DNA of 62,377 bases from a virus. Position numbers and translations under genes: made by a program. Each line of letters begins with the position of its first letter. Within the stretch, counting starts at the first letter, position 1. The DNA is taken from positions 1 to 62,377 of the IMG/VR virus record IMGVR_UViG_3300032288_001948; one strand, 5' to 3'. A model generated the notes under the pieces. It was not told the DNA's origin, ran no database searches, and was given only the letters and a program-made list of their open reading frames with translations. This document shows positions 1 to 62,377 of the stretch, piece after piece.

Positions 1-123
1 AACACGGCTTCCTCATGTCCATCGCGGCAGTAAATGACCTTCTTCCCCGGTTGACCAATTCGTAGCAGCGCGGCTTCAAGTTCCGCGATGCGGGCGCGTA
101 GCGCTAGCGTTTCATCGGCGCGG
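1..123. repeat. Terminal overlap, left copy
   Basis: These 123 bases are identical to the last 123 bases of the window. An exact end-to-end overlap of this kind is what an assembler leaves when it opens a circular or circularly permuted genome. A true short direct terminal repeat is possible but cannot be told apart here. Joining the ends leaves a small gene intact across the junction, which supports circular closure at about 62,254 bp. Confidence 0.95.
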
Positions 124-188
124 ATTTCATGCACCGCTTGGTGTTCCGCCGTCAAAGGCGGTCCTTTTCCGAAGCCAAAACTACTCAT
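1..188 (-). CDS. Small coiled-coil protein spanning the genome join, N-terminal part
   Basis: The leftward gene starts at ATG 188, overlapping the stop of the gene before it as ATGA. It runs off base 1 and, on the closed circle, continues from 62,254 to a stop at 62,218, giving 74 residues. The product has a short unique head, a central ARIAELEAAL coiled-coil segment and the tail ARAAYRGEKG. Both segments recur in the neighbouring small genes, so it belongs to the paralogous LGEK-tail family of this region. Its ribosome-binding site, GGAGAGAAGG, lies in the last codons of the upstream gene. Function unknown. Confidence 0.8.
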   Translation of the reverse strand, partial: MSSFGFGKGPPLTAEHQAVHEIRADETLALRARIAELEAALLRIGQPGKKVIYCRDGHEEAV

Positions 189-472
189 TCCTTCTCTCCC
201 AGATAAGCGGCGCGGGCGGCGCGTAGGTCATCGCTGCCCGGCGAACTGTCAAACTTTACTTGATTGTTGACTGAAATTGCGTCGCGGGCTTTGCGAACAG
301 GCTCCGCAGCAGCGTCATATTCATCCCGCTTTGACTTTGGACAGCCTTTTCTACCCACATACTTAGCGCAGATATATACCTGCAACTCGTCAGCCAATTC
401 TTTAACAAGCGCTTCAAGTTCCGCGATGCGGGCCTCCAGTTTCTCTATTTTCCGCGCTTGAAAATAGCCCAT
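185..472 (-). CDS. Small coiled-coil LGEK-tail family protein
   Basis: A 95-residue product starting at ATG 472, which overlaps the previous stop as TGATG. The AGGAGG ribosome-binding site is encoded by the last codons of the upstream gene. An N-terminal helix with KLEARIAELEALVKEL is followed by a segment with several cysteines, a QVKFDSS stretch also seen (as QVKPDSS) in the paralogue at 61,470-61,973, and the tail RAARAAYLGEKE. The tail codons contain GGAGAGAAGGAATGA, so stop, start and ribosome-binding site of the next gene overlap. Function unknown; probably translated together with its neighbours. Confidence 0.8.
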   Translation of the reverse strand: MGYFQARKIEKLEARIAELEALVKELADELQVYICAKYVGRKGCPKSKRDEYDAAAEPVRKARDAISVNNQVKFDSSPGSDDLRAARAAYLGEKE

Positions 473-762
473 CACCAATACCTCCTGTGCCGCCGATGAT
501 GCCGTCGATGGCGCGGCTTGCTCTCGTCAGCTTTAGTTGTTTCCGGCTCGCTAACATCATCGGCCGTTTTTGTTATTTGCGGCGCCGGGCATTTCTCGTG
601 AATGATCTCCGGCGCCACATACGGTGGCTTGAGGACATAGGCGGTGACCGCTTTGGTCGCGACCCTATAGGTGCCGCACTCATTCTTGATGGGCGCGTCG
701 ATCTTGAAAAAGATCAGGCCCATTCCGAAAATGAAGCCGAGGGCGAAGATTAGAAACTGCAT
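472..762 (-). CDS. Small membrane-anchored protein with basic tail
   Basis: A 96-residue product. The ATG at 762 is preferred over upstream in-frame codons because GGAAAGGA lies just before it. Residues about 2-17 (FLIFALGFIFGMGLIFF region) form one hydrophobic helix, probably a membrane anchor or uncleaved signal. The middle is Pro/Lys-rich and the C-terminus is a His/Arg cluster (RHRRHHRRHRRYW). The last codons supply AGGAGG for the next gene. The layout suggests a membrane protein with a nucleic acid- or lipid-binding tail, but no family is recognised. Confidence 0.7.
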   Translation of the reverse strand: MQFLIFALGFIFGMGLIFFKIDAPIKNECGTYRVATKAVTAYVLKPPYVAPEIIHEKCPAPQITKTADDVSEPETTKADESKPRHRRHHRRHRRYW

Positions 763-763
763 G

Positions 764-1165
764 TCACCATCCTTTCCAGCCGGATAGCGCGACGATGCGG
801 CCCGGTTTCCGTTTGTTGATCTCACGTGCCCGCGCCAATGTCACAGGTTCTTTCACGAGCTTGGGTATCTGTGGCTTCGGCTGACGCGCGCGGGCTTTGT
901 TTGAGGCTATGGTCGCGTCGATCTGGCGTTGGCGTTTGGCTTGACGTTCGGCTTCCGTCTCGGCAGCCTTTTTCTCGGCGGCTTTGGCTTGTCGGGCTTC
1001 CCTGCGTTTGCGCAGAAACTCCTCATGAAACTCAGGGTCTGCCAGCTTCTTCTTGAACGCCTGATAGCGCGCCTTGTTCTGTTCAGGTGAGGACGCATGT
1101 GCGCGGTGCCATTCGCGGTGATACTTGCGGCGCTTCTCTAGCGCCTCCTCACTTTTCGCAGCCAT
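764..1165 (-). CDS. Highly charged hypothetical protein
   Basis: A 133-residue product rich in Lys, Arg, Ala and Glu, with long predicted helices. The segment around KRQRQIDATIASNKARA looks like coiled coil. It starts at ATG 1165, inside the last codons of the upstream gene, with GGAGAAAG as ribosome-binding site. No catalytic motif is visible. The first 30 residues (EEALEKRRKYHREWHRAH) resemble the basic helical starts of many small phage DNA-associated proteins, but this is only an impression. Function unknown. Confidence 0.7.
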   Translation of the reverse strand: MAAKSEEALEKRRKYHREWHRAHASSPEQNKARYQAFKKKLADPEFHEEFLRKRREARQAKAAEKKAAETEAERQAKRQRQIDATIASNKARARQPKPQIPKLVKEPVTLARAREINKRKPGRIVALSGWKGW

Positions 1166-1343
1166 AAACTTTCTCCTTGATGATGCCCAGCCGCACCGCC
1201 ACGGAGCGTGGCTGATTGCCGATCAACTCGCCGATCTCTTTGTTAGATTTACCGGCCAGATGCCAGTCCCATATCTGCTGCTCGTATGGGGTCAGCTTGG
1301 TCGGGTCTATAAATTTATGTGTAATCTTGCGCTGGATCGCCAT
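1149..1343 (-). CDS. Small helix-turn-helix protein (sigma region 4-like)
   Basis: A 64-residue product. ATG 1343 is chosen because GGAGAGG sits at the right distance and the sequence further upstream forms a hairpin. Residues about 18-55 (LTPYEQQIWDWHLAGKSNKEIG and onward) have the spacing of sigma-70 region 4 or LuxR-type helix-turn-helix domains: an initiating L-T-P-x-E-x-x-I, then a K-S-N-K-E-I-G turn and a recognition helix ending in VRLGIIKEKV. A DNA-binding role is likely. The target is unknown, and promoters of the late unit are an obvious possibility. Confidence 0.7.
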   Translation of the reverse strand: MAIQRKITHKFIDPTKLTPYEQQIWDWHLAGKSNKEIGELIGNQPRSVAVRLGIIKEKVYGCEK

Positions 1344-1362
1344 CATCCTCTCCAATGTGAAA

Positions 1363-1381
1363 CCCCCGGAAAATCCGGGGG
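1363..1381 (-). terminator. Perfect 8-bp hairpin after 1388-1672 gene
   Basis: CCCCCGGA and TCCGGGGG are separated by three bases. On the leftward strand the stem follows the stop of the 1388-1672 gene within 7 bases, but only three T residues follow it. It may be a weak terminator, an attenuator or an RNA-processing hairpin. On the other strand it is followed by CTTTATTTA, so weak bidirectional activity is possible. Confidence 0.5.
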
Positions 1382-1387
1382 CTTTAT

Positions 1388-1672
1388 TTACCTCACACGC
1401 CACACACCAATGCCCTGAACCGCATCAGGCTCGTCGGCATTGCACGCTTCCCACCCGTCCTCGGTCAAATACATATGAGTCAGCCGCGTTACGAACTTGC
1501 GGCCAAGCTGCTTCCCGGCAGTCGATGTCTGCGTCGTAAACGTATTCTTCGACTTATTGGGAATGAAAAACATATCGCCGACGCCCATCTCCTCGAACGG
1601 ATACCGGCGACGTGGGGATGGGACAGTCCGCGCAGCTTTGGGAATTGGAATATTTTTAATGACATGGTGCAT
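1388..1672 (-). CDS. Conserved phage hypothetical protein (YPFEEM-VGD family)
   Basis: A 94-residue product with a basic head (IPIPKAARTVPSPRRR), then YPFEEMGVGDMFFIPNKS and a helix containing GRKFVTRL. This resembles a widespread family of small phage proteins annotated DUF7303; the name is from memory and tentative. The C-terminus ends AVQGIGVWRVR, probably a strand. The start at 1672 has AAGG in the right place. The function of the family is not known. It lies between two hairpins, so it may be expressed somewhat independently. Confidence 0.7.
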   Translation of the reverse strand: MHHVIKNIPIPKAARTVPSPRRRYPFEEMGVGDMFFIPNKSKNTFTTQTSTAGKQLGRKFVTRLTHMYLTEDGWEACNADEPDAVQGIGVWRVR

Positions 1673-1838
1673 ACCTTTAGTCTCCTACCTTATGTAAACG
1701 GGTAGGATAGTTAACATTCAGGTTCACAGATGTAAATGGCCCGTCTCGTGGGCCAGCCGGCTTCGCCCTGCACGGGGAGGTCCGAGGATCGCGCAGTCGT
1801 TGCTGCCGACTGTTATATCCCGACCCGCCGGCTGCGGC
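1673..1838. other. Short intergenic region with hairpin
   Basis: A 166-base gap between leftward genes. It contains TGGCCC/GGGCCA (1737-1755, 7-base loop), which could act as an intercistronic RNA hairpin. I found no convincing promoter and no coding sequence. Confidence 0.5.
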
Positions 1839-2486
1839 CTAGCCGCAGTCTACCTCCCGAATCGGCGGCGGACAACCGTGTGCAAGTTTCCACTTGATGC
1901 GGCTCTTGTAGGCTCGTGCCGTTTTGGGGTTGATGTTCATTTTCTCGGCGACCTCGATCCAGTGGAGCCCGTCCGCAAACAGCCAATACGCTCTGATTAA
2001 CCGTGGGCTGAATGTCTTGCGGCGCCAGTAGCATTTACCCTTCGCCAACGGGATGCTCTTTTCCTCGGCGGCGGCGCGTACCGCATACAGCACGGTCGTA
2101 TGATCCTTGTTGATCCAGCGGCCGATCTTGGAAAGCGTCTGGTGATGTTCCTGATTCAGCCGGTAGCAGAACTCACGACGAGCCACAGCCAGTCGCTTGT
2201 GGCGTTTGTGGCTGACCAGATCATCCGGGTGAACCTTGTGCTCAAGGCACAGCTCGAACATGAGCTGCTTGATCCACTTGGGCATGTTCGGGACATTGAT
2301 CTCGCCGAACTCGGCGGGCGTCTCGATGACATCAATCAGCGGCACGTAACAGTCCGCGGCCTTCGGTTTACGTTCTTTCGGGGGCTTTGGGGGCTTCGGC
2401 AGTTTCGCCGGTTTGAGTTTGATTAATCTTGGTTTCGGCGGCGCCGATCTACGCGGTGCACCAGCATACGGAATTAGATACGCCAT
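1839..2486 (-). CDS. DnaA domain IV-like DNA-binding protein
   Basis: A 215-residue product; ATG 2486 is preceded by GGAGG at 5 bases. A Pro/Lys-rich linker (about 10-45) leads to a segment at 72-140 with the layout of bacterial DnaA domain IV: an initial helix around LMFELCLEHKV, a basic VARREFCYRL helix, and the signature GRWINKDHTTVLYAVR (DHTTV at 128-132), which in DnaA reads the DnaA box. A second helix-turn-helix lies at about 158-200 (WIEVAEKMNINPKTARAYKS). There is no ATPase domain. It could mark the phage origin, compete with host DnaA or act as a regulator. Confidence 0.8.
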   Translation of the reverse strand: MAYLIPYAGAPRRSAPPKPRLIKLKPAKLPKPPKPPKERKPKAADCYVPLIDVIETPAEFGEINVPNMPKWIKQLMFELCLEHKVHPDDLVSHKRHKRLAVARREFCYRLNQEHHQTLSKIGRWINKDHTTVLYAVRAAAEEKSIPLAKGKCYWRRKTFSPRLIRAYWLFADGLHWIEVAEKMNINPKTARAYKSRIKWKLAHGCPPPIREVDCG

Positions 2487-2506
2487 CCCATCCTCCAAGG
2501 GGATAT

Positions 2507-2535
2507 GGGGCTTCTCAGCTTAGCTAAGAAGCCCC
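2507..2535 (-). other. Intercistronic hairpin
   Basis: GGGGCTTCT and AGAAGCCCC form a 9-bp perfect stem around an 11-base loop. It lies between the stop of the 2542-2820 gene and the ribosome-binding site of the DnaA-like gene. No T-tract follows, so it is more likely an RNA stability or processing element than a terminator. Confidence 0.45.
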
Positions 2536-2541
2536 GCTGTG

Positions 2542-2820
2542 TTACGCTGCCTGAATTTCAGCCAGCAGCTTTTCTACATTCAACAACTCAGGACGTGTTA
2601 CTGGTTGATGCTCCGGCACGATTCGATTGCCGTCCTCCATCACGTCTTGCGTCGCCTCCAGTTTCAGCAGGAGTTTGTAAACCATTTCTTGGATGCCGGC
2701 CTCATGGTCGGTCATCGGACGATCATGCACACCATTGGCGCGACGATCCTCAAAGATCGCATTGGCTGCGATTGCACGACGGCGCTTCTCTAGTGCGGCG
2801 CCAGTAAGTTGGGTTGTCAT
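2542..2820 (-). CDS. Hypothetical protein, conserved small helical
   Basis: A 92-residue product starting at ATG 2820, which overlaps the previous stop as ATGA, with GGAGATT upstream. It is mainly helical and charged: LTGAALEKRRRAIAANAIFED, then HDRPMTDHEAGIQEMVYKLL, and a C-terminus PELLNVEKLLAEIQAA. No catalytic or metal motif is seen. Function unknown. Confidence 0.65.
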   Translation of the reverse strand: MTTQLTGAALEKRRRAIAANAIFEDRRANGVHDRPMTDHEAGIQEMVYKLLLKLEATQDVMEDGNRIVPEHQPVTRPELLNVEKLLAEIQAA

Positions 2821-2966
2821 TTGTGAATCTCCACTTTGTGCCTCAGTCCGATGGTTGTCTTGACGCGCGGTGACTGGGCTTGAATCCGCGAGTAAGGTCG
2901 GGTGTTGAATGCGGCGTGCGCCGCGATACCGATTCCGGTTAGCCATAAGATTACAAACTCCAACAC
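2817..2966 (-). CDS. 49-residue membrane peptide, GTG start
   Basis: GTG 2966 follows AAAAGGAG. The product begins LEFVILWLTGIGIAAHAAF, a single hydrophobic helix, and ends with a basic tail (RVKTTIGLRHKVEIHK). The stop overlaps the next start as ATGA, indicating translational coupling. It is too short for family assignment; a small inner-membrane peptide of unknown role. Confidence 0.55.
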   Translation of the reverse strand: MLEFVILWLTGIGIAAHAAFNTRPYSRIQAQSPRVKTTIGLRHKVEIHK

Positions 2967-2976
2967 GTTACTCCTT

Positions 2977-3147
2977 TTAATCGACGACCTCCCATGTGAC
3001 AGTAACGTATTTGTCCACCTCCGCTTGAACCAGCTCCGCGATGTCGTCGTCGGTCGCGGCTGCCGGGACTTCCAGATCAAACTCATGGAAACACTCCACA
3101 AATCCAGTGTCAATCTTGACTTCTATTAGTTTTGATGTCCTTGGCAT
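2977..3147 (-). CDS. Small acidic hypothetical protein (DUF7167-like)
   Basis: A 56-residue product. ATG 3147 has GGAG seven bases upstream; upstream in-frame starts lack one. The pattern is a strand with KLIEVKIDTGFVEC, then a helix with DDDIAELVQAEVDKY and a final TVTWEVV strand. Many phages carry small proteins of this form (K-V-x-T-G-Y/F-V-x then an acidic helix), which I associate with DUF7167; tentative. Function unknown. Confidence 0.6.
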   Translation of the reverse strand: MPRTSKLIEVKIDTGFVECFHEFDLEVPAAATDDDIAELVQAEVDKYVTVTWEVVD

Positions 3148-3349
3148 CCCATATCTCCTGCTCACGTTTAATAGCTTGAATGTTCTCGTGGTCGGAGAGC
3201 GCGGCATAAGCCGCGTCCTCCAGTGTTTGAAATGGGCCGCTAGTATATACGCGTTTGTCATCGGAATGTCTGAACCACGCATGGTTGTCATTCCAATACA
3301 CGATATAGCCTAACTCTAATGCTTGCCTGATCGGAAAAATGTCACTCAT
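3110..3349 (-). CDS. Hypothetical protein
   Basis: A 79-residue product starting at ATG 3349, overlapping the previous gene by 8 bases; its end overlaps the next gene. Aromatic N-terminal half (GYIVYWNDNHAWFRHS), then a helix FQTLEDAAYAALSDHENIQAI. No recognisable family. The tight overlaps on both sides show it belongs to the same leftward operon. Confidence 0.6.
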   Translation of the reverse strand: MSDIFPIRQALELGYIVYWNDNHAWFRHSDDKRVYTSGPFQTLEDAAYAALSDHENIQAIKREQEIWDAKDIKTNRSQD

Positions 3350-3752
3350 CGTCCCACCCGTCGAGTATATCCTTGAGCGTCTGAGGCACCGGTAAATCTA
3401 ATTCGAGTTGCTTTGCAGGCTGCCTTGCTGGCTGTTTTACTGATGGCGGCGCCGTGACGATATTCTCCAATTCTGTGACGCGTCTTTCGAGCGCGGCAAA
3501 CCGATCGTCGATATTCGCGCGTCTTTCCGTATCTGGTAACGATCTGTGTCGCAGGAGAAACCCATTCGCCTGACGCACGGTTTTGACAGCCTCTGCGGTA
3601 ATTGGAGTTTCCAGATTATAGTGTTTTGTTAGCTCGCTTGCTAAACGCCCGTCAGTCCATGTCGGGATATATTTGTATAGTCCATCCGCTTTCAGCACCA
3701 TCAAGCGTTTGAGTGTTGCGAGAATTTGGTCATTTATTGTTTTGATAGCCAT
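3342..3752 (-). CDS. Hypothetical protein with coiled coil
   Basis: A 136-residue product; ATG 3752 with AAAGGA upstream. The N-terminal 60 residues look like a winged-helix-sized helical domain (DGRLASELTKHYNLETPITAEAV). They are followed by a coiled coil (RFAALERRVTELENIV) and a Pro/Gln linker, and the tail is LKDILDGWDDE. The combination suggests an oligomeric DNA-binding protein, but this is inference only. Confidence 0.6.
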   Translation of the reverse strand: MAIKTINDQILATLKRLMVLKADGLYKYIPTWTDGRLASELTKHYNLETPITAEAVKTVRQANGFLLRHRSLPDTERRANIDDRFAALERRVTELENIVTAPPSVKQPARQPAKQLELDLPVPQTLKDILDGWDDE

Positions 3753-3764
3753 TGATTTGATCCT

Positions 3765-4052
3765 TTAGTTTGTCGGCATAGTAGATGGCAGATAAATACT
3801 CATGATTAAGTCACCTTTAACTGACACGTATATCTCCTCCTCGGTTGGCCAGTCTTTTGGCACAACAGCAAGCAACGCTCTCATTGTGCAGTCGATTGAC
3901 GGGGCAGCAATCGTGCCGTCCCGCCACAGCGGGCGTTTAGTCCCGGTGTCGAATCCTGTTGATTCCAGATACTTGGTCAGCCGCGTTTCCATGCGGCGAC
4001 AACGATCAACCACCTCCGTCATTTTCGATTCAAGTTCAAATGTCTCTCGCAT
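3765..4052 (-). CDS. Hypothetical protein
   Basis: A 95-residue product. The start at 4052 overlaps the previous stop as TAATG, and the ribosome-binding site GGAGGT is encoded by the last codons of the upstream gene. An N-terminal helix (KMTEVVDRCRRMETRLTKYL) is followed by a mixed segment with TEEEIYVSVKGDLIMSIYL. No family recognised. Confidence 0.6.
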   Translation of the reverse strand: MRETFELESKMTEVVDRCRRMETRLTKYLESTGFDTGTKRPLWRDGTIAAPSIDCTMRALLAVVPKDWPTEEEIYVSVKGDLIMSIYLPSTMPTN

Positions 4053-4915
4053 TACACACCTCCAAACGCGTTCATGAATCCAGACATATCTTCCATGATA
4101 CGCTTGGCCTCGTCAGCCACCATTGTGCGGGTGGCTTTATTCTTACGCAAATCCTTGGGCGCATAGCCCACGACAGTGCGCGCAATATCCTCGGTGATAG
4201 CAGTCAGCTTCGGATCATCCAGCACATTGAGCGCCGGCAACAACTCGACCAGCTCCTCAAGATTCTGAACAGTCGAGTCGCGGAAGATGTCGTCGGTGGA
4301 CATCTTAGCGGCGAAGTGACCCAGCACCGTGGACAGTCGAGTCCACACATCACCCATTGCACGAGAGATGCGGGATTGCATGGCGCGCTCCATCTCGTCA
4401 CGCACCGCACGTTCCTCGGCCTCGCTTGACAACTGCACCCGGAAGTCATTGGCCTCGGTCACAGCATCAATATCCAAGCTGATATAGAACTTGCGATGCA
4501 GCTCGTTAGCCGATGGATAGTCTGACGGATTGAACAGATCACCCATACGGAAGCTGGCTTGATCACGGGCCTTGGGATAGCCCACGTTCAAGAATGTATC
4601 GACCGCCGCATAGAACTCGCCTTGCAGTTTGCCGTGTTCCTCGACGAAGTTCTGATACATCTTGCGGGTCAGCAGCCGATCACCGTTGTCCTTCCACGGC
4701 AATGTCTTGTCGTAGAAGTGATTGCGGACAGCGCCGGCAGCAGACACGATGGTCTTGAGCGACTCTTTAGGAATCAGGTGTTTATTAACACGCGCCGCAT
4801 CAGTCTCGGCGCCAGCATCGTTGGTGACCTTGGCCGACGCAGACTTGTCGAGGCGATAGCCCATCCACACGCCGATCTGGAGATTAACAACCATGCAGTC
4901 ATTGACGATAGACAT
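4052..4915 (-). CDS. Helical protein associated with the MoxR/VWA genes
   Basis: A 287-residue, mostly helical product with conserved-looking segments around LIPKESLKTIVSAAGAVRN and LPWKDNGDRLLTRKM. It lies 40 bases downstream of the small gene that follows the VWA/metallopeptidase gene. The order and size fit the accessory protein (DUF3150-like) that often accompanies phage and bacterial MoxR-VWA modules; I recognise this only loosely. It starts at 4915 with GGAAC upstream, 16 bases after a 21-bp palindrome. Predicted partner of the ATPase/VWA pair, exact role unknown. Confidence 0.6.
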   Translation of the reverse strand: MSIVNDCMVVNLQIGVWMGYRLDKSASAKVTNDAGAETDAARVNKHLIPKESLKTIVSAAGAVRNHFYDKTLPWKDNGDRLLTRKMYQNFVEEHGKLQGEFYAAVDTFLNVGYPKARDQASFRMGDLFNPSDYPSANELHRKFYISLDIDAVTEANDFRVQLSSEAEERAVRDEMERAMQSRISRAMGDVWTRLSTVLGHFAAKMSTDDIFRDSTVQNLEELVELLPALNVLDDPKLTAITEDIARTVVGYAPKDLRKNKATRTMVADEAKRIMEDMSGFMNAFGGV

Positions 4916-4931
4916 TGTATGTTCCTTTCAG

Positions 4932-4952
4932 TTTGTTAGATTATCTAACAAA
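4932..4952. promoter_or_regulatory. 21-bp palindrome, copy 1
   Basis: TTTGTTAGA-TTA-TCTAACAAA: perfect 9-bp arms (10 with the flanking T/A). It sits 2 bases after the stop of the 4955-5212 gene and 16 bases before the start at 4915. As DNA it looks like a dimer operator; as RNA it would form a stem with a 3-base loop just upstream of the ribosome-binding site. Confidence 0.85.
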
Positions 4953-4954
4953 GT

Positions 4955-5212
4955 TTAATACGTTAATTGAGCAGCCATGATAGCCGTGTCTACATCTGGA
5001 TATTCTTTCATTGGCTTGACTTCTTGATTCGCGTCCCCTTTCACGTCCAGCACATACCAATGCCCATACCAAGATACAATAGCGTATCGACAATGGGGCG
5101 GACATAATTTTACAAGGTTAATTAAGTCAGTTGACCCCTCATGGTTAATCCACACGACGCAGCTACCGCCGCACACGAACGCCTTGATGATGAGACGCTC
5201 GGGCGCTGTCAT
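4955..5212 (-). CDS. Hypothetical protein
   Basis: An 85-residue product starting at ATG 5212, which overlaps the stop of the VWA/metallopeptidase gene as ATGA. It contains three cysteines (CGGSC and LCPPHC) and a strand-rich aromatic core (AIVSWYGHWYVLDVKG), then an acidic helix. Cys and His residues could bind metal, but no family is recognised. Coupled translation suggests it belongs to the MoxR/VWA module. Confidence 0.6.
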   Translation of the reverse strand: MTAPERLIIKAFVCGGSCVVWINHEGSTDLINLVKLCPPHCRYAIVSWYGHWYVLDVKGDANQEVKPMKEYPDVDTAIMAAQLTY

Positions 5213-6333
5213 ATCCGCACCACCTGACCGATCGGCACGTCAACCTTGGTCGTGCAGACAACAATCAGCGGATACTCAGGCTCGACGTTCGGCCACGGTG
5301 TATAGCCGTCGGTCACGAGCACAGCGATCTCCGGTTGATACTGGTCGATGTGTTGTAACGGCACACGCATATCAGTTCCTCCACCGCCTTTCGGATCAGC
5401 CTTGATGATGTCGCCGGCCTCGAACTCCTGTTCACCAGCGACCTCGGTGTCAGCCCAAACGAGGCGGATACGTTCGGGATTGACAGCCTCACTAATAGCC
5501 GCGACCTCACTGGCAATACGCGCCAACTCCTGATTAGTAATAGAGCCTGACGTATCGCCGATCACGACAATCTCACCCATACGCTGGCTGTGACGTGACG
5601 GCAGATAAACATCGGTGAAGCGACGGTTACGACGTGACCACGACTCGTTGTCTTTGGTGACACGGGTCATATACTCACGCAGCAAGTCTTGCCACGGCAC
5701 GGTCGGATTGAGTATCTCGTCAACCAGACGCGCCACACCCGCCGGCATCTTGCCGGCCATACGCGCCATGTTGGCAGCTTGAGCAACCTTCTGCTGTATC
5801 TGTTGCTCGGCCTTGGCACGCGCCTCGGCGTCGATGTTTGCAGGTTCACGCACATCTTCGCCCATGCCGGATGTATCTTGGTGCAGATCACCCGGCCCAG
5901 CTTTACCTTCGCCGTTCTGTTTGCGCTTCTTGTTCTCCTTATCCATCTCCTGCTTGAGCATGTCATACACTTGCTCGGCAGACATACCCTTGAATCGCGG
6001 ATCGAACAGACAGCCTTGGATCACCTCGAACCCTGCCTCATGCAGGATCAGATTGATGGCGTAGTCACACGCAATATTCCACAGTTGAGGATTGCGTGAG
6101 CCACGGCGCAAGCCATGCTTGAACACAATGTGCATGACCTCATGAGCCAGCACGAACATGACTTGCGGCAGCGTTAGACCCTCGATGAACGCAGGGTTAT
6201 AGAAGATCGTCAACATATCCGTCGCCGCTGTTGGCAGCGTGGTGTCGACGACCATCGGTGTGGACATGACGAGTGTTGCGAAGAACACTTGCGTCAATAA
6301 CATTTTAGCCTTGGCTTTCTGCATCTTGTTCAT
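5209..6333 (-). CDS. HExxH metallopeptidase-like / VWA domain protein (DUF2201 type)
   Basis: A 374-residue product. Residues 1-110 carry the zincin motif AHEVMH (HEVMH at 64-68), followed by NIACDYAINLIL as in DUF2201 N-terminal domains. A charged Lys/Glu linker (about 125-200) leads to a VWA-like C-terminal domain with VVIGDTSGSIT (a MIDAS-like DxSxS variant), GGGGTDM and VTDGYT. This two-domain layout is typical of VWA partners of MoxR ATPases. With the upstream ATPase it probably forms a chaperone-like or protein-remodelling pair. The ATG at 6333 has AAGGAA upstream and overlaps the previous gene by 29 bases. Confidence 0.85.
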   Translation of the reverse strand: MNKMQKAKAKMLLTQVFFATLVMSTPMVVDTTLPTAATDMLTIFYNPAFIEGLTLPQVMFVLAHEVMHIVFKHGLRRGSRNPQLWNIACDYAINLILHEAGFEVIQGCLFDPRFKGMSAEQVYDMLKQEMDKENKKRKQNGEGKAGPGDLHQDTSGMGEDVREPANIDAEARAKAEQQIQQKVAQAANMARMAGKMPAGVARLVDEILNPTVPWQDLLREYMTRVTKDNESWSRRNRRFTDVYLPSRHSQRMGEIVVIGDTSGSITNQELARIASEVAAISEAVNPERIRLVWADTEVAGEQEFEAGDIIKADPKGGGGTDMRVPLQHIDQYQPEIAVLVTDGYTPWPNVEPEYPLIVVCTTKVDVPIGQVVRI

Positions 6334-6751
6334 TTGCTGATTCCTTTAGTTTAGATGGCATGTCGCTGACAATCGAGGTGCTGATACCTAACCAACCCTG
6401 CACATCTCGCCCGCCGTTCTCATATTTAATGTCGTTATACTCCTCGCCGACCTCGGCATACTCATACGACAATCCCTCGGTGCCGGGTTGTTCGCAGGCT
6501 ATATCGTCGATGATTCGTTGCCATGCGTCGACTTCCTCATAATCAGGATACCACTTGATGCTCTGAACATTCAGGTCAATGACGCTTGTAGCGTGCAATT
6601 CTCGCACACCCTTAACATCATACCGCTTAATATCTGTTGCAAACCAGCTATTCACAGCAGCATTGTTCTCAAGTTTGAGCCGAGTCCAGAAAGCCTGAAC
6701 AATGTCAGGCTCCCCGTAAATTAAACAGCGCACATCACTTCGGTATCCCAT
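6305..6751 (-). CDS. Hypothetical protein (MGYRSDV family)
   Basis: A 148-residue product beginning MGYRSDVRCLIYG, a start shared by many phage and plasmid hypothetical proteins. Alternating strands and helices, with an acidic centre (YPDYEEVDAWQRII, YAEVGEEYNDIKYENGG). It lies between the MoxR-like ATPase and the VWA gene, overlapping the latter, so it is part of the same module. The start has GGAAA, 15 bases after a palindrome. Function unknown. Confidence 0.65.
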   Translation of the reverse strand: MGYRSDVRCLIYGEPDIVQAFWTRLKLENNAAVNSWFATDIKRYDVKGVRELHATSVIDLNVQSIKWYPDYEEVDAWQRIIDDIACEQPGTEGLSYEYAEVGEEYNDIKYENGGRDVQGWLGISTSIVSDMPSKLKESANEQDAESQG

Positions 6752-6766
6752 GTTATTTCCTTTCGT

Positions 6767-6787
6767 TTTGTTAGACGATCTAACAAA
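6767..6787. promoter_or_regulatory. 21-bp palindrome, copy 2
   Basis: TTTGTTAGA-CGA-TCTAACAAA, perfect arms. It abuts the stop codon of the MoxR-like gene with no spacer and lies 15 bases before the start at 6751. Confidence 0.85.
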
Positions 6788-7813
6788 TTAGTCAAACACG
6801 ACTTTGAAGCGCTTGGAGAAGTCGATAAACTCCTTGGTGGCGAACAGCTTGTCGTCACGCTTGACAGCCAACTGCCACGCCAGCACTGTGAACTCAGGGT
6901 CGAGACGGCACAGGAACTTGTGGTAGGTGGACACGTTTTTGTTGTCGAGTGAACCAGACACAGCGACAGTGATCGCATACGTCATGCTCGGCTCGTCAGG
7001 CAGCTCGACAGTCTCAGGGTCTTTGAGGATACGCGGCATGTAGTCCTTAACCTTGGCCCACACGTCAACGAAGCCCCAGAACTCAGCGGCAGCGCCATCA
7101 CCAACGGCGCCGGCCATCGCGATTTGTTTGGTGCGATGCGTCATAGTAGTATCTGCGTAATATTTCATCGCCTTGTCCCAAGTGCGGGGCGTGGCGAATG
7201 TCTTGTCGGGCTTGGCCGGATCGAACGTGGACAGCAGCGGCTTGCGGAACTGAATGAACGCAACCCACTCCATCGGCCAACCAGAGATTTGAGCATATTC
7301 ACACGACGCATCGACATCAGTGATCAACTCGATATGTGTGCCACGATTAGCCAACGGCAGAGCCATACGAGACTGAACACCACGGTCGCCGTCACGATTG
7401 GATGCAGCAACGATACGCACATTGGGCTTGAGCACATGTTCGCCGCAACGACGGTCATTGATGATCTGATAGCACGGCGCCTGAACACCCGGATTGTTAC
7501 CGCCGGTGATCTCGTCGAAGAACAGGATGATCAGCTTGTCATCGGGAAAGTTATCATTGCCAACGAACGGCAGCGTTGCTGGCAGGTTCCATACAGTTGC
7601 GCCGGCATCGGCAGTTGGGATGCCACGCAGATCGACAGAATCATACATAGATAGTCGGATGTCGCACAGCACAGCATCAAGCTCGTCAGCAAGCTGCTCG
7701 ACAATAGATGATTTACCGCCACCCGGTTGGCCCCACATGAACACAGGCTCATTGAGGCGGATCGCCACATCACGGATGACTTGCTTGGCTTCGGCTACAT
7801 TGACAGCAAACAT
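6788..7813 (-). CDS. MoxR-family AAA+ ATPase
   Basis: A 341-residue product. Walker A GQPGGGKSS at about 28-36 and Walker B LIILFFDE at 94-101. A sensor-like VRIVAASNRDGDRGVQ is followed by LANRGTHIEL, where an arginine-finger region is expected. The length and the neighbouring VWA gene fit the MoxR/RavA branch, whose members remodel target proteins together with VWA partners. The start at 7813 follows GAAGGGA, 19 bases after a palindrome. The target in infection is unknown. Confidence 0.88.
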   Translation of the reverse strand: MFAVNVAEAKQVIRDVAIRLNEPVFMWGQPGGGKSSIVEQLADELDAVLCDIRLSMYDSVDLRGIPTADAGATVWNLPATLPFVGNDNFPDDKLIILFFDEITGGNNPGVQAPCYQIINDRRCGEHVLKPNVRIVAASNRDGDRGVQSRMALPLANRGTHIELITDVDASCEYAQISGWPMEWVAFIQFRKPLLSTFDPAKPDKTFATPRTWDKAMKYYADTTMTHRTKQIAMAGAVGDGAAAEFWGFVDVWAKVKDYMPRILKDPETVELPDEPSMTYAITVAVSGSLDNKNVSTYHKFLCRLDPEFTVLAWQLAVKRDDKLFATKEFIDFSKRFKVVFD

Positions 7814-7832
7814 TGGATTATCCCTTCAGTTG

Positions 7833-7853
7833 TTTGTTAGATTGTCTAACAAA
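7833..7853. promoter_or_regulatory. 21-bp palindrome, copy 3
   Basis: TTTGTTAGA-TTG-TCTAACAAA, perfect arms. It starts 1 base after the stop of the 7855-8643 gene and precedes the MoxR-like gene by 19 bases. Confidence 0.85.
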
Positions 7854-7854
7854 G

Positions 7855-8643
7855 TTATTTGGTTAGCAGGAGATGAGTGAACTCGGTTGTTTTCTTACGC
7901 GACACAACACCACACGTCGCTACACGTTTGCGGGCTTGCCAGTCCAGAGTATTGAAGTCCAGATGCAGCAGATCGCTAACGTGCATGGGCTGACGAGAAT
8001 AATAATGTGGGTTAGACACATAGCTTCGCGTTGCAGGGCTATAGACGTTTGGCACATGCACCGTTGATGGTTGATTTACTTTAGCCTCCTCACTTAACTC
8101 GTTCCATGCCTTGCATGCGGCACGGATTGTGTTGATATGATCCTTCTCGTCTCGGTTAAGTTTGTCCACCTCGGTCACACGGATCGGACATGCGCCGATC
8201 GGCGCCTCATCTGGTGCAGCATAATAGACCTGCGCCGTATTGCGTAAGCGTTTGGGTATGCGCTTATTTCCCTCCTGTTGGTAGACCGGTGACTGGATAC
8301 GCACCACATGGTTGGAGTCGTAGTCGATCCATAACGCTTGCGCGCCTTTGTTATTGAGCCATGATGGTTTGACAATATCACCATCCGGCGTCGTCAGTTT
8401 ATATTGAGTGAGGACACCCGGCCAGCGATGATCGTCGCTGTTGGCGATAGCGATATTCTGCGCCTCATAATGCCGGCGATACTTGGGCTTGTAATAGCCC
8501 TGTGTGACAATGAACTCGCCGGTTTCGAGTTGAATGAACGGCGCATGATAATAGGATCGTGCCGATATAAGTTCGACCTCATTGTAAAACTCTTTGAAGC
8601 GATCCCACTTTTTGGTTGCGTGGTTGAATGGTTCGAGTTTCAT
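7855..8643 (-). CDS. Hypothetical protein
   Basis: A 262-residue product rich in Tyr and His (YYHAPFIQLETGEFIVTQGYY). The first half is strand-rich, followed by a helical part (KDHINTIRAACKAWNELSE). No catalytic motif is recognised. It is framed by palindromes on both sides and lies directly upstream of the MoxR-like gene, so a link with that module is possible. The start follows GAAAGGAAAG. Confidence 0.6.
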   Translation of the reverse strand: MKLEPFNHATKKWDRFKEFYNEVELISARSYYHAPFIQLETGEFIVTQGYYKPKYRRHYEAQNIAIANSDDHRWPGVLTQYKLTTPDGDIVKPSWLNNKGAQALWIDYDSNHVVRIQSPVYQQEGNKRIPKRLRNTAQVYYAAPDEAPIGACPIRVTEVDKLNRDEKDHINTIRAACKAWNELSEEAKVNQPSTVHVPNVYSPATRSYVSNPHYYSRQPMHVSDLLHLDFNTLDWQARKRVATCGVVSRKKTTEFTHLLLTK

Positions 8644-8658
8644 TTTACTTTCCTTTCG

Positions 8659-8679
8659 TTTGTTAGATGATCTAACAAA
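8659..8679. promoter_or_regulatory. 21-bp palindrome, copy 4
   Basis: TTTGTTAGA-TGA-TCTAACAAA, perfect arms, 2 bases after the stop of the 8682-9494 gene and 15 bases before the start at 8643. Confidence 0.85.
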
Positions 8680-8681
8680 TA

Positions 8682-9494
8682 TTAAAACTGGTTAGACAGC
8701 CGGCGCCACTTGTTTGCACTGGCTTGGACGCTGGACACATCATAGCCAGCGATCGACGGCACCTCGACCTTGATGATGCAATTCTCCACTTTATAAATGG
8801 CGTCGCGCACAGCATCAGCCGCACGGTCATGATAGTCGTCGAATATGGCGTTCCAGCCGTCCGGGCCATCACGAAACAGCTCGATCGTCTGCACCCAGCC
8901 GTTGCTATATTTGGGGTCGCGCAAATACCCTTGTCTCATTTGCGGTTGGCCCATCGCCGCACGCGCCTTGACCCATGCTTTGAAGTCATTGAACCCATAC
9001 GCCTTGAGCACAGCGTTAGCCTTGGCGGTATCGACGCGATACTTGATGAACGGGGCGAACATGGCCGGATCGACGGGCAGCCAGTCACCATTATCCGCCC
9101 GCATCAGCCGCACAGAATCACGCGCCATGCGGAACGTCATAGTAGTATTATCCCGCTCTAGATGCAGCAGGTATCCGACCCTGCTGTTGAACGTGGTGCA
9201 GATGCCTGATGGTGTAAGGCTGCGCGCAAACATATCAGTCGATATGGACTCATACGCATTGAGCACGATCGTGCCGTCAGGATGATAGACCACCACATCC
9301 GTGCCATGCAGACGGAAAGCAATCCCGTCGTTGTTAAGCTGGCGCATCGCCATGTGCTTTTTGTTGCGACCAGCGATCGGGCGCGTGTTGGTATCGCCGC
9401 TGCCACGCCACGGGTCAGTCTTGCCCCAGTAATTGAGCGCATCGCTGTAGCAGCGAATCGGTGGGATCGAGTAGGTGTCGATGTGAAAAGCCAT
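8682..9494 (-). CDS. Hypothetical protein
   Basis: A 270-residue product. The N-terminal part contains YSDALNYWGKTDPWRGSGDTN and AGRNKKHMAMR; the middle is strand-rich (IAFRLHGTDVVVYHPDGTIVL), followed by a helical C-terminal half. The pattern (an aligned strand domain with H-G-T-D/V-V-x-Y-x-P-D-G) resembles several phage proteins of unknown role. Its ribosome-binding region keeps CCTTTCAGTTTGTT on the plus strand, the same context as the palindrome copies but without the second arm. Confidence 0.6.
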   Translation of the reverse strand: MAFHIDTYSIPPIRCYSDALNYWGKTDPWRGSGDTNTRPIAGRNKKHMAMRQLNNDGIAFRLHGTDVVVYHPDGTIVLNAYESISTDMFARSLTPSGICTTFNSRVGYLLHLERDNTTMTFRMARDSVRLMRADNGDWLPVDPAMFAPFIKYRVDTAKANAVLKAYGFNDFKAWVKARAAMGQPQMRQGYLRDPKYSNGWVQTIELFRDGPDGWNAIFDDYHDRAADAVRDAIYKVENCIIKVEVPSIAGYDVSSVQASANKWRRLSNQF

Positions 9495-9506
9495 GTGATA
9501 TTCCTT

Positions 9507-9728
9507 TCAGTTTGTTTCAGGTTCGTCCACACCGCCATGTGTGGCGATGTAATCGGTCAGGTCGAGCAGGGTCTGCGTCAATGTCTTACTGAACCCTGCC
9601 ACAATGATGCGTGACTTGAGTATCTCCAGCATGTCCGGTGTCGAGTGCATATCTGTCTCGACAATGAAACGTAACAACTGATCGAACGCAATCAGCGCAC
9701 GTTCGTGGTCTGTGAACCCAGCAGCCAT
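9507..9728 (-). CDS. Small helical protein, paralogue of the 10,312-10,527 product
   Basis: A 73-residue, all-helical product. It aligns end to end with the product at 10,312-10,527: FDQLLR against YDQLLR, then R-x-x-x-A/S-G-F/I-S and LLDLTDYIATHG against LTDLIEYVNEHG. The start follows GAAAGG directly after palindrome copy 5. Function unknown; a small helical-bundle regulator or protein-binding adaptor is conceivable. Confidence 0.65.
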   Translation of the reverse strand: MAAGFTDHERALIAFDQLLRFIVETDMHSTPDMLEILKSRIIVAGFSKTLTQTLLDLTDYIATHGGVDEPETN

Positions 9729-9738
9729 GTGCTACCTT

Positions 9739-9759
9739 TCTGTTAGATCATCTAACAAA
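9739..9759. promoter_or_regulatory. 21-bp palindrome, copy 5
   Basis: TCTGTTAGA-TCA-TCTAACAAA, one mismatch in the outer arm. It overlaps the last four codons of the 39-residue gene at 9748-9867, so its sequence also supplies that gene's stop codon. It precedes the start at 9728 by 10 bases. Confidence 0.8.
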
Positions 9760-9867
9760 CATGAGGATGTCGAGCATTGTCCACGCTGTGACGAACGTGA
9801 TGAACAGCATGGACACGAACACGGCGCCGGCGCCGATGATTTGAATAGAGATGGGTGCGTCATTCAT
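9748..9867 (-). CDS. 39-residue single-helix membrane protein
   Basis: A small gene starting at ATG 9867, with GGAG seven bases upstream in the last codons of the preceding gene. The product begins MNDAPISIQIIG, then runs hydrophobically (AVFVSMLFITFVTAWTML) and ends DILMFVR, with the last residues and TGA encoded by palindrome copy 5. One transmembrane segment is likely. Function unknown. Confidence 0.6.
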   Translation of the reverse strand: MNDAPISIQIIGAGAVFVSMLFITFVTAWTMLDILMFVR

Positions 9868-9871
9868 TTGT

Positions 9872-10102
9872 TTACTCCACAGTTGGTTCATGAAAGTCAG
9901 TGGCGTCGTCGAGCACCGGCTTGTCGAGCGCCTTAATCAGTCGATCGGTTAATTCTTTCAGCTCATCCATAGTGTCGCCATGATAGAATGGCTCACCATA
10001 GCTAAACGGCAGCTTGGTGCTGTCGTCGTAATACACCTCGGCGAACATATAGAGCGTCTCACCTGCCTCGGTCTTACGCACAACGCGATGATTCCAAAAC
10101 AT
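9872..10102 (-). CDS. Conserved phage hypothetical protein (WNHRVV family)
   Basis: A 76-residue product; ATG 10,102 is chosen because AAGGAGAC precedes it. The sequence MFWNHRVVRKTEAGETLYMF and then AEVYYDD matches a very common small phage/plasmid protein type with M-W-N-x-R-V and E-V-Y-Y-D motifs, followed by an acidic helix and a C-terminal KALDKPVLDD. The function of this family is not established. Confidence 0.7.
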   Translation of the reverse strand: MFWNHRVVRKTEAGETLYMFAEVYYDDSTKLPFSYGEPFYHGDTMDELKELTDRLIKALDKPVLDDATDFHEPTVE

Positions 10103-10112
10103 GGTTGTCTCC

Positions 10113-10319
10113 TTAGAACGGCATGTCATGTGTTTGGTTTAACCCCAGTTGCAGTCTGGTCATGCGAATCTCATAGTCCAGCGCCACGAGGCGCGGGCCA
10201 TCCTCAAGCCACTCGGCGTCTATGAAGTCAGCTTCCAGACGCTTGAGCTTGACGTTAAGTGGCTCGGCCTGAAACGCCGGGCTCGTGTAGTCGATCGGTC
10301 TGATGTGCGATTTACTCAT
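10113..10319 (-). CDS. Hypothetical protein
   Basis: A 68-residue product. ATG 10,319 lies in the last codons of the upstream gene (ATGAGTAA overlap). Mainly helical (LNVKLKRLEADFIDAEWLEDG, then LVALDYEIRMTRLQLGL). No recognisable family. Confidence 0.55.
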   Translation of the reverse strand: MSKSHIRPIDYTSPAFQAEPLNVKLKRLEADFIDAEWLEDGPRLVALDYEIRMTRLQLGLNQTHDMPF

Positions 10320-10527
10320 TGTCTTTTTTCCATTCATCTGTGCCATGCTCGTTTACATACTCAATCAGGTCGGTCAGCATGATCCACACCCGATAGGATA
10401 TGCCTGATGCTTTGAGGCGATGGTTCAGCGCCTTGATCGTGTCGCCGTCAGCCAGCTCCGTCGAGCACATGGCCCTGAGAAGCTGGTCATACAGCACAAT
10501 CATTTCCTCATCCTTTGTATAGCTCAT
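10312..10527 (-). CDS. Small helical protein, paralogue of the 9,507-9,728 product
   Basis: A 71-residue product starting at 10,527 as ATGA with the previous stop; GGGGAG lies upstream. It aligns with the 9,507-9,728 product along its full length (YDQLLR, A-S-G-I-S, LTDLIEYVNEHG), at a level that implies an old duplication. Function unknown. Confidence 0.65.
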   Translation of the reverse strand: MSYTKDEEMIVLYDQLLRAMCSTELADGDTIKALNHRLKASGISYRVWIMLTDLIEYVNEHGTDEWKKDNE

Positions 10528-10754
10528 AGGATTGTGCTCCCCTTATAGATGCCGATCAAAGCCCGGCGATCCATCGCACGGGTGTAGCCCTGCTTCGGGC
10601 CGGCTGGCACGATCGTCCAGCGTGAACGCTCTGTCGCCGCCATCATGTCCCCACACTTGAGGCATGTGTCATAACCCAGATGAGCGCGCCGGGCTGGATA
10701 CGGCTCGTCACAAACAGTGCAGTGATATTGGATGATACGTTTACCAGTGCTCAT
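10524..10754 (-). CDS. Small zinc-ribbon-like protein
   Basis: A 76-residue product. ATG 10,754 is chosen over an upstream in-frame codon because GAAAGGA precedes it. It contains HCTVC and TCLKCG, a C-x2-C / C-x2-C pair 17 residues apart, typical of a four-cysteine zinc ribbon, flanked by basic residues (YPARRAHLGY). The C-terminal part may be a small strand domain. It could bind nucleic acid or a host protein. Confidence 0.6.
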   Translation of the reverse strand: MSTGKRIIQYHCTVCDEPYPARRAHLGYDTCLKCGDMMAATERSRWTIVPAGPKQGYTRAMDRRALIGIYKGSTIL

Positions 10755-10822
10755 GGTTTGTCCTTTCGTCGTTTGAGGTGGGCGGTTTTGTTGGATCATG
10801 TCGCTTCGCTTCCATTCCCAAC

Positions 10823-10843
10823 TTTGTTAGACAATCTAACAAA
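10823..10843. promoter_or_regulatory. 21-bp palindrome, copy 6
   Basis: TTTGTTAGA-CAA-TCTAACAAA, perfect arms, about 70 bases upstream of the zinc-ribbon gene start and outside any coding region. Confidence 0.85.
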
Positions 10844-11002
10844 CATAAAAGTTTTAATAGATGAATGAGTGGATGAATATATAAATGAACGCGCGGTGGC
10901 GGGACGCTACCCCCGCCACACGCAGTAATCACCAGTCGAGGGGCGGTCGACGCCCAATCGAATGGCTTAGACATATTCACGGTGATAAACAGCACACAGC
11001 GG

Positions 11003-11023
11003 TTTGATAGATGATCTAACAAA
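11003..11023. promoter_or_regulatory. 21-bp palindrome, copy 7
   Basis: TTTGATAGA-TGA-TCTAACAAA, one mismatch. It lies about 40-60 bases downstream of the leftward promoter candidate at 11,065-11,093, a position where a bound protein could block elongation. Confidence 0.75.
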
Positions 11024-11064
11024 CTGGATGGACGCGTCACGCGCAGCACCCGACTGATAGCTAA

Positions 11065-11093
11065 AGACTAGCATATAAAGGTTTGATTGTCAA
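11065..11093 (-). promoter_or_regulatory. Leftward sigma-70-like promoter candidate
   Basis: On the minus strand a perfect TTGACA (11,093-11,088) is followed by 17 bases and TAGTCT (11,070-11,065), a weak match to TATAAT. The position upstream of the leftward gene run starting at 10,754 fits an early promoter. Confidence 0.45.
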
Positions 11094-11253
11094 GTTAAAT
11101 CTTTTGATTACAACCATGAAGTTTTAGCGCGGATTAGTGCTGGTCGATGGTCAAATTACCACGAGTTTATAGGATGATTGCATGGTGTAGGCGGATTATA
11201 TGCGGAATAGGCGACTTATATTCCTAATAGTCAAAAAATGGATTTATGTAAGT

Positions 11254-11284
11254 TATTGTAATCGGCCCAAATAGACAGGTAGTC
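11254..11284 (+). repeat. 31-bp inverted repeat, left arm
   Basis: It matches the reverse complement of 11,421-11,451 at 27 of 31 positions, including an uninterrupted 16-base core AAATAGACAGGTAGTC. The arms are 136 bases apart. Confidence 0.85.
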
Positions 11285-11420
11285 AACTTTCAAACTAGTA
11301 TGAACGATTTTTACTGGAAAACGCGTTATATTTTCGTGATGTTAATGGTTGATGCAATACGCCGGTGGCGCACAAAAAATAAAAAAACCTTGTTTATATT
11401 TATTTTTATATGGATATTCT

Positions 11421-11451
11421 GACTACCTGTCTATTTCGGCCAATATCAATA
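11421..11451 (-). repeat. 31-bp inverted repeat, right arm
   Basis: Partner of 11,254-11,284. The AT-rich spacer between the arms has runs of A and T (for example CAAAAAATAAAAAAACC) and could melt easily. Confidence 0.85.
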
Positions 11452-11545
11452 AGTTCTGGTATGTCAACATAGGCAACTGGTCTAAAAGCACCGCCTTTTG
11501 GTAGACTAATCCTGTCTTTTCGTGGCAATAACAAGCACTTGTGGT

Positions 11546-11566
11546 TTTGTTAGATCATCTAACAAA
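11546..11566. promoter_or_regulatory. 21-bp palindrome, copy 8
   Basis: TTTGTTAGA-TCA-TCTAACAAA, perfect arms, 10 bases to the left of the first iteron. Confidence 0.85.
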
Positions 11567-11576
11567 ATTCCGTGAC

Positions 11577-11639
11577 TTTAATAGGTGTATCCTGTCAACA
11601 TATTAATAGGTGTAAATTTATAAAGTTTTAATAGGTGTT
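11577..11639 (+). repeat. Three iterons with 25-bp period
   Basis: TTTAATAGGTGTA (11,577), ATTAATAGGTGTA (11,602) and TTTAATAGGTGTT (11,627) repeat at exactly 25-bp steps, so AATAGGTGT starts at 11,580, 11,605 and 11,630. The spacing is close to 2.4 helical turns. Iterons of this kind bind replication initiators or regulators. Confidence 0.8.
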
Positions 11640-11748
11640 ATGTTTGCGTGCGTTCGAAAGCACCTAACTACTATGCCGAGATTTGATTGAGGCATGTGCG
11701 CGATTGATTCGCGCGCTGCATCTGTTTGATTAAATGTAAACATATAGG

Positions 11749-11777
11749 CAAATAAAAAGGGGCGCTCTCGCGCCCCT
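11749..11777 (-). terminator. Intrinsic terminator after the 11,785-12,411 gene
   Basis: Read leftward, an 8-bp stem AGGGGCGC / GCGCCCCT with a GAGA loop is followed by TTTTTATTTG. It lies 8 bases beyond the stop codon of the 208-residue gene, so that gene is probably a separate transcript. Confidence 0.85.
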
Positions 11778-11784
11778 CTCTGGA

Positions 11785-12411
11785 TCATTCGCAATTCGCA
11801 ATCTCGGCTTGCGCTGCGGCAAGCGCCACGGTTAGCGCCTTCACGAAAGCCGCGCTGGCTTGCGGCTTTACGATCGACAAAAGCGCCGCGAGATTTTCCC
11901 GTGCAAACATTGCCGCTTCGCGCGCCGTGGCCGGCTTATAGTCAACGCCAATGGCCGGCTTTTCGGCTTTCGCCTTTTCAGGCTTGGCCGGCGTCGCAGC
12001 CTTGGCCGTTTCCACCTTGGCCGTTTCGGCTTCCGTCTTGCGACCGGCGTTGTCGCGCTTGCCGCCGCGCTTATCAGTCGCGACTAGCCCGGCTTCCTTC
12101 CTAATGTGAAAGGCATAATTGCGCGCGGCGCTTGCCGCTTTGTCATACCATGTCGCGCGCGCTTTCGCGGCTTTCGCCTTTTCAGCCGCGACCATGCCAA
12201 GCGCGGTTTTCGCGTTGCCGCCCTTTACATTGGCGATAACGTATTGAACCATGCGCGCGCCCCAAAGCCACACTTCCAATTCGGCAATCGCCTTCTCGCC
12301 CTTGCAGGCTTTGGCGCGAGCGATAACCTTGCCGCGCGCGTTGCCTTCCGCGTGCACGAGCGCAACGTCGGCGGCATGAGCGGACATGATCGCGAGAAAA
12401 TCATTAGACAT
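11785..12411 (-). CDS. Ala/Lys-rich protein, first leftward gene
   Basis: A 208-residue product with its own promoter region and terminator. The N-terminal 110 residues are helical, with aromatic patches (LEVWLWGARMVQYVIANVKGG). A KRGGKRDNAGRK turn leads to a low-complexity Ala/Lys/Glu/Pro linker (TAKVETAKAATPAKPEKAKA) and a C-terminal helical piece. The linker resembles histone H1-like tails. As the first gene leaving the divergent control region, it may be a very early host-takeover or DNA-binding protein; that is inference. Ribosome-binding site AAAGGA. Confidence 0.65.
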   Translation of the reverse strand: MSNDFLAIMSAHAADVALVHAEGNARGKVIARAKACKGEKAIAELEVWLWGARMVQYVIANVKGGNAKTALGMVAAEKAKAAKARATWYDKAASAARNYAFHIRKEAGLVATDKRGGKRDNAGRKTEAETAKVETAKAATPAKPEKAKAEKPAIGVDYKPATAREAAMFARENLAALLSIVKPQASAAFVKALTVALAAAQAEIANCE

Positions 12412-12455
12412 TGTTTTATCCTTTCATAATTAAATCATCATTTGATGACCCTCAT

Positions 12456-12484
12456 ATTGAAATATACTTTTGTTAGATTGTCAA
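12456..12484 (-). promoter_or_regulatory. Leftward promoter candidate overlapping palindrome copy 9
   Basis: On the minus strand, TTGACA (12,484-12,479) lies inside the palindrome, followed by 17 bases and TTCAAT (12,461-12,456). The -10 match is poor, so the call rests mainly on the perfect -35 and the position ahead of the first leftward gene. Confidence 0.4.
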
Positions 12485-12489
12485 ACAAA
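12469..12489. promoter_or_regulatory. 21-bp palindrome, copy 9
   Basis: TTTGTTAGA-TTG-TCAAACAAA, one mismatch relative to the consensus. That single change creates a perfect TTGACA on the minus strand, so a protein bound here would cover the -35 element. Confidence 0.8.
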
Positions 12490-12526
12490 ACTTATGCGCC
12501 CGGCCCTATATAAAGAATTCTTGCCA

Positions 12527-12544
12527 CCCCCACCCCACCCCCCC
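12527..12544 (-). other. G-quadruplex-capable tract
   Basis: The minus strand reads G7-T-G4-T-G5. With the G7 run counted as two runs, four runs of at least three G are joined by single-base loops, the most stable parallel G-quadruplex type. It lies between the two divergent promoters. Confidence 0.55.
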
Positions 12545-12694
12545 AAGGGGTTTGCGCCGATTGCTATAATACATATTCATGGTCATCCATATATTTTTTA
12601 GAAATTTTTCCATAAATAAAATTCCATGACTTTATACGTTGATACCTCCCCACACCTTCAACTCTAAAAAATTTTTTATAAAATTTAGCCAAAA

Positions 12695-12723
12695 TTGACA
12701 TCGGCCCCCGTCACTCGTATTCT
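12695..12723 (+). promoter_or_regulatory. Rightward sigma-70-like promoter for the late unit
   Basis: TTGACA (12,695-12,700), 17-base spacer, TATTCT (12,718-12,723). The GGAGG of the first late gene follows 11 bases later, so the leader would be very short. This is the best promoter match in the window. Confidence 0.65.
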
Positions 12724-12744
12724 TCAAAAAACTCGGAGGCTTAA

Positions 12745-13119
12745 ATGGCGAACTCGTCGCGTGTCGTGGCTGAACTGAAGCTGCGTTGTTTTTATGCTCG
12801 TGACGAAGCGCATAGCGCTCATTTGACGACAACGTCTTATGCCCAGCACATGGCGCTCGGAGCTTTTTATGACGAGATGCCTGATTTGGTCGACAGTCTG
12901 GTTGAATCGTATCAGGGCATCTACGGAATCGTGGAAGATAAACCCAACGTCACGATGCCGGCTGGCGGCATGGTTCCGATTTTGACTCAGCTCCGCAAGT
13001 GGATCATGGCCAACCGCGACAGTGTTGGTATATCGGACGACACCGAGCTTCAGAACGACATCGACTCGATCGTGACGCTGATCAACCGCACCATGTATAA
13101 GCTGAAGAATCTGAGATGA
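12745..13119 (+). CDS. Ferritin-like helical protein (DUF5856-like)
   Basis: A 124-residue, all-helical product with a conserved-looking core AHSAHLTTTSYAQHMALGAFYDEM, then LVDSLVESYQGIYG. Small proteins of this form are found next to terminase genes in many podoviruses and are annotated DUF5856; the association is from memory. His and acidic residues recall the ferritin/Dps fold, but metal binding is unproven. GGAGG at 7 bases; the end overlaps the next gene by ATGA. Confidence 0.7.
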   Translation: MANSSRVVAELKLRCFYARDEAHSAHLTTTSYAQHMALGAFYDEMPDLVDSLVESYQGIYGIVEDKPNVTMPAGGMVPILTQLRKWIMANRDSVGISDDTELQNDIDSIVTLINRTMYKLKNLR

Positions 13120-13559
13120 CCGATCTGACCGTTCGACCGACAGCGAATGTGAATCCGGACAACCCGTCCGAGATCGAGATTTACCCGCCGACGTTGCCGC
13201 TTGAGGTGGCGTTGAAGACGGCGTCGGTCAAAGATATTTGCGAGGCGTACGGCCTGTCGAAAGACGAGTGGGAAAAGCTCAAGGTCAACCCCATGTTCGT
13301 CCACGAGGTGGCGGCGTATCGCGATGCGCTCAAGAAGGACGGCGGTATGTCCTTCAAGATGAAAGCCCGGCTGCAATCAGAGGAGCTTCTGAAGACCAGC
13401 TGGCGGATGATCCACGACCGGAGCGGTGACGTGTCTCCGCAGGTGCAGGCGGACTTGATCAAGTTCACCATCCGGGCGGCGGGTTTGGACGGAAGCAAAG
13501 ATCAGGCGGCACAAGCCGGGCAACAGAACGCGCTTCAGATCAACATCAATCTTGGATAG
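13116..13559 (+). CDS. Small terminase subunit candidate
   Basis: A 147-residue product starting at 13,116. Residues about 40-60 (VKDICEAYGLSKDEWEKL) form a helix-turn-helix of the kind that small terminases use to bind DNA. The rest is helical, with SEELLKTSWRMIHD and PQVQADLIKFTIRAAGL, and a tail ALQININLG. The helix pattern and the place shortly before the large subunit support the call. No sequence signature is decisive. Confidence 0.7.
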   Translation: MTDLTVRPTANVNPDNPSEIEIYPPTLPLEVALKTASVKDICEAYGLSKDEWEKLKVNPMFVHEVAAYRDALKKDGGMSFKMKARLQSEELLKTSWRMIHDRSGDVSPQVQADLIKFTIRAAGLDGSKDQAAQAGQQNALQININLG

Positions 13560-13569
13560 GAGCAGGACA

Positions 13570-13821
13570 ATGGCGTTTGGGATGATGGCCCCGAAGGGCA
13601 AGATGCCGATGAAAAAAGGCCCGGGCAATCCGGCGAATACGAAGGGCGGCAAGAACGCCATTTCGATGAAGGGCAACAACGAGAAAATGCCGGGCGGCAA
13701 ACAGGCCGGCGAGTACACCAAGAAGCCTGCGCCGAGCGACGCCCCGATGCGCGCTGTGAAAGCGCTGCCGGCTAAGAGCAAGGGCAAAGTTCCGGCGCCG
13801 TTCAAGAAGGGCGCTAAGTGA
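13570..13821 (+). CDS. Basic low-complexity protein
   Basis: An 83-residue product rich in Lys, Gly, Pro, Ala and Met (MMAPKGKMPMKKGPGNPAN, then KGGKNAISMKGNNEKMPGG). ATG 13,570 follows AGGAGCAGG. Strongly positive and probably disordered. Small basic proteins of this kind occur near packaging genes and may accompany DNA in the head. No assigned function. Confidence 0.6.
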   Translation: MAFGMMAPKGKMPMKKGPGNPANTKGGKNAISMKGNNEKMPGGKQAGEYTKKPAPSDAPMRAVKALPAKSKGKVPAPFKKGAK

Positions 13822-14027
13822 AAAGCCTGATTATTCTCGCGCAGCTGGCTGCGGTGCCGGGGCCGACCGGGATGGCGATTTTGCCGAATGGTCAGGCGGT
13901 GCCGCAGATCAGCGAGAACATGGCGGCGGGCCAGAATGGCCCAGCCACTTACATGGTGCCGCGACCGGAGTCCGGTTACGGCGACTCGCTCTATATTCGT
14001 CGCGATCGATACGAGGATGATGAGTGA
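13818..14027 (+). CDS. Hypothetical protein, GTG start
   Basis: A 69-residue product; GTG 13,818 overlaps the previous stop as GTGA. Contains LAAVPGPTGMAILPNGQAVP, probably strands and turns, and an acidic C-terminus YIRRDRYEDDE. No family recognised. It belongs to the packaging operon by tight overlap on both sides. Confidence 0.55.
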   Translation: MKSLIILAQLAAVPGPTGMAILPNGQAVPQISENMAAGQNGPATYMVPRPESGYGDSLYIRRDRYEDDE

Positions 14028-14308
14028 TGGCTAAGACTCGGCACGGCATGGTGAAGTCACCCGCGTGGCAGCGCTCAGAGGGCAAGAACCCCGAGGGCGG
14101 CCTGAACGCCAAAGGTCGCGCGTCGGCCAAGAAACAGGGCATGAACCTGAAACCGCCAGCGCCGAATCCCAAGACCAAGGAAGACGCCGGGCGGCGCAAG
14201 TCGTTCTGCGCCCGGATGTCCGGCATGAAAAGCAAGCTCACCAGCGCCAAGACGGCAAATGATCCGGATTCGCGGATCAACAAATCGCTACGAGCGTGGA
14301 ATTGTTGA
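14027..14308 (+). CDS. DUF6321-like small protein
   Basis: A 93-residue basic product. KSPAWQRSEGKNPEGGLNAK, then GRASAKKQG, LKPPAPNPK, RRKSFCARMSGMKSKL and a terminal SRINKSLRAWNC follow, motif by motif, a very widespread phage protein found near terminase and portal genes (P-x-G-G-L-N-x-x-G-R-x-S, R-R-x-S-F-C-A-R-M-x-G-M). I associate it with DUF6321. Role unknown; a part of packaging or the head is assumed. Confidence 0.75.
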   Translation: MAKTRHGMVKSPAWQRSEGKNPEGGLNAKGRASAKKQGMNLKPPAPNPKTKEDAGRRKSFCARMSGMKSKLTSAKTANDPDSRINKSLRAWNC

Positions 14309-14315
14309 GGTCCGA

Positions 14316-15740
14316 GTGAGTGACGCGATCAATTATACACCCCCGCCGACGATCAAAGAATTCATCAAAGATCATCGCGCGGGGGAGCTGTTTTACGACT
14401 GGATCGTAGGTCCGGTCGGCTCCGGCAAGACGACGGGCATTTTCTTCAAGCTCGTTCATATGGCGGCGCAGCAGAAACCGTCACCTGATGGCGTGCGCCG
14501 GACGCGCGCCGTGATTGTTCGTAACACTTTGCCGCAGCTTCGCGATACGACGCTGTCGTCATGGGCGTACTGGTTCAAGGATGGACAGGCTGGCCAGTGG
14601 TTGGCCACGCAGAACAAGTTCATCCTGAAGTTTAATGATGTGGAGTGTGAGGTCTTATTCCGCCCTCTGGACACGGCCGACGACGTCGCGCGCGTGCTCT
14701 CGTTGGAGGTGACCTTTGCAATCCTCGACGAATTTGTACAAATCCCGCGTGAGATTGTGGATGCGCTATCAGCGCGTCTTGGCCGCTATCCAGCAAGCAA
14801 AGATGGCGGCGCCACGAACTGGGGCATGTGGGGGTCATCGAACCCCGATACAGAAGACAATTGGTGGTTCGACTATCTGCACAATAGTCTACCCGAAAAC
14901 GCTCGGTATTTCGTGCAGCCATCTGGTTTTAGCGATTCTGCTGAGAACTTGATGAATCTGCCGGGCAATGCCGGGTATTATACGAACCAAGCCAAAGGCA
15001 AGTCTGAGGCGTGGATTAAGCAGTTTATTGAGGCGGAATGGGGGTATTCGGCTGCCGGCAAACCGGTCGTCCCGACATTTAAGGGCGACCTGCATATTGC
15101 CAAAAGCGCATTAAAGTATCATCCTACGCTCCCTCTTATTATTGGCTTGGACCCGGGGATAACAGGCTCAGCACTTATTTTTGGACAGGAGGACTTACAT
15201 GGTCGTCTTCTGGTTCTGGGTGAGCTTGTTCAGTCTGGGTATGGCATCGAACGCCTCATCCAAGAAAAAGTCCGCCCCTATATACGTTCCCGTTTTCCGG
15301 ACGCGCGCGTCACAATTGCGCCTGATCCGGCGGCTGCTAACCGAGCACAGACAGACGAACGGGCGGTGGTAGACGTCATCAAGCGGCACTATCCGGTGAA
15401 GATCGAGACAAACAACCGGCTGGCGATGCGCTTGAATGCGATCGAGCATTATACAACGCGGCTGACCGACATCGGCCCGGCGCTGCTCGTTGACGCCAAA
15501 GAGTGCCCGGTTCTGGTGCGCGCCCTCAAGGGCGGCTGGCGCTATGTCGTTGACACGAAGCGTGATACCATTAAAGGCGCAGAGCCCGAGAAGAACGCGT
15601 ACTCCCACCCCGGCGACGCGTTCGGGTATCTGTGCAGGTATTTCCATCGGCAGTCTGAGCGCGATGCGCGTTACTCAGTCGGTGGCCGCAAGCCGTTCAC
15701 TCCGCCGCGCCAGTTTGGCAGCGCGTATCATTTTAGGTGA
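14316..15740 (+). CDS. terL: Terminase large subunit
   Basis: A 474-residue product from GTG 14,316, which has GAGG upstream; an in-frame ATG at 14,259 would overlap the previous gene and lacks a good site. ATPase domain: Walker A GPVGSGKTT (about 32-40), Walker B FAILDEF with the catalytic pair at about 138-139. Nuclease domain: IIGLDPGITGSALIFGQ, an RNase H-like first aspartate motif, then FPDARVTIAPDPAA, and a late acidic region SHPGDAFGYLCRYF. It drives DNA packaging and cuts the concatemer. Confidence 0.92.
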   Translation: MSDAINYTPPPTIKEFIKDHRAGELFYDWIVGPVGSGKTTGIFFKLVHMAAQQKPSPDGVRRTRAVIVRNTLPQLRDTTLSSWAYWFKDGQAGQWLATQNKFILKFNDVECEVLFRPLDTADDVARVLSLEVTFAILDEFVQIPREIVDALSARLGRYPASKDGGATNWGMWGSSNPDTEDNWWFDYLHNSLPENARYFVQPSGFSDSAENLMNLPGNAGYYTNQAKGKSEAWIKQFIEAEWGYSAAGKPVVPTFKGDLHIAKSALKYHPTLPLIIGLDPGITGSALIFGQEDLHGRLLVLGELVQSGYGIERLIQEKVRPYIRSRFPDARVTIAPDPAAANRAQTDERAVVDVIKRHYPVKIETNNRLAMRLNAIEHYTTRLTDIGPALLVDAKECPVLVRALKGGWRYVVDTKRDTIKGAEPEKNAYSHPGDAFGYLCRYFHRQSERDARYSVGGRKPFTPPRQFGSAYHFR

Positions 15741-15745
15741 GACAC

Positions 15746-17917
15746 ATGATCACGACTGACATCAAAGGCCCGGCCTCGGCGGCAGCGGAACAAATGCCCC
15801 CGGACGTCATGGTGAATGACCCTGAAACGGCGCCGGTTCCGGTGATTCGGTCAGAGGAGCTGCGCCAGCTTGGCCAGAACCTCGACAAGCTGTTCATGCA
15901 GTACGTGTCAGATCGACGCATCGCGGAGCTGAAATGGCTGAGAAATCTACGTCAGTATCTCGGGCTGTACGACCCGGAGATCGAGAAGGAGATGTCGGTC
16001 AACCGATCGAAGGCATACCCGCGCATCACACGCGTCAAATGTATTTCGGTCCTGTCGCGGATCATGAATTTGATGTTCCCCGGCAACGAGCGCAACTGGC
16101 AGCTTCAAGCGTCTCCGTCACCGGATATGTCTCCGGAAGACGTGATGCAGGCGATCCAGACGCTGATGCAAAAGGCCCAAGAAGCCGGGCTGCCGCCGGC
16201 GCTGAGTGATGAGATGGTCAAGAGCGCTGTTCAGAATCTGGCGAATGACCGGGCTGAACTCCTGTCAGTTCTGATCGATGACCAGCTTCAGGAACTGGGC
16301 GGGGATCAGACGCTCGACTACGTTTCGCTTGCGCGCAAGGTCGCGCAGTCAGGTATTCTGTACGGCCTCGGCGTCCTCAAGGGTCCGTTTGTGCGTACGG
16401 CGCAGACAACGCGCTGGCAGTTTGACCCGGTGACGCAGATGCCGATGCCGGTGACGCAGACGATTTATAAGCCGATGTTTGAGTTCATGCCGATCTGGGA
16501 CTTCTACCCGGATATGTCGGCCAAGACGTTCGCGCAGATGGACGGCTATTTCAGCCGGGTTGTCATGTCGCGCTCGCAGATTCGCGCTCTGGCGGATCGC
16601 CCGGACTTCTTCCCCGACCAAGTGAAGCAGTACCTGAAAAATCACCCGCAGGGGAATTATCGCCCGCAGCCGTTCGAGACGGAGCTGCGCGCCATGGGCG
16701 TCAAGGTCAACGTCAATGAGATGAAATCGGAGACGACCAAGTACGAGATTCTGGTTTGGAATGGCCCGGTTGGCGGGCAGTTCCTACAGATGGCTGGCGT
16801 GGATGTGCCGGAAGATAAGCTGGCGGACGACATCGACGCCGAAGTCTGGATGATCGAAGGCAACATCATCAAAGCGGACATGAACCCTTGGCGAAAGATC
16901 GGGGCGGACGTAAAGACCATTCACACATTCCTGTTCGACGAGGACGACACAAGTCCGGTCGGGAATGGCCTGCCAAATGTTGTCCGGGACTCTCAGATGT
17001 CGATCAGTGCCGCCACGCGGATGCTGCTGGACAATGCAAGCGTCGTCTGCGGGCCGAATCTGGAGTTAAACACAGACCTCCTGCGCCCCGACCAAGACTT
17101 GACGTCGACTTCAGCTTACAAAATTTGGTACCGGGAGGGCACTGGCCCGGATGCGATGCAGCCGGCGGTGAGGAATCTTGCGATTGACGCGCATCTCGAC
17201 GATCTGCTGAAGACGATCGAGCTGTTCATGAAGTTCGCAGATATGGAAACTTTCGTCGGTCCGGCGACCGGCGGCGATATGGAACGGGGCATGAGTGAGC
17301 CGATGCGTACGGCGGCTGGCGCCTCCATGTTGCGCGGTGACGCGGCTTTGCCGTTCAAAGATATCATCCGTAACTTTGATATTTTCACGCAGTCGCTGAT
17401 CAACTCGCTGGTGCAGTTCAACCGCAAGTTCAATCCTGATCTGGCGCCGGAAGGTGACTATAACGTGCTTGCACGTGGCGCCACCTCGCTGATCGCGAAG
17501 GAAGTTCGCGGGATGCAGGTCGACCAGTTGGCGGCGACGCTGACCCCGGCCGAGGCGATGCACATTGACGAGCGCAAATTGATCGAGGCGCGCGTCAAGG
17601 TTCGCGACCTTGGTGATCTGTTGGTGCCGGCGGATGAAGCGAAACGTCGTCAGCAGCAGGCGTCTCAGGCGCAAGAGATCATGCAGCAGCAGCAGGCTGA
17701 GCAGGTCGCGGCCAACGTCCGTAAGACACTTTCTGACGCGTATAAAAATATTGCTCAAGGCCAGAAGAACACAGCCAATGCTGAAGCTGCGACCATTCAG
17801 GCCGCGCTAGACATTCTGGAGAAGGGCGTCGAGCAGGAGGTCAGCGGTGAAGGTGGATCGGAGAACAGCCCAAGCGGAGCTGGTGAAAGCAATTCAGGAG
17901 CGGGCCGGAACGTATGA
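15746..17917 (+). CDS. Portal protein
   Basis: A 723-residue product; ATG 15,746 follows AGGTG. Length, position after the terminase and content fit the large podovirus-type portal. Visible: a helical N-terminus with LDKLFMQYVSDRRIAELKW, a core with DFYPDMSAKTFAQMDGYFSR, GNGLPNVVRDSQMSISAATR and SEPMRTAAGASMLRGDAALP, and a C-terminal Gln/Ala-rich coiled coil (RRQQQASQAQEIMQQQQAEQ), then a Gly/Ser tail. It forms the dodecameric DNA channel. The last 71 bases are shared with the next gene. Confidence 0.88.
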   Translation: MITTDIKGPASAAAEQMPPDVMVNDPETAPVPVIRSEELRQLGQNLDKLFMQYVSDRRIAELKWLRNLRQYLGLYDPEIEKEMSVNRSKAYPRITRVKCISVLSRIMNLMFPGNERNWQLQASPSPDMSPEDVMQAIQTLMQKAQEAGLPPALSDEMVKSAVQNLANDRAELLSVLIDDQLQELGGDQTLDYVSLARKVAQSGILYGLGVLKGPFVRTAQTTRWQFDPVTQMPMPVTQTIYKPMFEFMPIWDFYPDMSAKTFAQMDGYFSRVVMSRSQIRALADRPDFFPDQVKQYLKNHPQGNYRPQPFETELRAMGVKVNVNEMKSETTKYEILVWNGPVGGQFLQMAGVDVPEDKLADDIDAEVWMIEGNIIKADMNPWRKIGADVKTIHTFLFDEDDTSPVGNGLPNVVRDSQMSISAATRMLLDNASVVCGPNLELNTDLLRPDQDLTSTSAYKIWYREGTGPDAMQPAVRNLAIDAHLDDLLKTIELFMKFADMETFVGPATGGDMERGMSEPMRTAAGASMLRGDAALPFKDIIRNFDIFTQSLINSLVQFNRKFNPDLAPEGDYNVLARGATSLIAKEVRGMQVDQLAATLTPAEAMHIDERKLIEARVKVRDLGDLLVPADEAKRRQQQASQAQEIMQQQQAEQVAANVRKTLSDAYKNIAQGQKNTANAEAATIQAALDILEKGVEQEVSGEGGSENSPSGAGESNSGAGRNV

Positions 17918-18080
17918 AGTTCAGCAGGTAATGGACCTGCTGAACTTGCTTCTTGAAGATTCGAAGCATAATCTGGTGAATGCAGACAAAGAGCGAATCT
18001 TTCATCTTCAAGCCGAGGCGCAAACTTACGCCAACCTCATTCGGATGCTGACGCGCCCCAGCATCCGTCCTCAAACTTAG
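17847..18080 (+). CDS. Small helical protein overlapping the portal end
   Basis: A 77-residue product in another frame within the 3' end of the portal gene. GTG 17,847 is preceded by AGGAGGTCA, a near-perfect ribosome-binding site, which supports a real gene. Composition: a long helix VKAIQERAGTYEVQQVMDLLNLLLED and a second helix with EAQTYANLIRML. Probably a small structural or assembly protein made in step with the portal. No family recognised. Confidence 0.7.
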   Translation: MKVDRRTAQAELVKAIQERAGTYEVQQVMDLLNLLLEDSKHNLVNADKERIFHLQAEAQTYANLIRMLTRPSIRPQT

Positions 18081-18089
18081 GAGTAGTCC

Positions 18090-18983
18090 ATGTCATCTGA
18101 AGCCGCTGCCGCCACCGAGACTGATAATTTCACTGCCGCGTTCGAGAAACTGGCGGAGCTTGGCGATCAGACCCCGCCGGCCGATTTGTCCGAACTTGCC
18201 GCACCGGCTGATGAGACGCCACCGGTTGACGAGCCGCCGCCGGCGGATGATGCTGAATCAGAGGCTGATGAATCAACCGAGGAGTCCGACGAATCCACGG
18301 AGGAATCGGATGAGCAGGACGAGACGCCGCCGGAGACGCAGGCAAAACTCTCTGATGACGAGCTTCTTGATCGCTTTGCGCGCATCGTTAAAACGAAAGA
18401 GCCGCAGGTTGATGAAACGCATCAGGTACCGCCTGAACAGCAACAGCAGCCTTATTATTCTGAGGAAGAAACTAAATTCCTTCAGGATTACGAAAAAGAC
18501 TGGCCTGACGTAGCGAAGGCGGAAGCGTTGCGGCGCCGCGCGGAATATCGTGATCTGGTCGGCTACGTGTTTCAGGAGGTCGCCAAAGAGATCATGCCCG
18601 TCATGGACATGGTCCGTACGCTTTCTGAGCGCACACACCTCAATGACCTTCACGCCACAGTCGGTGATTATGATGATGTGCGCGATAAGGTCATCGACTG
18701 GGTTGGCAAGCAGCCCGCCTATTTGCAGGCTGCATACAATCATGTTATAAAACAAGGAACGGTGGATGAGGTTGCTGACCTCATCAATCGCTATAAGCAG
18801 GAGTCGGGAGTGCAGACGCGCGCCGCTCCGGCGAGTAGGAAAACGGAGACTGAACTGCCCACGGCAACCAAACAAGCGGCTGCTGCTCTGGCCCCAGTCA
18901 GTTCCAAGCGTTCGGCGGTGATTGCCGGCCAAGACCCGAATGATTTCGAGTCGGCCTTCTCATCGTTCGCCGACAAACTTTGA
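18090..18983 (+). CDS. Scaffold protein candidate
   Basis: A 297-residue product. The N-terminal 120 residues are a strongly acidic, Pro/Glu/Asp/Ser-rich disordered stretch (DESTEESDESTEESDEQDE). A helical region (FLQDYEKDWPDVAKAEALRR to VFQEVAKEIMPVMDMVRTL) follows, then a helical C-terminal tail ending DFESAFSSFADKL. Acidic disorder plus helices and the place directly before the major capsid gene are typical of podovirus scaffolds, which guide capsid assembly and then leave. Confidence 0.8.
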   Translation: MSSEAAAATETDNFTAAFEKLAELGDQTPPADLSELAAPADETPPVDEPPPADDAESEADESTEESDESTEESDEQDETPPETQAKLSDDELLDRFARIVKTKEPQVDETHQVPPEQQQQPYYSEEETKFLQDYEKDWPDVAKAEALRRRAEYRDLVGYVFQEVAKEIMPVMDMVRTLSERTHLNDLHATVGDYDDVRDKVIDWVGKQPAYLQAAYNHVIKQGTVDEVADLINRYKQESGVQTRAAPASRKTETELPTATKQAAAALAPVSSKRSAVIAGQDPNDFESAFSSFADKL

Positions 18984-19002
18984 ACTTTCAAGGAGCTAAA
19001 AC

Positions 19003-20052
19003 ATGAGTGCTGTCACATCTTATGGTGATATTTCACCTGCGGTTGCCGCCTATTCCGTGGTCCGTATGCTCAAGCGCGCGATGCCTTACCTGCATCTCGA
19101 AAAGTTTGGTCAGACCTACCCGCTGCCGACGAACTCCACGCAGACCGCGAAGTTCCGTCGTTACTTCCTGTCGGGCGCCGGCGGTTCCGCTGGTACGCAG
19201 TCCGCTGGTTCGGCGTTCTACATCCCGCTGGCGACGACTCCCCTGATCGAGGGCGTCACCCCGGCTGGCTCGCGCCTCGCAAATCAGGACTACACGGTTA
19301 CGCTGAATCAGTATGGCGACTTCGTCACCATCACGGACGTCGTGATCGACACGCACACCGACCCGGTTCTCCAGCAGGCCACGGACATCCTTGGCGAGCA
19401 GGCTGCCGTTACGGTTGAGACGCTGCGCTTCAACGTCCTGAAGGCGGGCACGAACGTGTTCTACGCCAACAGCGTTGCGGGTCGCACGACGGTCGCCGCC
19501 GCGATCTCGCTGGCTGATCAGCGTCGCGTCACGACTGGCCTGAACCGCCAGAACGCCAAGAAGATTTCGCAGGTTGTCGCCAGCTCTGCTGACTTCAACA
19601 CGAAATCGGTCGAAGCGTCCTACATGGCTGTTTGCCATCCGGACCTCGAAACCGACATCCGTTCGATGACGGGCTTCAAGGCGGTTGCGGATTACGGCCC
19701 GCACACGACCCCGTTCGAAGGCGAAATCGGCTCGGTCGAGCAGGTTCGCTATCTGACCTCGACGGTCATCAGCCCGTGGGCTGACGCCGCCACGGGTTCG
19801 ACCAAGGGCTCGATGCGCTCCACCAGCGGCACCTACGCCGACGTTTATCCGGTCCTCTACTTCGGCCGCGATGCGTTCGGTATCGTCCCGCTCAAGGGCA
19901 AGTCGTCCATGACCCCCATGGTCGTCAATCCGAAGCCGGCTCCGGGCGATCCGCTCGCTCAGCGCGGCACGGTCGGCTGGAAGCTGTGGACTGCCACGGT
20001 CATCCTTCAGGAAGCCTTCATGGCTCGCCTTGAGGTCGCTGCGACGGCCTAA
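19003..20052 (+). CDS. Major capsid protein, N4-gp56-like
   Basis: A 349-residue product. Strand-rich, with VTLNQYGDFVTITDVVIDTH, an IGSVEQVRYLTSTVI stretch and a late VLYFGRDAFGIVPLKG, a set seen in the N4 gp56 family of HK97-fold capsid proteins. GC-rich, highly biased codons and an AAGGAGC ribosome-binding site fit a strongly expressed gene. A strong terminator follows directly. It forms the icosahedral shell. Confidence 0.88.
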   Translation: MSAVTSYGDISPAVAAYSVVRMLKRAMPYLHLEKFGQTYPLPTNSTQTAKFRRYFLSGAGGSAGTQSAGSAFYIPLATTPLIEGVTPAGSRLANQDYTVTLNQYGDFVTITDVVIDTHTDPVLQQATDILGEQAAVTVETLRFNVLKAGTNVFYANSVAGRTTVAAAISLADQRRVTTGLNRQNAKKISQVVASSADFNTKSVEASYMAVCHPDLETDIRSMTGFKAVADYGPHTTPFEGEIGSVEQVRYLTSTVISPWADAATGSTKGSMRSTSGTYADVYPVLYFGRDAFGIVPLKGKSSMTPMVVNPKPAPGDPLAQRGTVGWKLWTATVILQEAFMARLEVAATA

Positions 20053-20060
20053 TGATTGAC

Positions 20061-20089
20061 GGGGGCGCAAGCCCCCTCTTTCTTCTTTC
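20061..20089 (+). terminator. Intrinsic terminator after the major capsid gene
   Basis: GGGGGC-GCAA-GCCCCC followed by TCTTTCTTCTTTC. The GCAA loop is a stable GNRA tetraloop. It will set the ratio of capsid to downstream transcripts. Confidence 0.85.
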
Positions 20090-20107
20090 AGCTTCTAGGA
20101 GATTAAA

Positions 20108-20506
20108 ATGGCTACCAAGTACATTGATACAGCTATCTCTGGTTCGTCTTTTCCGACGACCTACGTTGGCTCCGGCACGCTGGCCGCGAACTGCATCACC
20201 TCGGGTGGTGTGGTTAATCTCACGACCGGCAATTTCACCTCGACGGGTGATGCGGTGATCATCAACCTCGGCTTCCAGCCGCGTCGTATCTCGGTTCTCA
20301 ACGAAACCGACACGATCCTCTGGGGCAAGCAGGTTGGTATGTCCGCTGCTAACTGCACCAAGATCACGTCGACGACGCTCTCGGTCGAGACATCATCGGA
20401 CATCCTGTTCAATCAGGCGAACGTCGGTGAGGGTGTATGGACTGTCACGCTCAGCTCCACGCTGGCGGGTACGTCTAAGGCCATCAGCTTCGTGATCGAA
20501 GGCTAA
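20108..20506 (+). CDS. Capsid-associated or head decoration candidate
   Basis: A 132-residue, strand-rich product with small residues (GSGTLAANCITSGGVVNLTT, GFQPRRISVLNETDTILWGK). The position between two strong terminators right after the capsid gene, with similar codon bias, suggests a head-decoration or abundant virion protein. The Q-P-R-x-I-x-V-x-N-E-T-D pattern occurs in phage virion proteins of this location. No firm family. Confidence 0.6.
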   Translation: MATKYIDTAISGSSFPTTYVGSGTLAANCITSGGVVNLTTGNFTSTGDAVIINLGFQPRRISVLNETDTILWGKQVGMSAANCTKITSTTLSVETSSDILFNQANVGEGVWTVTLSSTLAGTSKAISFVIEG

Positions 20507-20520
20507 GGCTTCTCCTGACT

Positions 20521-20549
20521 GGGGGCTACGGCCCCCATCTTTTTATTTG
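20521..20549 (+). terminator. Intrinsic terminator
   Basis: GGGGGC-TACG-GCCCCC followed by ATCTTTTTATTTG. The loop is a UNCG-type tetraloop. It follows the 132-residue virion gene. Confidence 0.85.
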
Positions 20550-20565
20550 TAGACGGAGATAGACC

Positions 20566-21045
20566 ATGGCTCAGAAGACTCTGGACGCCACCGGCAATGA
20601 GCCGATGGGCGTCGCCTATGCCAAGATCAACGACAACTTTTCGGAACTGTACGGCAATACGCCGGAATTTACCGATTGGTCGGGCGCGACTGTTACGGCT
20701 ACCGGCCTCATTTCGGGCGGTGCGCTTCAGGTTGATACCGGCACCAAGACGGCTACCGCTTCCGGCGGCGCCGCGACGCTTGCCAAGGATTCCGGCAAGA
20801 TCACGTCGGAATCGCTGACGACGGCGGCGGGCTCGACCTATACGCTGACCCTGACCAACAGCTCGATTGCGGCTGCGGACATGGTGTTTGCGAGCGTTGC
20901 ACTTGGTACGGCGACGACTGGTATGCCGGTCGTGACGCGTGTTACCCCGGGCGCGAATAGCGTCGTGATCGTCATCCAGAACATCCATGCTTCGGCCGCT
21001 CTGAACGGCACGATCGTGATCTCGTTCTTGGTTGCGAAAGCCTAA
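20566..21045 (+). CDS. Virion protein, fibre-like
   Basis: A 159-residue product. The head contains INDNFSELYGN, the N-D-N-F-x-E-L-Y/L motif common at the start of phage fibre and appendage proteins. The rest is a Thr/Ala/Gly-rich strand repeat (TATASGGAATLAKDSGKITS, then SLTTAAGSTYTLTLTNS) ending in IVIQNIHASAALNGTIVISFLV. Possibly a trimeric head fibre or decoration protein. Codon bias like the capsid gene suggests abundance. Confidence 0.6.
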   Translation: MAQKTLDATGNEPMGVAYAKINDNFSELYGNTPEFTDWSGATVTATGLISGGALQVDTGTKTATASGGAATLAKDSGKITSESLTTAAGSTYTLTLTNSSIAAADMVFASVALGTATTGMPVVTRVTPGANSVVIVIQNIHASAALNGTIVISFLVAKA

Positions 21046-21060
21046 TACTGGAGGTCGGTG

Positions 21061-21312
21061 ATGCACTGCCGAGTTGTCATTGAGCGCGTAGCCAACGGCT
21101 ACGAGGTAGAAGTCACCGACCCCAAACAGAAGGCCATGAACAACGGGCCTCAGTCGATCAACAAACCGTATCGTTCGGCTGAAAAAGAATACGTGTTCAA
21201 AACTGTCGATGAAGTGCTGACGTTCCTGACCAAAAATCTGGACAAGGCGCTGCCTGCTGACGATTACGACAGCAGCTTTGACGAAGCTCTAGCGGAGGAC
21301 GAGGATGAGTGA
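21061..21312 (+). CDS. Small acidic hypothetical protein
   Basis: An 83-residue product; ATG 21,061 with GGAGG at 6 bases. N-terminal strand HCRVVIERVANGYEVEV, then KEYVFKTVDEVLTFLTKNL and a strongly acidic end (DDYDSSFDEALAEDEDE). This form is common beside podovirus adaptor genes. Function unknown. Confidence 0.6.
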   Translation: MHCRVVIERVANGYEVEVTDPKQKAMNNGPQSINKPYRSAEKEYVFKTVDEVLTFLTKNLDKALPADDYDSSFDEALAEDEDE

Positions 21313-21610
21313 AGCAGAACTGGGTGTAAATATCGAGCCGGAAATCAAGGTACGCAAGGCTAAGCCGATAGTTCCGGATACTGTTCGAATCGTCGTCGAA
21401 GAGAATGACGACATTCCACCGACTGGCCTGTTTCTGGGTCACAACGGCAAAGGTTATCTGATTCGCCCCGGCGAGCCAGTAGATGTGCCGAAGCACATCG
21501 TCGAGATTCTGGACCATGCCGTCATGTCGTCCCCGCAGATTGATCCCGGCACCAAGCAGGTGATAGGATATCGGGAGCGGATGAAATATCCGTATCGAAT
21601 CGTTAATTAA
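21305..21610 (+). CDS. Conserved phage hypothetical protein
   Basis: A 101-residue product overlapping the previous gene by 8 bases. It holds the motif VEENDDIPPTGLFLGHNGKG, then YLIRPGEPVDVPKHIVEIL and ending GYRERMKYPYRIVN. These blocks are strongly conserved in a small phage protein found between head and connector genes, so a virion or assembly role is likely. Confidence 0.65.
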   Translation: MSEAELGVNIEPEIKVRKAKPIVPDTVRIVVEENDDIPPTGLFLGHNGKGYLIRPGEPVDVPKHIVEILDHAVMSSPQIDPGTKQVIGYRERMKYPYRIVN

Positions 21611-21619
21611 GGATGGACA

Positions 21620-22045
21620 ATGGCGGCAGATCAGCCCCGTGCGCCGACACAACGGCCCGGAAATCCAATTGATCTGTCGTTCGATGTTAACGACGCAGCC
21701 GCGTATTCTGGTGGATGGGCTCCTGTTGGCCATGCTGCTGGGTACGCGGCGCATCGTTTGGCGCCGTTGGCGTTGGGCGTCTTAGGTGCAGGCGGAGGTA
21801 TTCCGACCGGCGTCGCGCTTGGGTCTATGGTCCCGCAGGCGGCCAAGAGCCTGTATGACGCGCTTCCGTTACCCGGCCACGAGAATACTCCGATCCGTCA
21901 GGCCGGCGCCGCATCCCGCCAAGATTTCTATAATAATCTGAATCGTGGTAATTATGGTCATGCAGTCAAGGACGCGCTGCTTGCCAGCGGTATGACGCTG
22001 GGGCAGTTCATCCGCGATTTACCGCCACCAGTCCCGGGCCGATAA
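21620..22045 (+). CDS. Hypothetical virion protein with hydrophobic centre
   Basis: A 141-residue product. A Gly/Ala-rich hydrophobic stretch (about 45-70: PLALGVLGAGGGIPTGVAL) could insert into membrane. The C-terminal segment RGNYGHAVKDALLASGMTLG resembles AGEYGHALGSAIRATGQTGG in the 496-residue product two genes downstream. Both might be ejected internal virion proteins. Function not shown. Confidence 0.55.
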   Translation: MAADQPRAPTQRPGNPIDLSFDVNDAAAYSGGWAPVGHAAGYAAHRLAPLALGVLGAGGGIPTGVALGSMVPQAAKSLYDALPLPGHENTPIRQAGAASRQDFYNNLNRGNYGHAVKDALLASGMTLGQFIRDLPPPVPGR

Positions 22046-22046
22046 A

Positions 22047-22814
22047 ATGAATCTTAGCGACTTGCTCGCAGAACTGCGGGAAAATATCCTCTACGACCGC
22101 TCGGACCGTGTTTCCGGCACACCGGATTATTTGTGGTCGGACGCCACCCTGATTCGCTATATCAATCAGGCGCAGAATCGTTTTGCGCGTCATGGCTTGG
22201 TCATTCGTGACGGCACTTCACAGGATGCGACGGAAGTCGTGATCCAGACCGGTGTGACCGAATACGCTCTGCATCCTTCCGTGCTGGCGGTGATCTCGGC
22301 CAAGATGCCGGGAGACACGGCGGACCTCGCCCGCGCGGGACACGCAGCGTTTCAGACTTATCGTCAGCCTGATCCGTACTTTTTCGATCCGGCTCAGCTG
22401 TCATCCATGCCGCCCGGTAAACCGCTGGCGTATGGCACAGACGAATATCTGAGCGCTGATGATTACGACGCAATTAGCGTCACGACCTTGCGGCTCTATC
22501 CCGAACCGACCGCGGACTACAACAATCAGATATTGCGGCTGCGTGTCGTTCGGCTCCCGTTGAACGAGTTGTCGATGACGACCGGGTTTAATTATCCGGA
22601 GATTCCGGCGGAGCATCATCTCGAAATGCTCGATTGGGCGGCGTATCTGGCGCTTCGCATTGTGGATGTGGATGGCGGGATGCCGGCGCGTGCCAACGAA
22701 TTTCGTGCATCTTTCGAAGATCATGTGAAGCGTGCGCGGAATACCGCGATGCGCAAAATGTTCACCCCGGCCCAATGGGGGTTTGGAAGATCGGGATTCT
22801 CATGGGAACATTGA
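22047..22814 (+). CDS. Head-tail adaptor protein
   Basis: A 255-residue product. The N-terminal DLLAELRENILYD and LWSDATLIRYINQAQNRFARH pattern, then YALHPSVLAVISAKM and the helical end LDWAAYLALRIVDVDGG, are characteristic of the phage adaptor family (DUF6682-like) that joins portal and tail. The C-terminus is GFGRSGFSWEH. The following HNH gene ends in nearly the same residues spelled with other codons, which suggests the endonuclease gene entered at this gene end. Stop overlaps the next start. Confidence 0.82.
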   Translation: MNLSDLLAELRENILYDRSDRVSGTPDYLWSDATLIRYINQAQNRFARHGLVIRDGTSQDATEVVIQTGVTEYALHPSVLAVISAKMPGDTADLARAGHAAFQTYRQPDPYFFDPAQLSSMPPGKPLAYGTDEYLSADDYDAISVTTLRLYPEPTADYNNQILRLRVVRLPLNELSMTTGFNYPEIPAEHHLEMLDWAAYLALRIVDVDGGMPARANEFRASFEDHVKRARNTAMRKMFTPAQWGFGRSGFSWEH

Positions 22815-23311
22815 CAGTTTCTCGATTGCACGAGCTTTTGCACTACGACCCTGAGACCGGAACGTGGGTGTGGCTTGTTGCGCGTACGGCGAAAGCGAAA
22901 ATCGGGACCGTCGCCGGCCGTCTGCATCATACTGGATATCGTCACATCGGTATCGACGGCCGCCGGTATGCGGCGCATCGCTTGGCGTGGCTGTATATGA
23001 CCGGGAAATGGCCTGCCGCGCAGATCGATCATGTTAATTTGATCAGAGATGACAATCGCTGGTGTAATTTGCGGGAAGCCACGCGATCTGAGAATTTTTT
23101 TAATCGTCGTGTACAATGTGATAGCGTGTCCGGAATCAAGGGACTCCGTCAACTTCCGAGCGGAAATTGGGGTGTTCGTGCGACCATAGATGGGCGCCAC
23201 CAATATCTGGGCACGTTTCCTTGCGCTGAACTCGCGGCATTTGTGCGTAGCGAGTTCGTTGATGCGCATCACGGCGAGTTCGGCCGTAATGGCTATACGT
23301 GGGAGCACTAA
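22802..23311 (+). CDS. HNH homing endonuclease (AP2/HNH type), copy 1
   Basis: A 169-residue product. ATG 22,802 lies inside the last codons of the adaptor gene. N-terminal LHELLHYDPETGTWVW, then GRRYAAHRLAWLYMTG, AQIDHVNLIRDDNRWCNLRE (HNH core: D-H, N, N) and a C-terminal AP2-like part with GIKGLRQLPSGNWGVRATID. It is clearly paralogous to the 40,794-41,288 product. The last ten residues FGRNGYTWEH copy the adaptor C-terminus. The codons for WEH supply the ribosome-binding site of the next gene. Selfish homing element. Confidence 0.85.
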   Translation: MGTLTVSRLHELLHYDPETGTWVWLVARTAKAKIGTVAGRLHHTGYRHIGIDGRRYAAHRLAWLYMTGKWPAAQIDHVNLIRDDNRWCNLREATRSENFFNRRVQCDSVSGIKGLRQLPSGNWGVRATIDGRHQYLGTFPCAELAAFVRSEFVDAHHGEFGRNGYTWEH

Positions 23312-23313
23312 TT

Positions 23314-24804
23314 ATGGCCGGTCCGTTTGATCTAACTCCGTTTCAAAAGCAAAACGTCCAATCGTGGATGCGCGGGCCTATGACAACGGACCCGAAAGCG
23401 CTGCATCCGGATATTGCAAATATGGTGCGGGACGTAAGTAAAATGTATACACCATCTGGTGAACGTCCCGTAGGTGCTGGTCCGGCGATGCAGGCGGCGG
23501 TTCAGGGTCAGGCTCTTTCGCCGGCGCAGGAACCTGTACGGATGTATCCTGCGATGTCGGAGTTGGCATCAAGTATTCCTCCGCAAGGTCAACCGCGCGG
23601 TTATTCGGGTGTACCGTGGAATGCTCCCACGGCAACAGAAGTGCGGGGACTTGGTCCCCAGTCCGCGACGCCTGATCTCCAAACACGCTACAGCGCACCT
23701 ATTGGCGCGAAGCAACCCGCACCGCCCTTGAGCGAATTTATGCAAAAGATGGCAGATACGCGGGCGCCTGTCTCGGATGTGGCGCAGAAGATGAGTGGCG
23801 CGCGCCCTCAGACTGCAACTCCGGCCGAAGATGCCCGATTCCTCGGTAAATTGGCTGGTGCGGCCGGAACTGTCGGGGCAGCAATGCAGGGCGCTCCCAT
23901 CTCCACATTGGCGCGCGGCGCCGCCGTCGCGTACCCGGCTGTCAACGCGGCCGGACAGCTATTTCAAGGATTGTCGGATGCGGCGGCCGGTCGTCCGAAT
24001 GCTACAATCGAGGCATCTCGTCCCGCCCGTGAGCAGACATATCGCGATATTGCGGCCGGGGAATATGGCCACGCTCTAGGAAGCGCCATCCGCGCAACCG
24101 GGCAGACCGGCGGTCAAGTCCTCGGCAATATGCTCACACCATTTGGCAACGTGCTTCGCGGACTTACTGGTGCGCCAGCGGCGGCTGCTGCGGCTCCTGC
24201 ATCTGCGGCGCCTCAAGGATTGTCGGACCAGCAGTTCACACCGGGTGGACTCGGAGCGTATACCACGGCCCGCACGCGCGCGACGCCGTTAGATCAGGTT
24301 GTGGCGGCGCCCCCTGAAGTGACCGTCCCTGCGGCTGCCCCGCAAACATCGGCACCGGCGGCTACTGCTCCGACGCGATCAACTGTTAATGTCATTCGCG
24401 GCGGTCGAGCCCCCACGACATATGACGTGTCACCCGGCGTTCCGATTGGCACCATTGTGCGTCCCGAGGCGCCACGTTCACCGGCGCAGGCTGTTGTGGG
24501 GGATGCAATGTCTCAGCCGCTTTTCCCCGGTGATCGACCGGATCAACCGTTGGCTGTTCGACAAGCGATCGCGAACCTTGTGAAGTCGGCGAGTCCTCGG
24601 GCGCAGACGGCGGCTGATCGCGCTCGTGCGGCGGCTATGACAGATTACGATCTGGCGAATAAATATGAGCTTGATCCGTCACCAGACGCGCAGGCAAAGG
24701 CGAAGGTTTATAGGAAGCGTGCCGAAGATATGCTGAAACTGCTGTATCCGGCGGCAAGTGATCCGATGCGTGATCTACTTCGGCAGTCGCAAGAGGCAGA
24801 GTAA
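23314..24804 (+). CDS. Internal virion protein candidate
   Basis: A 496-residue product; ATG 23,314 follows GGGAG encoded in the end of the HNH gene. Begins AGPFDLTPFQKQNVQSWM. Ala/Pro/Gln-rich, low-complexity central and C-terminal parts (APAAAAAAPASAAPQ), a helical stretch with AGAAGTVGAAMQGAPISTL, and a final helix YRKRAEDMLKLLYPAASDPM. The place between adaptor and the 2044-residue protein, and its composition, suggest a protein packed in the head and ejected with DNA. No enzyme motif. Confidence 0.6.
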   Translation: MAGPFDLTPFQKQNVQSWMRGPMTTDPKALHPDIANMVRDVSKMYTPSGERPVGAGPAMQAAVQGQALSPAQEPVRMYPAMSELASSIPPQGQPRGYSGVPWNAPTATEVRGLGPQSATPDLQTRYSAPIGAKQPAPPLSEFMQKMADTRAPVSDVAQKMSGARPQTATPAEDARFLGKLAGAAGTVGAAMQGAPISTLARGAAVAYPAVNAAGQLFQGLSDAAAGRPNATIEASRPAREQTYRDIAAGEYGHALGSAIRATGQTGGQVLGNMLTPFGNVLRGLTGAPAAAAAAPASAAPQGLSDQQFTPGGLGAYTTARTRATPLDQVVAAPPEVTVPAAAPQTSAPAATAPTRSTVNVIRGGRAPTTYDVSPGVPIGTIVRPEAPRSPAQAVVGDAMSQPLFPGDRPDQPLAVRQAIANLVKSASPRAQTAADRARAAAMTDYDLANKYELDPSPDAQAKAKVYRKRAEDMLKLLYPAASDPMRDLLRQSQEAE

Positions 24805-24806
24805 AC

Positions 24807-27800
24807 ATGCCGTTCGTTGACGAGAATCCATATTTCGCCGGCGCTGCACCGCAGCAGGATGCGACGCCTTCGCGGGAAATTGATTTCTCGCAATATCCCA
24901 GATTTGCCGAGCAGTTCGCAGCGAAAGAAGCCCCGGCGCGAGGTGTATTCGGTCCCGGTTTGCGTGCAGGATTCAATGAGCTTCAAGCTATGGGCGGCGC
25001 CGCGGCGTCGGCTCTTGGCGGTGCTGTAGGTTATCAGCCCCTTCAAGAATGGGGTGCTGATGTCAGCCGCGCAAATCAGGCGGAGGCCGCCAAGTACGGA
25101 CGTCCTGATCTTGAGACAGCTCCATGGCGTGAGGGCGGCGCCGGTTGGCTTCCATGGCTTGGGTATCAGGCCGCGAAGCAAATCCCGTTGGCCGGGGCCA
25201 CAATGCTCGGCACAGCGTTGTTTCCTGAAGCCGCTGTTCCTGCTGCTTTATCGCGCGCCGGCGCCGCTGTGCCTGAACTTCTTGGTGGTGGCGGTTTGCG
25301 GGCCGGTATGTCGGCGGCAGAGACTGCTGCGGCGGAGACTGCGGGTAAACAGTACGCCAAAAGTTTCTTGGGCGGTTCCGCGGTCAACCTGCCGGTGGCT
25401 GCTGGCAGTATGTATCAGGAAGCGATGGATCGCCCCGGCGGCCCGACGCAAGAAGACGCGATTAAAGCGTTGGCGATGGCGCCCGCGTATGCCGCGACAG
25501 AAGGTCTGGGCGGCGCGCTTGGCCGCGGGATTATTTCTGAGGCGGCGACCAAAGGCATTACCGCGACTGTGGGGCGTGCAGCTCTGCGTAGTGCGGTCGA
25601 GGAAGGCCCGACCGAGGCAGCCCAGACGGCGATGGAATTGTCGTTCCGTCCCGATATGTCGCCGGCGCAGAAAGCTAGTCAGATCGTCGATGCTGCATTG
25701 ACTGGCGCCGCGGTCGGCGGTGTTTTTGGTGCGGCTGGCGGTGGCGTCAACGCCGCCATGAACCCCATGCGCGCTACGAAAGATGTGGCGCCGAACCAGC
25801 TTACAAACGACGACATCCTCAACTCAGTGGACCAGACACTCGGTCCGCTGCCGAATGCGCCGGCCCAACAGGCAGATACCGAGCAGGTGACGGCTCCCGC
25901 CACACCATCTGAGCCTGCTCCGCCGCCAATGATGGCGCAGATTACCGAGGCTGAAGCTCCGGAAGCCGTGGCGAAGGAAGAATCGGCCGCAGCCGCCGAA
26001 CGCGTCGAGAAATTACAGACTTCGGTCGCTGACGCGATGGACGGCGGTGCGATCGCTCAGAATGTGAAAGTGGTCCAGCGGGTGCTGGGTGATGCACAGT
26101 CCCTGCCGGATGCGATCAGTAAATTTCTTGATATTCAGGATCAGGCCGACCAGAAGAAAGGCGCAGCCGCTGGTAGATTGACCGCTGCGCAAAAGAAGAT
26201 TGGTAGCGCGCTTGGCATTACGGACTCAGATGGTCGTCCGCTGGATATCGACGCTGAGATCAGCACTCTGACGCAGCAATTGACGGCTGCGCAGACGCCG
26301 CAGGCTCGTCAGCAGATTACGAATCAGATTGACCGGCTCGATCTGATTCGACCGGTTATCGAGGAAGTACGGGCCAGCCGCGCCGCGCCTGTCGAGTCCG
26401 TCGCGCCGGCGCCTGAAGAAATGCTCACTCCGCCTCCGCGCGAGGCCGCTCCGGCAACTGAGGAAGCTCCGGGTGCACGAGCACCAGCGGCTGCGCCCGC
26501 GGTGACATTAACTGCTGAAGCGGAAGACCTGCTGGCAAAGGGTGGTATTCCGTTCAAGGTCACGCAGAACCTCGCCAAGATTGCCAAAGAGAACGGCATC
26601 GAGGTCAAGGGCGCGAGCGGCGCCGAAGCTCAGCGAATCGTTGCAGAACTTCAAGCGATCAAGGACAGCCAGACGGCTGCACCAGCCACGGAGATTCCCA
26701 GTGCCATTCAAGAGCAAGGCCCAACGGGCGTATATGTTCAGCCAGCTCCCGAAACTGGCGGAGCAGTGGGCGAAGGAAACGCCCAAGGGGGCGAAGCTCC
26801 CGGAGAAGGTATCGGGGCGGCCTCAGAAACCCAACCAGAAGTCCCCACCACCCCCCCGTCAGAAGTAGCACCGCCCGCGGCGCCTGCGCCCTCACCGGCT
26901 GCTCAGACGTTTATGCAGCAGCAGGGCATCAAGCAGCTTTCGCCGGAAGAACGCGTCGCTGCACGCGAGCGGCAGAAAGTCGAGGAGGCGGCGTTTCTTC
27001 AGAAACGTCAGGCCCAGATTCGCGCGGCCAATGCCAAGAATGCTCAACGCGGCGGCGTGACGGCAGCACCCGTGGCGCCAAAGGGCATGACGCCCGAAGA
27101 ATTTCTTGCACGACGCAATCGCGAGCGTCCGTCGATGGGGGCTCTAGGCGAAGAATCTGAGTTAGACCGCGACATTTCGTCGCTGGTTGAGAATAACGCC
27201 AGCGGCAAACAAGTGCTGGATTACCTTGGGCAGCACGGAAAGACTGAGTTCGATCGGCTTCTTGCTCAGCATTTGTCTCGACTCGGCGTATCGCCGTCGA
27301 TGCAGTTCGAGGATGTCAACAACCCTGATCTTCAGCTTGATCGTGAGCAGGCCGCCGGACGTGAAATCCTCGGCTCGTACAACGTGGAGCAGGACCGCAT
27401 AAACTTATACAGTCGTGCGGGTTCGGCGCAGGTCACGCTGCATGAGGGAATACATGCTGCAACCGACCGTGCGATCCGCACCAGTTCGCCGGCAGCGCAA
27501 AAACTGAAAGATGTCTACTCAGAATTTATGGCGCGGCCGGAGCAGTATGATCGGTCGACCCCGGCGTATGACAATGAAGCCGAGTTCATCAGTGAAGCGT
27601 TCAGTAACCCGGATTTCCGTGAGTTTCTGAAGACGTTGCAGGTCGGCCCCAAGAATCTATGGGAAAAATTTAAGGACGCGGTGTTCAAATTGCTGCGGAT
27701 GCCGCAGCGTGCGCGCACGGTCTTTGATCAGGTGATGGAAGTGGGTGAGCCACTATTCCAAGAGAACCAGCAGACGACCATGGAGGACGTTTATCGCGCC

Positions 27801-30800
27801 ATGGGCGAGGAGCCTATTAACGAGTCACCATTCTCTGTAAACGAGCAGCTCGGTAAGATCGCGACGACGCTCGGTAAAGTGGCCGATAAGTTCGATCGCA
27901 CTGCGTCGCTCGGCGTTGCCGCTCGTCAGACTATACTGGGGTGGAACTCTATCACTCACATGGCGACACGTTACGGTAAACTGTTCACCTCTGGCGGTAC
28001 GAACTGGATACAGAAATACGCGGACTATAATCAGGAGCGTGCGGCGGTCGCGGCGCGTATGTCTCAGCTGTTTAAGAATGTGTACGACGATTACAAAGCG
28101 CTCGAAAAAAAGAGCGCGGCGGTCGCCGAAACATTTCGCAAACTCATGGCGTTGACCGAGTTCAATATCGACTGGCGTAAGTCGTGGGATGCGCAAACGT
28201 GGCTGCACGATCAGCCTAACAGCAAAGATTTACAAAGGCTGCACGCCGATATGCGGCGTGAAGGCGGCCGGTTGGACGCCGATACGAAAGGGTTGTTCGA
28301 TCGGTTCGAGGCGGTAAACAACGTCACGCGATATGCGCAGATGTCGTTATCACTTTACAACATGATCGTGGCTGACCCGGCTATGGCGAAGAATATCGCC
28401 AACTCTGATGTCGACCCGATTGACGAGTTTTTGCAACAGTCGTCACTCCACGAGAATCCTGCCGAAGCTCAAACTTATTGGCGGAAGACGCTTGAGAAGC
28501 AGCTGGCTGCGGCCGACCCGTTCATTAAGGCCCAGAATCGGATCATGAGGAAGGGTGCAACTGCGGCTGAACGCTCGAAAGCGCGGCAGATTCTTCAGCC
28601 TCTGTCGCAATTGGTTGACTCGACCAAGCAGACGATGACGGTGATGAAACAGTCGCCAAACTTCCATCTCGGGCGGTTTGGCGATTACATGGTTACATTC
28701 CAGATTAAGAAAGACGAGGCGGGCATCGACGCTGACGCTCAACGCCGCGTGGCTGCCGCCATGGATGCCGCAGGTGTACAAGCTCAGCTTTCACCGGAGA
28801 ACAACAATCCGACCGTGTTTGTGCGTGTCGAGACGATTGAGCAGGCTAAGAAGCTACAGGAGCTTGCTCGCGACATGCAGAAGCGCGGATGGCTTAATCC
28901 GGATGTAGAGCCTAAAGCGGGACTGCGCACGGATTCAGAGTTCAGGGATATCGCCAACCCGCAATGGCTCCAGAAATATATCGAGGCGCTTCAGTCTGAG
29001 ACGTTTGAGGACGAGGGACTCACGGGCGAGGCGGCGGAGCAGGCGATTAAAAACCGCAAGCAGATGGTTCAGCAGGCCCGCGAGCTATATCTGAATATGT
29101 TGCCAGATAACGCGTTGGCGAAGGTGTTGACTGAGCGTAAAAGCATCGCCGGCTACTCACCGGACATGATGCGCAGTTTCGCATTCCGTCATCAGATCGG
29201 CATGAACACGATCGCGAATCTAGCCACGATGCACAATATCGCAGGCTCGCTGACCGAGATGCGCCGCATCATCAACGCTGCCAAGACGGGCGACGTGCAG
29301 GATACGGTGAAGCTCCAGAATATCTTCAATGAGATTTCGCAGCGTGAAACCGGTCGATCGATGCAACCTCAGAATAGCTTCTGGGACAGCGTTCGCGCGT
29401 TCAATCACGCGTACTTCTTAGGCGCATCACCGTCGTACGTACTGGTCAATATGACCCAGCCCGGCGTCTTGTTGTGGCCCGAATTATCTAAGCAGCATGG
29501 CTATGTAAACTCGGGTAAGGCGATTGCCTCGGTTACGCCGACCGCGTTTAAGGTCATGGCGGCGGTCATGAAGGTTAGCAAGTCGGCCGACGCGATCATT
29601 ACTGAAAAATCGTTGAAGGCATCCGGCGTGGACGAGGCGACCGCTGATTTTATCATGCGCGTGGCAAACACCGGTAATCTTGATCTTGGCAGTACATCAC
29701 GTGAGTTAGGGCGCGTTGTCGATAAAGAGATGGATTCGCGCACCGATCAGCTCCTGCGTTGGGCGGCGGCGGCTGGGTATTATTCTGAGACGTTTACTCG
29801 TCTGTCGGCGGCGCTTGCCGCGCGAGAATTGTATCAAAACAAGTCCGACACCGAAGGCATGATGACTTATGTGAATAAGACCATCAACGAGTCCATGCTG
29901 AACTATTCGTCATGGAATACGGCCCGTCAGATGGGCAAGATGGGTGTGGCGGGCGAGTACACCCCGGTCATGTTCAGCTTCATGACGTATCAGGCGCAGG
30001 TGCTTGAGAAAATGTATCGTGAGCTGCGGGATGCGTTTGGTGGTTCGCCAGAGGCGCGGAGATTCTTGCTTTCGCACGCCGCTGCACTGACGGTCCTGTC
30101 GGGATCGCTCGGGCTGCCATTCGCTTCGGTCGCGGCGCGAGTATTCGATGGGCTCAAGGATGCATTCGGGGACGACGATGAGCCGTCAGATGTCAAATCG
30201 GCATGGCGGAATTTTCTCGCGGATATGTTTGGCAAAGAGGTCGGAGAAGTTCTGGCGCGCGGTGTACCGCGGGCGCTCGGGTTTGACGTCTCAAGCCGTG
30301 TGGGTGAAGCCGATCTGGCGCCGTTTAGCCGCTTCCTGACCGATCGCCGGGAATGGCGGGATGCCGCTCAAGACATGGCGCTCCGGACACTCGGGTCACC
30401 GGTGAGCATGGCGCTCAATATTCTTGAGGGAGGCACGCAGTTTGCGCGCGGGGATGCGATTGAAGGGCTCCAGAAGATGGTGCCAAACAGTCTCAAGGGA
30501 CCGATCGCCGCGTATCGCATGGCCGAGGATGGCCGGTATGTCGACAGTAAAGGTCGCGAGTTGCCGATGGAGCCGGGCGCACAAGATGTCTTGATCCAAG
30601 CGCTCGGATTTACACCACAGGCGAAAGCCGAGTACCAAGAAGCCAGCATGGCGCAGACAGTCCGCAAAGGGCTTCTGACGCGCGAAGGTGCGACGCTTCG
30701 CGATCAGTTGGTGGACGCCATCATGGATAATTCGGCCGACCGCGATCGACTTACACAGAAGGCGGTGGCTTATGATCAGGCCCATCCGGACCGCCCAATC

Positions 30801-30941
30801 CTGAAGTCGGTTGCGTCTACGATTAAACGACGGCGAGAAGGTCTGGCGTTATCGCGCGCGACTGGGGCGCCGCTTGGAGTCAAACCGCAAGATGTCGGCG
30901 CGCGTGGACTGACAACATATATGAATGTCGACATGCAGTGA
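24807..30941 (+). CDS. Large polyvalent internal virion protein with HExxH domain and LPD38-like end
   Basis: A 2044-residue product. N-terminal region with Gly/Ala-rich amphipathic helices (about 40-320), then a long Ala/Pro/Glu linker region (about 330-800). At about 840-960 is a zincin-like part with VTLHEGIHAATD (HEGIH at 879-883). A long helical region follows (1030-1700), and a C-terminal part with TVLSGSLGLPFASVAARVFD resembles LPD38 of phage polyvalent proteins. Such giant proteins are carried in the virion and enter the cell with the genome. The linker codons also encode a small gene in another frame (26,701-26,868). Confidence 0.8.
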   Translation: MPFVDENPYFAGAAPQQDATPSREIDFSQYPRFAEQFAAKEAPARGVFGPGLRAGFNELQAMGGAAASALGGAVGYQPLQEWGADVSRANQAEAAKYGRPDLETAPWREGGAGWLPWLGYQAAKQIPLAGATMLGTALFPEAAVPAALSRAGAAVPELLGGGGLRAGMSAAETAAAETAGKQYAKSFLGGSAVNLPVAAGSMYQEAMDRPGGPTQEDAIKALAMAPAYAATEGLGGALGRGIISEAATKGITATVGRAALRSAVEEGPTEAAQTAMELSFRPDMSPAQKASQIVDAALTGAAVGGVFGAAGGGVNAAMNPMRATKDVAPNQLTNDDILNSVDQTLGPLPNAPAQQADTEQVTAPATPSEPAPPPMMAQITEAEAPEAVAKEESAAAAERVEKLQTSVADAMDGGAIAQNVKVVQRVLGDAQSLPDAISKFLDIQDQADQKKGAAAGRLTAAQKKIGSALGITDSDGRPLDIDAEISTLTQQLTAAQTPQARQQITNQIDRLDLIRPVIEEVRASRAAPVESVAPAPEEMLTPPPREAAPATEEAPGARAPAAAPAVTLTAEAEDLLAKGGIPFKVTQNLAKIAKENGIEVKGASGAEAQRIVAELQAIKDSQTAAPATEIPSAIQEQGPTGVYVQPAPETGGAVGEGNAQGGEAPGEGIGAASETQPEVPTTPPSEVAPPAAPAPSPAAQTFMQQQGIKQLSPEERVAARERQKVEEAAFLQKRQAQIRAANAKNAQRGGVTAAPVAPKGMTPEEFLARRNRERPSMGALGEESELDRDISSLVENNASGKQVLDYLGQHGKTEFDRLLAQHLSRLGVSPSMQFEDVNNPDLQLDREQAAGREILGSYNVEQDRINLYSRAGSAQVTLHEGIHAATDRAIRTSSPAAQKLKDVYSEFMARPEQYDRSTPAYDNEAEFISEAFSNPDFREFLKTLQVGPKNLWEKFKDAVFKLLRMPQRARTVFDQVMEVGEPLFQENQQTTMEDVYRAMGEEPINESPFSVNEQLGKIATTLGKVADKFDRTASLGVAARQTILGWNSITHMATRYGKLFTSGGTNWIQKYADYNQERAAVAARMSQLFKNVYDDYKALEKKSAAVAETFRKLMALTEFNIDWRKSWDAQTWLHDQPNSKDLQRLHADMRREGGRLDADTKGLFDRFEAVNNVTRYAQMSLSLYNMIVADPAMAKNIANSDVDPIDEFLQQSSLHENPAEAQTYWRKTLEKQLAAADPFIKAQNRIMRKGATAAERSKARQILQPLSQLVDSTKQTMTVMKQSPNFHLGRFGDYMVTFQIKKDEAGIDADAQRRVAAAMDAAGVQAQLSPENNNPTVFVRVETIEQAKKLQELARDMQKRGWLNPDVEPKAGLRTDSEFRDIANPQWLQKYIEALQSETFEDEGLTGEAAEQAIKNRKQMVQQARELYLNMLPDNALAKVLTERKSIAGYSPDMMRSFAFRHQIGMNTIANLATMHNIAGSLTEMRRIINAAKTGDVQDTVKLQNIFNEISQRETGRSMQPQNSFWDSVRAFNHAYFLGASPSYVLVNMTQPGVLLWPELSKQHGYVNSGKAIASVTPTAFKVMAAVMKVSKSADAIITEKSLKASGVDEATADFIMRVANTGNLDLGSTSRELGRVVDKEMDSRTDQLLRWAAAAGYYSETFTRLSAALAARELYQNKSDTEGMMTYVNKTINESMLNYSSWNTARQMGKMGVAGEYTPVMFSFMTYQAQVLEKMYRELRDAFGGSPEARRFLLSHAAALTVLSGSLGLPFASVAARVFDGLKDAFGDDDEPSDVKSAWRNFLADMFGKEVGEVLARGVPRALGFDVSSRVGEADLAPFSRFLTDRREWRDAAQDMALRTLGSPVSMALNILEGGTQFARGDAIEGLQKMVPNSLKGPIAAYRMAEDGRYVDSKGRELPMEPGAQDVLIQALGFTPQAKAEYQEASMAQTVRKGLLTREGATLRDQLVDAIMDNSADRDRLTQKAVAYDQAHPDRPILKSVASTIKRRREGLALSRATGAPLGVKPQDVGARGLTTYMNVDMQ
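26701..26868 (+). CDS. Overprinted 55-residue protein inside the 2044-residue gene
   Basis: In the +1 frame, GTG 26,701 is preceded by GGAG at 7 bases. The product begins PFKSKAQRAYMFSQLPKLAE, then QWAKETPKGAKLPEKV and a basic Pro/Gln tail. This matches a widespread small phage/plasmid protein type (P-F-K-S-K-A-Q-R-x-F/Y-M-F ... E-T-P-K-G ... L-P-E-K-V). In the big frame the same bases give a low-complexity Pro/Glu/Gly linker (residues 632-687), so the small gene is probably the older one. Function unknown. Confidence 0.7.
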   Translation: MPFKSKAQRAYMFSQLPKLAEQWAKETPKGAKLPEKVSGRPQKPNQKSPPPPRQK

Positions 30942-30946
30942 TCGTT

Positions 30947-30974
30947 TTGAGTTTACAGTTGATTCATGTAGAAT
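30947..30974 (+). promoter_or_regulatory. Rightward promoter candidate before the tail genes
   Basis: TTGAGT (30,947-30,952), 16-base spacer, TAGAAT (30,969-30,974) in the context ATGTAGAATCGT. A nearly identical element, GTTTTG then ATGTAGTATCGT, lies at 35,145-35,178. Confidence 0.5.
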
Positions 30975-31004
30975 CGTCGCGCTATAGCAATAGGAGACGC
31001 CATC

Positions 31005-31427
31005 ATGGCATCGTTTAACAAATTCTACCCGTTCGTTGAGGCGTTGGCTGAGAAAGTCCATGATCTCGGCGCCGACACTCTCAAGATCATGCTGACCAAC
31101 ACGGCGCCGTCTTCGGCGAACGCGGTCAAGACAGACATCACGGAAATCAGCGCTGGTAATGGCTATACGGCGGGCGGCAATACGGCGGCTGTCAGCTCCA
31201 GCTCGCAGACGTCTGGCACCTACAAGCTGGTTTTGTCGGACCCGTCGACGTGGACGGCCTCGGGCGGCTCGATTGGCCCCTTCCGTTACGCGGTGCTCTA
31301 CAATTCGACGGCCGCTTCCGGCAACCTGATCGGCTGGTGGGATTACGGCTCCTCGGTCACGCTGGCGGATGGCGAACAGTTTACGGTCGATCTTGATCAG
31401 TCGAATGGCGTCCTGACGCTGGCGTAA
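31005..31427 (+). CDS. Tail/virion protein, conserved
   Basis: A 140-residue product with LKIMLTNTAPSSANAVKTDI, then EISAGNGYTAGG, GGSIGPFRYAVLYN and LADGEQFTVDLDQSNGVLTL. Blocks of this order mark a common phage virion protein found among tail-fibre genes. AGGAG upstream of ATG 31,005, and TAATG overlap with the next gene. Probably part of the tail or its appendages. Confidence 0.7.
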   Translation: MASFNKFYPFVEALAEKVHDLGADTLKIMLTNTAPSSANAVKTDITEISAGNGYTAGGNTAAVSSSSQTSGTYKLVLSDPSTWTASGGSIGPFRYAVLYNSTAASGNLIGWWDYGSSVTLADGEQFTVDLDQSNGVLTLA

Positions 31428-31627
31428 TGCCGACTCCCGCGACTTATACCCTCTCGGCGCTGCCGGGGGGGTTTGCCTTATCCGGCGCCGCTGCATCGCT
31501 TGAGAATGGCTGGGGTGGCGACGGAGTTTTTGTATGGGTGACGCCCGAGATCGAGGCGAACGTGTTTCCAGTTGCGGCGACAGATGCTAATGTATCTGCA
31601 CCGAATTCGATCTTCCGCTGGGAGTGA
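31427..31627 (+). CDS. Small protein with one G-x-F-x-L-x-G repeat
   Basis: A 66-residue product starting at ATG 31,427 (TAATG overlap). Residues 6-25 (TYTLSALPGGFALSGAAASL) form a single unit of the repeat found 21 times in the 35,401-37,131 product and about six times in the 42,907-45,255 product. The rest is strand-rich (GVFVWVTPEIEANVFPVA). Probably a tail component related to those proteins. Confidence 0.6.
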   Translation: MPTPATYTLSALPGGFALSGAAASLENGWGGDGVFVWVTPEIEANVFPVAATDANVSAPNSIFRWE

Positions 31628-31635
31628 TCACCGAC

Positions 31636-34029
31636 ATGGCTTTCAAAATCCTCAATCGCGTCAAGATGACGGTCGCCAGTGCTCCCGGCACCGGCTCGAT
31701 CACTCTTGGTTCTGCGCTCCAGCAATACCAATCCATGTCGGATGCCGGCGTCTCAGACGGCGATACGGTACCCTACGTCATCGAGGATTTGTCCCTCCCC
31801 GGCTGGGAAATCGGCACCGGCACATACACGGCATCCGGCACAATCCTCGCACGCACGACCGTCCTGATGTCGAGCGCCGGCGGCACGATTAAGATTTCCG
31901 CGACTGCTAATGCGATCGTGATGGTTTCGCCTTCGCAGGCCAATTTGCAATCGACTGACACGCTGACGAGCGGCACGCTACCCGTGGGTCGTGGCGGCAC
32001 CGGCCTCACCTCGCTTACCGCTGGCTACATTCCGTTTGGCGGATCGTCAACGTATAGCTCAGACAGCAGCTTGTTCTGGGACAATACGAATAAGCGGCTT
32101 GGCGTCGGCACTGCGTCACCAATCTCTAAGTTTACCGTTATTTCAGGTAGCGGCTCTACGCTCGCGCAGTTGAACATTGGTTACAATGGTTCTAGCAACT
32201 ACTATGATGCAGACAACCATTTCTTTAGAAACGCTGCACAAACAGGACAGGTTACTATTGACAGCGCTCAACGTATCACAGCCGGTGCGTTAAGTGTATC
32301 TACAGGTTCGTCACCAAACATAGCTGCCTTATACACAGGTTATGGTGGCTCAACTAACTACTACGACGCCAATACGCACATTTGGCGCAATGGTTCATCA
32401 AGTGAAACCATGCGTATCTCAGGTAGCTCTGTGTTCATCGGTGGCACAACTGCGCCTGTTCTTGGAACGGAAGCCCTTGGTGTCTATGGACCGCTTGGCA
32501 TCAAAGCCGCATCACTGACAGCATCTTCGATATATGCAAATATTGCAGGCGCTCCAAACTTTCAAACGTATTACGCAGGAACCAGTGCCACATACATTGG
32601 CTCTATTGGCACTGATGGCACCAATCTAAACATTTCTGGCAATGCCGGTCTAAACTTGCAGGTTGCCACCAATACCAAGATGACTATCACCTCCGGCGGG
32701 CTGGTGGGCATTGGCACTTCGTCGCCATCATCGGGCACAAAGTTAGAGGTTTACGGGAACAGCGCAGGCATCGCACAGATTGCATCTACCACTGCGGGTG
32801 TTTCTCAACTATGGGCGCTATCAAGTGATTGGTCGTCTGGGCCATCCTATATGGGATCAGGCTTATGGCAATATGGATCAACCGCTACGGGGACTAACTC
32901 TGGCCTATCAAACGCAAGTTTAGGCTTATTAGCATTTCAAAATTGTTCTGCTGGCTTAATTCAGACAAACGGCGCTTCGCCTATTGTGTTTGGGACAATA
33001 GGCGCAGAGCGTATGCGTATCACCTCCGCAGGTGCGGTAGGTATTGGCACTTCGTCGCCATCCACTACGCTTACTGTAGCTGGCGCAACGACTATCACAT
33101 CTGGTGGACTGTCGGTTGCTGGTTCAGCATCGGGTTACTCTGATGAGTTGCGCTTTACATCAACAACATCCGGCGTAGAGGTTGCAATATCGTCGCTTGC
33201 AGCAGGCGCTGCTTCGATGAACTTCGATCATCGCGCCACAAGCAATACTGCTGGGTTTAAGTGGCGTAACGGCACGGGCTCTGCTGTTCAGCTTATGCAG
33301 CTTGATGGTTCCGGCAACCTCGGACTGGGTGTCACGCCGAGTGCTTGGGGTGCCGGTTGGCGCGCTTTTGAATTTGGTGGAGCAGGCGGGAACGCCTTGA
33401 TGTCTGGTGGTTCCGCTTCGTGGCTAACGTCTAACTGTTACTACAACGGAACAAACTGGATATATAAAGCCAGCTACAATGCTAGCTACTATTTGCAAAA
33501 CGGCGGCGTTCACTCTTGGCTAACATCCGCCTCCGGCACCGCAGGCAATGCCATCAGCTTCACGCAGGCGATGACGCTGACTGCAGCGGGCTATCTTGGG
33601 ATAGGCCTTACAAATCCCGGCGCAGATATTCATCTTTATAGATCAGGCGCAAATCCTGTTCTAAGAATTGAGCGCGCATCTGGTGCGTATTTTGACATAT
33701 TTGCAACTGCATCAGCCGGCTTCCTGTCTGTTGTAACAAACAGTGATTTAGTATTTAGAACAAATAACACAGACGCGCTCCTTATCAGCGCTGCTGGATG
33801 GGCAAATGTATGCGCTGCAACTGCCACTCCTGCTGGAGGTTCGACAACCGCCAAACTTATATTTGGAACGACAGCAGGCTTTGGTATCTACTACGGTTCA
33901 GGTGCGCCGACAGTGTCTGCTGCTCAAGGCTCCATCTATCTCCGCAGTGATGGCTCGTCAACATCAACGCGCTTGTATGTGAATACAAACGGCAGCACGA
34001 CATGGACTAACGTAACGACTGCGGCATAA
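31636..34029 (+). CDS. Tail fibre protein with V-G-I-G-T-S-S-P repeats
   Basis: A 797-residue product; ATG 31,636 is used because the GGAG before it serves this start better than the GTG at 31,624. The N-terminal 150 residues are GC-rich and like the neighbours (VGRGGTGLTSLTAGYIPFGG, a fibre-attachment motif). The remainder is AT-richer, with repeated units around LGVGTASP, VGIGTSSPSSGT, VGIGTSSPSTT and LGIGLTNPGAD, a pattern of trimeric fibre shafts. Ends STTWTNVTTAA without a visible chaperone domain. Likely host recognition; the compositional break suggests exchange of the distal part. Confidence 0.8.
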   Translation: MAFKILNRVKMTVASAPGTGSITLGSALQQYQSMSDAGVSDGDTVPYVIEDLSLPGWEIGTGTYTASGTILARTTVLMSSAGGTIKISATANAIVMVSPSQANLQSTDTLTSGTLPVGRGGTGLTSLTAGYIPFGGSSTYSSDSSLFWDNTNKRLGVGTASPISKFTVISGSGSTLAQLNIGYNGSSNYYDADNHFFRNAAQTGQVTIDSAQRITAGALSVSTGSSPNIAALYTGYGGSTNYYDANTHIWRNGSSSETMRISGSSVFIGGTTAPVLGTEALGVYGPLGIKAASLTASSIYANIAGAPNFQTYYAGTSATYIGSIGTDGTNLNISGNAGLNLQVATNTKMTITSGGLVGIGTSSPSSGTKLEVYGNSAGIAQIASTTAGVSQLWALSSDWSSGPSYMGSGLWQYGSTATGTNSGLSNASLGLLAFQNCSAGLIQTNGASPIVFGTIGAERMRITSAGAVGIGTSSPSTTLTVAGATTITSGGLSVAGSASGYSDELRFTSTTSGVEVAISSLAAGAASMNFDHRATSNTAGFKWRNGTGSAVQLMQLDGSGNLGLGVTPSAWGAGWRAFEFGGAGGNALMSGGSASWLTSNCYYNGTNWIYKASYNASYYLQNGGVHSWLTSASGTAGNAISFTQAMTLTAAGYLGIGLTNPGADIHLYRSGANPVLRIERASGAYFDIFATASAGFLSVVTNSDLVFRTNNTDALLISAAGWANVCAATATPAGGSTTAKLIFGTTAGFGIYYGSGAPTVSAAQGSIYLRSDGSSTSTRLYVNTNGSTTWTNVTTAA

Positions 34030-34038
34030 GGAACTACC

Positions 34039-34368
34039 ATGGCTAACACATACACTTGGGTAATCTCCCAACTCGACTGCTACCCTACGCAAGACAACAA
34101 GACTGACGTTGTGTTCACCATCCACTGGCGGCGTCAGGCGACTGACGGCACGCACACGGCTGACATCTACGGTTCGCAGGCGGTGACGCTTGATCCGTCT
34201 GCAACCTACATTCCCTACGCGGAACTAACGGAAGCTATCGTCATTGGGTGGCTTGAGGACGCTATGGGCGCTGAGACGCTCGAAGCGCAGAAGGCTGCCC
34301 TCGACAAACAGATTTCCGATCAGGTTAATCCGCCGACGATTTCGCCGCCTCTCCCGTGGCAGTCGTGA
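34039..34368 (+). CDS. DUF7936-like tail protein
   Basis: A 109-residue product: YTWVISQLDCYPTQDNKTDV, then VVFTIHWRRQATDGTHTADI and ending SPPLPWQS. This is a very common small protein beside fibre genes in marine and soil phages, which I associate with DUF7936. Its last 44 bases overlap the end of the antisense GIY-YIG gene. Probably a virion or fibre-assembly component. Confidence 0.7.
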   Translation: MANTYTWVISQLDCYPTQDNKTDVVFTIHWRRQATDGTHTADIYGSQAVTLDPSATYIPYAELTEAIVIGWLEDAMGAETLEAQKAALDKQISDQVNPPTISPPLPWQS

Positions 34369-35128
34369 CATACCGCCAAGTGTAGCCGTATGCTTGTGGT
34401 TTAACACCACGGCATACTTTGGCGATACTTGAATGATCTCCTTTATACTTTCCTTGGCTGCATATCCACTCTGCGGCCAAGGTTCCTGTGCCAAAAATAA
34501 CACCAGTTTCAACGCACAAAATCGGCTTTGCTTGCGCGTGCGCGGCTCGCTTTTCTGGGGTATCAAACCGCTCAAGCGCTTTGCGACGGGCATGCGCGCG
34601 ATTTTTTGAGTTTGCAAAGTATTTGCGGGTGTTTTGGCTGAGTTTTTGCCGTGTACTCGGCTCTGAAAAATACTTTCGTAATGACTGACTTATTTTGGTG
34701 CGAGTTATAGTATTAGCCATCTGAGATTTCACACGCAAAATGTGCGCTGCCTTAAATTCAGCATCCAGATACCGTTGTTTTGCTTTCCGACTAATATTTT
34801 TACGGTACTGCGGATTGGCGCGATGTTGTTTAAGTTTACGTCGCGTAGCATCGGAGATATTTACTCCGGCCGCGCCTTCTCCTCCGGTCGTTAAATTGCA
34901 CAACCCGTGCTTTGCGTACCGTTTAATCAATTTCTTTTCGAGCGCGAACGCCTCATCTTCTGAGAGTGCTTTTTTGATGATCTCGATAGTGTAGCCATAA
35001 CACCGGACTGTATTCCACCAATAATTTGATCGCCCCCATGTAGATTTGTGCCGATATCGGCAGCCTTTGCCGACATAGAAGATTTTGCCGTCTGTCGCGC
35101 GTTTGTGTACATACACGAAAAACAGCAT
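34325..35128 (-). CDS. GIY-YIG homing endonuclease, antisense in the late unit
   Basis: A 267-residue product. ATG 35,128 follows GGAGAG. The N-terminus is MLFFVYVHKRATDGKIFYVG with KGCRYRHKS, the GIY-YIG fold in its F-x-V-Y-V ... F-Y-V-G-K-G form, with the catalytic Glu region DEAFALEKKLIKRY. Repeated helix-turn NUMOD-like DNA-binding segments follow (SDATRRKLKQHRA, ITRTKISQSLRKY, STRQKLSQNTRKY), ending in GVKPQAYGYTWRYV. Opposite in direction to all neighbours, AT-rich, and framed by late genes: an inserted selfish gene. Confidence 0.85.
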   Translation of the reverse strand: MLFFVYVHKRATDGKIFYVGKGCRYRHKSTWGRSNYWWNTVRCYGYTIEIIKKALSEDEAFALEKKLIKRYAKHGLCNLTTGGEGAAGVNISDATRRKLKQHRANPQYRKNISRKAKQRYLDAEFKAAHILRVKSQMANTITRTKISQSLRKYFSEPSTRQKLSQNTRKYFANSKNRAHARRKALERFDTPEKRAAHAQAKPILCVETGVIFGTGTLAAEWICSQGKYKGDHSSIAKVCRGVKPQAYGYTWRYVTTATGEAAKSSAD

Positions 35129-35146
35129 ATTAGGTTCTCTCCAGTT

Positions 35147-35175
35147 TTGCGGTGATCGCGGAGATGATGTAGTAT
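35147..35175 (+). promoter_or_regulatory. Rightward promoter candidate after the GIY-YIG gene
   Basis: TTGCGG (35,147-35,152), 17-base spacer, TAGTAT (35,170-35,175), with the shared context ATGTAGTATCGT. It may restart late transcription downstream of the antisense insertion. Confidence 0.45.
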
Positions 35176-35217
35176 CGTGATGGTAGACTATCAACCGCCT
35201 TTACCGTGGAGTGTCTA

Positions 35218-35391
35218 ATGGAAGAAAAAATCGTTACAATCAGCATGAAGCTGGTAAACTGGAATCTCGTCATGCACGCGCTGGCCCAGCGCCCGTACGG
35301 CGAGGTTGCCGCGGTGATAGCTGAACTGCAACAGCAGGCGGCCCCGCAGGTCGGTGACGCCGCGCCTCCGGCGCCGGAAACTGCGCAGTAA
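35218..35391 (+). CDS. Small hypothetical protein
   Basis: A 57-residue product; ATG 35,218 has GGAG at 7 bases. A helical middle (LVMHALAQRPYGEVAAVIAEL) is followed by a Gln/Ala/Pro-rich end. Similar short helical proteins precede tail genes in many phages. Function unknown. Confidence 0.55.
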   Translation: MEEKIVTISMKLVNWNLVMHALAQRPYGEVAAVIAELQQQAAPQVGDAAPPAPETAQ

Positions 35392-35400
35392 GGCGATGAG

Positions 35401-37131
35401 ATGGTCGATGCTGTCGGAGGTGCGGTAGCTTCGGCTCCAGTCGCGTGGCAATCTGTCGCAGCGACAAAGGGCGGCTATACTCTTTCGGCGTCGACCGGCT
35501 CATTCAGCCTCACAGGGCAGTCTGCCCTCTTTAAGATAAACCATCGGCTGATTGGCGTCGCCGGGGCATTTACACTCACCGGTAATCCGGCGGCGGTCGT
35601 CGAGTACCATAAGCTGCACGCCTTCTACGGCGGCTTTGCGCTCACGGGACAGGCGTCCCGGCTTCTCTATAACCACCGCCTTGCGGCCGGTACCGGCTCG
35701 TTCACGCTTACTGGTCAGACGTCTCGGCTTCTCTATGGCCACCGGCTGGCGGCCGAGCCGGGCGCATTTACGCTCACCGGCGGCGGCGCATTTCTCAAGG
35801 AAGGTCATCGCCTCGCGGCCGAACCGGGGGCATTCACGCTCACCGGCGGCGGGGCATTTCTTCAGGAGGGTCACCGCCTCGTCGCTGACGTTGGTCGGTT
35901 CTTTTGGAATTTGCCGGTCTATGGTCCGGTCGCCTCGGAAGCCGTTGGCGCGTCGCCAGTCGCCGCCACGGTCAATTATGGTGAGGTTGCGTTTGAATAT
36001 TCGCGCCGGCTGACCGCCTATACGGGCGCCTTCACCCTTACCGGTAATCCGGCGGCGGTTGTTGAGTACCACAAACTCAATGCCTTTTATGGCGGATTCA
36101 CACTTACCGGGCAGGCGGCGCGCCTTTCTTACGGCTACCGTTTACCGGTAGACGCCGGCGCGTTCACACTTACCGGGCAGAACGCAGAGCTTGATCGATC
36201 GCAACGGCTCTATGCGGGTACCGGTGCTTTTACGCTCACCGGGGTCGCTGCCAGTCGGTCGTGGACAATCTGGACTCAAACCGGGGCATTTACCCTCACG
36301 GGATATCCGGCGTTCACGCGTCAGAATCATCGGCTCGCGGCCGGCGCCGGCGCCTTCACGTTCACGGGCAACACCGCGTTCTTGCTGCGCAAGCCGGCGC
36401 TCGGCGCTTTTGGCGGCAACTTCACGCTTACCGGATACCCAGCAGTATTGCTGGGGGATTATTATCTGCGCGCCGCGACCGGCGCATTTACGCTTACTGG
36501 GCAGGTTGCCGCTCTCCGGCGCGGTTATCGAGTCACGGCGACCGCGGGGTCGTTTACGCTTACGGGCAAGGCGATCCGGCCACTCGTCTACCACCGTTTG
36601 GTGGCGGGTGCAGGCGCATTTACGCTCACGGGCGGCGGTGCGTTCCTCAAAGAAGGGCACCGACTGGCTGCCGGCGCCGGCACGTTCACATTCACCGGCT
36701 ACGATGCTGAGCTGGTTTACGGCTCCAAGTTTGTCGTGGAGCCCGGCGCTTTCACGCTTACAGGATACCCGTCTACCGGCATCTATGTCCCGGTACTTCT
36801 GGCGCGGACGGGCACGTTCACACTCACAGGGTACCCAGCATATCGGCAGGCCAAGTTTATTCTTCGCGCCGGCGTCGGCGCCTTCACGCTTACTGGTTAT
36901 CCGACGATCGAGGGTCGGCGCCTGTTTGCTGCGCCCGGTCAGTTTGTTCTTACTGGATTTCCTGCTAGAATCCGTGACAGCGCCAAGGGCATCGCGCGGT
37001 TCCGGTGGTACAATAGCGCCGCGACCGTCATGGATTTCGAGACGCCACCGATCAGCGCCGTTATCGCCGCCTCAGTGGTCGTCAAGACCGGGATCAGTTC
37101 TGGCAAGAAACGGTTCAAACAGGTGAGATGA
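35401..37131 (+). CDS. Tail protein with 21 copies of a G-x-F-x-L-T-G repeat
   Basis: A 576-residue product made almost wholly of about 21-residue units with the consensus TGAFTLTG-xx-A-x-L-xxx-HRLAA. I count 21 clear units between residues about 30 and 525, with one degenerate interruption near 160-200. Units 2-3 (NPAAVVEYHKLHAFYGGFAL) recur almost exactly as units 7-8; three units with GGGAFL-K/Q-EGHRL are almost identical, showing recent internal duplication. The C-terminal 50 residues are unique (ARFRWYNSAATVMDF). The strand-rich solenoid is probably a fibre or spike. AT-balanced, GC-rich codons as in neighbours. Confidence 0.75.
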   Translation: MVDAVGGAVASAPVAWQSVAATKGGYTLSASTGSFSLTGQSALFKINHRLIGVAGAFTLTGNPAAVVEYHKLHAFYGGFALTGQASRLLYNHRLAAGTGSFTLTGQTSRLLYGHRLAAEPGAFTLTGGGAFLKEGHRLAAEPGAFTLTGGGAFLQEGHRLVADVGRFFWNLPVYGPVASEAVGASPVAATVNYGEVAFEYSRRLTAYTGAFTLTGNPAAVVEYHKLNAFYGGFTLTGQAARLSYGYRLPVDAGAFTLTGQNAELDRSQRLYAGTGAFTLTGVAASRSWTIWTQTGAFTLTGYPAFTRQNHRLAAGAGAFTFTGNTAFLLRKPALGAFGGNFTLTGYPAVLLGDYYLRAATGAFTLTGQVAALRRGYRVTATAGSFTLTGKAIRPLVYHRLVAGAGAFTLTGGGAFLKEGHRLAAGAGTFTFTGYDAELVYGSKFVVEPGAFTLTGYPSTGIYVPVLLARTGTFTLTGYPAYRQAKFILRAGVGAFTLTGYPTIEGRRLFAAPGQFVLTGFPARIRDSAKGIARFRWYNSAATVMDFETPPISAVIAASVVVKTGISSGKKRFKQVR

Positions 37132-37433
37132 TGCAGAAATTCGTTCGTGGAAACGAGATCGTTTGCTCCGGCACCTTTACCCCGGTTACCGGGACGACGC
37201 AGCCGTCGAGCGCCGAAGCGATTCTGGTCTATACCGACCCGGCTGGTGACCCGGCGACCTCGACAATCTCCCTGTCCAAAGACGCCAACAATGTCTGGTC
37301 AGGCGTCTGGGATTCCAATCTTGCCGGCGCCGGTACTGTCGAGTGGGTAATCCGTTGCTGCACTGGGCTTCAAGCGGCGGCGCAAGGGACATTCCTGATT
37401 CTGGCGAATGCTGCAAATACCGGGAGCTGTTAA
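37128..37433 (+). CDS. Ig-like small tail protein
   Basis: A 101-residue product starting as ATGA with the previous stop (a second ATG at 37,131 is possible). Strand pattern IVCSGTFTPVTGTTQPSSAE, then AILVYTDPAG, NNVWSGVWDSNLAGAGTVEW and GTFLILANA, a typical immunoglobulin-like sandwich. It probably decorates the tail or fibre. No specific family. Confidence 0.6.
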   Translation: MMQKFVRGNEIVCSGTFTPVTGTTQPSSAEAILVYTDPAGDPATSTISLSKDANNVWSGVWDSNLAGAGTVEWVIRCCTGLQAAAQGTFLILANAANTGSC

Positions 37434-37687
37434 TGCCTGAGACGATCTCTTTTATCGAGGACGGCAATCAAGCCAACCCGGTTAGCGACATCAACCCGTT
37501 GCCGGTCTATCAGACGTCTGGTCTGAGCCTGCCGGTGCATGACTATATCAGCTGCACCTATTCCGGCAGCAACCTGACCGGTGTGACGTACAAATCGGGC
37601 GGAGCAAGCGGCACAGTAGTGGCCACCCTTGCACTCACCTACGACGGTGCAAGCAATCTGCTTACAGTCACCAAAACGGTGCCGTGA
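37433..37687 (+). CDS. Small tail-associated protein
   Basis: An 84-residue product from ATG 37,433 (TAATG overlap) with GGGAG upstream. IEDGNQANPVSDINPLPVYQ, then DYISCTYSGSNLTGVTYKSGG and LALTYDGASNLLTVTKTVP. The Y-D-G-A/S-x-N-L strand pattern occurs in phage appendage proteins. Role unknown, likely structural. Confidence 0.6.
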   Translation: MPETISFIEDGNQANPVSDINPLPVYQTSGLSLPVHDYISCTYSGSNLTGVTYKSGGASGTVVATLALTYDGASNLLTVTKTVP

Positions 37688-38232
37688 TGACGTATGTCTT
37701 TAACCCCTTCACTCAAGAGCTGGATTTTGTCGGCCCGAATGCCGGGCTGATCAATTTCCGCGGCAGCTTCTCCGACTCCAACACGCAGCTCGTTCAGTCT
37801 ACGACTGCCGGGCAGGCGATCACGCTGGATACTGTCGAGGTCACAGATGGTGTGACGTTGAGCAATGGGTCACGAATCGTCCTACCTATTGTGGGCGACT
37901 ATCTGCTGACATTCAGCGCCATGCTGGTCACGAACAGCAACCAACCGCAGTCGGTCGACATCTGGCTGCGAAAGAATGGTACAGGCGCGGAGGCCCGCTC
38001 CAGCACCCATATGCACGTCGCAAAAAATAATACGAACGTCATGACCGTATCGTTCATCATCACGGCGACTGCCCAAAATGATTATTTTCAGTTGATGATG
38101 TGCGCGTCCAGCGCCATCGACACTGCCGGTGTGGCGGATACCGGAATCGCTGCGGTCGCAGGATCGGCAGCCAATCCCCTCCGCCCGGCGGCGCCGAGCA
38201 TCCTTGTAACTGTCAACAAGATCACAACTTGA
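37687..38232 (+). CDS. C1q/TNF-like trimeric tail protein
   Basis: A 181-residue product; ATG 37,687 overlaps the previous stop as TGATG. N-terminal YVFNPFTQELDFVGP peptide, typical of tail-attached proteins, then a jelly-roll strand series: NGSRIVLPIVGDYLLTFSAM, SVDIWLRKNGTGAEARSS, NVMTVSFIITATAQNDYFQL. This is the layout of C1q/TNF-like heads used for receptor binding or fibre trimerisation. Confidence 0.65.
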   Translation: MTYVFNPFTQELDFVGPNAGLINFRGSFSDSNTQLVQSTTAGQAITLDTVEVTDGVTLSNGSRIVLPIVGDYLLTFSAMLVTNSNQPQSVDIWLRKNGTGAEARSSTHMHVAKNNTNVMTVSFIITATAQNDYFQLMMCASSAIDTAGVADTGIAAVAGSAANPLRPAAPSILVTVNKITT

Positions 38233-38240
38233 GGCCCGAT

Positions 38241-38639
38241 ATGGCTAAGTTTAAACTAGGGGCGCACTCGGAAATGCTGTTGCGCGGCGTCCACCCCGAT
38301 CTGGTGAAGGTCGTCCGTCGCGCGATTCAGATCGCGACGAAGCATGATTTTAAGGTGCTGGAAGGCGTCCGTTCTGTCGCGCGTCAGCGCGAGCTGGTCA
38401 AATCCGGTGCGTCACAGACCATGAAGTCTCGGCATATTCACGGTTTTGCGGTGGACATCGCCCCGTTTGTCGCCGGTCAGGTCCGCTGGGATTGGCCGCT
38501 GTATCACGAGCTGGCCGTTGTCATGAAGCAGGCCGCAAAGGATGTCGGTGTTCCGATCGAGTGGGGCGGCGACTGGAAATCGTTCAAGGACGGCCCGCAC
38601 TGGCAGTTGCCGGCGCGCAAATACCCGGACCCAAAATAA
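38241..38639 (+). CDS. Endolysin, M15-type peptidoglycan peptidase
   Basis: A 132-residue product; ATG 38,241 with GAGG at 7 bases. It carries the M15/VanY-type zinc motif S-x-H-x-x-G-x-A-x-D (SRHIHGFAVD at 63-72; ligands H65 and D72), and GGDWKSFKDGPHWQLP with the third ligand H120. These enzymes cut the peptide stems of peptidoglycan. There is no export signal, so release depends on the membrane proteins encoded just downstream. Confidence 0.9.
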   Translation: MAKFKLGAHSEMLLRGVHPDLVKVVRRAIQIATKHDFKVLEGVRSVARQRELVKSGASQTMKSRHIHGFAVDIAPFVAGQVRWDWPLYHELAVVMKQAAKDVGVPIEWGGDWKSFKDGPHWQLPARKYPDPK

Positions 38640-38779
38640 TGGACCCGCGGTGGGAGCAAATCATGCAGATGGTGATGCTCATCTCCGCTGCCGGAATCGC
38701 CGCGTTGGCCTGCCAGTTTGGCTTCAAAATGGGCCAAGCTCTCTATCGGGAGATGTACATATGTGGCGGATTGTGCTGA
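38639..38779 (+). CDS. 46-residue membrane protein in the lysis cassette
   Basis: ATG 38,639 overlaps the endolysin stop as TAATG. The product MDPRWEQIMQMVMLISAAG continues IAALACQFGFKMGQALY and ends CGGLC. One transmembrane helix with N-terminal acidic and aromatic residues. The place between endolysin and spanins suggests a holin-related or regulatory peptide. Confidence 0.55.
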   Translation: MDPRWEQIMQMVMLISAAGIAALACQFGFKMGQALYREMYICGGLC

Positions 38780-38868
38780 TAGTTCTGGCGTTCGCACTGG
38801 CCAGCTGTGAGTCGGCCAAGTATTATGAGTGTCTCGCAAGAGACTCGACATCTAACCCGTGCAACTAG
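38761..38868 (+). CDS. Tiny lipoprotein in the lysis cassette
   Basis: A 35-residue product; ATG 38,761 has GGGAG 9 bases upstream and overlaps the previous gene. A signal sequence MWRIVLIVLAFALASC ends in a lipobox LASC, leaving a mature peptide CESAKYYECLARDSTSNPCN with three cysteines. It is too short to span the periplasm. A second, longer lipoprotein follows at 39,226. Confidence 0.6.
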   Translation: MWRIVLIVLAFALASCESAKYYECLARDSTSNPCN

Positions 38869-38877
38869 GAGGTGAAC

Positions 38878-39060
38878 ATGGACTCTATTCTCATGAACTG
38901 GAAGACCTCGATCCCCGGAATTCTTGCGCTGGCTGCGGTCATTTGGAACTCGTGGCAGACCAAGACGATCAATGTCGACGATGTCATCGGTGCTCTGGTC
39001 GCGATTGGTCTGGTGCAGGCAAAAGACTGGAACGTCACCGGCGGCGATAAGCACCAGTGA
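38878..39060 (+). CDS. Holin-like protein
   Basis: A 60-residue product; ATG 38,878 with AGGAGG at 6 bases. KTSIPGILALAAVIWNSW, then VDDVIGALVAIGLVQAKDWNV with a final TGGDKHQ. The order (short helix, V-I-G-A-L-x-A-I-G-L, A-K-D-x-x-V-T-G-G) is that of a common family of small phage proteins called holin-like. Stop overlaps the next start. Confidence 0.65.
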   Translation: MDSILMNWKTSIPGILALAAVIWNSWQTKTINVDDVIGALVAIGLVQAKDWNVTGGDKHQ

Positions 39061-39260
39061 TGGGCTGGCTACTTCTTGGCGGCCTTCTGGTCGCGCTTGG
39101 CTGGACCGTGATCAGTCTGATTCGATCACTTGAACAAGAACGAATCGCTGCTCAACAACTGCGCAAGGAAGCCGAGATCAAGGAAAAGCAAACCTCCGTG
39201 ATCTTGGAACCGAGGACCACCGACGATGCGATTGATCGTCTTGATTCTGGGACTTTTTAG
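39060..39260 (+). CDS. Inner-membrane spanin candidate (Rz-like)
   Basis: A 66-residue product from ATG 39,060 (TGATG overlap). N-terminal transmembrane helix GWLLLGGLLVALGWTVISLI, then a charged coiled coil SLEQERIAAQQLRKEAEIKE. The outer partner starts inside its 3' end in another frame, the classic embedded spanin arrangement. Shorter than lambda Rz. Together they would fuse inner and outer membranes at lysis. Confidence 0.7.
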   Translation: MGWLLLGGLLVALGWTVISLIRSLEQERIAAQQLRKEAEIKEKQTSVILEPRTTDDAIDRLDSGTF

Positions 39261-39426
39261 TCTCACCGCGTGTCAGTCTACGGGGGGCGGGTGTCCGCCC
39301 CTCAATTCGTATAGTGCGCTACAGCAACGACAGGCGGCAGCAGAGCTGCGCAAAATGCCCAAGTCGCAGGTGGCGCAAATGATTGTGGACTATGGTAAAC
39401 TGCGTGACGCCTGCCGGATCAGATAG
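39226..39426 (+). CDS. Outer-membrane spanin lipoprotein candidate (Rz1-like)
   Basis: A 66-residue product overlapping the Rz-like gene by 35 bases. Signal MRLIVLILGLFSLTAC with lipobox LTAC; mature part QSTGGGCPPLNSYSALQQRQ and a helix AAAELRKMPKSQVAQMIVDY. Size, lipobox and overlap fit an o-spanin. It implies a Gram-negative host with a Lol-type lipoprotein route. Confidence 0.75.
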   Translation: MRLIVLILGLFSLTACQSTGGGCPPLNSYSALQQRQAAAELRKMPKSQVAQMIVDYGKLRDACRIR

Positions 39427-39437
39427 AGGCTGAGATT

Positions 39438-39740
39438 ATGGATAACGGTAACCCGACACTCTGGGAAATGGTGAAGGACTTCTTTGTCCCAGTTGGCGGC
39501 CCTGCCGTTGGCGGCCTCCTCGGTTATCTGGCGGCCCGCCAGAAGAACCAGATTTTGGACGATCACCTCGACGCCAAGGGCGACGCCATTCAGCTGGATG
39601 CCATAACGCGTCATTTTGAAGCACTGATCGACGGGTATGAGAAACGAATCAACGACTTAACCAGTGAAGTCCACCAGCTAAGAGATGAAGTAAAGAAGCT
39701 GCGCCAAGCGCTCGACGCGCGGTCAAGGGCGGGACTCTAA
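39438..39740 (+). CDS. Membrane-associated coiled-coil protein
   Basis: A 100-residue product. A weakly hydrophobic Gly/Ala-rich stretch near residues 15-33 (FVPVGGPAVGGLLGYLAA) is followed by a long coiled coil (EALIDGYEKRINDLTSEV, then HQLRDEVKKLRQAL). Possibly a lysis accessory or structural protein. No family recognised. Confidence 0.55.
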   Translation: MDNGNPTLWEMVKDFFVPVGGPAVGGLLGYLAARQKNQILDDHLDAKGDAIQLDAITRHFEALIDGYEKRINDLTSEVHQLRDEVKKLRQALDARSRAGL

Positions 39741-39741
39741 G

Positions 39742-40797
39742 ATGGCCGATCCTCAAGACCCACAGAATCCCGGCGACTCCATCACCTTTGCCAACTGGGA
39801 AGGTCTGCGGAATACTGTCACCCGTGAGCGGTTGAAGCCCACGGAGCTGGAGCGTGCGGTCAATATCGACATTGATGATGCTGGCCAAATTCATCGTCGT
39901 CGCGGCTATACTAAAGTCGCGGATGGAAACTACCATAGCATCTATTCCGATCAGTCCGGGCGTATGTTCGGGGTTAAGGACGGCGCGTTCGGCCTGCTAT
40001 ATCCTGATTATACTTTTGAGACACTTCTGCCGGGCGTGGGTCCGGATGATCTCGATTACGCTCGGGTAGGCGACGATCTGTATTTCTCGTCGGCGACGGC
40101 ATCCGGTGTAGTTGGGATTAACAATATCGTCTCCCAGTGGGGTGCCGAGGTGGCGCCGAATCAGTGGCTATCCCCGGTCGTTGTGCCCACCGAGACGCTC
40201 CCGCCGACGCGCGGCAAGTTCATTTCGGCGCCGCCGATGGCGACTGCGCTGACGTACTGGAACGGCCGTATCTATATGGCGAACAAGCATACCGTCTGGG
40301 CGACGGAACTGTATCTGTACAATTACGTCGATAAAACAAAGAACTTCCTCCAGTTCGAGTCCGAGGTCACCATGCTGGCGACCGTCACGGATGGGCTGTA
40401 TGTCGGCACGACCGAGTCGGTTTGGTTCTTGTCCGGACCGTTCAACGAGATGAAGCGCATCCCGATCATGAATTACGGGGTGATGCCCCGGTCATCGGTT
40501 GAGGTGCCGGCGGAGTTAATCAAACCGCAGATCAGTCAAGACCCCCAGTCGCCGATCAGGAACGCAGTTTTGTTCTTAACGAAAACAGGACTCTGTGCGG
40601 GATTCGACGGCGGAATCATTTACAATTTGACGCAGGCCGAGGTATTATTCCCCGACGCGATTGCGGCGGCCCCAATGTTCCGGCGTCAAGACGGTGTCAA
40701 TAGCTATGTGGTCACGACCAATAGCGGTGGCACCCCGTCCGCAAACACGCGGATCGGGGATTATGTAGACGCCGAAATCAGGAGATTTCAAGGGTGA
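39742..40797 (+). CDS. Virion/tail protein, conserved
   Basis: A 351-residue product. NWEGLRNTVTRERLKPTELE with RAVNIDIDDAGQIHRRRGYT at the start, then beta-rich repeats (FGVKDGAFGLLYPDYTFETL, YWNGRIYMANKHTVWATELY, DGLYVGTTESVWFLSG) and the ending NTRIGDYVDAEIRRFQG. The repeated strand motifs suggest a propeller-like fold. This protein type is common among podovirus tail genes. Its end overlaps the start of HNH copy 2. Confidence 0.7.
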   Translation: MADPQDPQNPGDSITFANWEGLRNTVTRERLKPTELERAVNIDIDDAGQIHRRRGYTKVADGNYHSIYSDQSGRMFGVKDGAFGLLYPDYTFETLLPGVGPDDLDYARVGDDLYFSSATASGVVGINNIVSQWGAEVAPNQWLSPVVVPTETLPPTRGKFISAPPMATALTYWNGRIYMANKHTVWATELYLYNYVDKTKNFLQFESEVTMLATVTDGLYVGTTESVWFLSGPFNEMKRIPIMNYGVMPRSSVEVPAELIKPQISQDPQSPIRNAVLFLTKTGLCAGFDGGIIYNLTQAEVLFPDAIAAAPMFRRQDGVNSYVVTTNSGGTPSANTRIGDYVDAEIRRFQG

Positions 40798-41288
40798 TTA
40801 CGCAGGCTGAGCTTAAAGAGATGCTCGACTATGACCCTTCCACTGGTGCGTTTGTGTGGATGACCAGTCATGCGCGGAAATCTGAAAACCCTTCGTTAGC
40901 CGGTTACATTCATCGAAAAGACGGCTATAGGTATATTCGTATCGTCGGACGGTCATATGCAGCGCATCGTTTAGCCCATTTGTACATGCGTGGTGTCTGG
41001 CCGACTGCACAGGTTGACCACATCAATCTGCTGCGGGACGACAATCGGTGGTGTAATCTGCGGCTGGCTACGTGCTCTCAGAATCACGGAAACCAGCGTA
41101 GGTATCGCAACAATACTGTCGGGCTCAAGGGGGTGTCATGGCGGGAAGATGTTCATCGCTGGAAAGCGAAGGGCATGGTCCGTGGACAAACCAAATATCT
41201 CGGCTACTTCGATTGTCCGGCGGCGGCACATCTCGCCTACGTCGTTTGGGCAGATACATCTTTCGGCGAGTACGCGCGAGCAAACTAA
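40794..41288 (+). CDS. HNH homing endonuclease (AP2/HNH type), copy 2
   Basis: A 164-residue product; GTG 40,794 with AGGAG upstream. LKEMLDYDPSTGAFVWMTSH, GRSYAAHRLAHLYMRGVWP, AQVDHINLLRDDNRWCNLRL (HNH core) and the AP2-like GLKGVSWREDVHRWKAKGMV. Closely paralogous to copy 1 at 22,802. It ends DTSFGEYARAN, the usual end for the family, without the tail-gene extension seen in copy 1. Selfish element between two tail genes. Confidence 0.85.
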   Translation: MITQAELKEMLDYDPSTGAFVWMTSHARKSENPSLAGYIHRKDGYRYIRIVGRSYAAHRLAHLYMRGVWPTAQVDHINLLRDDNRWCNLRLATCSQNHGNQRRYRNNTVGLKGVSWREDVHRWKAKGMVRGQTKYLGYFDCPAAAHLAYVVWADTSFGEYARAN

Positions 41289-41298
41289 GGAGATTGGT

Positions 41299-41832
41299 AT
41301 GGAATACCAGAAGACTGAGGCCGGCCTTTTGGTGCCAGCCAATAAGATTGAGGTGTCCGGTAAGTATAACGGCCAGATCATTCGTGACGGCAAGGTGATT
41401 GAGGAGTTCGAAGACCCCAATCTGGTCGTCAATGAAGGTCTGAACTCGCTGCTGAATATCTATTTCGCGGCGGCCACTCAGATCACAACGTGGTATGTCG
41501 GCGTCTTTGAAGGCAACTACACCCCGGTGGCGACGGTTACAGCGGCGACGATTACTTCCGCTTCGACCGAATCCACGGCGTATGCCTCGTTGACGCGCCC
41601 GGAATATACTGAGGCGGCGGCTTCCAGCCAGAGCATCACGAACAGCGCCAATCGCGCCAGCTTCGTATTCAACGCGACCAAGACGATTTACGGCGCCTTC
41701 CTCGTGTCGGCCTCGGCTAAGTCGGCCACGACTGGTACGCTGTTCTCGGCGGCTCGCTTCTCATCGTCCAAGAATGTCGAGTCTGGTGACGAGTTGCTGC
41801 TGACCTACACGTTCACGGCTTCGTCGAGCTGA
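41299..41832 (+). CDS. Tail protein, conserved
   Basis: A 177-residue product; AAGGAG before ATG 41,299. IIRDGKVIEEFEDPNLVVNE, GLNSLLNIYFAAATQITTWY, then VGVFEGNYTPVATVTAATI and ATKTIYGAFLVSASAKSATTG. This block order is typical of a small virion protein common in Caudoviricetes. GC-rich, codon bias like the capsid, and a strong terminator behind it: probably abundant. Confidence 0.7.
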   Translation: MEYQKTEAGLLVPANKIEVSGKYNGQIIRDGKVIEEFEDPNLVVNEGLNSLLNIYFAAATQITTWYVGVFEGNYTPVATVTAATITSASTESTAYASLTRPEYTEAAASSQSITNSANRASFVFNATKTIYGAFLVSASAKSATTGTLFSAARFSSSKNVESGDELLLTYTFTASSS

Positions 41833-41836
41833 TGGC

Positions 41837-41865
41837 AGGGGGCTTCGGCCCCCTCCTCTCTTTTG
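41837..41865 (+). terminator. Intrinsic terminator with UUCG loop
   Basis: AGGGGGC-TTCG-GCCCCCT, followed by CCTCTCTTTT. The UUCG loop is extra stable. It closes the transcript of the 41,299-41,832 gene. Confidence 0.85.
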
Positions 41866-41881
41866 CTGCCGGGGGATTAAG

Positions 41882-42907
41882 ATGACGCTTTTATTTGTTG
41901 ATGGCTTCGATCACTACGGGACATCTGACCTATCAAAAAAGTGGGTAAATGTCGGGGGCAGTGAACAGATTGCATCGACATCTGGTCGTCGAGGCGGTGG
42001 CGCGTTATACGCAGCCAGCTACGGTCAAAGCATAGATAAAGTGATCACATCTAGCGGGACTGTAATCATCGGAGTCGCATTTAAGAGTGCGACTTTTAAC
42101 ACAGGTTACCCTGCGCTGTTTACACTGAAAGAAAGTGCGACTGTACACCTGACCGTTATGTATAACGCTGCTTCCAAAATTGAAATTCGTCGCGGTAACA
42201 CTGGCGGGACGCTTCTGGCGACCAGCACATCGGCCTACACATTGTCAGCGTGGAATTATTTCGAGCTTAAAGCAAAGATTGACTCGACAACAGGTACGAC
42301 TGAGGTCCGCATCAACGGTGTTGTAGATAGTGGGCTGACACTGACCGGCGCGAATACTCGCAATGGCGGCACATCCGGAGTAATTAGCACGGTCCAACTC
42401 GGGCAATCAGGTGGTGCTGGCGCTTGGGCGTATTATGACGATCTTTATGTGTGCAATAACTCGGGTTCGACGAACAATGATTTTCTCGGGGATTGTCGAG
42501 TCGATACGATTCTGCCTACAGGCGACGGAAACTACACACAATTCACGCCAAGCACCGGCACTGCTCACTGGTCATTGGTAGACGAGAACCCCCCGAATAC
42601 GACGGATTATGTATCGAGCGCCACTTCCGGTGACCGCGACAGTTATACATTTCCCGATCTTTCGGGCCTGTCGTCGCAGACCATCTACGGCATTCAGATT
42701 AATGCGGCGGCGCTTAAATCCGATGCTGGTGCGCGTAGTCTTGGCACCATGTCACGGCTGGGCGGAACCGATAAGGATGGCGCCGGCGCGGCCATGAGCA
42801 CTAGTCAGTTATATATCTCCGAGATTCAGGAAACCGACCCGGCAAGTGCGGCGTGGACCGAATCGAATGTTAACGCGGCCGAGTTCGGCGTGAAGGTCAC
42901 GGCATAA
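41882..42907 (+). CDS. Concanavalin-like tail protein
   Basis: A 341-residue product: LLFVDGFDHYGTSDLSKKW, GRRGGGALYAASYGQSIDKV, IGVAFKSATF, WNYFELKAKIDSTTGTTEVR and YYDDLYVCNNSGSTNNDFLG. This series is well known in phage proteins with a lectin-like sandwich. The C-terminal part (LSSQTIYGIQINAAALKSDA) is also common in that group. It may bind a surface polysaccharide or form part of the tail. Confidence 0.7.
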   Translation: MTLLFVDGFDHYGTSDLSKKWVNVGGSEQIASTSGRRGGGALYAASYGQSIDKVITSSGTVIIGVAFKSATFNTGYPALFTLKESATVHLTVMYNAASKIEIRRGNTGGTLLATSTSAYTLSAWNYFELKAKIDSTTGTTEVRINGVVDSGLTLTGANTRNGGTSGVISTVQLGQSGGAGAWAYYDDLYVCNNSGSTNNDFLGDCRVDTILPTGDGNYTQFTPSTGTAHWSLVDENPPNTTDYVSSATSGDRDSYTFPDLSGLSSQTIYGIQINAAALKSDAGARSLGTMSRLGGTDKDGAGAAMSTSQLYISEIQETDPASAAWTESNVNAAEFGVKVTA

Positions 42908-45255
42908 TGACTGACGCACGAGTATCTCAGGTTGCCGTCGAGGTTATCCGTACGAACCTCGCGGTCGCCGCGCAGGTGTCACAGCTTGCGGTTGAGGTGC
43001 TTCGACCAAACGTGCCCAAGGGTATCTCTGCTGCGACAGGCACGTTCACACTGACCGGCGTTGCTTCAACCGGGCGGTACACTCGCATTGTCGTCGGCGC
43101 CACAGGCGCATTCACGTTAACCGGGGTGGCGGCGTCATTCTCGCGAAACTATCGTCTGGCTGGCGCAGTCGGCGCAATTACCCTTGTTGGAAACGCCGCG
43201 ACATTTATCCGCCCAAATAGTCTGACTGCTGACCGGGGCGTGTTCACACTCACGGGGCGAAGCGCCGCGCTGAAGCGCCATTTGCGCGTGGGCGGAGCCA
43301 AGGGCACATATACTTGGACCGGTATCGCCGCCGTTCTACAGGCGCCCCCAAAGAGTATCGCAGCTTCGACCGGAGCATATGTCACGACCGGTAAAGCTGC
43401 GATCTTTAGTCGCCCTCAGAATATCATCGACCCGGCAACTGGTAATATTCTGCTGCGCAACCTGCGTGCACGGACATCCAGCCACGCAGACGCGGATACA
43501 GCTTATAACGCGTGGGCCGCCACGCTCGGCGTCGACGCAACGGGTACGGATTACACGGTTAGTGGGTCTTATACGTCAACGGATTTCGTAGTGCTCAACG
43601 CTCCGCCAATAGACTACGGCGCATATGCCGGCGCTGATATTGCGCACGGCGGCGCGGTCGCGTTTTATCTTACTGACCCGGCTGTGACGACAGGCAATTA
43701 TACGACTTACGCGTATGGGTCCGTGACTCTCGGGTATATTAACGTGCCATCTGCGAGGCCGGTGTTTATTCTTGGCGCGCGGAATAACTTGGTTACCGGG
43801 TATTACCAGAACTATTCTCTCAAGTTGCGTAAAGCGCTTAATCCTCTGACCGATGCTCAAGAAACCATCGTCATCTTTACGCGATCTCAGTCGAGCGATC
43901 AGGCGTACCCGATCCGTTGCGCATTCCGATTTTGTGCCGGATACTTTGAGGCGGTATTCACTGCCAATCCCGCGAATATACCCTCGGGCGGGTATGACCG
44001 TGTGTCATATATTGTTGCGAACGAATCCACCGACATAGCGACATCCGGCATGGATATTGTTCCTGATTTCTCTGGTACTGTGCAGATCATCTCGGACGAT
44101 CTATCCGCATTACGCCCTTATGTAGATGATGCGCTCGCATGGGGTGATTCATCGGCGGCCAAGTATCTGACATATCCAGTGCAGGCAGACACGGTATTTC
44201 CACGAGATCACGCGCGAGGAGATTACGCGCTCCTGCTGACACAGAACACCGTCCTCGGCGCCGCGACCACATATGTGTTTAAGCCCGGCGCGCTGGTGCG
44301 CGAAGTCGTCACACTGGCTGACGTGCAGACACCCTCGTGGCGATTCGCTGGTATCCTGACAGACCGGCCGTTGATTGCAGATGCAATTGCCACTGCATAC
44401 CCCGTGTCGGTGGCCGATACGGCGACGATCTTAGACGCAGCCGCGGTAGTACGCGGCATACTTGTACTTGAGGCGCTGCGGATTATTGACCCGACAACCA
44501 CGGCGGCGTCGTTCTATGTCGAGCTGGCGGACATGCTTGCTACGGCTGACGATTTGCGGCGGTTCCTTGGCGGCAGTCTTGCTGATACGTTTACCACCGG
44601 TGACGCAACCGCGTATGCGCCGATTCTAGGCAAGGTGATCACCGACTCGATCGCACTGTCTGATATCGCGGCCGGTAAACTGATATTCCGCATCACGGCG
44701 GACGAGACGTTTGCCTTGGACGACGCGACTGCCCTGAAGGCGATCTTCCGCCCAGTGGTTACGGATGGCGTTGAGATTGCGGCGGGCTATCTTGAGCCTA
44801 ACGGGGCATTTACGACATGGGCAATCAACACCCGTACCGGCGCCGTGACCGAGTACCAGAACTATTCGTTCAACAGCTTCTGTCAAAACGGCCATAAGTA
44901 TCTCGGCGCATCTGCGTCCGGGCTGTACGAACTGGACGGTGACGATGACGCCGGGAGCGATATTATCGCTCAGATCAAGAGTGGGTTCGCCCAGTTCGGT
45001 GGATCGAAGTACTCGTCGTTCAAGGCGGCATATCTCGGTATGCGCGGCAACGGTGACATTATCCTGAAGCTGGAGACGGGCGACAACAAGTCCTACACGT
45101 ATCAGACCGTGATACAGGATATGCAGTCCACCAAGGTTCGGCTGGGCAAGGGGCTACGCGCCCGTTATTTCTCATTTGAGCTGATCAGCACCGGCCCAGA
45201 TTTCGATCTGGATACCGTCGAGTTCATTCCGCTCGTGGCGCAGCGTCGTGTCTAG
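42907..45255 (+). CDS. Tail protein with G-x-F-x-L-T-G repeats and a conserved C-terminal domain
   Basis: A 782-residue product overlapping the previous stop (TAATGA). Residues about 38-170 hold six units of the repeat also found at 35,401 (GTFTLTGVAS, GAFTLTGVAA, GAITLVGNAA, GVFTLTGRSA, GTYTWTGIAA, GAYVTTGKAA). A unique middle follows, then Asp/Thr/Ala-rich repeats near 475-615 (VADTATILDAA, LADTFTTGDATA). The C-terminal domain with WAINTRTGAVTEYQNYSFN and GLYELDGDDDAGSDI is a widespread tail module. Probably spike or tail-tip. Confidence 0.7.
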   Translation: MTDARVSQVAVEVIRTNLAVAAQVSQLAVEVLRPNVPKGISAATGTFTLTGVASTGRYTRIVVGATGAFTLTGVAASFSRNYRLAGAVGAITLVGNAATFIRPNSLTADRGVFTLTGRSAALKRHLRVGGAKGTYTWTGIAAVLQAPPKSIAASTGAYVTTGKAAIFSRPQNIIDPATGNILLRNLRARTSSHADADTAYNAWAATLGVDATGTDYTVSGSYTSTDFVVLNAPPIDYGAYAGADIAHGGAVAFYLTDPAVTTGNYTTYAYGSVTLGYINVPSARPVFILGARNNLVTGYYQNYSLKLRKALNPLTDAQETIVIFTRSQSSDQAYPIRCAFRFCAGYFEAVFTANPANIPSGGYDRVSYIVANESTDIATSGMDIVPDFSGTVQIISDDLSALRPYVDDALAWGDSSAAKYLTYPVQADTVFPRDHARGDYALLLTQNTVLGAATTYVFKPGALVREVVTLADVQTPSWRFAGILTDRPLIADAIATAYPVSVADTATILDAAAVVRGILVLEALRIIDPTTTAASFYVELADMLATADDLRRFLGGSLADTFTTGDATAYAPILGKVITDSIALSDIAAGKLIFRITADETFALDDATALKAIFRPVVTDGVEIAAGYLEPNGAFTTWAINTRTGAVTEYQNYSFNSFCQNGHKYLGASASGLYELDGDDDAGSDIIAQIKSGFAQFGGSKYSSFKAAYLGMRGNGDIILKLETGDNKSYTYQTVIQDMQSTKVRLGKGLRARYFSFELISTGPDFDLDTVEFIPLVAQRRV

Positions 45256-47014
45256 GTTCAAATTTGAGCTACCTGCGATCAAGGGAACTGAACTCTGGCC
45301 CAAGCAGATTCAGGCGCCGGCTAACGTGCGCATTGGTTTTGAGTTCCCGGCACGATTCGCATCGGCCAGCAAATCGTACCTCGAAAATCTTGCGCAACGC
45401 CTGATGGATCAGCGAGCAGGTACGATCAGCCATTATATACAGGCTCAGCGCAGAAATTATCACCTCGGCGTCACTGAAGTCGCGGCCACGCATCGTGAGA
45501 TCGACGGGCTGTTTATGGCGTACAATAATATTCAGGGCGTGCATGAGACGGTTGATCTGAAGTTCACAGTCTCCGAGGAACAGCTGCAACAACTAGAGAA
45601 AAAGTCTGAGTTCCAGAATAAGCTGCACGAACATAACGTTGACACGTTAATGTGTGTTGTGTTTCATTCCGGCAATCAAATCTCGTACACCCCTATGTCT
45701 TCACTTGGACGCACGGGTGGCGTTGCGCAAAACAGGAAATTAAAACAAAGTCGTTGGGGGGGCGAAATTATCAAAGCCTGTCAGATGCGCCTCAATAAAT
45801 ATTTCAGTATCATTCAGTCGGGGCTCGCAGATCTCACACGTGGTACAGTATCTCGAGGTGATAAGTTTGCTATCACAACATCACTATTAGCAGATGAAGT
45901 TACAGTAAGTTCAGACGTGCGGACTGAATATCCTATTATGAGCGGTAAAGAGTACACAGCATACGCGTCAAATGCTACGGTGGTATTTTCAAAAATTGGT
46001 GCGATTAAAGCTGCGGTCTTTTTACCGGATAGTTCGGAGTTACCTCAGTATGGGGCCTCTCGGGCATTTTTTATCGCAGAAAATGGTGATCGGTATTCTG
46101 CTTTTGCGGCGTTTTCGGGTGGCTCTATTGAAGTAGATATAAATTTTGATTTAACGGGTGGAGGAGCTGGGGTCGGTGAAGAGAATAATCCATATAGTAT
46201 AAGACCGGCCGCAACCGATTTTAGAAGCTGGCGCTGGTATAAAAATGGTGAACGCGTGTCTGACGACTACTACTATAAACTAAATCTTTGGGAGACTGGT
46301 GACCCGGAAGCCGGACCGACAGGGCTCGTCAGTTACGTCTCGGGCGTTGAGGCGGTTCAGACCAATTATCCCGCGATTACACTAGAAGCATCTGGGGGTA
46401 TTACCCCTGTAGATAAGATATCCCCCATTACATTTAATTATCAATTTACTGGTAGTATCGCGTCAGAAACCCATGCTTTGCTATCTGCGTTTACTTGGAC
46501 CGTTTTAAACGAAAAATACGCGAATTATACCTTCGGGCCAATCTCGGGTGACTACGCTTCGAAACTTACCGGGCCTCCCCTTGGCGGAAATACTACCATG
46601 GTGATTGAGCCAAACTACCAGACATATGTGTCGTATATCGCGTTCCCCTATCCTCGGAACAGTACGCGCCTATGGATGATGTACAAAAAAATACCTTATA
46701 TTAGAGACCCCGAACTCTGGAGCGTTAATCAACAGGTTTGGTACATAAAAGACGAACCACCTACCGGGGACCTATATACTCCTTATGGGGTGATATCTGG
46801 GAAGACTTGGAAAGTCGACGAATCTGCCGGAGCATTCAGTGGATGGCTACAAATATCAAACGGCAAGCATATGATCCAAGCTTTTATGTATGCCGGTGAG
46901 CGGTATATGTATCTTAACAATAATCGTGTCTCGTCAGTGCTCGGCGTCTCACTTGACGCCATTCAGGCCGTACTTTTCGACATCCCATTGAAAAAACTTA
47001 ATGAGTTTAAATAG
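45248..47014 (+). CDS. Tail protein, receptor-binding candidate
   Basis: A 588-residue product; GTG 45,248 overlaps the previous gene by 8 bases. The N-terminal 120 residues are GC-rich like the neighbours (YLENLAQRLMDQRAGTISHY). From about residue 130 the DNA becomes AT-rich with different codon use, and the protein turns strand-rich and aromatic (SWRWYKNGERVSDDYYYKLN, TYVSYIAFPYPRNSTRLW). Attachment domain plus foreign-looking distal part is the usual make-up of a receptor-binding protein. No known family recognised. Confidence 0.6.
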   Translation: MSRFKFELPAIKGTELWPKQIQAPANVRIGFEFPARFASASKSYLENLAQRLMDQRAGTISHYIQAQRRNYHLGVTEVAATHREIDGLFMAYNNIQGVHETVDLKFTVSEEQLQQLEKKSEFQNKLHEHNVDTLMCVVFHSGNQISYTPMSSLGRTGGVAQNRKLKQSRWGGEIIKACQMRLNKYFSIIQSGLADLTRGTVSRGDKFAITTSLLADEVTVSSDVRTEYPIMSGKEYTAYASNATVVFSKIGAIKAAVFLPDSSELPQYGASRAFFIAENGDRYSAFAAFSGGSIEVDINFDLTGGGAGVGEENNPYSIRPAATDFRSWRWYKNGERVSDDYYYKLNLWETGDPEAGPTGLVSYVSGVEAVQTNYPAITLEASGGITPVDKISPITFNYQFTGSIASETHALLSAFTWTVLNEKYANYTFGPISGDYASKLTGPPLGGNTTMVIEPNYQTYVSYIAFPYPRNSTRLWMMYKKIPYIRDPELWSVNQQVWYIKDEPPTGDLYTPYGVISGKTWKVDESAGAFSGWLQISNGKHMIQAFMYAGERYMYLNNNRVSSVLGVSLDAIQAVLFDIPLKKLNEFK

Positions 47015-47056
47015 CCGCAGAATCTGGTATTCTGGCGCCATATGAGGAGCTAAGCC

Positions 47057-48940
47057 ATGTCTTTGATCTGGGGTGACGCCAATGCGATGTACGCCTATGC
47101 GCAGGGGCGCACGGCGGCGACAGACGCATATATTCTCCAGCTTGGGCAGGCTGCCGCCGGGCTGACGCCGCCGATTATTAACCCGGTATTCCCTGCCGCA
47201 CCCACTGCCCCGGCTGTGGCTCAAGCGACGGCACCCAGTTTCCAACCAGTCATCTGGACGATCCCCGGCATCCCGACACCGTTCTCCGGCACGCTGAATA
47301 TCGACCAGTATATGCCGGCCCCGTTTGATGGCACGCCGCCGATCTTAAGTTTCCCGGCCGCCCCGGAAGGAGTGACTGAGGCCGCGCCCACGGCGCCACC
47401 CATAAATGTGGATTATGTTTATCCTGATCTAAGTGTCAGCTTGCCGGCGCCGCCCAGCCTCTTGTCGTTGAGCATTGTACCGTTCAGCGGCGTCAATATA
47501 CCTGCGATCGACGTGACGATTCCCGAGCTGACTGCTGTGGCGCCATCCGTCGTACAGTACGTGCCGGGCGCCTTGTATACATCCAGCCTGTTGACGTCGC
47601 TCAGCTCGACCTTGCAGGACCGCATCGAGAATGGCGGCACCGGGTTGCCTCCGCCGATTGAGAACGCCATCTGGGATCGTGGTCGTGAGCGCGAGTACCG
47701 CCAGTCTGCCGCCGCGATTGCAGAGCTGGAGCGTATGGGGTCGTTGGGCTACGCCTTCCCGCCCGGTGTGTACATCGACGCGCGTCTCAAGATTCAGACC
47801 GAGATGGGATACACCATTGCCGGGTACAGCCGTGAGGTTGCAATCGAACAGGCTAAACTTGAGCAGAGCAATATTCTTGCAGCGCTTAACACGGCCACCC
47901 AGCTTGAAGGGCAGCTGATCAGCTATAACAATAACGTCGAGCAGCGCGCGTTTGAGTCGGCCAAGTTTGCCACGCAGGCTGGCATCGAGATTTACAACGG
48001 TCAGGTGCGGGCGTATGCCGCGATTGTAGACGCTTATCGCGCCAAGGTGCAGATTTATGAGGCGCAGATTCGCGCCGAGATCGCCAAGGTTGAGGCGTAT
48101 AAGACGCAGATTGCCGCCGAGCAGGCCAAGGCCACAATCAACACCGCATTGGTTGAGCAGTACAAAGTTCAGGCGAATGTCGCCTTGTCTGCTATCCAGA
48201 TTTACGAGGCCCAGATCAAGGCGATTCAGACCAAGGCCGACATCGAGAAGATCAAAGTTCAAATTTTCGGGGAGCAGGTGCGCGGTTATACCGCGCGCAT
48301 CGGCGCGTATACGGCGCAGGTCGAGGGTTTTCGCGCGTCAATTCAGGCCGAGGGCACCAAACAGGAAGCCTACAAATCGCAGGTGCAAGCCTATGGCGCC
48401 ACGGTCGAGGCGGCGGTCAAACAGGTCGAGGCGAAGATTCGCGAATTCGAGGGACTGTTGAAGCAGAAAGAGCAGGAGTGGGAAGGCTATAAGGCTTCTG
48501 CATCGGCGGAATCGTCGCGCGCTAAAGCGATCTCGGATAGCAACTCAAGTGCGGCCGAGGTTTACAAGGCGACGGTTCAGGGACTTGCAAGCTATAACGA
48601 GACACTGACCAAGCAGTGGCAGGTGACATACGATCAAGCTCAACGCACTGTGGATATCGGCGTCAATGCCGCCAAGGCGAATGCCGAACTGTACATGACC
48701 ACACGGTCGCTGGCGCTCGACGCGGCAAAGGTTGGCGCACAGGTTTCGGCGCAGCTCGGCGCCGCGGCGCTTAACGCGATTAACTGGTCATCCAGTGTGT
48801 CGAACAGCACCAGCACAAGCAACTCGAACCAGACGAGTAACTCGATCAGCACTTCGACGAGTAACTCGACCAACCGCCAGACCGGCGAAATGACCAACTA
48901 TCAGTACGGCGAGATGACGTACAATAACCTTAATACATAA
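47057..48940 (+). CDS. Long coiled-coil virion protein
   Basis: A 627-residue product; AGGAGC before ATG 47,057. The N-terminal 200 residues are Pro/Ala/Ile-rich (PAAPTAPAVAQATAPSF, PAPPSLLSLSIVPFSG). Residues about 205-560 form a long Ala/Gln/Lys coiled coil with repeats (YRAKVQIYEAQIRAEIAKVE, YKTQIAAEQAKA). A hydrophobic Ala-rich helix and a Ser/Asn/Thr-rich end (SNSTSTSNSNQTSNSISTST) follow. It looks like a rod-shaped needle or internal ejection protein. No family recognised. Confidence 0.65.
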   Translation: MSLIWGDANAMYAYAQGRTAATDAYILQLGQAAAGLTPPIINPVFPAAPTAPAVAQATAPSFQPVIWTIPGIPTPFSGTLNIDQYMPAPFDGTPPILSFPAAPEGVTEAAPTAPPINVDYVYPDLSVSLPAPPSLLSLSIVPFSGVNIPAIDVTIPELTAVAPSVVQYVPGALYTSSLLTSLSSTLQDRIENGGTGLPPPIENAIWDRGREREYRQSAAAIAELERMGSLGYAFPPGVYIDARLKIQTEMGYTIAGYSREVAIEQAKLEQSNILAALNTATQLEGQLISYNNNVEQRAFESAKFATQAGIEIYNGQVRAYAAIVDAYRAKVQIYEAQIRAEIAKVEAYKTQIAAEQAKATINTALVEQYKVQANVALSAIQIYEAQIKAIQTKADIEKIKVQIFGEQVRGYTARIGAYTAQVEGFRASIQAEGTKQEAYKSQVQAYGATVEAAVKQVEAKIREFEGLLKQKEQEWEGYKASASAESSRAKAISDSNSSAAEVYKATVQGLASYNETLTKQWQVTYDQAQRTVDIGVNAAKANAELYMTTRSLALDAAKVGAQVSAQLGAAALNAINWSSSVSNSTSTSNSNQTSNSISTSTSNSTNRQTGEMTNYQYGEMTYNNLNT

Positions 48941-48950
48941 GGAGCCGACA

Positions 48951-49565
48951 ATGGCGATCGCGGATATCAGTTCACTCATCAGCGAAAAATACGCGACCCA
49001 ACGGTACGCCGCTGATGCCGAGGCCAATGCTCGAATTGCGGCGGCAAACATAGGTGGTCGGTTCGATCAGGCCAATACGCAAGCACGTACAAACGCGCAG
49101 CTCGCTGAGCGGAATCTCCAGAATCGTGGCACTTTAGCCGCCATCGCAGCCGGTGGTCAGACTCCCGAGAATCTGGCGCAAGCCGATTATTACAGCGCTC
49201 AAGCGCGAACGGCGAATCAGGCCGCGGACACAGGTGGTTTTGTTGCGGGAGCGCCAAGAGGTGGAGGTATGCCGGCATCGTCGAGCCTCGGCACCAGCAC
49301 ACTTGACTCATTGTCGAGCCCGCGTGGACTCGGCTGGTTGACGAGCCCGACACCGATGCGGCAACAGGATACCGGTTTGTCTCCGGCCCGTTATGCCAAG
49401 GGTACCGCTCGTGTTCCCGGCAAGGGCGACGGCACCAAAGACACCGTGAAAGCCAAGCTGGCGCCGGGTGAAGCTGTGCTGAATAAACCTGCTGCGGAAG
49501 ACATGGGCCGCGGATTGATCGCGGCCCTTAACCAGATGGGCGCCAAGAAGATGGGGATGATTTAA
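48951..49565 (+). CDS. Virion protein with VPGKGDGTKDTV end motif
   Basis: A 204-residue product. Helical, Ala/Gln-rich first half (QARTNAQLAERNLQNRGTLA), Gly/Ser linker, then YAKGTARVPGKGDGTKDTVK and AKLAPGEAVLNKPAAEDMGR. The last block is a conserved C-terminal motif of many tail or internal virion proteins. Last gene of the late unit; its stop overlaps the stop of the convergent primase-helicase gene by 4 bases. Confidence 0.7.
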   Translation: MAIADISSLISEKYATQRYAADAEANARIAAANIGGRFDQANTQARTNAQLAERNLQNRGTLAAIAAGGQTPENLAQADYYSAQARTANQAADTGGFVAGAPRGGGMPASSSLGTSTLDSLSSPRGLGWLTSPTPMRQQDTGLSPARYAKGTARVPGKGDGTKDTVKAKLAPGEAVLNKPAAEDMGRGLIAALNQMGAKKMGMI

Positions 49566-52534
49566 TCCCCATCAACGGCTTTTAATTTACCCTTCGGCGG
49601 TGTGACTTCTGCCGAGGGGTTTTCTACGACCGCCAGATCGGGGACGTTCAGACAATCAGGGTGCTTCAGGTCCATGATGAAGCACCACGCTTGCGCTTTA
49701 CCGAACTCGGTGCCTGCACCCAATACCTTCTTGACGTTGACGTTGGTGACCACACGCATCCGGTTACCGTTGGCGTCCAGTTGGGGCACATGTAGCTCGT
49801 TAATGATCTTCAGGAAATTGGCGCCGATCTTGACGCAGTAATCCTTGAAGCCTTTGCGCAACACCCAGAGCGTCTTGTCCTCAAAGTCGAAATGCGCCAG
49901 CAACTGGTTAGTAGGCTTGCGCAAAACATTGACGATGCCATTGCTCTTGATGCGCTGGACGACGAGCGTGTTGCCGGAGATGGTTTCCAGATAGTCAGTC
50001 AACACGCCGATCGGCGACGAGTACTCATCGGTCACGACACCACGCAGCGCCGGAATCTGGACCGTCAGCGCCCAGATGCGCAGCGCCACCATGTCATAGC
50101 GGATGAGGCCAAGCTGCGAAGCGATACGGCCGGCGACAATAATCACAGCCACGACGCCGGACCAGAAGCGCTCACCCGACTGGATGTTCGCCTCCTCATC
50201 AACCCGGCGCATCTCCGCACGCACCATCTCCTTGACCGCCGCATAATTCTTGACGACGTACTGAATAAAAATTTCGCCGATGTGACCGAAGTTAAGTCTT
50301 AGATCATGCAAGAAATCGTCGGCTTCCCATTTCTTGTGGACGATTGTCTTGGGAAACTGGATTTCAAACACGCGCATCGACGCCGCAGTGCCGGCGGAAT
50401 TGTTCGTCGACAGCAGCCCATGTAAACTGTTGTTCGAGGTCGTGAGAACAATCGTGGCCTTCTCGCCTTCCGGCTTCTTCTGTGGTGTGCCATCAGGATT
50501 CAAGCGCCCGCGCACACCGGACTGCGATACACCCATGGCCATGTCGCGCGCTTCATCCAGACCGATCGTCGTGATCTCATCCACGCAGACCGGGAGATTA
50601 GAGAGTGTCGCCGCCTTGGAGTTGCGGTGACGCGCGGTCGATCCATCCTTGGTGCCGTTGATGGTGAACTTTTCCGGATCACCCCACATCGACGCAGCGG
50701 TATAGATCGACGAGGACTTTGACGCACCAGCCTCGCCGGTACAGTTCACGATCACACCACGGTGGCCAGTCATGCCCATCAGCGGTGCCGCCAGCCCCGC
50801 GAGTACAGCGAACTGGTTCTGCACATACGCAGGGTTATTGTAGAAATCCAGCAGCTCCAGCTGGCGTGCAAGCGTGCCCTTCTTGTGAATTGCGTCAGCG
50901 TGCTCCGCCGCCGTGGGACTGAGGATTACAGGCTTCACATCTCCGTTTGCGTAGACAATCGTGTCGGCGAGGATGAATGCGGTGTGCTCATCTGCCCAGC
51001 CCAAATGTGTCGCTTGAGCATCGGCAGCGGAGTGCCGCTGTAGTTCAGCGATATAGGCGACCATGTAATTCTGTAGCTCCTTCATGTCATCCGGCTGCGC
51101 ATAGACGCCGGCATTGGCCAGCACCGTAACGAATTTCTTGCGATCGTATAACGCATCAGCATCCAGTACGAACTCAATGACGCCGTCGTTCGGTTGAGTG
51201 ACACGCCAGACAATCTGTTCAATCCCGAGCACGTGATTGCGCACACGCCGTACCGGGTAGATGTCACGATCATATATGACGCGGTGAAACTCCTCGCCAT
51301 CTTTGTTGGTGGCCTTCATCGAGATGCCGCCACCCTTCATGCGGGTGTACGGTTTGGGCGCCGGAGGCAGCTCCATCTCGACCGCGACCGGACCAGCTTG
51401 TACTTGAATGACCGGCGCCGGCGCCGATTCCGTCTTACGCGCATGCCAAAGTGGAGACGAACCTTTGCCGTTGAACTCGCAGCCGACACAGCGTTCCGAG
51501 CCGCAAACAGAGGCCAGCTTCGCGCAGGTCGTCGGACCCATAGGCTTGCCGGTGGTGGGACTGCGGTAGTCAATAAGACGCTGTACTTTGGCTTCGGTGG
51601 CTTCAGGTGTATAGCCGGGATACTGATCAGAGATTTTGTGGATGAGTTTTTCGCTGTTGATGCAGAATCGCACCAGATTGAGTGCGGCCTGCCATTCCGG
51701 TTCACTCACATTACCGCGCTGTTTGGCAAGATAGCGAGCCTGTTTACAGATCGGTAGGACGGCATCCTTGAAGCTGATCGGGTCGAATTCGGTTTGCCGA
51801 TCGATATTGCTCGCGCCAAAGTAGTCGTCTACGTCGGCGCTTACGGGCTTTTTTGAAAGATACATCTCCGGGTTCACGCCTGCACGAATTACAGCATCGT
51901 TCAGCCGCTTCAGAAACGTGCCCAGTTCCGTTGGGCGACCGGGACGCAGCACCTTGACCAGACGCTTCTCACCACGCTTGTGGTTGAATGTACCAGCTAC
52001 ACGCAACACGCTGGAGGTATCAGTGGTACGCGCTGGGTCAGCCTTTAGTCCGTGGTGCTGCGCCAGTGCTTTGAGTCGCGCAGCATATGTGCGCCATTCG
52101 TCCGAAAGGATTGAGGTGTCTAATAACCAGTACACATGGAGGCCGCCACCAGACGAAGCGACCAGCGGGTATGGCAGGTGTGTGTCGGCGATAAACTCTT
52201 TAAGTCCAATGATTGCGTCGGCCTGTGTCGCGTACTTGTTATCTCCTTCACCGACGTCGAGATCGAAAAAGAAACATCTAGCTTCCTGCATATTCGTTTG
52301 CAGGCGATGTGACCAACCACCTTGCTCACCTTTGTTTGGATTCCAGACTTTTTCTTCTTTAAGCGAATGGACGCAAAAGAAAACATCCCTTGCGTCCTTA
52401 ATCTTTTCGACATGCGCCACGGCTTCGTCAATCGTATGGAATACACTGTGGGCGTAGCCCTTGTTCACCGGCGTCGCGATGCAATACAAGCCGTCAGTCG
52501 GCCACACAGACTGAAGAAATTCCGTTGGTGTCAT
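49562..52534 (-). CDS. Primase-helicase (AEP primase + DUF927-type ATPase)
   Basis: A 990-residue product. The N-terminal domain has ARCFFFDLDVGEGDN (metal-binding DLD at 91-93) and VASSGGGLHVYWLLD (the s-x-H motif at about 127-136), typical of archaeo-eukaryotic primases. CGSERCVGCEF may hold zinc. The C-terminal half carries VNCTGEAGASKSSSIYTAA, a Walker A variant, then NLPVCVDEITTI (Walker B) and KATIVLTTSNNSLHG (sensor), the DUF927 ATPase layout. Together a primer-making helicase for genome replication. Last gene of the leftward unit. Confidence 0.85.
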   Translation of the reverse strand: MTPTEFLQSVWPTDGLYCIATPVNKGYAHSVFHTIDEAVAHVEKIKDARDVFFCVHSLKEEKVWNPNKGEQGGWSHRLQTNMQEARCFFFDLDVGEGDNKYATQADAIIGLKEFIADTHLPYPLVASSGGGLHVYWLLDTSILSDEWRTYAARLKALAQHHGLKADPARTTDTSSVLRVAGTFNHKRGEKRLVKVLRPGRPTELGTFLKRLNDAVIRAGVNPEMYLSKKPVSADVDDYFGASNIDRQTEFDPISFKDAVLPICKQARYLAKQRGNVSEPEWQAALNLVRFCINSEKLIHKISDQYPGYTPEATEAKVQRLIDYRSPTTGKPMGPTTCAKLASVCGSERCVGCEFNGKGSSPLWHARKTESAPAPVIQVQAGPVAVEMELPPAPKPYTRMKGGGISMKATNKDGEEFHRVIYDRDIYPVRRVRNHVLGIEQIVWRVTQPNDGVIEFVLDADALYDRKKFVTVLANAGVYAQPDDMKELQNYMVAYIAELQRHSAADAQATHLGWADEHTAFILADTIVYANGDVKPVILSPTAAEHADAIHKKGTLARQLELLDFYNNPAYVQNQFAVLAGLAAPLMGMTGHRGVIVNCTGEAGASKSSSIYTAASMWGDPEKFTINGTKDGSTARHRNSKAATLSNLPVCVDEITTIGLDEARDMAMGVSQSGVRGRLNPDGTPQKKPEGEKATIVLTTSNNSLHGLLSTNNSAGTAASMRVFEIQFPKTIVHKKWEADDFLHDLRLNFGHIGEIFIQYVVKNYAAVKEMVRAEMRRVDEEANIQSGERFWSGVVAVIIVAGRIASQLGLIRYDMVALRIWALTVQIPALRGVVTDEYSSPIGVLTDYLETISGNTLVVQRIKSNGIVNVLRKPTNQLLAHFDFEDKTLWVLRKGFKDYCVKIGANFLKIINELHVPQLDANGNRMRVVTNVNVKKVLGAGTEFGKAQAWCFIMDLKHPDCLNVPDLAVVENPSAEVTPPKGKLKAVDGD
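49590..49625 (+). terminator. Terminator of the late unit, inside the antisense primase-helicase gene
   Basis: CCCTTCGGC and GCCGAGGGG pair fully (one U-G) around a 12-base loop and are followed by TTTTCT. It stands 25 bases after the last late gene and uses codons of the convergent gene's C-terminus. Confidence 0.75.
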
Positions 52535-52549
52535 GGTCTGTATCCTGAT

Positions 52550-52876
52550 TTATTTTTCGCCGCGTTCTTGCAACATTGCTTTGAACAAAATGCAGTAAAC
52601 GATGATGTCGTCGAGACGACCAGAGAGCGGCTCCAATCGCTCGCGCGATTTACCGGCATTCAGATCGTTAATGTATTGAATCACGGCGTCCCAATGTTTT
52701 GCCGCGTAGACCGCCCAAACAACCTCCATAGGCAGACCAAGATTCTGGCCGTTCCGGCGGAAGTTGGCAAGCCTGTCAACATCACCGGCGTACTCGCCGC
52801 CTTTCAACTTACTCAACTGGTAGATGTTCTTAATTGTCGACTCCACTAAGGCTTGGTATTTGTCGTGCGAAAACAT
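52550..52876 (-). CDS. Conserved phage protein, MazG/DUF1599-like
   Basis: A 108-residue helical product; GGGAG before ATG 52,876. KLKGGEYAGDVDRLANFRRNG, then VWAVYAAKHWDAVIQYINDL and EPLSGRLDDIIVYCILFKAM. The E-Y-x-x-D-x-D-R-L-x-N-F block and the late R-L-D-D-x-x-x-Y resemble small phage NTP-pyrophosphohydrolase-like (DUF1599/MazG) proteins. Catalysis on nucleotides would fit the replication neighbourhood, but key residues cannot be confirmed. Confidence 0.6.
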   Translation of the reverse strand: MFSHDKYQALVESTIKNIYQLSKLKGGEYAGDVDRLANFRRNGQNLGLPMEVVWAVYAAKHWDAVIQYINDLNAGKSRERLEPLSGRLDDIIVYCILFKAMLQERGEK

Positions 52877-52897
52877 TTTTTTCTCCCTTTAAGACAG

Positions 52898-52923
52898 TAA
52901 TGCCCGGCAAATACCGGGCATTA
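52898..52923 (-). other. 10-bp intercistronic hairpin
   Basis: TAATGCCCGG and CCGGGCATTA form a perfect 10-bp stem with a 6-base loop between the SSB-like gene and the next. Directly after the stem there is no T-run on the leftward strand, so a processing or stability role is likelier than termination. Confidence 0.55.
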
Positions 52924-52960
52924 CATCAGTGCGTATCAGTGCGTATCAGGGCGTATCAAT
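52921..52960 (-). repeat. 10-bp tandem repeat at the end of the SSB-like gene
   Basis: GCGTATCAGT, GCGTATCAGG and GCGTATCAAT follow one another at 52,931-52,960, preceded by a degenerate unit TTACATCAGT. The period of one helical turn puts each unit on the same face of the DNA. The last unit includes the stop codon of the SSB-like gene. Confidence 0.75.
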
Positions 52961-54047
52961 CCTCGCCCCATTCACCCAGCAGATCGGTCAGGTCATCCTC
53001 GCTGGCGACAGGCGCCGGCTTGGCGGCTTTCTTGATCGGCACCACCACATCGTCATCGTCGTCCTCGACCGGAGCCTTGGCCTTAACTTTGGGTGCGGCC
53101 TTCTTGGCAACGGGCTTCGGCGCCGGGACATCGTCCTCGTCCTCATCGTCAATGACCGGCGCCGGCTTGGCCTTGGCTACAGTCATCTTCGCGGGCGGGA
53201 TCACCACAGCATCGTCCTCGTCGTCATCGACGGCGACCGGAGCAGCCTTCTTAGGCGCCTCGATCTTGGTGCCATCGGCGCCGTTGGGCGTCCACGTACC
53301 CGACAGAAGCTGCTTGACCTCCGGCTGCTGCGACATCGGACCAACGATGGACAGCTCACTGGTTTCGAGCCAGCGATCCGGCGAGAAAATAACCTTCGCG
53401 TAATCCACGTTCGGGTCGAACTTCATCTTGGTCACGAGACGGCCGGAGTGTTTGACACCACGGGCGCGCAGCAGGTCGGTATACTGCTGGAACGCGAACC
53501 AGCCAGCCGCCTCCAGTTCAGGAGACTTCTTGTCGTAGTTCGACGTTACCGCCAGCTTCAGGCGCAGGGGCGGGAAGTTGCCCAGATTGTTGGCCGGTAC
53601 GACAACAACCATACGGTGCTGGCCACAAGCCGACACAGCCTTACCCTGTGCTGAAATCTTCGAACCCTTGGCCGACAGCGGGCAGGCTTCACAGGTGCCG
53701 CACTTGGGTTCCGGCACAGACGGGTGGGGCTTGCGGCCGTCATCCGACCAGCACTCCGGCTGACCCGGCTTCTCCGGATCGTACTCGCCCGGATAATAAG
53801 TGCGGCCCATGCGCTCGGCGTAGTCGAGGACCACGACGCGCAGGATCGGGACATTAACTTCCTCACCGTCCTCGTCGCGCTTGACCAGCGGAATCTTCTC
53901 ACCGTTGACATTGAGCGTCCAGCGTTTGCCGCCGTATGTGACGGACGGTACTGTCTGGCGTTCTTTGATGTTGCCGGCGCCGAAATACTGATCGACCTCG
54001 GCTGGCACCTTCGGGGCGTTGTCAAATAATGCTAATGCGTTGCTCAT
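52956..54047 (-). CDS. Single-stranded DNA-binding protein-like
   Basis: A 363-residue product. The N-terminal half is strand-rich (PILRVVVLDYAERMG) with a zinc-type cluster CGTCEACPLSAKG and SACGQHRMVVVVP, then RLKLAVTSNYDKKSPELEAA and VTKMKFDPNVDYAKVIFSP. The C-terminal 100 residues are low-complexity Lys/Ala/Pro alternating with Asp/Glu runs (DDDEDDAVV, DDEDEDDV), ending DLTDLLGEWGED, an acidic tip with an aromatic residue as in SSB proteins. Probably coats single strands and recruits partners. Similar proteins occur in many podoviruses next to this gene set. Confidence 0.7.
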   Translation of the reverse strand: MSNALALFDNAPKVPAEVDQYFGAGNIKERQTVPSVTYGGKRWTLNVNGEKIPLVKRDEDGEEVNVPILRVVVLDYAERMGRTYYPGEYDPEKPGQPECWSDDGRKPHPSVPEPKCGTCEACPLSAKGSKISAQGKAVSACGQHRMVVVVPANNLGNFPPLRLKLAVTSNYDKKSPELEAAGWFAFQQYTDLLRARGVKHSGRLVTKMKFDPNVDYAKVIFSPDRWLETSELSIVGPMSQQPEVKQLLSGTWTPNGADGTKIEAPKKAAPVAVDDDEDDAVVIPPAKMTVAKAKPAPVIDDEDEDDVPAPKPVAKKAAPKVKAKAPVEDDDDDVVVPIKKAAKPAPVASEDDLTDLLGEWGED

Positions 54048-54061
54048 TTATCTTCTCCAGT

Positions 54062-54448
54062 TTAAGCGCGACGAACGCGAACGACGTACTCGCGATACAC
54101 AGACACGCCGGGGGGTATGCCGCCGCCGTTCGCATCCATATATTCCTTGACAAATGTTTTCTTGATCCGGCGCTCCAGCGCGTCGAATGCGTCATGATCT
54201 TTGACCCACTGATAAAACGCGTTCCAGTCGGCGCCGGTGGGTGTGATTTCTTCTTGGCGGTAGACGATGCCCGAATCCGTCTTTGACGAGTTCTGCTGGG
54301 TGTCGTTCAGGAAGCGGAGCATCTCGCCTTCAAGGCGCTCCAACTTTTCTTTTAATGCGGCGTCCTGCTGTTCCCAATCTTTTTTCAGCTTTGAACGGGC
54401 ATCGCGGATTTTTATATAGACTTTCGTCAGCTTATTCATGTCGGTCAT
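54062..54448 (-). CDS. Conserved phage protein, possible Gp157-like
   Basis: A 128-residue product. Coiled-coil head (RSKLKKDWEQQDAALKEKLE), then SGIVYRQEEITPTGADWNAF and ALERRIKKTFVKEYM, and PPGVSVYREYVVRVRRA at the end. The same blocks recur in many phages between SSB-like and helicase genes. The ending G-V-x-V-x-R-E-x-x-V-R-V-R-R is shared with Gp157-type proteins. A replication accessory role is inferred from context. Confidence 0.65.
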   Translation of the reverse strand: MTDMNKLTKVYIKIRDARSKLKKDWEQQDAALKEKLERLEGEMLRFLNDTQQNSSKTDSGIVYRQEEITPTGADWNAFYQWVKDHDAFDALERRIKKTFVKEYMDANGGGIPPGVSVYREYVVRVRRA

Positions 54449-54466
54449 TTCAGAGTCCTTTAAGAG

Positions 54467-56020
54467 TTATTCGGTCACAGCTTTATATAAGTTCAGGATG
54501 TTATCTTGCGTAGCCTTCTTGTTGTCAACCATCTTATAGATTTGCCATTCTATAGCATGTCCTCCTAATCTTACAATAGTCATCTTACGAGTCTGACCTG
54601 TACGGTTAAACCTTTCTATAACCTGCTGATATTCGTCGTTCGAATAAATCGGCGCGTAAAAAATCAGCGTATCCGCTTCGGTCAGATTCAGGCCGTGAGC
54701 CATGACCTTGGGGTGGCACAACAGCACATGCGGGTCAGTCTGGGTTTTGAAGTCCAGAATGATTCGGTCGCGCGCCTTCGGGCTGACATCGCCGTTGATG
54801 ACGGCGCAGCTGTAATGCGGTTCCAGTTCTTTGGCCAGCGAGTTGATAATACCCTTAAAGGGTACAATCACCAGCACCTTGCCGCTGGCGCCTTGAATCG
54901 CCTCCAGCAGTGTGCGGACACGTGGCCCGTGCGGCAGATCGACATACTCCTCCGTCTCGGGGTCTTTGATGGCGCCGCACAGAATCTGGCGCAGCTTGTT
55001 GATCTTGTCGGCCGCATTGACTGCCGTGATCTGGTGCTCCTTGGCCTCGGCCTGCATCAACGTCTGCATGGCCTTGAACGCCGACTTCTGGTCAGGCGTC
55101 AGCTCGATCGTCCAGTCCTCAGTTATGACCGGGGGCAGATCGAGACAGTCGGCCTTCTTGAACCGGACGGCTGGCTGCATGGCCTCGAATGCTGTGGCGA
55201 ACGAATCAGGGCGCGGCATCCACTTGAACTGCGTCACCTGCGCCATCGTCATGCGCTTGAAGGCGCCAAAGTACTGCGGCACCCGACTCGGTGAGATGAG
55301 TCTTGTCAGCGCCCACGCGTCGGTCGGCGCGTTCGGGCATGGTGTGCCCGTCAGCAACCACAGGCGCATGTCATCGCGCAGCATCGCGCGCAAGCTCTTA
55401 TACTTTTTGGTGTCATGGTTGCGGAACATGGATGCCTCATCCACGACCACCAGATTGATGTCCGGGCGGCGCCGGATATGGTCGGCAATCTCCTGAATCC
55501 CCAGACCGTCGTGGTTCAGAATATAGAAGTCCACATCCCGGTTAAGCGCTTCCATGCGCTGAGTGCGTGAGCCATGAACGACCACGGCCTTGCGGTGCAT
55601 CAGCACATCGAAGATGTCGTTTTTCCACACGCGTTCCAGCGTGGACAGTGGCGATAGAATCAGGGCTTTCTGAATCTTGCCCTGTTGCATGAGGCAATCG
55701 GCAGCCCACAGCGCAGCCGCGGACTTACCGACGCCCATCTCAGACAAGTTGAACGCGCGTCGATTCATGGTCAGAAATTCAGCCATCACCTTTTGATGTG
55801 CGAACGGCTTGTATTTTCCGGGCCAGTTGTAACTAGTTAGAATCGGCGATGGTACGTCGATGCCAATATTCTTGAGCAGTTTTGCGCTGTCGATCGTGTG
55901 CTGTATTGCGACATTGTATTCGTCGTGATTGATCGTCTTGCTCTTAGGGATCATGTCACGAATTGCAAATGGATCAGGAACGTGCAGAAGCACGCTCTTA
56001 CTTGCTTGATGGATCATCAT
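54467..56020 (-). CDS. SNF2/DEAD-like helicase
   Basis: A 517-residue product; GAGG before ATG 56,020. FAHQKVMAEFLTMNRRAFNL, Walker A SEMGVGKSAAAL (GVGKS at 96-100), ALILSPLSTLERVWK (motif Ia), VVVDEASMFRN (DEAS in place of DEAH), WLLTGTPCPNAP (motif III) and a C-terminal lobe with KVLVIVPFKG, GDVSPKARD and QVIERFNRTGQTRK (motif VI). This is the compact SNF2-type helicase of phage replication modules. Confidence 0.9.
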   Translation of the reverse strand: MMIHQASKSVLLHVPDPFAIRDMIPKSKTINHDEYNVAIQHTIDSAKLLKNIGIDVPSPILTSYNWPGKYKPFAHQKVMAEFLTMNRRAFNLSEMGVGKSAAALWAADCLMQQGKIQKALILSPLSTLERVWKNDIFDVLMHRKAVVVHGSRTQRMEALNRDVDFYILNHDGLGIQEIADHIRRRPDINLVVVDEASMFRNHDTKKYKSLRAMLRDDMRLWLLTGTPCPNAPTDAWALTRLISPSRVPQYFGAFKRMTMAQVTQFKWMPRPDSFATAFEAMQPAVRFKKADCLDLPPVITEDWTIELTPDQKSAFKAMQTLMQAEAKEHQITAVNAADKINKLRQILCGAIKDPETEEYVDLPHGPRVRTLLEAIQGASGKVLVIVPFKGIINSLAKELEPHYSCAVINGDVSPKARDRIILDFKTQTDPHVLLCHPKVMAHGLNLTEADTLIFYAPIYSNDEYQQVIERFNRTGQTRKMTIVRLGGHAIEWQIYKMVDNKKATQDNILNLYKAVTE

Positions 56021-56021
56021 G

Positions 56022-56252
56022 TTAATGCCTCGACAATTTATCCCAGTTCACGTTGTTCACCCATTCCAGATTCGCAAGTTGCGCGTGCATCTTGTTCACA
56101 CAATCCCAACAGATCACAGAGTCATAATCGTGGTTGACAAACAAAGACTGGTTTTTCTCATCCCCGCAAAAGTCACAGGTAAAACGTCTGCTTTCCTGAT
56201 AACGCTCACGCAGAATCGCAAGAACCTTGTCCAGTTCGTCATCCGAGTTCAT
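56022..56252 (-). CDS. Small zinc-finger protein
   Basis: A 76-residue product with FTCDFCGDE and VICWDCVNK, a C-x2-C / C-x2-C pair 20 residues apart in a zinc-ribbon arrangement. A helical N-terminus (ELDKVLAILRERYQES) precedes it. It lies between nuclease and helicase genes and could bind DNA or a replication partner. The start overlaps the previous gene. Confidence 0.6.
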   Translation of the reverse strand: MNSDDELDKVLAILRERYQESRRFTCDFCGDEKNQSLFVNHDYDSVICWDCVNKMHAQLANLEWVNNVNWDKLSRH

Positions 56253-56622
56253 GGGTCATTTCACGAATTGCATTTAACATTGCAGCGCCATCCTCGGCGT
56301 TCGGTTGTTTACCTTCCGAGATCGCCTTGGACGAGCGGTCAAAAGCATCCATCCAAATGGTCAGCCAGTCAAGTCGTTTCTCATTGACCACGAACCCGAA
56401 GGCATCTTCTGCGATGATGGAGGACAAGAACGCCCGCTGGTGGACGGTCGGCACGTTGGCGCCGAACTTGGTTTCAATTGCCAAGAACACCCCGCCACGG
56501 ATAGCGTTAAAATCAGCAACGCCAATCTTGCCGAAGCCGTTGGCTGGCGGCATCCACCAGAACCAGCCGTGTTTGTCCAGAAGTTTTTTGACTTCCTTCT
56601 TGACGTCTTTTTCATTTTTCAA
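56239..56622 (-). CDS. VRR-NUC-like nuclease, TTG start
   Basis: A 127-residue product; TTG 56,622 has GGAGG at 7 bases, while no better start lies nearby. NEKDVKKEVKKLLDKHGWFW, PPANGFGKIGVADFNAIRGG, then FLAIETKFGANVPTVHQRAF. D (GVADF) and E-x-K (IETK) form the PD-(D/E)XK core used by VRR-NUC nucleases, often Holliday-junction or flap endonucleases in phages. The C-terminal helix extends to MTHELG. Confidence 0.8.
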   Translation of the reverse strand: MKNEKDVKKEVKKLLDKHGWFWWMPPANGFGKIGVADFNAIRGGVFLAIETKFGANVPTVHQRAFLSSIIAEDAFGFVVNEKRLDWLTIWMDAFDRSSKAISEGKQPNAEDGAAMLNAIREMTHELG

Positions 56623-56648
56623 TTTAGTTCCTCCTCGGTTTCCAGAAC

Positions 56649-57140
56649 TCACACACGAGTGAACGGCTTGCGTTGCACAGGCGTGAGAATTGCTTCCGGA
56701 TATGTCCACCCATATTTTTTAACGCGACATCGCACGGTATTGATACTTATTTTCTTTATTTCACACCACTCTACTAGCCGCCGCCTAACCCCTGCGATTG
56801 ATACCCACACGACTTGCACCGAGTTGCGTGCTTGTGTACGGACATTTGCCCATCGACAGTTGGACGGGGTATAATTACCATTTACATTAATGCGGTCCAA
56901 TGTGGTCCCGGCAGGTCGCGGACCCATATCAGACAAAAAGTTCTCAAACTTTTTCCAGCGCCGACAGACTTTAATACCTCTGCCTCCGTAATGCCTCCAT
57001 GTCGATCGGTTTGGATTTGTGCATCGCGTCCACATTCCCGCCCAAGAATGATACTCGGGCGAGAACTTGTTTTTGCCGGCGTGCCCGTGACGGTACGCTG
57101 GATTAGTCTTATCGATGGTATCTGCTGTTTGCTTTGCCAT
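56649..57140 (-). CDS. HNH endonuclease with C-terminal DNA-binding segment
   Basis: A 163-residue product. FSPEYHSWAGMWTRCTNPN, YGGRGIKVCRRWKKFENFL, GTTLDRINVNGNYTPSNCRW (the L-D-R-I-x-x-x-G-x-Y-x-P-x-N-C-R-W signature of phage HNH proteins), then a tail with RRLVEWCEIKKISINTVRCR, a helix-turn-helix of NUMOD type. ATG 57,140 overlaps the end of the Cas4-like gene by 32 bases. Likely a free-standing homing gene within the nuclease cluster. Confidence 0.8.
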   Translation of the reverse strand: MAKQTADTIDKTNPAYRHGHAGKNKFSPEYHSWAGMWTRCTNPNRSTWRHYGGRGIKVCRRWKKFENFLSDMGPRPAGTTLDRINVNGNYTPSNCRWANVRTQARNSVQVVWVSIAGVRRRLVEWCEIKKISINTVRCRVKKYGWTYPEAILTPVQRKPFTRV

Positions 57141-57789
57141 TGAACTCGCAATCTAGCACAGGGCACCACTGTTTGCAAAGCCCGGACTGGCGTGGCTGCC
57201 ACGTATCAGTCTTGAACGCTTGCGCGTATTGCCTCAAGTCCGGAATGAACTTGGCCCACATCGACGGGATGTCCTCACGGCGATACACCCACCGCGTCTC
57301 GCTTGCCGTCTTGGTCCAGTAAAAGCGGACATGCACGAGATCGGTGTCAGGATATAATGCGAACGTATGAAGTGCGAACAAAGATAACTGGTCCATCTTC
57401 TGGTGAGGTTTACCAGTTTTGTAGTCGACAACGTACGCGCCGGAATCATTACTTACTTTGATGTAGTCGATGATTCCGCGAAACCAGACATCTGGTGCGA
57501 AGAAGTTACAGGGCTCGCGCTTGAGATTAAGAGCGATCTTCTGTTCCACATTATGTATGCCCGGAAGCGCCTCCAGCTTCTGCATATAATCTTCATGTTG
57601 TTCTAGTCCTGCGGGTAGCGGTGTGCCGTCCAGCTGACGCAACTCGAACGCTTTATGCACACGCTCACCCCACAGCATCTGCTCGGACTTTTCCTCCTGT
57701 ACAGACTTGCTGACATACTTCGCCTCGTATTGGCGAGGACACGTCTTGAACGTGTCCAGCGCCGAGAATGACCATGCTTTAGGCTTCAC
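57109..57789 (-). CDS. Cas4/RecB-like exonuclease (PD-(D/E)XK)
   Basis: A 226-residue product; GTG 57,789 with AAAGG upstream, overlapping the previous gene by 11 bases. WSFSALDTFKTCPRQYEAKY (first Cys), WGERVHKAFELRQ, FRGIIDYIKV and VVDYKTGKPHQ (D, D-x-K core), QLSLFALHTF (motif QxxxY-like), and CKQWCPVLDCEFNGK (three Cys). The 1+3 cysteine arrangement recalls the iron-sulphur cluster of Cas4/AddB enzymes. DNA end processing in recombination or replication is likely. Confidence 0.85.
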   Translation of the reverse strand: MKPKAWSFSALDTFKTCPRQYEAKYVSKSVQEEKSEQMLWGERVHKAFELRQLDGTPLPAGLEQHEDYMQKLEALPGIHNVEQKIALNLKREPCNFFAPDVWFRGIIDYIKVSNDSGAYVVDYKTGKPHQKMDQLSLFALHTFALYPDTDLVHVRFYWTKTASETRWVYRREDIPSMWAKFIPDLRQYAQAFKTDTWQPRQSGLCKQWCPVLDCEFNGKANSRYHR

Positions 57790-57949
57790 GATGCGGGCCT
57801 TTGAAATGGCGTTGCAGTTCTTTCGGCATGGTCTTGAGCAGCGATTCGCCGACACCCATCTCCATGATTGCCATTAACTGCGCCAACTCATATGCAGTTA
57901 TGCTGCTTTGCGGATCAAACGCGTGAATCGGTTCTTCATCATAGATCAT
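57779..57949 (-). CDS. 56-residue hypothetical protein between two nucleases
   Basis: A small gene from ATG 57,949 (overlapping the exonuclease stop as ATGA) to 57,779. Product: MIYDEEPIHAFDPQSSITAY, then ELAQLMAIMEMGVGESLLKT and a basic end PKELQRHFKGPHREA. It fills the gap between the DnaQ-like and Cas4-like genes exactly. Mostly helical; role unknown. Confidence 0.65.
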   Translation of the reverse strand: MIYDEEPIHAFDPQSSITAYELAQLMAIMEMGVGESLLKTMPKELQRHFKGPHREA

Positions 57950-58479
57950 AGCTTCAACCCCAAAAATTTAACGATCTGCTGCATGTGCTGTGCCTGAACG
58001 GTTGCGTCGTTCAACGCTTGGTGCAGGGTACCAAGTTCTGGGCGGTCGATATTCGGCGCCAGATTCTTGAGCGTGCGATAACAGCGATCATTATAAAACG
58101 CCCACGGGCAATCGAGGCCGACCTTGTTGTAGGCGTTGCGCAGAATCACATTGTCGAACGTGGCTCCATTGCCCCACACTGGTACCGGGCCGTCTCCGAT
58201 CCACATGGCCAAGCCTTCAAGGGCGGTGGGCAGATCAACAAAGTCGCTGGCAAGCAGCGCTTTTCTTGCGGTGTCGCGCTCCTTATCCATCCACCAGAGG
58301 ACGGTGCCGGGATCGATTTTAAGTCCGAATGCGACAGCGCTATCGAGGGAAACGCCAACATAAAAAGCGTCATCGATGCCACTGCCCATAGGGTCGAACT
58401 TAACAGCACCAATAGATACAATCGCAGCTTCATTTCCGGTTCCCATTGTTTCAAGGTCAACCATTACATGCGTAGTCAT
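57946..58479 (-). CDS. DnaQ-like 3'-5' exonuclease (DEDDh)
   Basis: A 177-residue product. HVMVDLETMGTGNEAAIVSI (D8, E10), VPVWGNGATFDNVILRNAY (second motif D), and LGTLHQALNDATVQAQHM (H-x4-D). The length and GNGATFD form match the Rv2179c/DnaQ-like single-domain exonucleases common in phages. It could proofread or trim RNA or DNA. TAATG overlap with the previous gene. Confidence 0.85.
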   Translation of the reverse strand: MTTHVMVDLETMGTGNEAAIVSIGAVKFDPMGSGIDDAFYVGVSLDSAVAFGLKIDPGTVLWWMDKERDTARKALLASDFVDLPTALEGLAMWIGDGPVPVWGNGATFDNVILRNAYNKVGLDCPWAFYNDRCYRTLKNLAPNIDRPELGTLHQALNDATVQAQHMQQIVKFLGLKL

Positions 58480-58742
58480 TAGTGTACTCCGTGCTGCGGT
58501 TCGTCGGAGATCGTGAGATATTGGTGCATCGCATCAAAGAACATGCTGATGTATTCCGGCTTATCGGCTTGTAACTCTAGATAGCGGCGAGAAGCTGTGA
58601 GTGCCAACAGTACTGCGAGATTCGGCCGACCAGAACACAACTCACCGATCTTAGCGGCAAGTTCATCGGCTTCAGCTGAATGCTTCGCTACAACCTCCGC
58701 CAGTTTCTTAGCGAACTCACGATCAGACATGTCATCGGTCAT
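58479..58742 (-). CDS. Hypothetical helical protein
   Basis: An 87-residue product from ATG 58,742, overlapping the previous stop as ATGA. REFAKKLAEVVAKHSAEADE, LAAKIGELCSGRPNLAVLLA, then ELQADKPEYISMFFDAMHQY. All-helical, acidic; no family recognised. Confidence 0.6.
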   Translation of the reverse strand: MTDDMSDREFAKKLAEVVAKHSAEADELAAKIGELCSGRPNLAVLLALTASRRYLELQADKPEYISMFFDAMHQYLTISDEPQHGVH

Positions 58743-59014
58743 TTCATACTCCCATCTTTGTTGCGTTTGAACGAACGGTTTTCACTCGGACTGACAGCAC
58801 GCGCATTCTTGATTGTGTTCGATCCACCTTTGGACAGCGGCTTCTTGTGGTCGAGGTCTTGACCGGACTTAACCATGCCCAGCTTCAACGCTTTACGGCG
58901 CAGCTTGTGGCGCTTGGCGCTACCCGATTCAGAACCTGTTCCCTGTTCGCCGCGATCCTTGGCGGTCTTGGCTTCTTGTTTATAATCACGCACGTATCCG
59001 GGGGAGCTAGGCAT
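58739..59014 (-). CDS. Small HNH-fold protein
   Basis: A 91-residue basic product; ATG 59,014 with AGAGGACG upstream, in the last codons of the preceding gene. SAKRHKLRRKALKLGMVKSG, then QDLDHKKPLSKGGSNTIKNA and SPSENRSFKRNKDGSM. D-H, the K-G-G-S-N-x-x-x-N block and the late N-R-S-F form a minimal HNH nuclease as found in many phages near DNA polymerase. Could act in replication, packaging or homing. Confidence 0.75.
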   Translation of the reverse strand: MPSSPGYVRDYKQEAKTAKDRGEQGTGSESGSAKRHKLRRKALKLGMVKSGQDLDHKKPLSKGGSNTIKNARAVSPSENRSFKRNKDGSMK

Positions 59015-59198
59015 CGTCGTCGTCCTCTGATTCAACCTTCTCAAGTACATACCCAAGTCGCTTAAATCGCTCCTTGTCGTATGGCTCGGTAAACTCAGAA
59101 TACTCTCCTTTTAGGGTGATTTCACCTTTCTCCTTGTCGATCCGCATGACCTTGTATCGACGGTCGGTCTTGACGTTTTTGAAGTACAGTTCAGTCAT
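59007..59198 (-). CDS. Small acidic-tailed hypothetical protein
   Basis: A 63-residue product overlapping the DNA polymerase stop. LYFKNVKTDRRYKVMRIDKE, then KGEITLKGEYSEFTEPYDKE and KRLGYVLEKVESEDDDDA. It looks like a small SH3-type barrel with an acidic tail. Such proteins often follow phage polymerase genes. Function unknown. Confidence 0.6.
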   Translation of the reverse strand: MTELYFKNVKTDRRYKVMRIDKEKGEITLKGEYSEFTEPYDKERFKRLGYVLEKVESEDDDDA

Positions 59199-61083
59199 AT
59201 TTCCAATCCTCTAATTGACCCCACGACGGACCAGCTTTGCAGTCCCACGGCAACGGTATCGGCGGGGTAAAATCCCACGCTTGCTGGTACGGCAGATTGT
59301 CCAGCTGGTCTTTGACGGCACGCGCTGCCCGTTTGACGTTGACATCCGGCACATAAAGATAGATGCCGTCGTGCAAGTCCCACGCGAAGTACGCGCCCAG
59401 CTCAATCAGCAATGGCTTCAAGACCTGAAGCGCCAGATATTTCTGATCGGCGCCGGTGCCCTGAATCCTGTAGTTGATCGAGGTGGACCCCATTGACCAG
59501 CCACGTTCTTTCCAATCCCCGGTGACCTGCACCCGGCGACCGGCGAATGTTTCGACGTAGCCTGTCTTTTTGGTGAGGCTGATCTGGCGTTCCCAGTACA
59601 GCGGCACTTTCGCGTAGGCCGTCAAATACGTCCTGCGGATCAGATTGGCTTCGTCTATATTCATCGGCAGCCCGTACTGCACACGAGCAACTGTTCGAAG
59701 TTTAGGAGCAGACGTTCGATATTGCAAGCTGAGATTCGCAACTTTACCTAGCTGTCTACGATCTTTCGCCTTGGGGTGCTTATCTTTAATATCCTGTAAC
59801 ATCTTCTCGTATGTGATGTTGGCGATCGCGGCGCCCATGTACGAATGCGCGTCCTCGCCCGGCCCACACAGATTCAGCATGACTGGATCGCCGGAGGCTA
59901 TGGCCATCCAACGAAATTCTTGACCGCTCGCATCAAACTCCATGAGTGTGTATCCCGGCGGAGGGGTGATGATCCCACGAAATTCTGCGCCACGTTTCTC
60001 CTGATGAATCGCAAAACCGGTTTGCCTTTCATCTTTATTTCGACCCTGCTTGGACGCGTAAGTGAGCCGCCCGGAGTAGGTGCCGAATACGATCGCTTGA
60101 GGGTGGGTGCGGCCGTCTTGGTTATAATCCACGGACGCCAATGGCGCTTCTGCGAACTTGGTTCGATTGTTGAGCGCTTCGCGATAAGCCCGAAGTTCCT
60201 TTGCGCGCTCGTCGATGAACGACAATTCATGTAGCGTTTCCTTGTCGGTTGCCCGGCTTACCTTGCCGGTTTTCTTGCCCGTATTTTCTTTCTGGACTGG
60301 CAGTCCCCACTCATCAAACAGCAAAACCGCCAGCTTTGTGGGTGAGCGGATCACCTGCTCGGTCACCCCATGAGGTGCGAGTAATTCGAGCTTATTAGCC
60401 CCCACCATCGTCAGGTTGGCCGCCAGTTCCCTCGTCGCCAGCGTGTCCACGACCATGCCCCGGACGTTCGCCAGCGCCACGACCGGCAGACTTTCTGCTT
60501 CGATCAGCGCCGCACGCAGCTGAGAGGGGCATAGTAGATGATAGAACTGCTTGGCCAGAATCAGCGTGAAGATCGTATCCCGTACGTTATATTTGTGCAG
60601 CTTGGCCCGCGCCTCGGGAGATTCGTCGTGAAAGTCCACGCCTTCCTCATACCCGGCATACCGCGGCATGTACTCGGCAACGGCCGTCTTGAGGCTATAG
60701 GACTTCTTCTTTGATCGATCCGTCTCGTACTCCGGCTCGATGGTCAGGTGCCGCCACAGCAACATGCCGTCGAGCCACTTGGCCCGCATCACCAAATCCT
60801 CCAGTCCGTACGCCACAAGCCAGCCGATATCGAACACCGTGTTCCAGCCCACGATGGTCTGGTCATTATAGATCGCCGACTCCAAGAACTCCTGCATCAT
60901 GTCTGCCGTGGGGTTCAGGCCGCCGGCGATCGGAACGATCTGCTTGCCCTGTTTCTGCACCACGGCGAGGCTGGTGGCCCACGCTCTTTCCTGCTGAACA
61001 CGCCATGGTTGAAGGGCGTATTCGTGTAACGCCCCCGACGTTTCGAAGTCGAAGGCGATGAACTTGTCATCGTCCCAGATCAT
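59191..61083 (-). CDS. DNA polymerase, family A
   Basis: A 630-residue product. 3'-5' exonuclease: FIAFDFETSG (D12, E14), VGWNTVFDIGWLVAYG, and YNVRDTIFTLILAKQF as third motif. Polymerase: motif A LMEFDASGQEFRWMA, motif B RRQLGKVANLSLQYRTSA, motif C AWDLHDGIYLYVPDV. The usual HDE of motif C is HDG here. No 5' nuclease domain. The start at 61,083 overlaps the previous stop as TAATG, with GGAGAGAA in the codons of the previous gene's LGEK tail. Replicates the phage genome. Confidence 0.92.
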   Translation of the reverse strand: MIWDDDKFIAFDFETSGALHEYALQPWRVQQERAWATSLAVVQKQGKQIVPIAGGLNPTADMMQEFLESAIYNDQTIVGWNTVFDIGWLVAYGLEDLVMRAKWLDGMLLWRHLTIEPEYETDRSKKKSYSLKTAVAEYMPRYAGYEEGVDFHDESPEARAKLHKYNVRDTIFTLILAKQFYHLLCPSQLRAALIEAESLPVVALANVRGMVVDTLATRELAANLTMVGANKLELLAPHGVTEQVIRSPTKLAVLLFDEWGLPVQKENTGKKTGKVSRATDKETLHELSFIDERAKELRAYREALNNRTKFAEAPLASVDYNQDGRTHPQAIVFGTYSGRLTYASKQGRNKDERQTGFAIHQEKRGAEFRGIITPPPGYTLMEFDASGQEFRWMAIASGDPVMLNLCGPGEDAHSYMGAAIANITYEKMLQDIKDKHPKAKDRRQLGKVANLSLQYRTSAPKLRTVARVQYGLPMNIDEANLIRRTYLTAYAKVPLYWERQISLTKKTGYVETFAGRRVQVTGDWKERGWSMGSTSINYRIQGTGADQKYLALQVLKPLLIELGAYFAWDLHDGIYLYVPDVNVKRAARAVKDQLDNLPYQQAWDFTPPIPLPWDCKAGPSWGQLEDWKYD

Positions 61084-61295
61084 TATTTCTCTCCCAGTGC
61101 GGCGCCAATTATGTCCACCATCTGCTTGATAAGCTGCTGCTGATAGCCTTCCGCCGCCGTTTCAGGAATGAACCCATCGGAACCGGCATAGACCTCGTAG
61201 GCTTCACGCAGCGCCGCTTCAAGTTCCGCGATGCGGGCGTCCTTTTTCATTAGCTGGCCGTTGATGGAAAGCGGGTGAACATAATCGTCAGTCAT
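61083..61295 (-). CDS. LGEK-tail coiled-coil family protein
   Basis: A 70-residue product from ATG 61,295 (ATGA overlap). Head MTDDYVHPLSINGQLM, the family block ARIAELEAALREAYEV, a segment TAAEGYQQQLIKQMV and the tail GAALGEK. The tail codons contain the ribosome-binding site of the DNA polymerase gene. Function unknown. Confidence 0.75.
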   Translation of the reverse strand: MTDDYVHPLSINGQLMKKDARIAELEAALREAYEVYAGSDGFIPETAAEGYQQQLIKQMVDIIGAALGEK

Positions 61296-61477
61296 CCCTT
61301 CTCTCCCAGATAAGCGGCGCGGGCGGCGTTAGTAATTTCTTCAATGGTTAAGCGACCAGCGCACTTATCCTCTAAAATATCCTTCAATGCATTAGCCATA
61401 ACCCAACTGACATTTGAGATATGAACTTCGCGTTCGCCGTCGTATTTGGTTTCAACCAATTCGTATCGCTCAGTCAT
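61292..61477 (-). CDS. LGEK-tail family protein without coiled coil
   Basis: A 61-residue product; ATG 61,477, with GGAGAAGA encoded by the end of the preceding gene. Unique body (VETKYDGEREVHISNVSWVM, then KDILEDKCAGRLTIEEI) and the family tail NAARAAYLGEKG. The tail is fused to a body unlike the other members, which shows the tail behaves as a module. Function unknown. Confidence 0.75.
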   Translation of the reverse strand: MTERYELVETKYDGEREVHISNVSWVMANALKDILEDKCAGRLTIEEITNAARAAYLGEKG

Positions 61478-61973
61478 TCTTCTTCTCCAAAGCGGCGCGG
61501 GCGGCGCGGAGGTCGGCTTCTTTTACAAAGACTGTTATATACTCAGCAACATTTACTGGGTCTTTTGGGTAGCTCACAAATGGCTTCATTGCTGACCGCA
61601 GGTTCAAGAATTTGGTTTCATAGTCGAACAGCCTTTCATTCAACTCCGCGATGCGGGCGCGGTAATATTCAATATCCCGCATCATTACCTCATCATTACT
61701 TTCGTGATACGTTGCGTCATATTCCAACTCCGCAATCCGTCTCGCCTGCGCCTCTAATGCGTCGGCGGCTTCTCCGGCGTCATTGTCGCCGTGGTATCTT
61801 TGAAGAAGACGCAGGCGTGAGGACAGTTCTGTCATGTCCAGCGAACTGTCAGGCTTTACTTGACGGTTGGCCTTCGCCTTCTGGACCTCTTGGACATACT
61901 GTTCACTCTTGTCATATTCTTCCCGCGTCACCAATGACCCGTCGCGTATCCTTATAGTAGGCTCGTCACTCAT
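61470..61973 (-). CDS. LGEK-type coiled-coil family protein, long form
   Basis: A 167-residue product; ATG 61,973 overlaps the previous stop as ATGA and has GGAGAGAAGG upstream. MSDEPTIRIRDGSLVTREEY, QVKPDSSLDMTELSSRLRLL, GEAADALEAQARRIAELEYD, YYRARIAELNERLFDYETKF and the tail DLRAARAALEKKND. It combines blocks seen singly in the paralogues at 185-472, 61,083-61,295 and 61,970-62,221. Function unknown. Confidence 0.75.
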   Translation of the reverse strand: MSDEPTIRIRDGSLVTREEYDKSEQYVQEVQKAKANRQVKPDSSLDMTELSSRLRLLQRYHGDNDAGEAADALEAQARRIAELEYDATYHESNDEVMMRDIEYYRARIAELNERLFDYETKFLNLRSAMKPFVSYPKDPVNVAEYITVFVKEADLRAARAALEKKND

Positions 61974-62221
61974 TCCTTCTCTCCCAGATAAGCGGCGCGG
62001 GCGGCGCGGACAGGTGCCATGTCCATGTCGTATCGCTTCTGCATGGCGGGATGGACATTGCCGTAGCGGTTGTCCAATTCCTCCTCCAAATCGTCCGCAC
62101 ATTCTTTTAGAAGCGCCATCAATTCCTCAATCGCGTCGGCGGCTTCATCGCATGTGTCCGCACCAGCCATGTCGCTGCGAAGCAATTCCACCAAGTCGGT
62201 AAGTCGGTTACTATCACTCAT
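61970..62221 (-). CDS. LGEK-tail coiled-coil family protein
   Basis: An 83-residue product; ATG 62,221 overlaps the stop of the junction gene, with GGAGAGAAGG upstream. SNRLTDLVELLRSDMAGADT, then CDEAADAIEELMALLKECAD and MDMAPVRAARAAYLGEKE. EAADA-x-E recurs in the neighbour at 61,470. Tail codons carry the ribosome-binding site of that neighbour. Function unknown. Confidence 0.75.
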   Translation of the reverse strand: MSDSNRLTDLVELLRSDMAGADTCDEAADAIEELMALLKECADDLEEELDNRYGNVHPAMQKRYDMDMAPVRAARAAYLGEKE

Positions 62222-62377
62222 CCCTTCTCTCCCCTATAAGCGGCGCGGGCCAGTAACACGGCTTCCTCATGTCCATCGCGGCAGTAAATGACCTTCTTCC
62301 CCGGTTGACCAATTCGTAGCAGCGCGGCTTCAAGTTCCGCGATGCGGGCGCGTAGCGCTAGCGTTTCATCGGCGCGG
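62218..62377 (-). CDS. Junction-spanning small coiled-coil protein, C-terminal part
   Basis: Continuation of the gene that starts at 188. In the linear window this end shows its last 53 codons, 41 of which repeat bases 1-123. It ends ARAAYRGEKG at 62,218. The overlap with the next start is ATGA. Confidence 0.8.
   Translation of the reverse strand, partial: RADETLALRARIAELEAALLRIGQPGKKVIYCRDGHEEAVLLARAAYRGEKG
62255..62377. repeat. Terminal overlap, right copy
   Basis: Exact duplicate of bases 1-123; see the left copy. Removing one copy gives the unit genome. The repeat lies inside the coding region of the junction-spanning small gene. Confidence 0.95.

Follow-up and report, generated by a model that had tools for sequence, protein, structure and literature searches.

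A palindromic sequence, TTTGTTAGA-N3-TCTAACAAA, occurs nine times in the 62,377-base IMG/VR record of a tailed phage (the window, that is, the whole stretch of DNA analysed here), and comparison with related phages indicates that these nine dyads almost certainly serve a phage-made regulator as DNA binding sites. Further, we propose, with a probability of about 0.6, that the dyads are the operators of one dimeric phage protein, most likely the one encoded by the first gene of the early operon, and that this protein would repress the operon as a roadblock. The structural genes of the window run rightward from about 12.7 to 49.5 kb, and the early and replication genes run leftward from 12.4 kb to the left end and from 62 to 49.5 kb. 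The dyads are distributed along the initial 7.5 kb of the leftward early operon and all genes concerned lie on the minus strand. The positions, together with those in the related phage L025, are as follows.

4932-4952: dyad 1, TTTGTTAGATTATCTAACAAA, 2 nt past the stop of 4955-5212(-) and 16 nt before the ATG of 4052-4915(-).
6767-6787: dyad 2, adjoining the stop of the MoxR-type ATPase 6788-7813(-) and 15 nt before the ATG of 6305-6751(-).
7833-7853: dyad 3, 1 nt past the stop of 7855-8643(-) and 19 nt before the ATG of the MoxR-type ATPase.
8659-8679: dyad 4, 2 nt past the stop of 8682-9494(-) and 15 nt before the ATG of 7855-8643(-).
9739-9759: dyad 5, one mismatch, spanning the stop of 9748-9891(-) and 10 nt before the ATG of 9507-9728(-).
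10823-10843: dyad 6, in the leader of the zinc-ribbon gene; the homologous place in L025 has a different dyad (136-156).
11003-11023: dyad 7, with a single mismatch; a promoter-like -10 lies 41 nt upstream; the L025 dyad at 324-344, of different sequence, lies downstream of the homologous promoter.
11065-11093, minus strand: promoter-like TTGACA-N17-TAGTCT for the leftward early operon, spotted by eye and kept in L025.
11546-11566: dyad 8, non-coding, next to three direct repeats of AATAGGTGT at 11576-11640; the L025 counterpart (908-928) is a different dyad with similar repeats beside it.
11785-12411, minus strand: first early gene, 208 aa, encoding the candidate dyad-binding protein.
12469-12489: dyad 9, with a single mismatch; it precedes the first early gene by about 58 nt.

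Six copies are perfect and three have a single mismatch (TCTG at 9739, TTTGATAGA at 11003, TCAAACAAA at 12469), each one-sided and uncompensated. The sequence-only reading had counted nine copies at these positions and none elsewhere, which was borne out: no tenth copy was present in the window at up to 3 mismatches, a looser scan at up to 4 mismatches returned nothing beyond the nine dyads, and 100 dinucleotide shuffles of the window gave 0 copies. Its description of the placement was also correct, with five copies at stop codons, 10-19 nt before the next ATG, and four in non-coding DNA. The three central bases, which it had taken to vary freely, are pyrimidine-N-purine in all nine copies (T..A in five, C..A in two and T..G in two), and therefore the two-fold symmetry of the dyad extends inward. 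Outside the window the exact motif was found only as single copies, in 4 viral contigs (one being the relative L026) and in 15 bacterial contigs from unrelated taxa; a host regulon was rejected on account of these isolated bacterial occurrences. A consensus promoter scan of the window was uninformative and did not list 11065-11093, whose -10 is too weak.

The terminase search yielded 80 relatives, in which dyad families were sought by an unbiased dyad count. Indeed, phages sharing the terminase carry multi-copy dyads of their own in the same early region; these span 14-22 bp and are two-fold symmetric, and their sequence differs by phage. G1 and G2, two contigs with a MoxR 54% identical to that of the window, have TTTGTDAAYNNNRTTHACAAA 14 times each, and G3 (L022-L024) has TTTGTGACACGTGTCACAAA 11 times, its 11 copies, written TGTGACACGTGTCACA, being identical across 16 bp. 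L025 has TTTGAGACRGnnYGTCTCAAA in five copies (family start TTTGAGAC), and the other families begin with TTGAGTCA (L035, 7-8 copies), AGTAAGAC (L041), TTTGCTACGC (L049), GTGTGC (L067, L071, L073, L074; 10 or more copies in L067 and L073), AGATGAGA (L079, six copies), TGTTAACG (L084 and L085; seven copies in L084), GTAGGCA (L089), GGTAACT (L092), TGTTAGGT (L098) and TTTGTGACG (L103, five copies). The matching test on shuffled sequence gave 1-3, which makes the families with three copies (L041, L075, L089, L092) less secure than those with more. No dyad family was detected in the 10 kb upstream of the terminase in L047, L050 and L101. The contig of L050 (G008) encodes a tyrosine integrase at 59721-60188.

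When the relatives were examined for the motif and its position, the expected placement at gene boundaries was recovered, with a motif sequence that varied by phage type. The orthologues of the MoxR-type ATPase (the gene after dyad 3) and of the 262-aa protein 7855-8643 (the gene after dyad 4) are preceded by their own dyads in G1 and G3, and the dyads just upstream of these genes in the window, G1 and G3 have three different sequences. Several G3 dyads follow directly after the stop codon of the upstream gene; in G1 and G2 the arrangement is often a left arm containing the stop codon, a centre with an SD-like GGAG or GAGG, and a right arm abutting the ATG. L026 has a dyad of the window type at the place homologous to dyad 9 (12469). 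For the 270-aa and 262-aa proteins, scans brought up no viral relatives. Among the named relatives only Pseudomonas phage Rollin (TerL 48%) shows substantial similarity. The more distant Rhizobium phage RHph_TM3_14A (L105/L106, TerL 34%) has 55 GTTACC-N5/6-GGTAAC sites at up to 1 mismatch in its early and late regions; 25 of these lie on gene boundaries or in gaps, where 15% would be expected. With their variable spacing in a distant phage, these sites could represent a less strict form of the same scheme.

The comparison with relatives also distinguishes between DNA and RNA. As RNA, the window dyad can form a 9-bp stem with a 3-nt loop (-6.5 kcal/mol), and dyads lie 10-19 nt before start codons, from which RNA stems acting in processing or translational control before ribosome-binding sites had been suggested. 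We regard such stems as very improbable, since the equivalent feature at the same places in G1 and G2 fails to fold (0 to -1.8 kcal/mol), pair 6 being mismatched in 8 of 8 scored sites, and the L084 dyad reaches only -1.4 kcal/mol. Moreover, the symmetry continues across the would-be loop, and in G3 and L084 it runs through the axis with no loop left; the arm mismatches of the window are uncompensated, and neither compensatory changes nor a stable fold was found in the relatives. Perfect copies are also located within G1 coding DNA (two, at 4351 and 9063) and in long non-coding stretches. The symmetry up to the axis and the inability of an RNA hairpin to form in two relatives thus argue for DNA operators. 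The proposal of a dimeric DNA-binding regulator with many sites is accordingly well supported by the axis symmetry, by the conserved placement and by sites that switch together with one gene.

That gene is the first early gene. L025 has a TerL 97% identical to that of the window and much flanking DNA 94-95% identical, and its first early gene block is replaced, the first gene being 13% identical to the window's; in the same short stretch it carries its own dyad sequence at three places homologous to 10823, 11003 and 11546. L026, likewise known from a short stretch (a single dyad in 3.6 kb of upstream DNA), has a TerL of 91%, DNA of about 72-82% and a first gene of 62% identity to the window. 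Across 19-20 phages, a partial Mantel test of dyad similarity against first-gene similarity with TerL taken out gave r = 0.39 (p = 0.0004), rising to r = 0.50 (p = 0.0002) without L054, L026 and near duplicates and to r = 0.59 (p = 0.002) among sequence-related first genes only; given the first gene, little or no association of dyad with TerL remained (p between 0.03 and 0.94 across the sets tested). In a forward test, L054 was chosen for a first gene close to that of G1, and dyads of the G1 type were then found in it. The dyad sequence therefore switches with the first early gene, which makes the first-gene product (11785-12411) the likely binder as judged by these comparisons.

The dyads could instead be bound by another phage protein, with the first gene co-varying as part of an exchanged cassette, which we consider rather unlikely. 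The first gene does lie inside the block in which L025 departs from the window, its product has no known DNA-binding fold, and the comparison of L025 and L026 is limited to short stretches, so that their other early genes are not comparable. In addition, two XRE-type regulator genes adjoin dyads in G1 (L016, 2944-3477 and 6643-6873) and are not found in the window. However, dyads 10823 and 11003 lie outside the exchanged block and were switched too, the correlation given TerL persists across many phages, and the HTH genes of the window were not found in G1, G2 and G3. Among the candidates that had been named from the sequence, the zinc-ribbon protein was rejected, its gene being nearly unchanged in L025 despite different dyads, and so were the small HTH proteins (1149-1403 and 1839-2498), which have no homologue in the dyad-bearing G1, G2 and G3. 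The product of 1839-2498(-), of 219 aa, has a match to DnaA domain IV (PF08299, 3e-12) and a C-terminal HTH-like segment.

The first-gene product itself gave no Pfam, PDB-sequence or solid PHROG match, and no recognisable DNA-binding domain, HTH included, was seen in its family. Its AlphaFold model (pLDDT 71.5) has helices at 2-107, a disordered basic linker at 112-157 and a helical hairpin at 163-207, and fold searches with this model returned nothing below E = 0.6. Between the window and L026, residues 83-126, which comprise the last long N-terminal helix and the basic tail, are best conserved (75% against 55-65% elsewhere), and on the model they form a plausible DNA-contact region. An iterated profile search joined the first genes of the window, L026, L030 (two copies), L035 (two copies), L075, G1, L054, L027 and L049, and weakly those of L025 and L103. 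A second group comprises the first genes of L067/L073/L074, L083, L084, L089 and L092, whose model is poor (pLDDT 53). Profile comparison did not connect the two families; the first genes thus fall into at least two unlinked families, which may or may not go back to one ancestral protein. Paired paralogous first early genes with dyads around them are present in L030 (7381-8840) and L035 (4720-6608).

From the observed repeats, symmetry, placement, divergence and first-gene co-variation, we infer binding by the first-gene product and repression. One dimeric phage-encoded protein, presumably the product of 11785-12411, would bind the dyads along the 7.5 kb at the head of the leftward early operon. 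Sites 12469 and 11546 flank the first gene, and its product would thereby control its own gene. Once made, the protein would occupy sites past the early promoters (11003) and between genes, where it could stop or slow down early-operon transcription like a stoperator roadblock. Early expression would be turned down, and a co-infecting phage of the same specificity might be silenced. Several dyads are not near any visible promoter, which is compatible with a roadblock and is no proof of one; with one site about 41 nt past a promoter-like element and others between genes without visible promoters, the layout is closest to that of stoperators.

An opposite effect, in which the dyad-bound protein activates or antiterminates early transcription, seems unlikely. 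The sites do recur along an operon that needs read-through, and the first gene is made first. Against this, the 11003 site and its L025 counterpart lie some 40 nt downstream of the -10, a position that suits a roadblock and not an activator, most dyads have no adjoining promoter, and the known multi-site phage systems of such layout repress (PMC6550527, PMC10516654).

Centromere- or nucleoid-type sites, on which a protein is loaded for DNA organisation or segregation, would also be many and scattered. The bacterial parS consensus is TGTTTCACGTGAAACA, with which the G3 dyad agrees at 12 of 16 positions. We nevertheless hold this explanation to be improbable: the dyads follow the gene boundaries of one operon, those of other relatives have no parS likeness, and a ParB_N domain was found in 0 of 11 relatives, for which ParB/parS in particular was rejected despite the parS-like G3 site. 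Integrase, resolvase and ParB_N were likewise not found in the window, G1, G2 and G3, whose records may be incomplete. Mobile or neutral palindromic repeats of the REP type, with no specific binder, would account for many copies in non-coding gaps and are extremely improbable, as near-identical phages differ in dyad sequence at homologous places and the placement by orthologous genes is conserved, neither of which is expected of drifting or mobile repeats.

The repressing operators proposed here have their nearest parallel in the Cluster A mycobacteriophages L5 and Bxb1, which have 20-30 scattered repressor sites, most of them away from promoters, that block elongation (PMC6550527). In both cases many copies of a short site lie mostly off promoters and at gene boundaries, and the site motif diverges between relatives together with the repressor (PMC6550527) or, here, the candidate binder. 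However, the L5-type sites are 13-bp, asymmetric and of fixed orientation, while the dyads here are 14-22 bp and two-fold symmetric; the Cluster A repressor has an HTH, unlike the candidate protein, in which none is recognised; and Cluster A phages are temperate with an integrase or parABS (PMC6550527), whereas no integrase, resolvase or ParB was found here. The SPbeta element SPBRE is similarly a short element repeated between the genes of one phage genome, bound by the master repressor MrpR/YopR of unusual fold; it differs in being a 15-bp motif at promoters, in the tyrosine-recombinase fold of MrpR and in belonging to a prophage (PMC10516654). The Cluster K SAS and ESAS resemble the dyads as gene-start repeats in the non-structural half of the genome, and the inverted-repeat consensus of ESAS varies between subclusters, but SAS is a 13-bp asymmetric ribosome-site-like sequence and ESAS consists of two 17-bp inverted repeats with a variable spacer and no assigned function or binder (PMC3203893). 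The KorB operators of plasmid RK2 share the scheme of one regulator with many dispersed palindromic operators; KorB is a ParB-family clamp (PMC11790492), whereas the ParB_N domain was not found here.

As a broader and tentative suggestion, the first gene of this large group of apparently non-integrating tailed phages might represent a new all-helical DNA-binding family that silences early operons from many palindromes, with co-switching specificity. If true, this would be a stoperator-like immunity or competition system without lysogeny, switching even at a TerL identity of 97%. Concerted change of a regulator and its multiple sites is hard to evolve, and to our knowledge few good examples exist (lambdoid and L5-like immunity). 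Here a single terminase-defined group provides more than 12 specificities found in nature, for which the binder candidates are clear, and some of its near-identical phages differ both in dyad and in candidate. Should the first-gene family prove to bind DNA, a new protein family would be added; should the system operate during lytic growth, immunity of the repressor type would extend beyond temperate phages. Early shut-off or the exclusion of related phages may be its biological use, and the cultured relative RHph_TM3_14A opens the way to experiments.

The early genes of the window include, besides the MoxR-type ATPase, a neighbour matching PHROG 1314: the protein of 5209-6333(-) has this as its best PHROG match, labelled HNH endonuclease. 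Other phages have proteins of this kind annotated with a metallopeptidase domain, and the HNH name is probably mistaken. In addition, 35401-37131 of the window encodes a protein of repeated GAFTLTG-type units.
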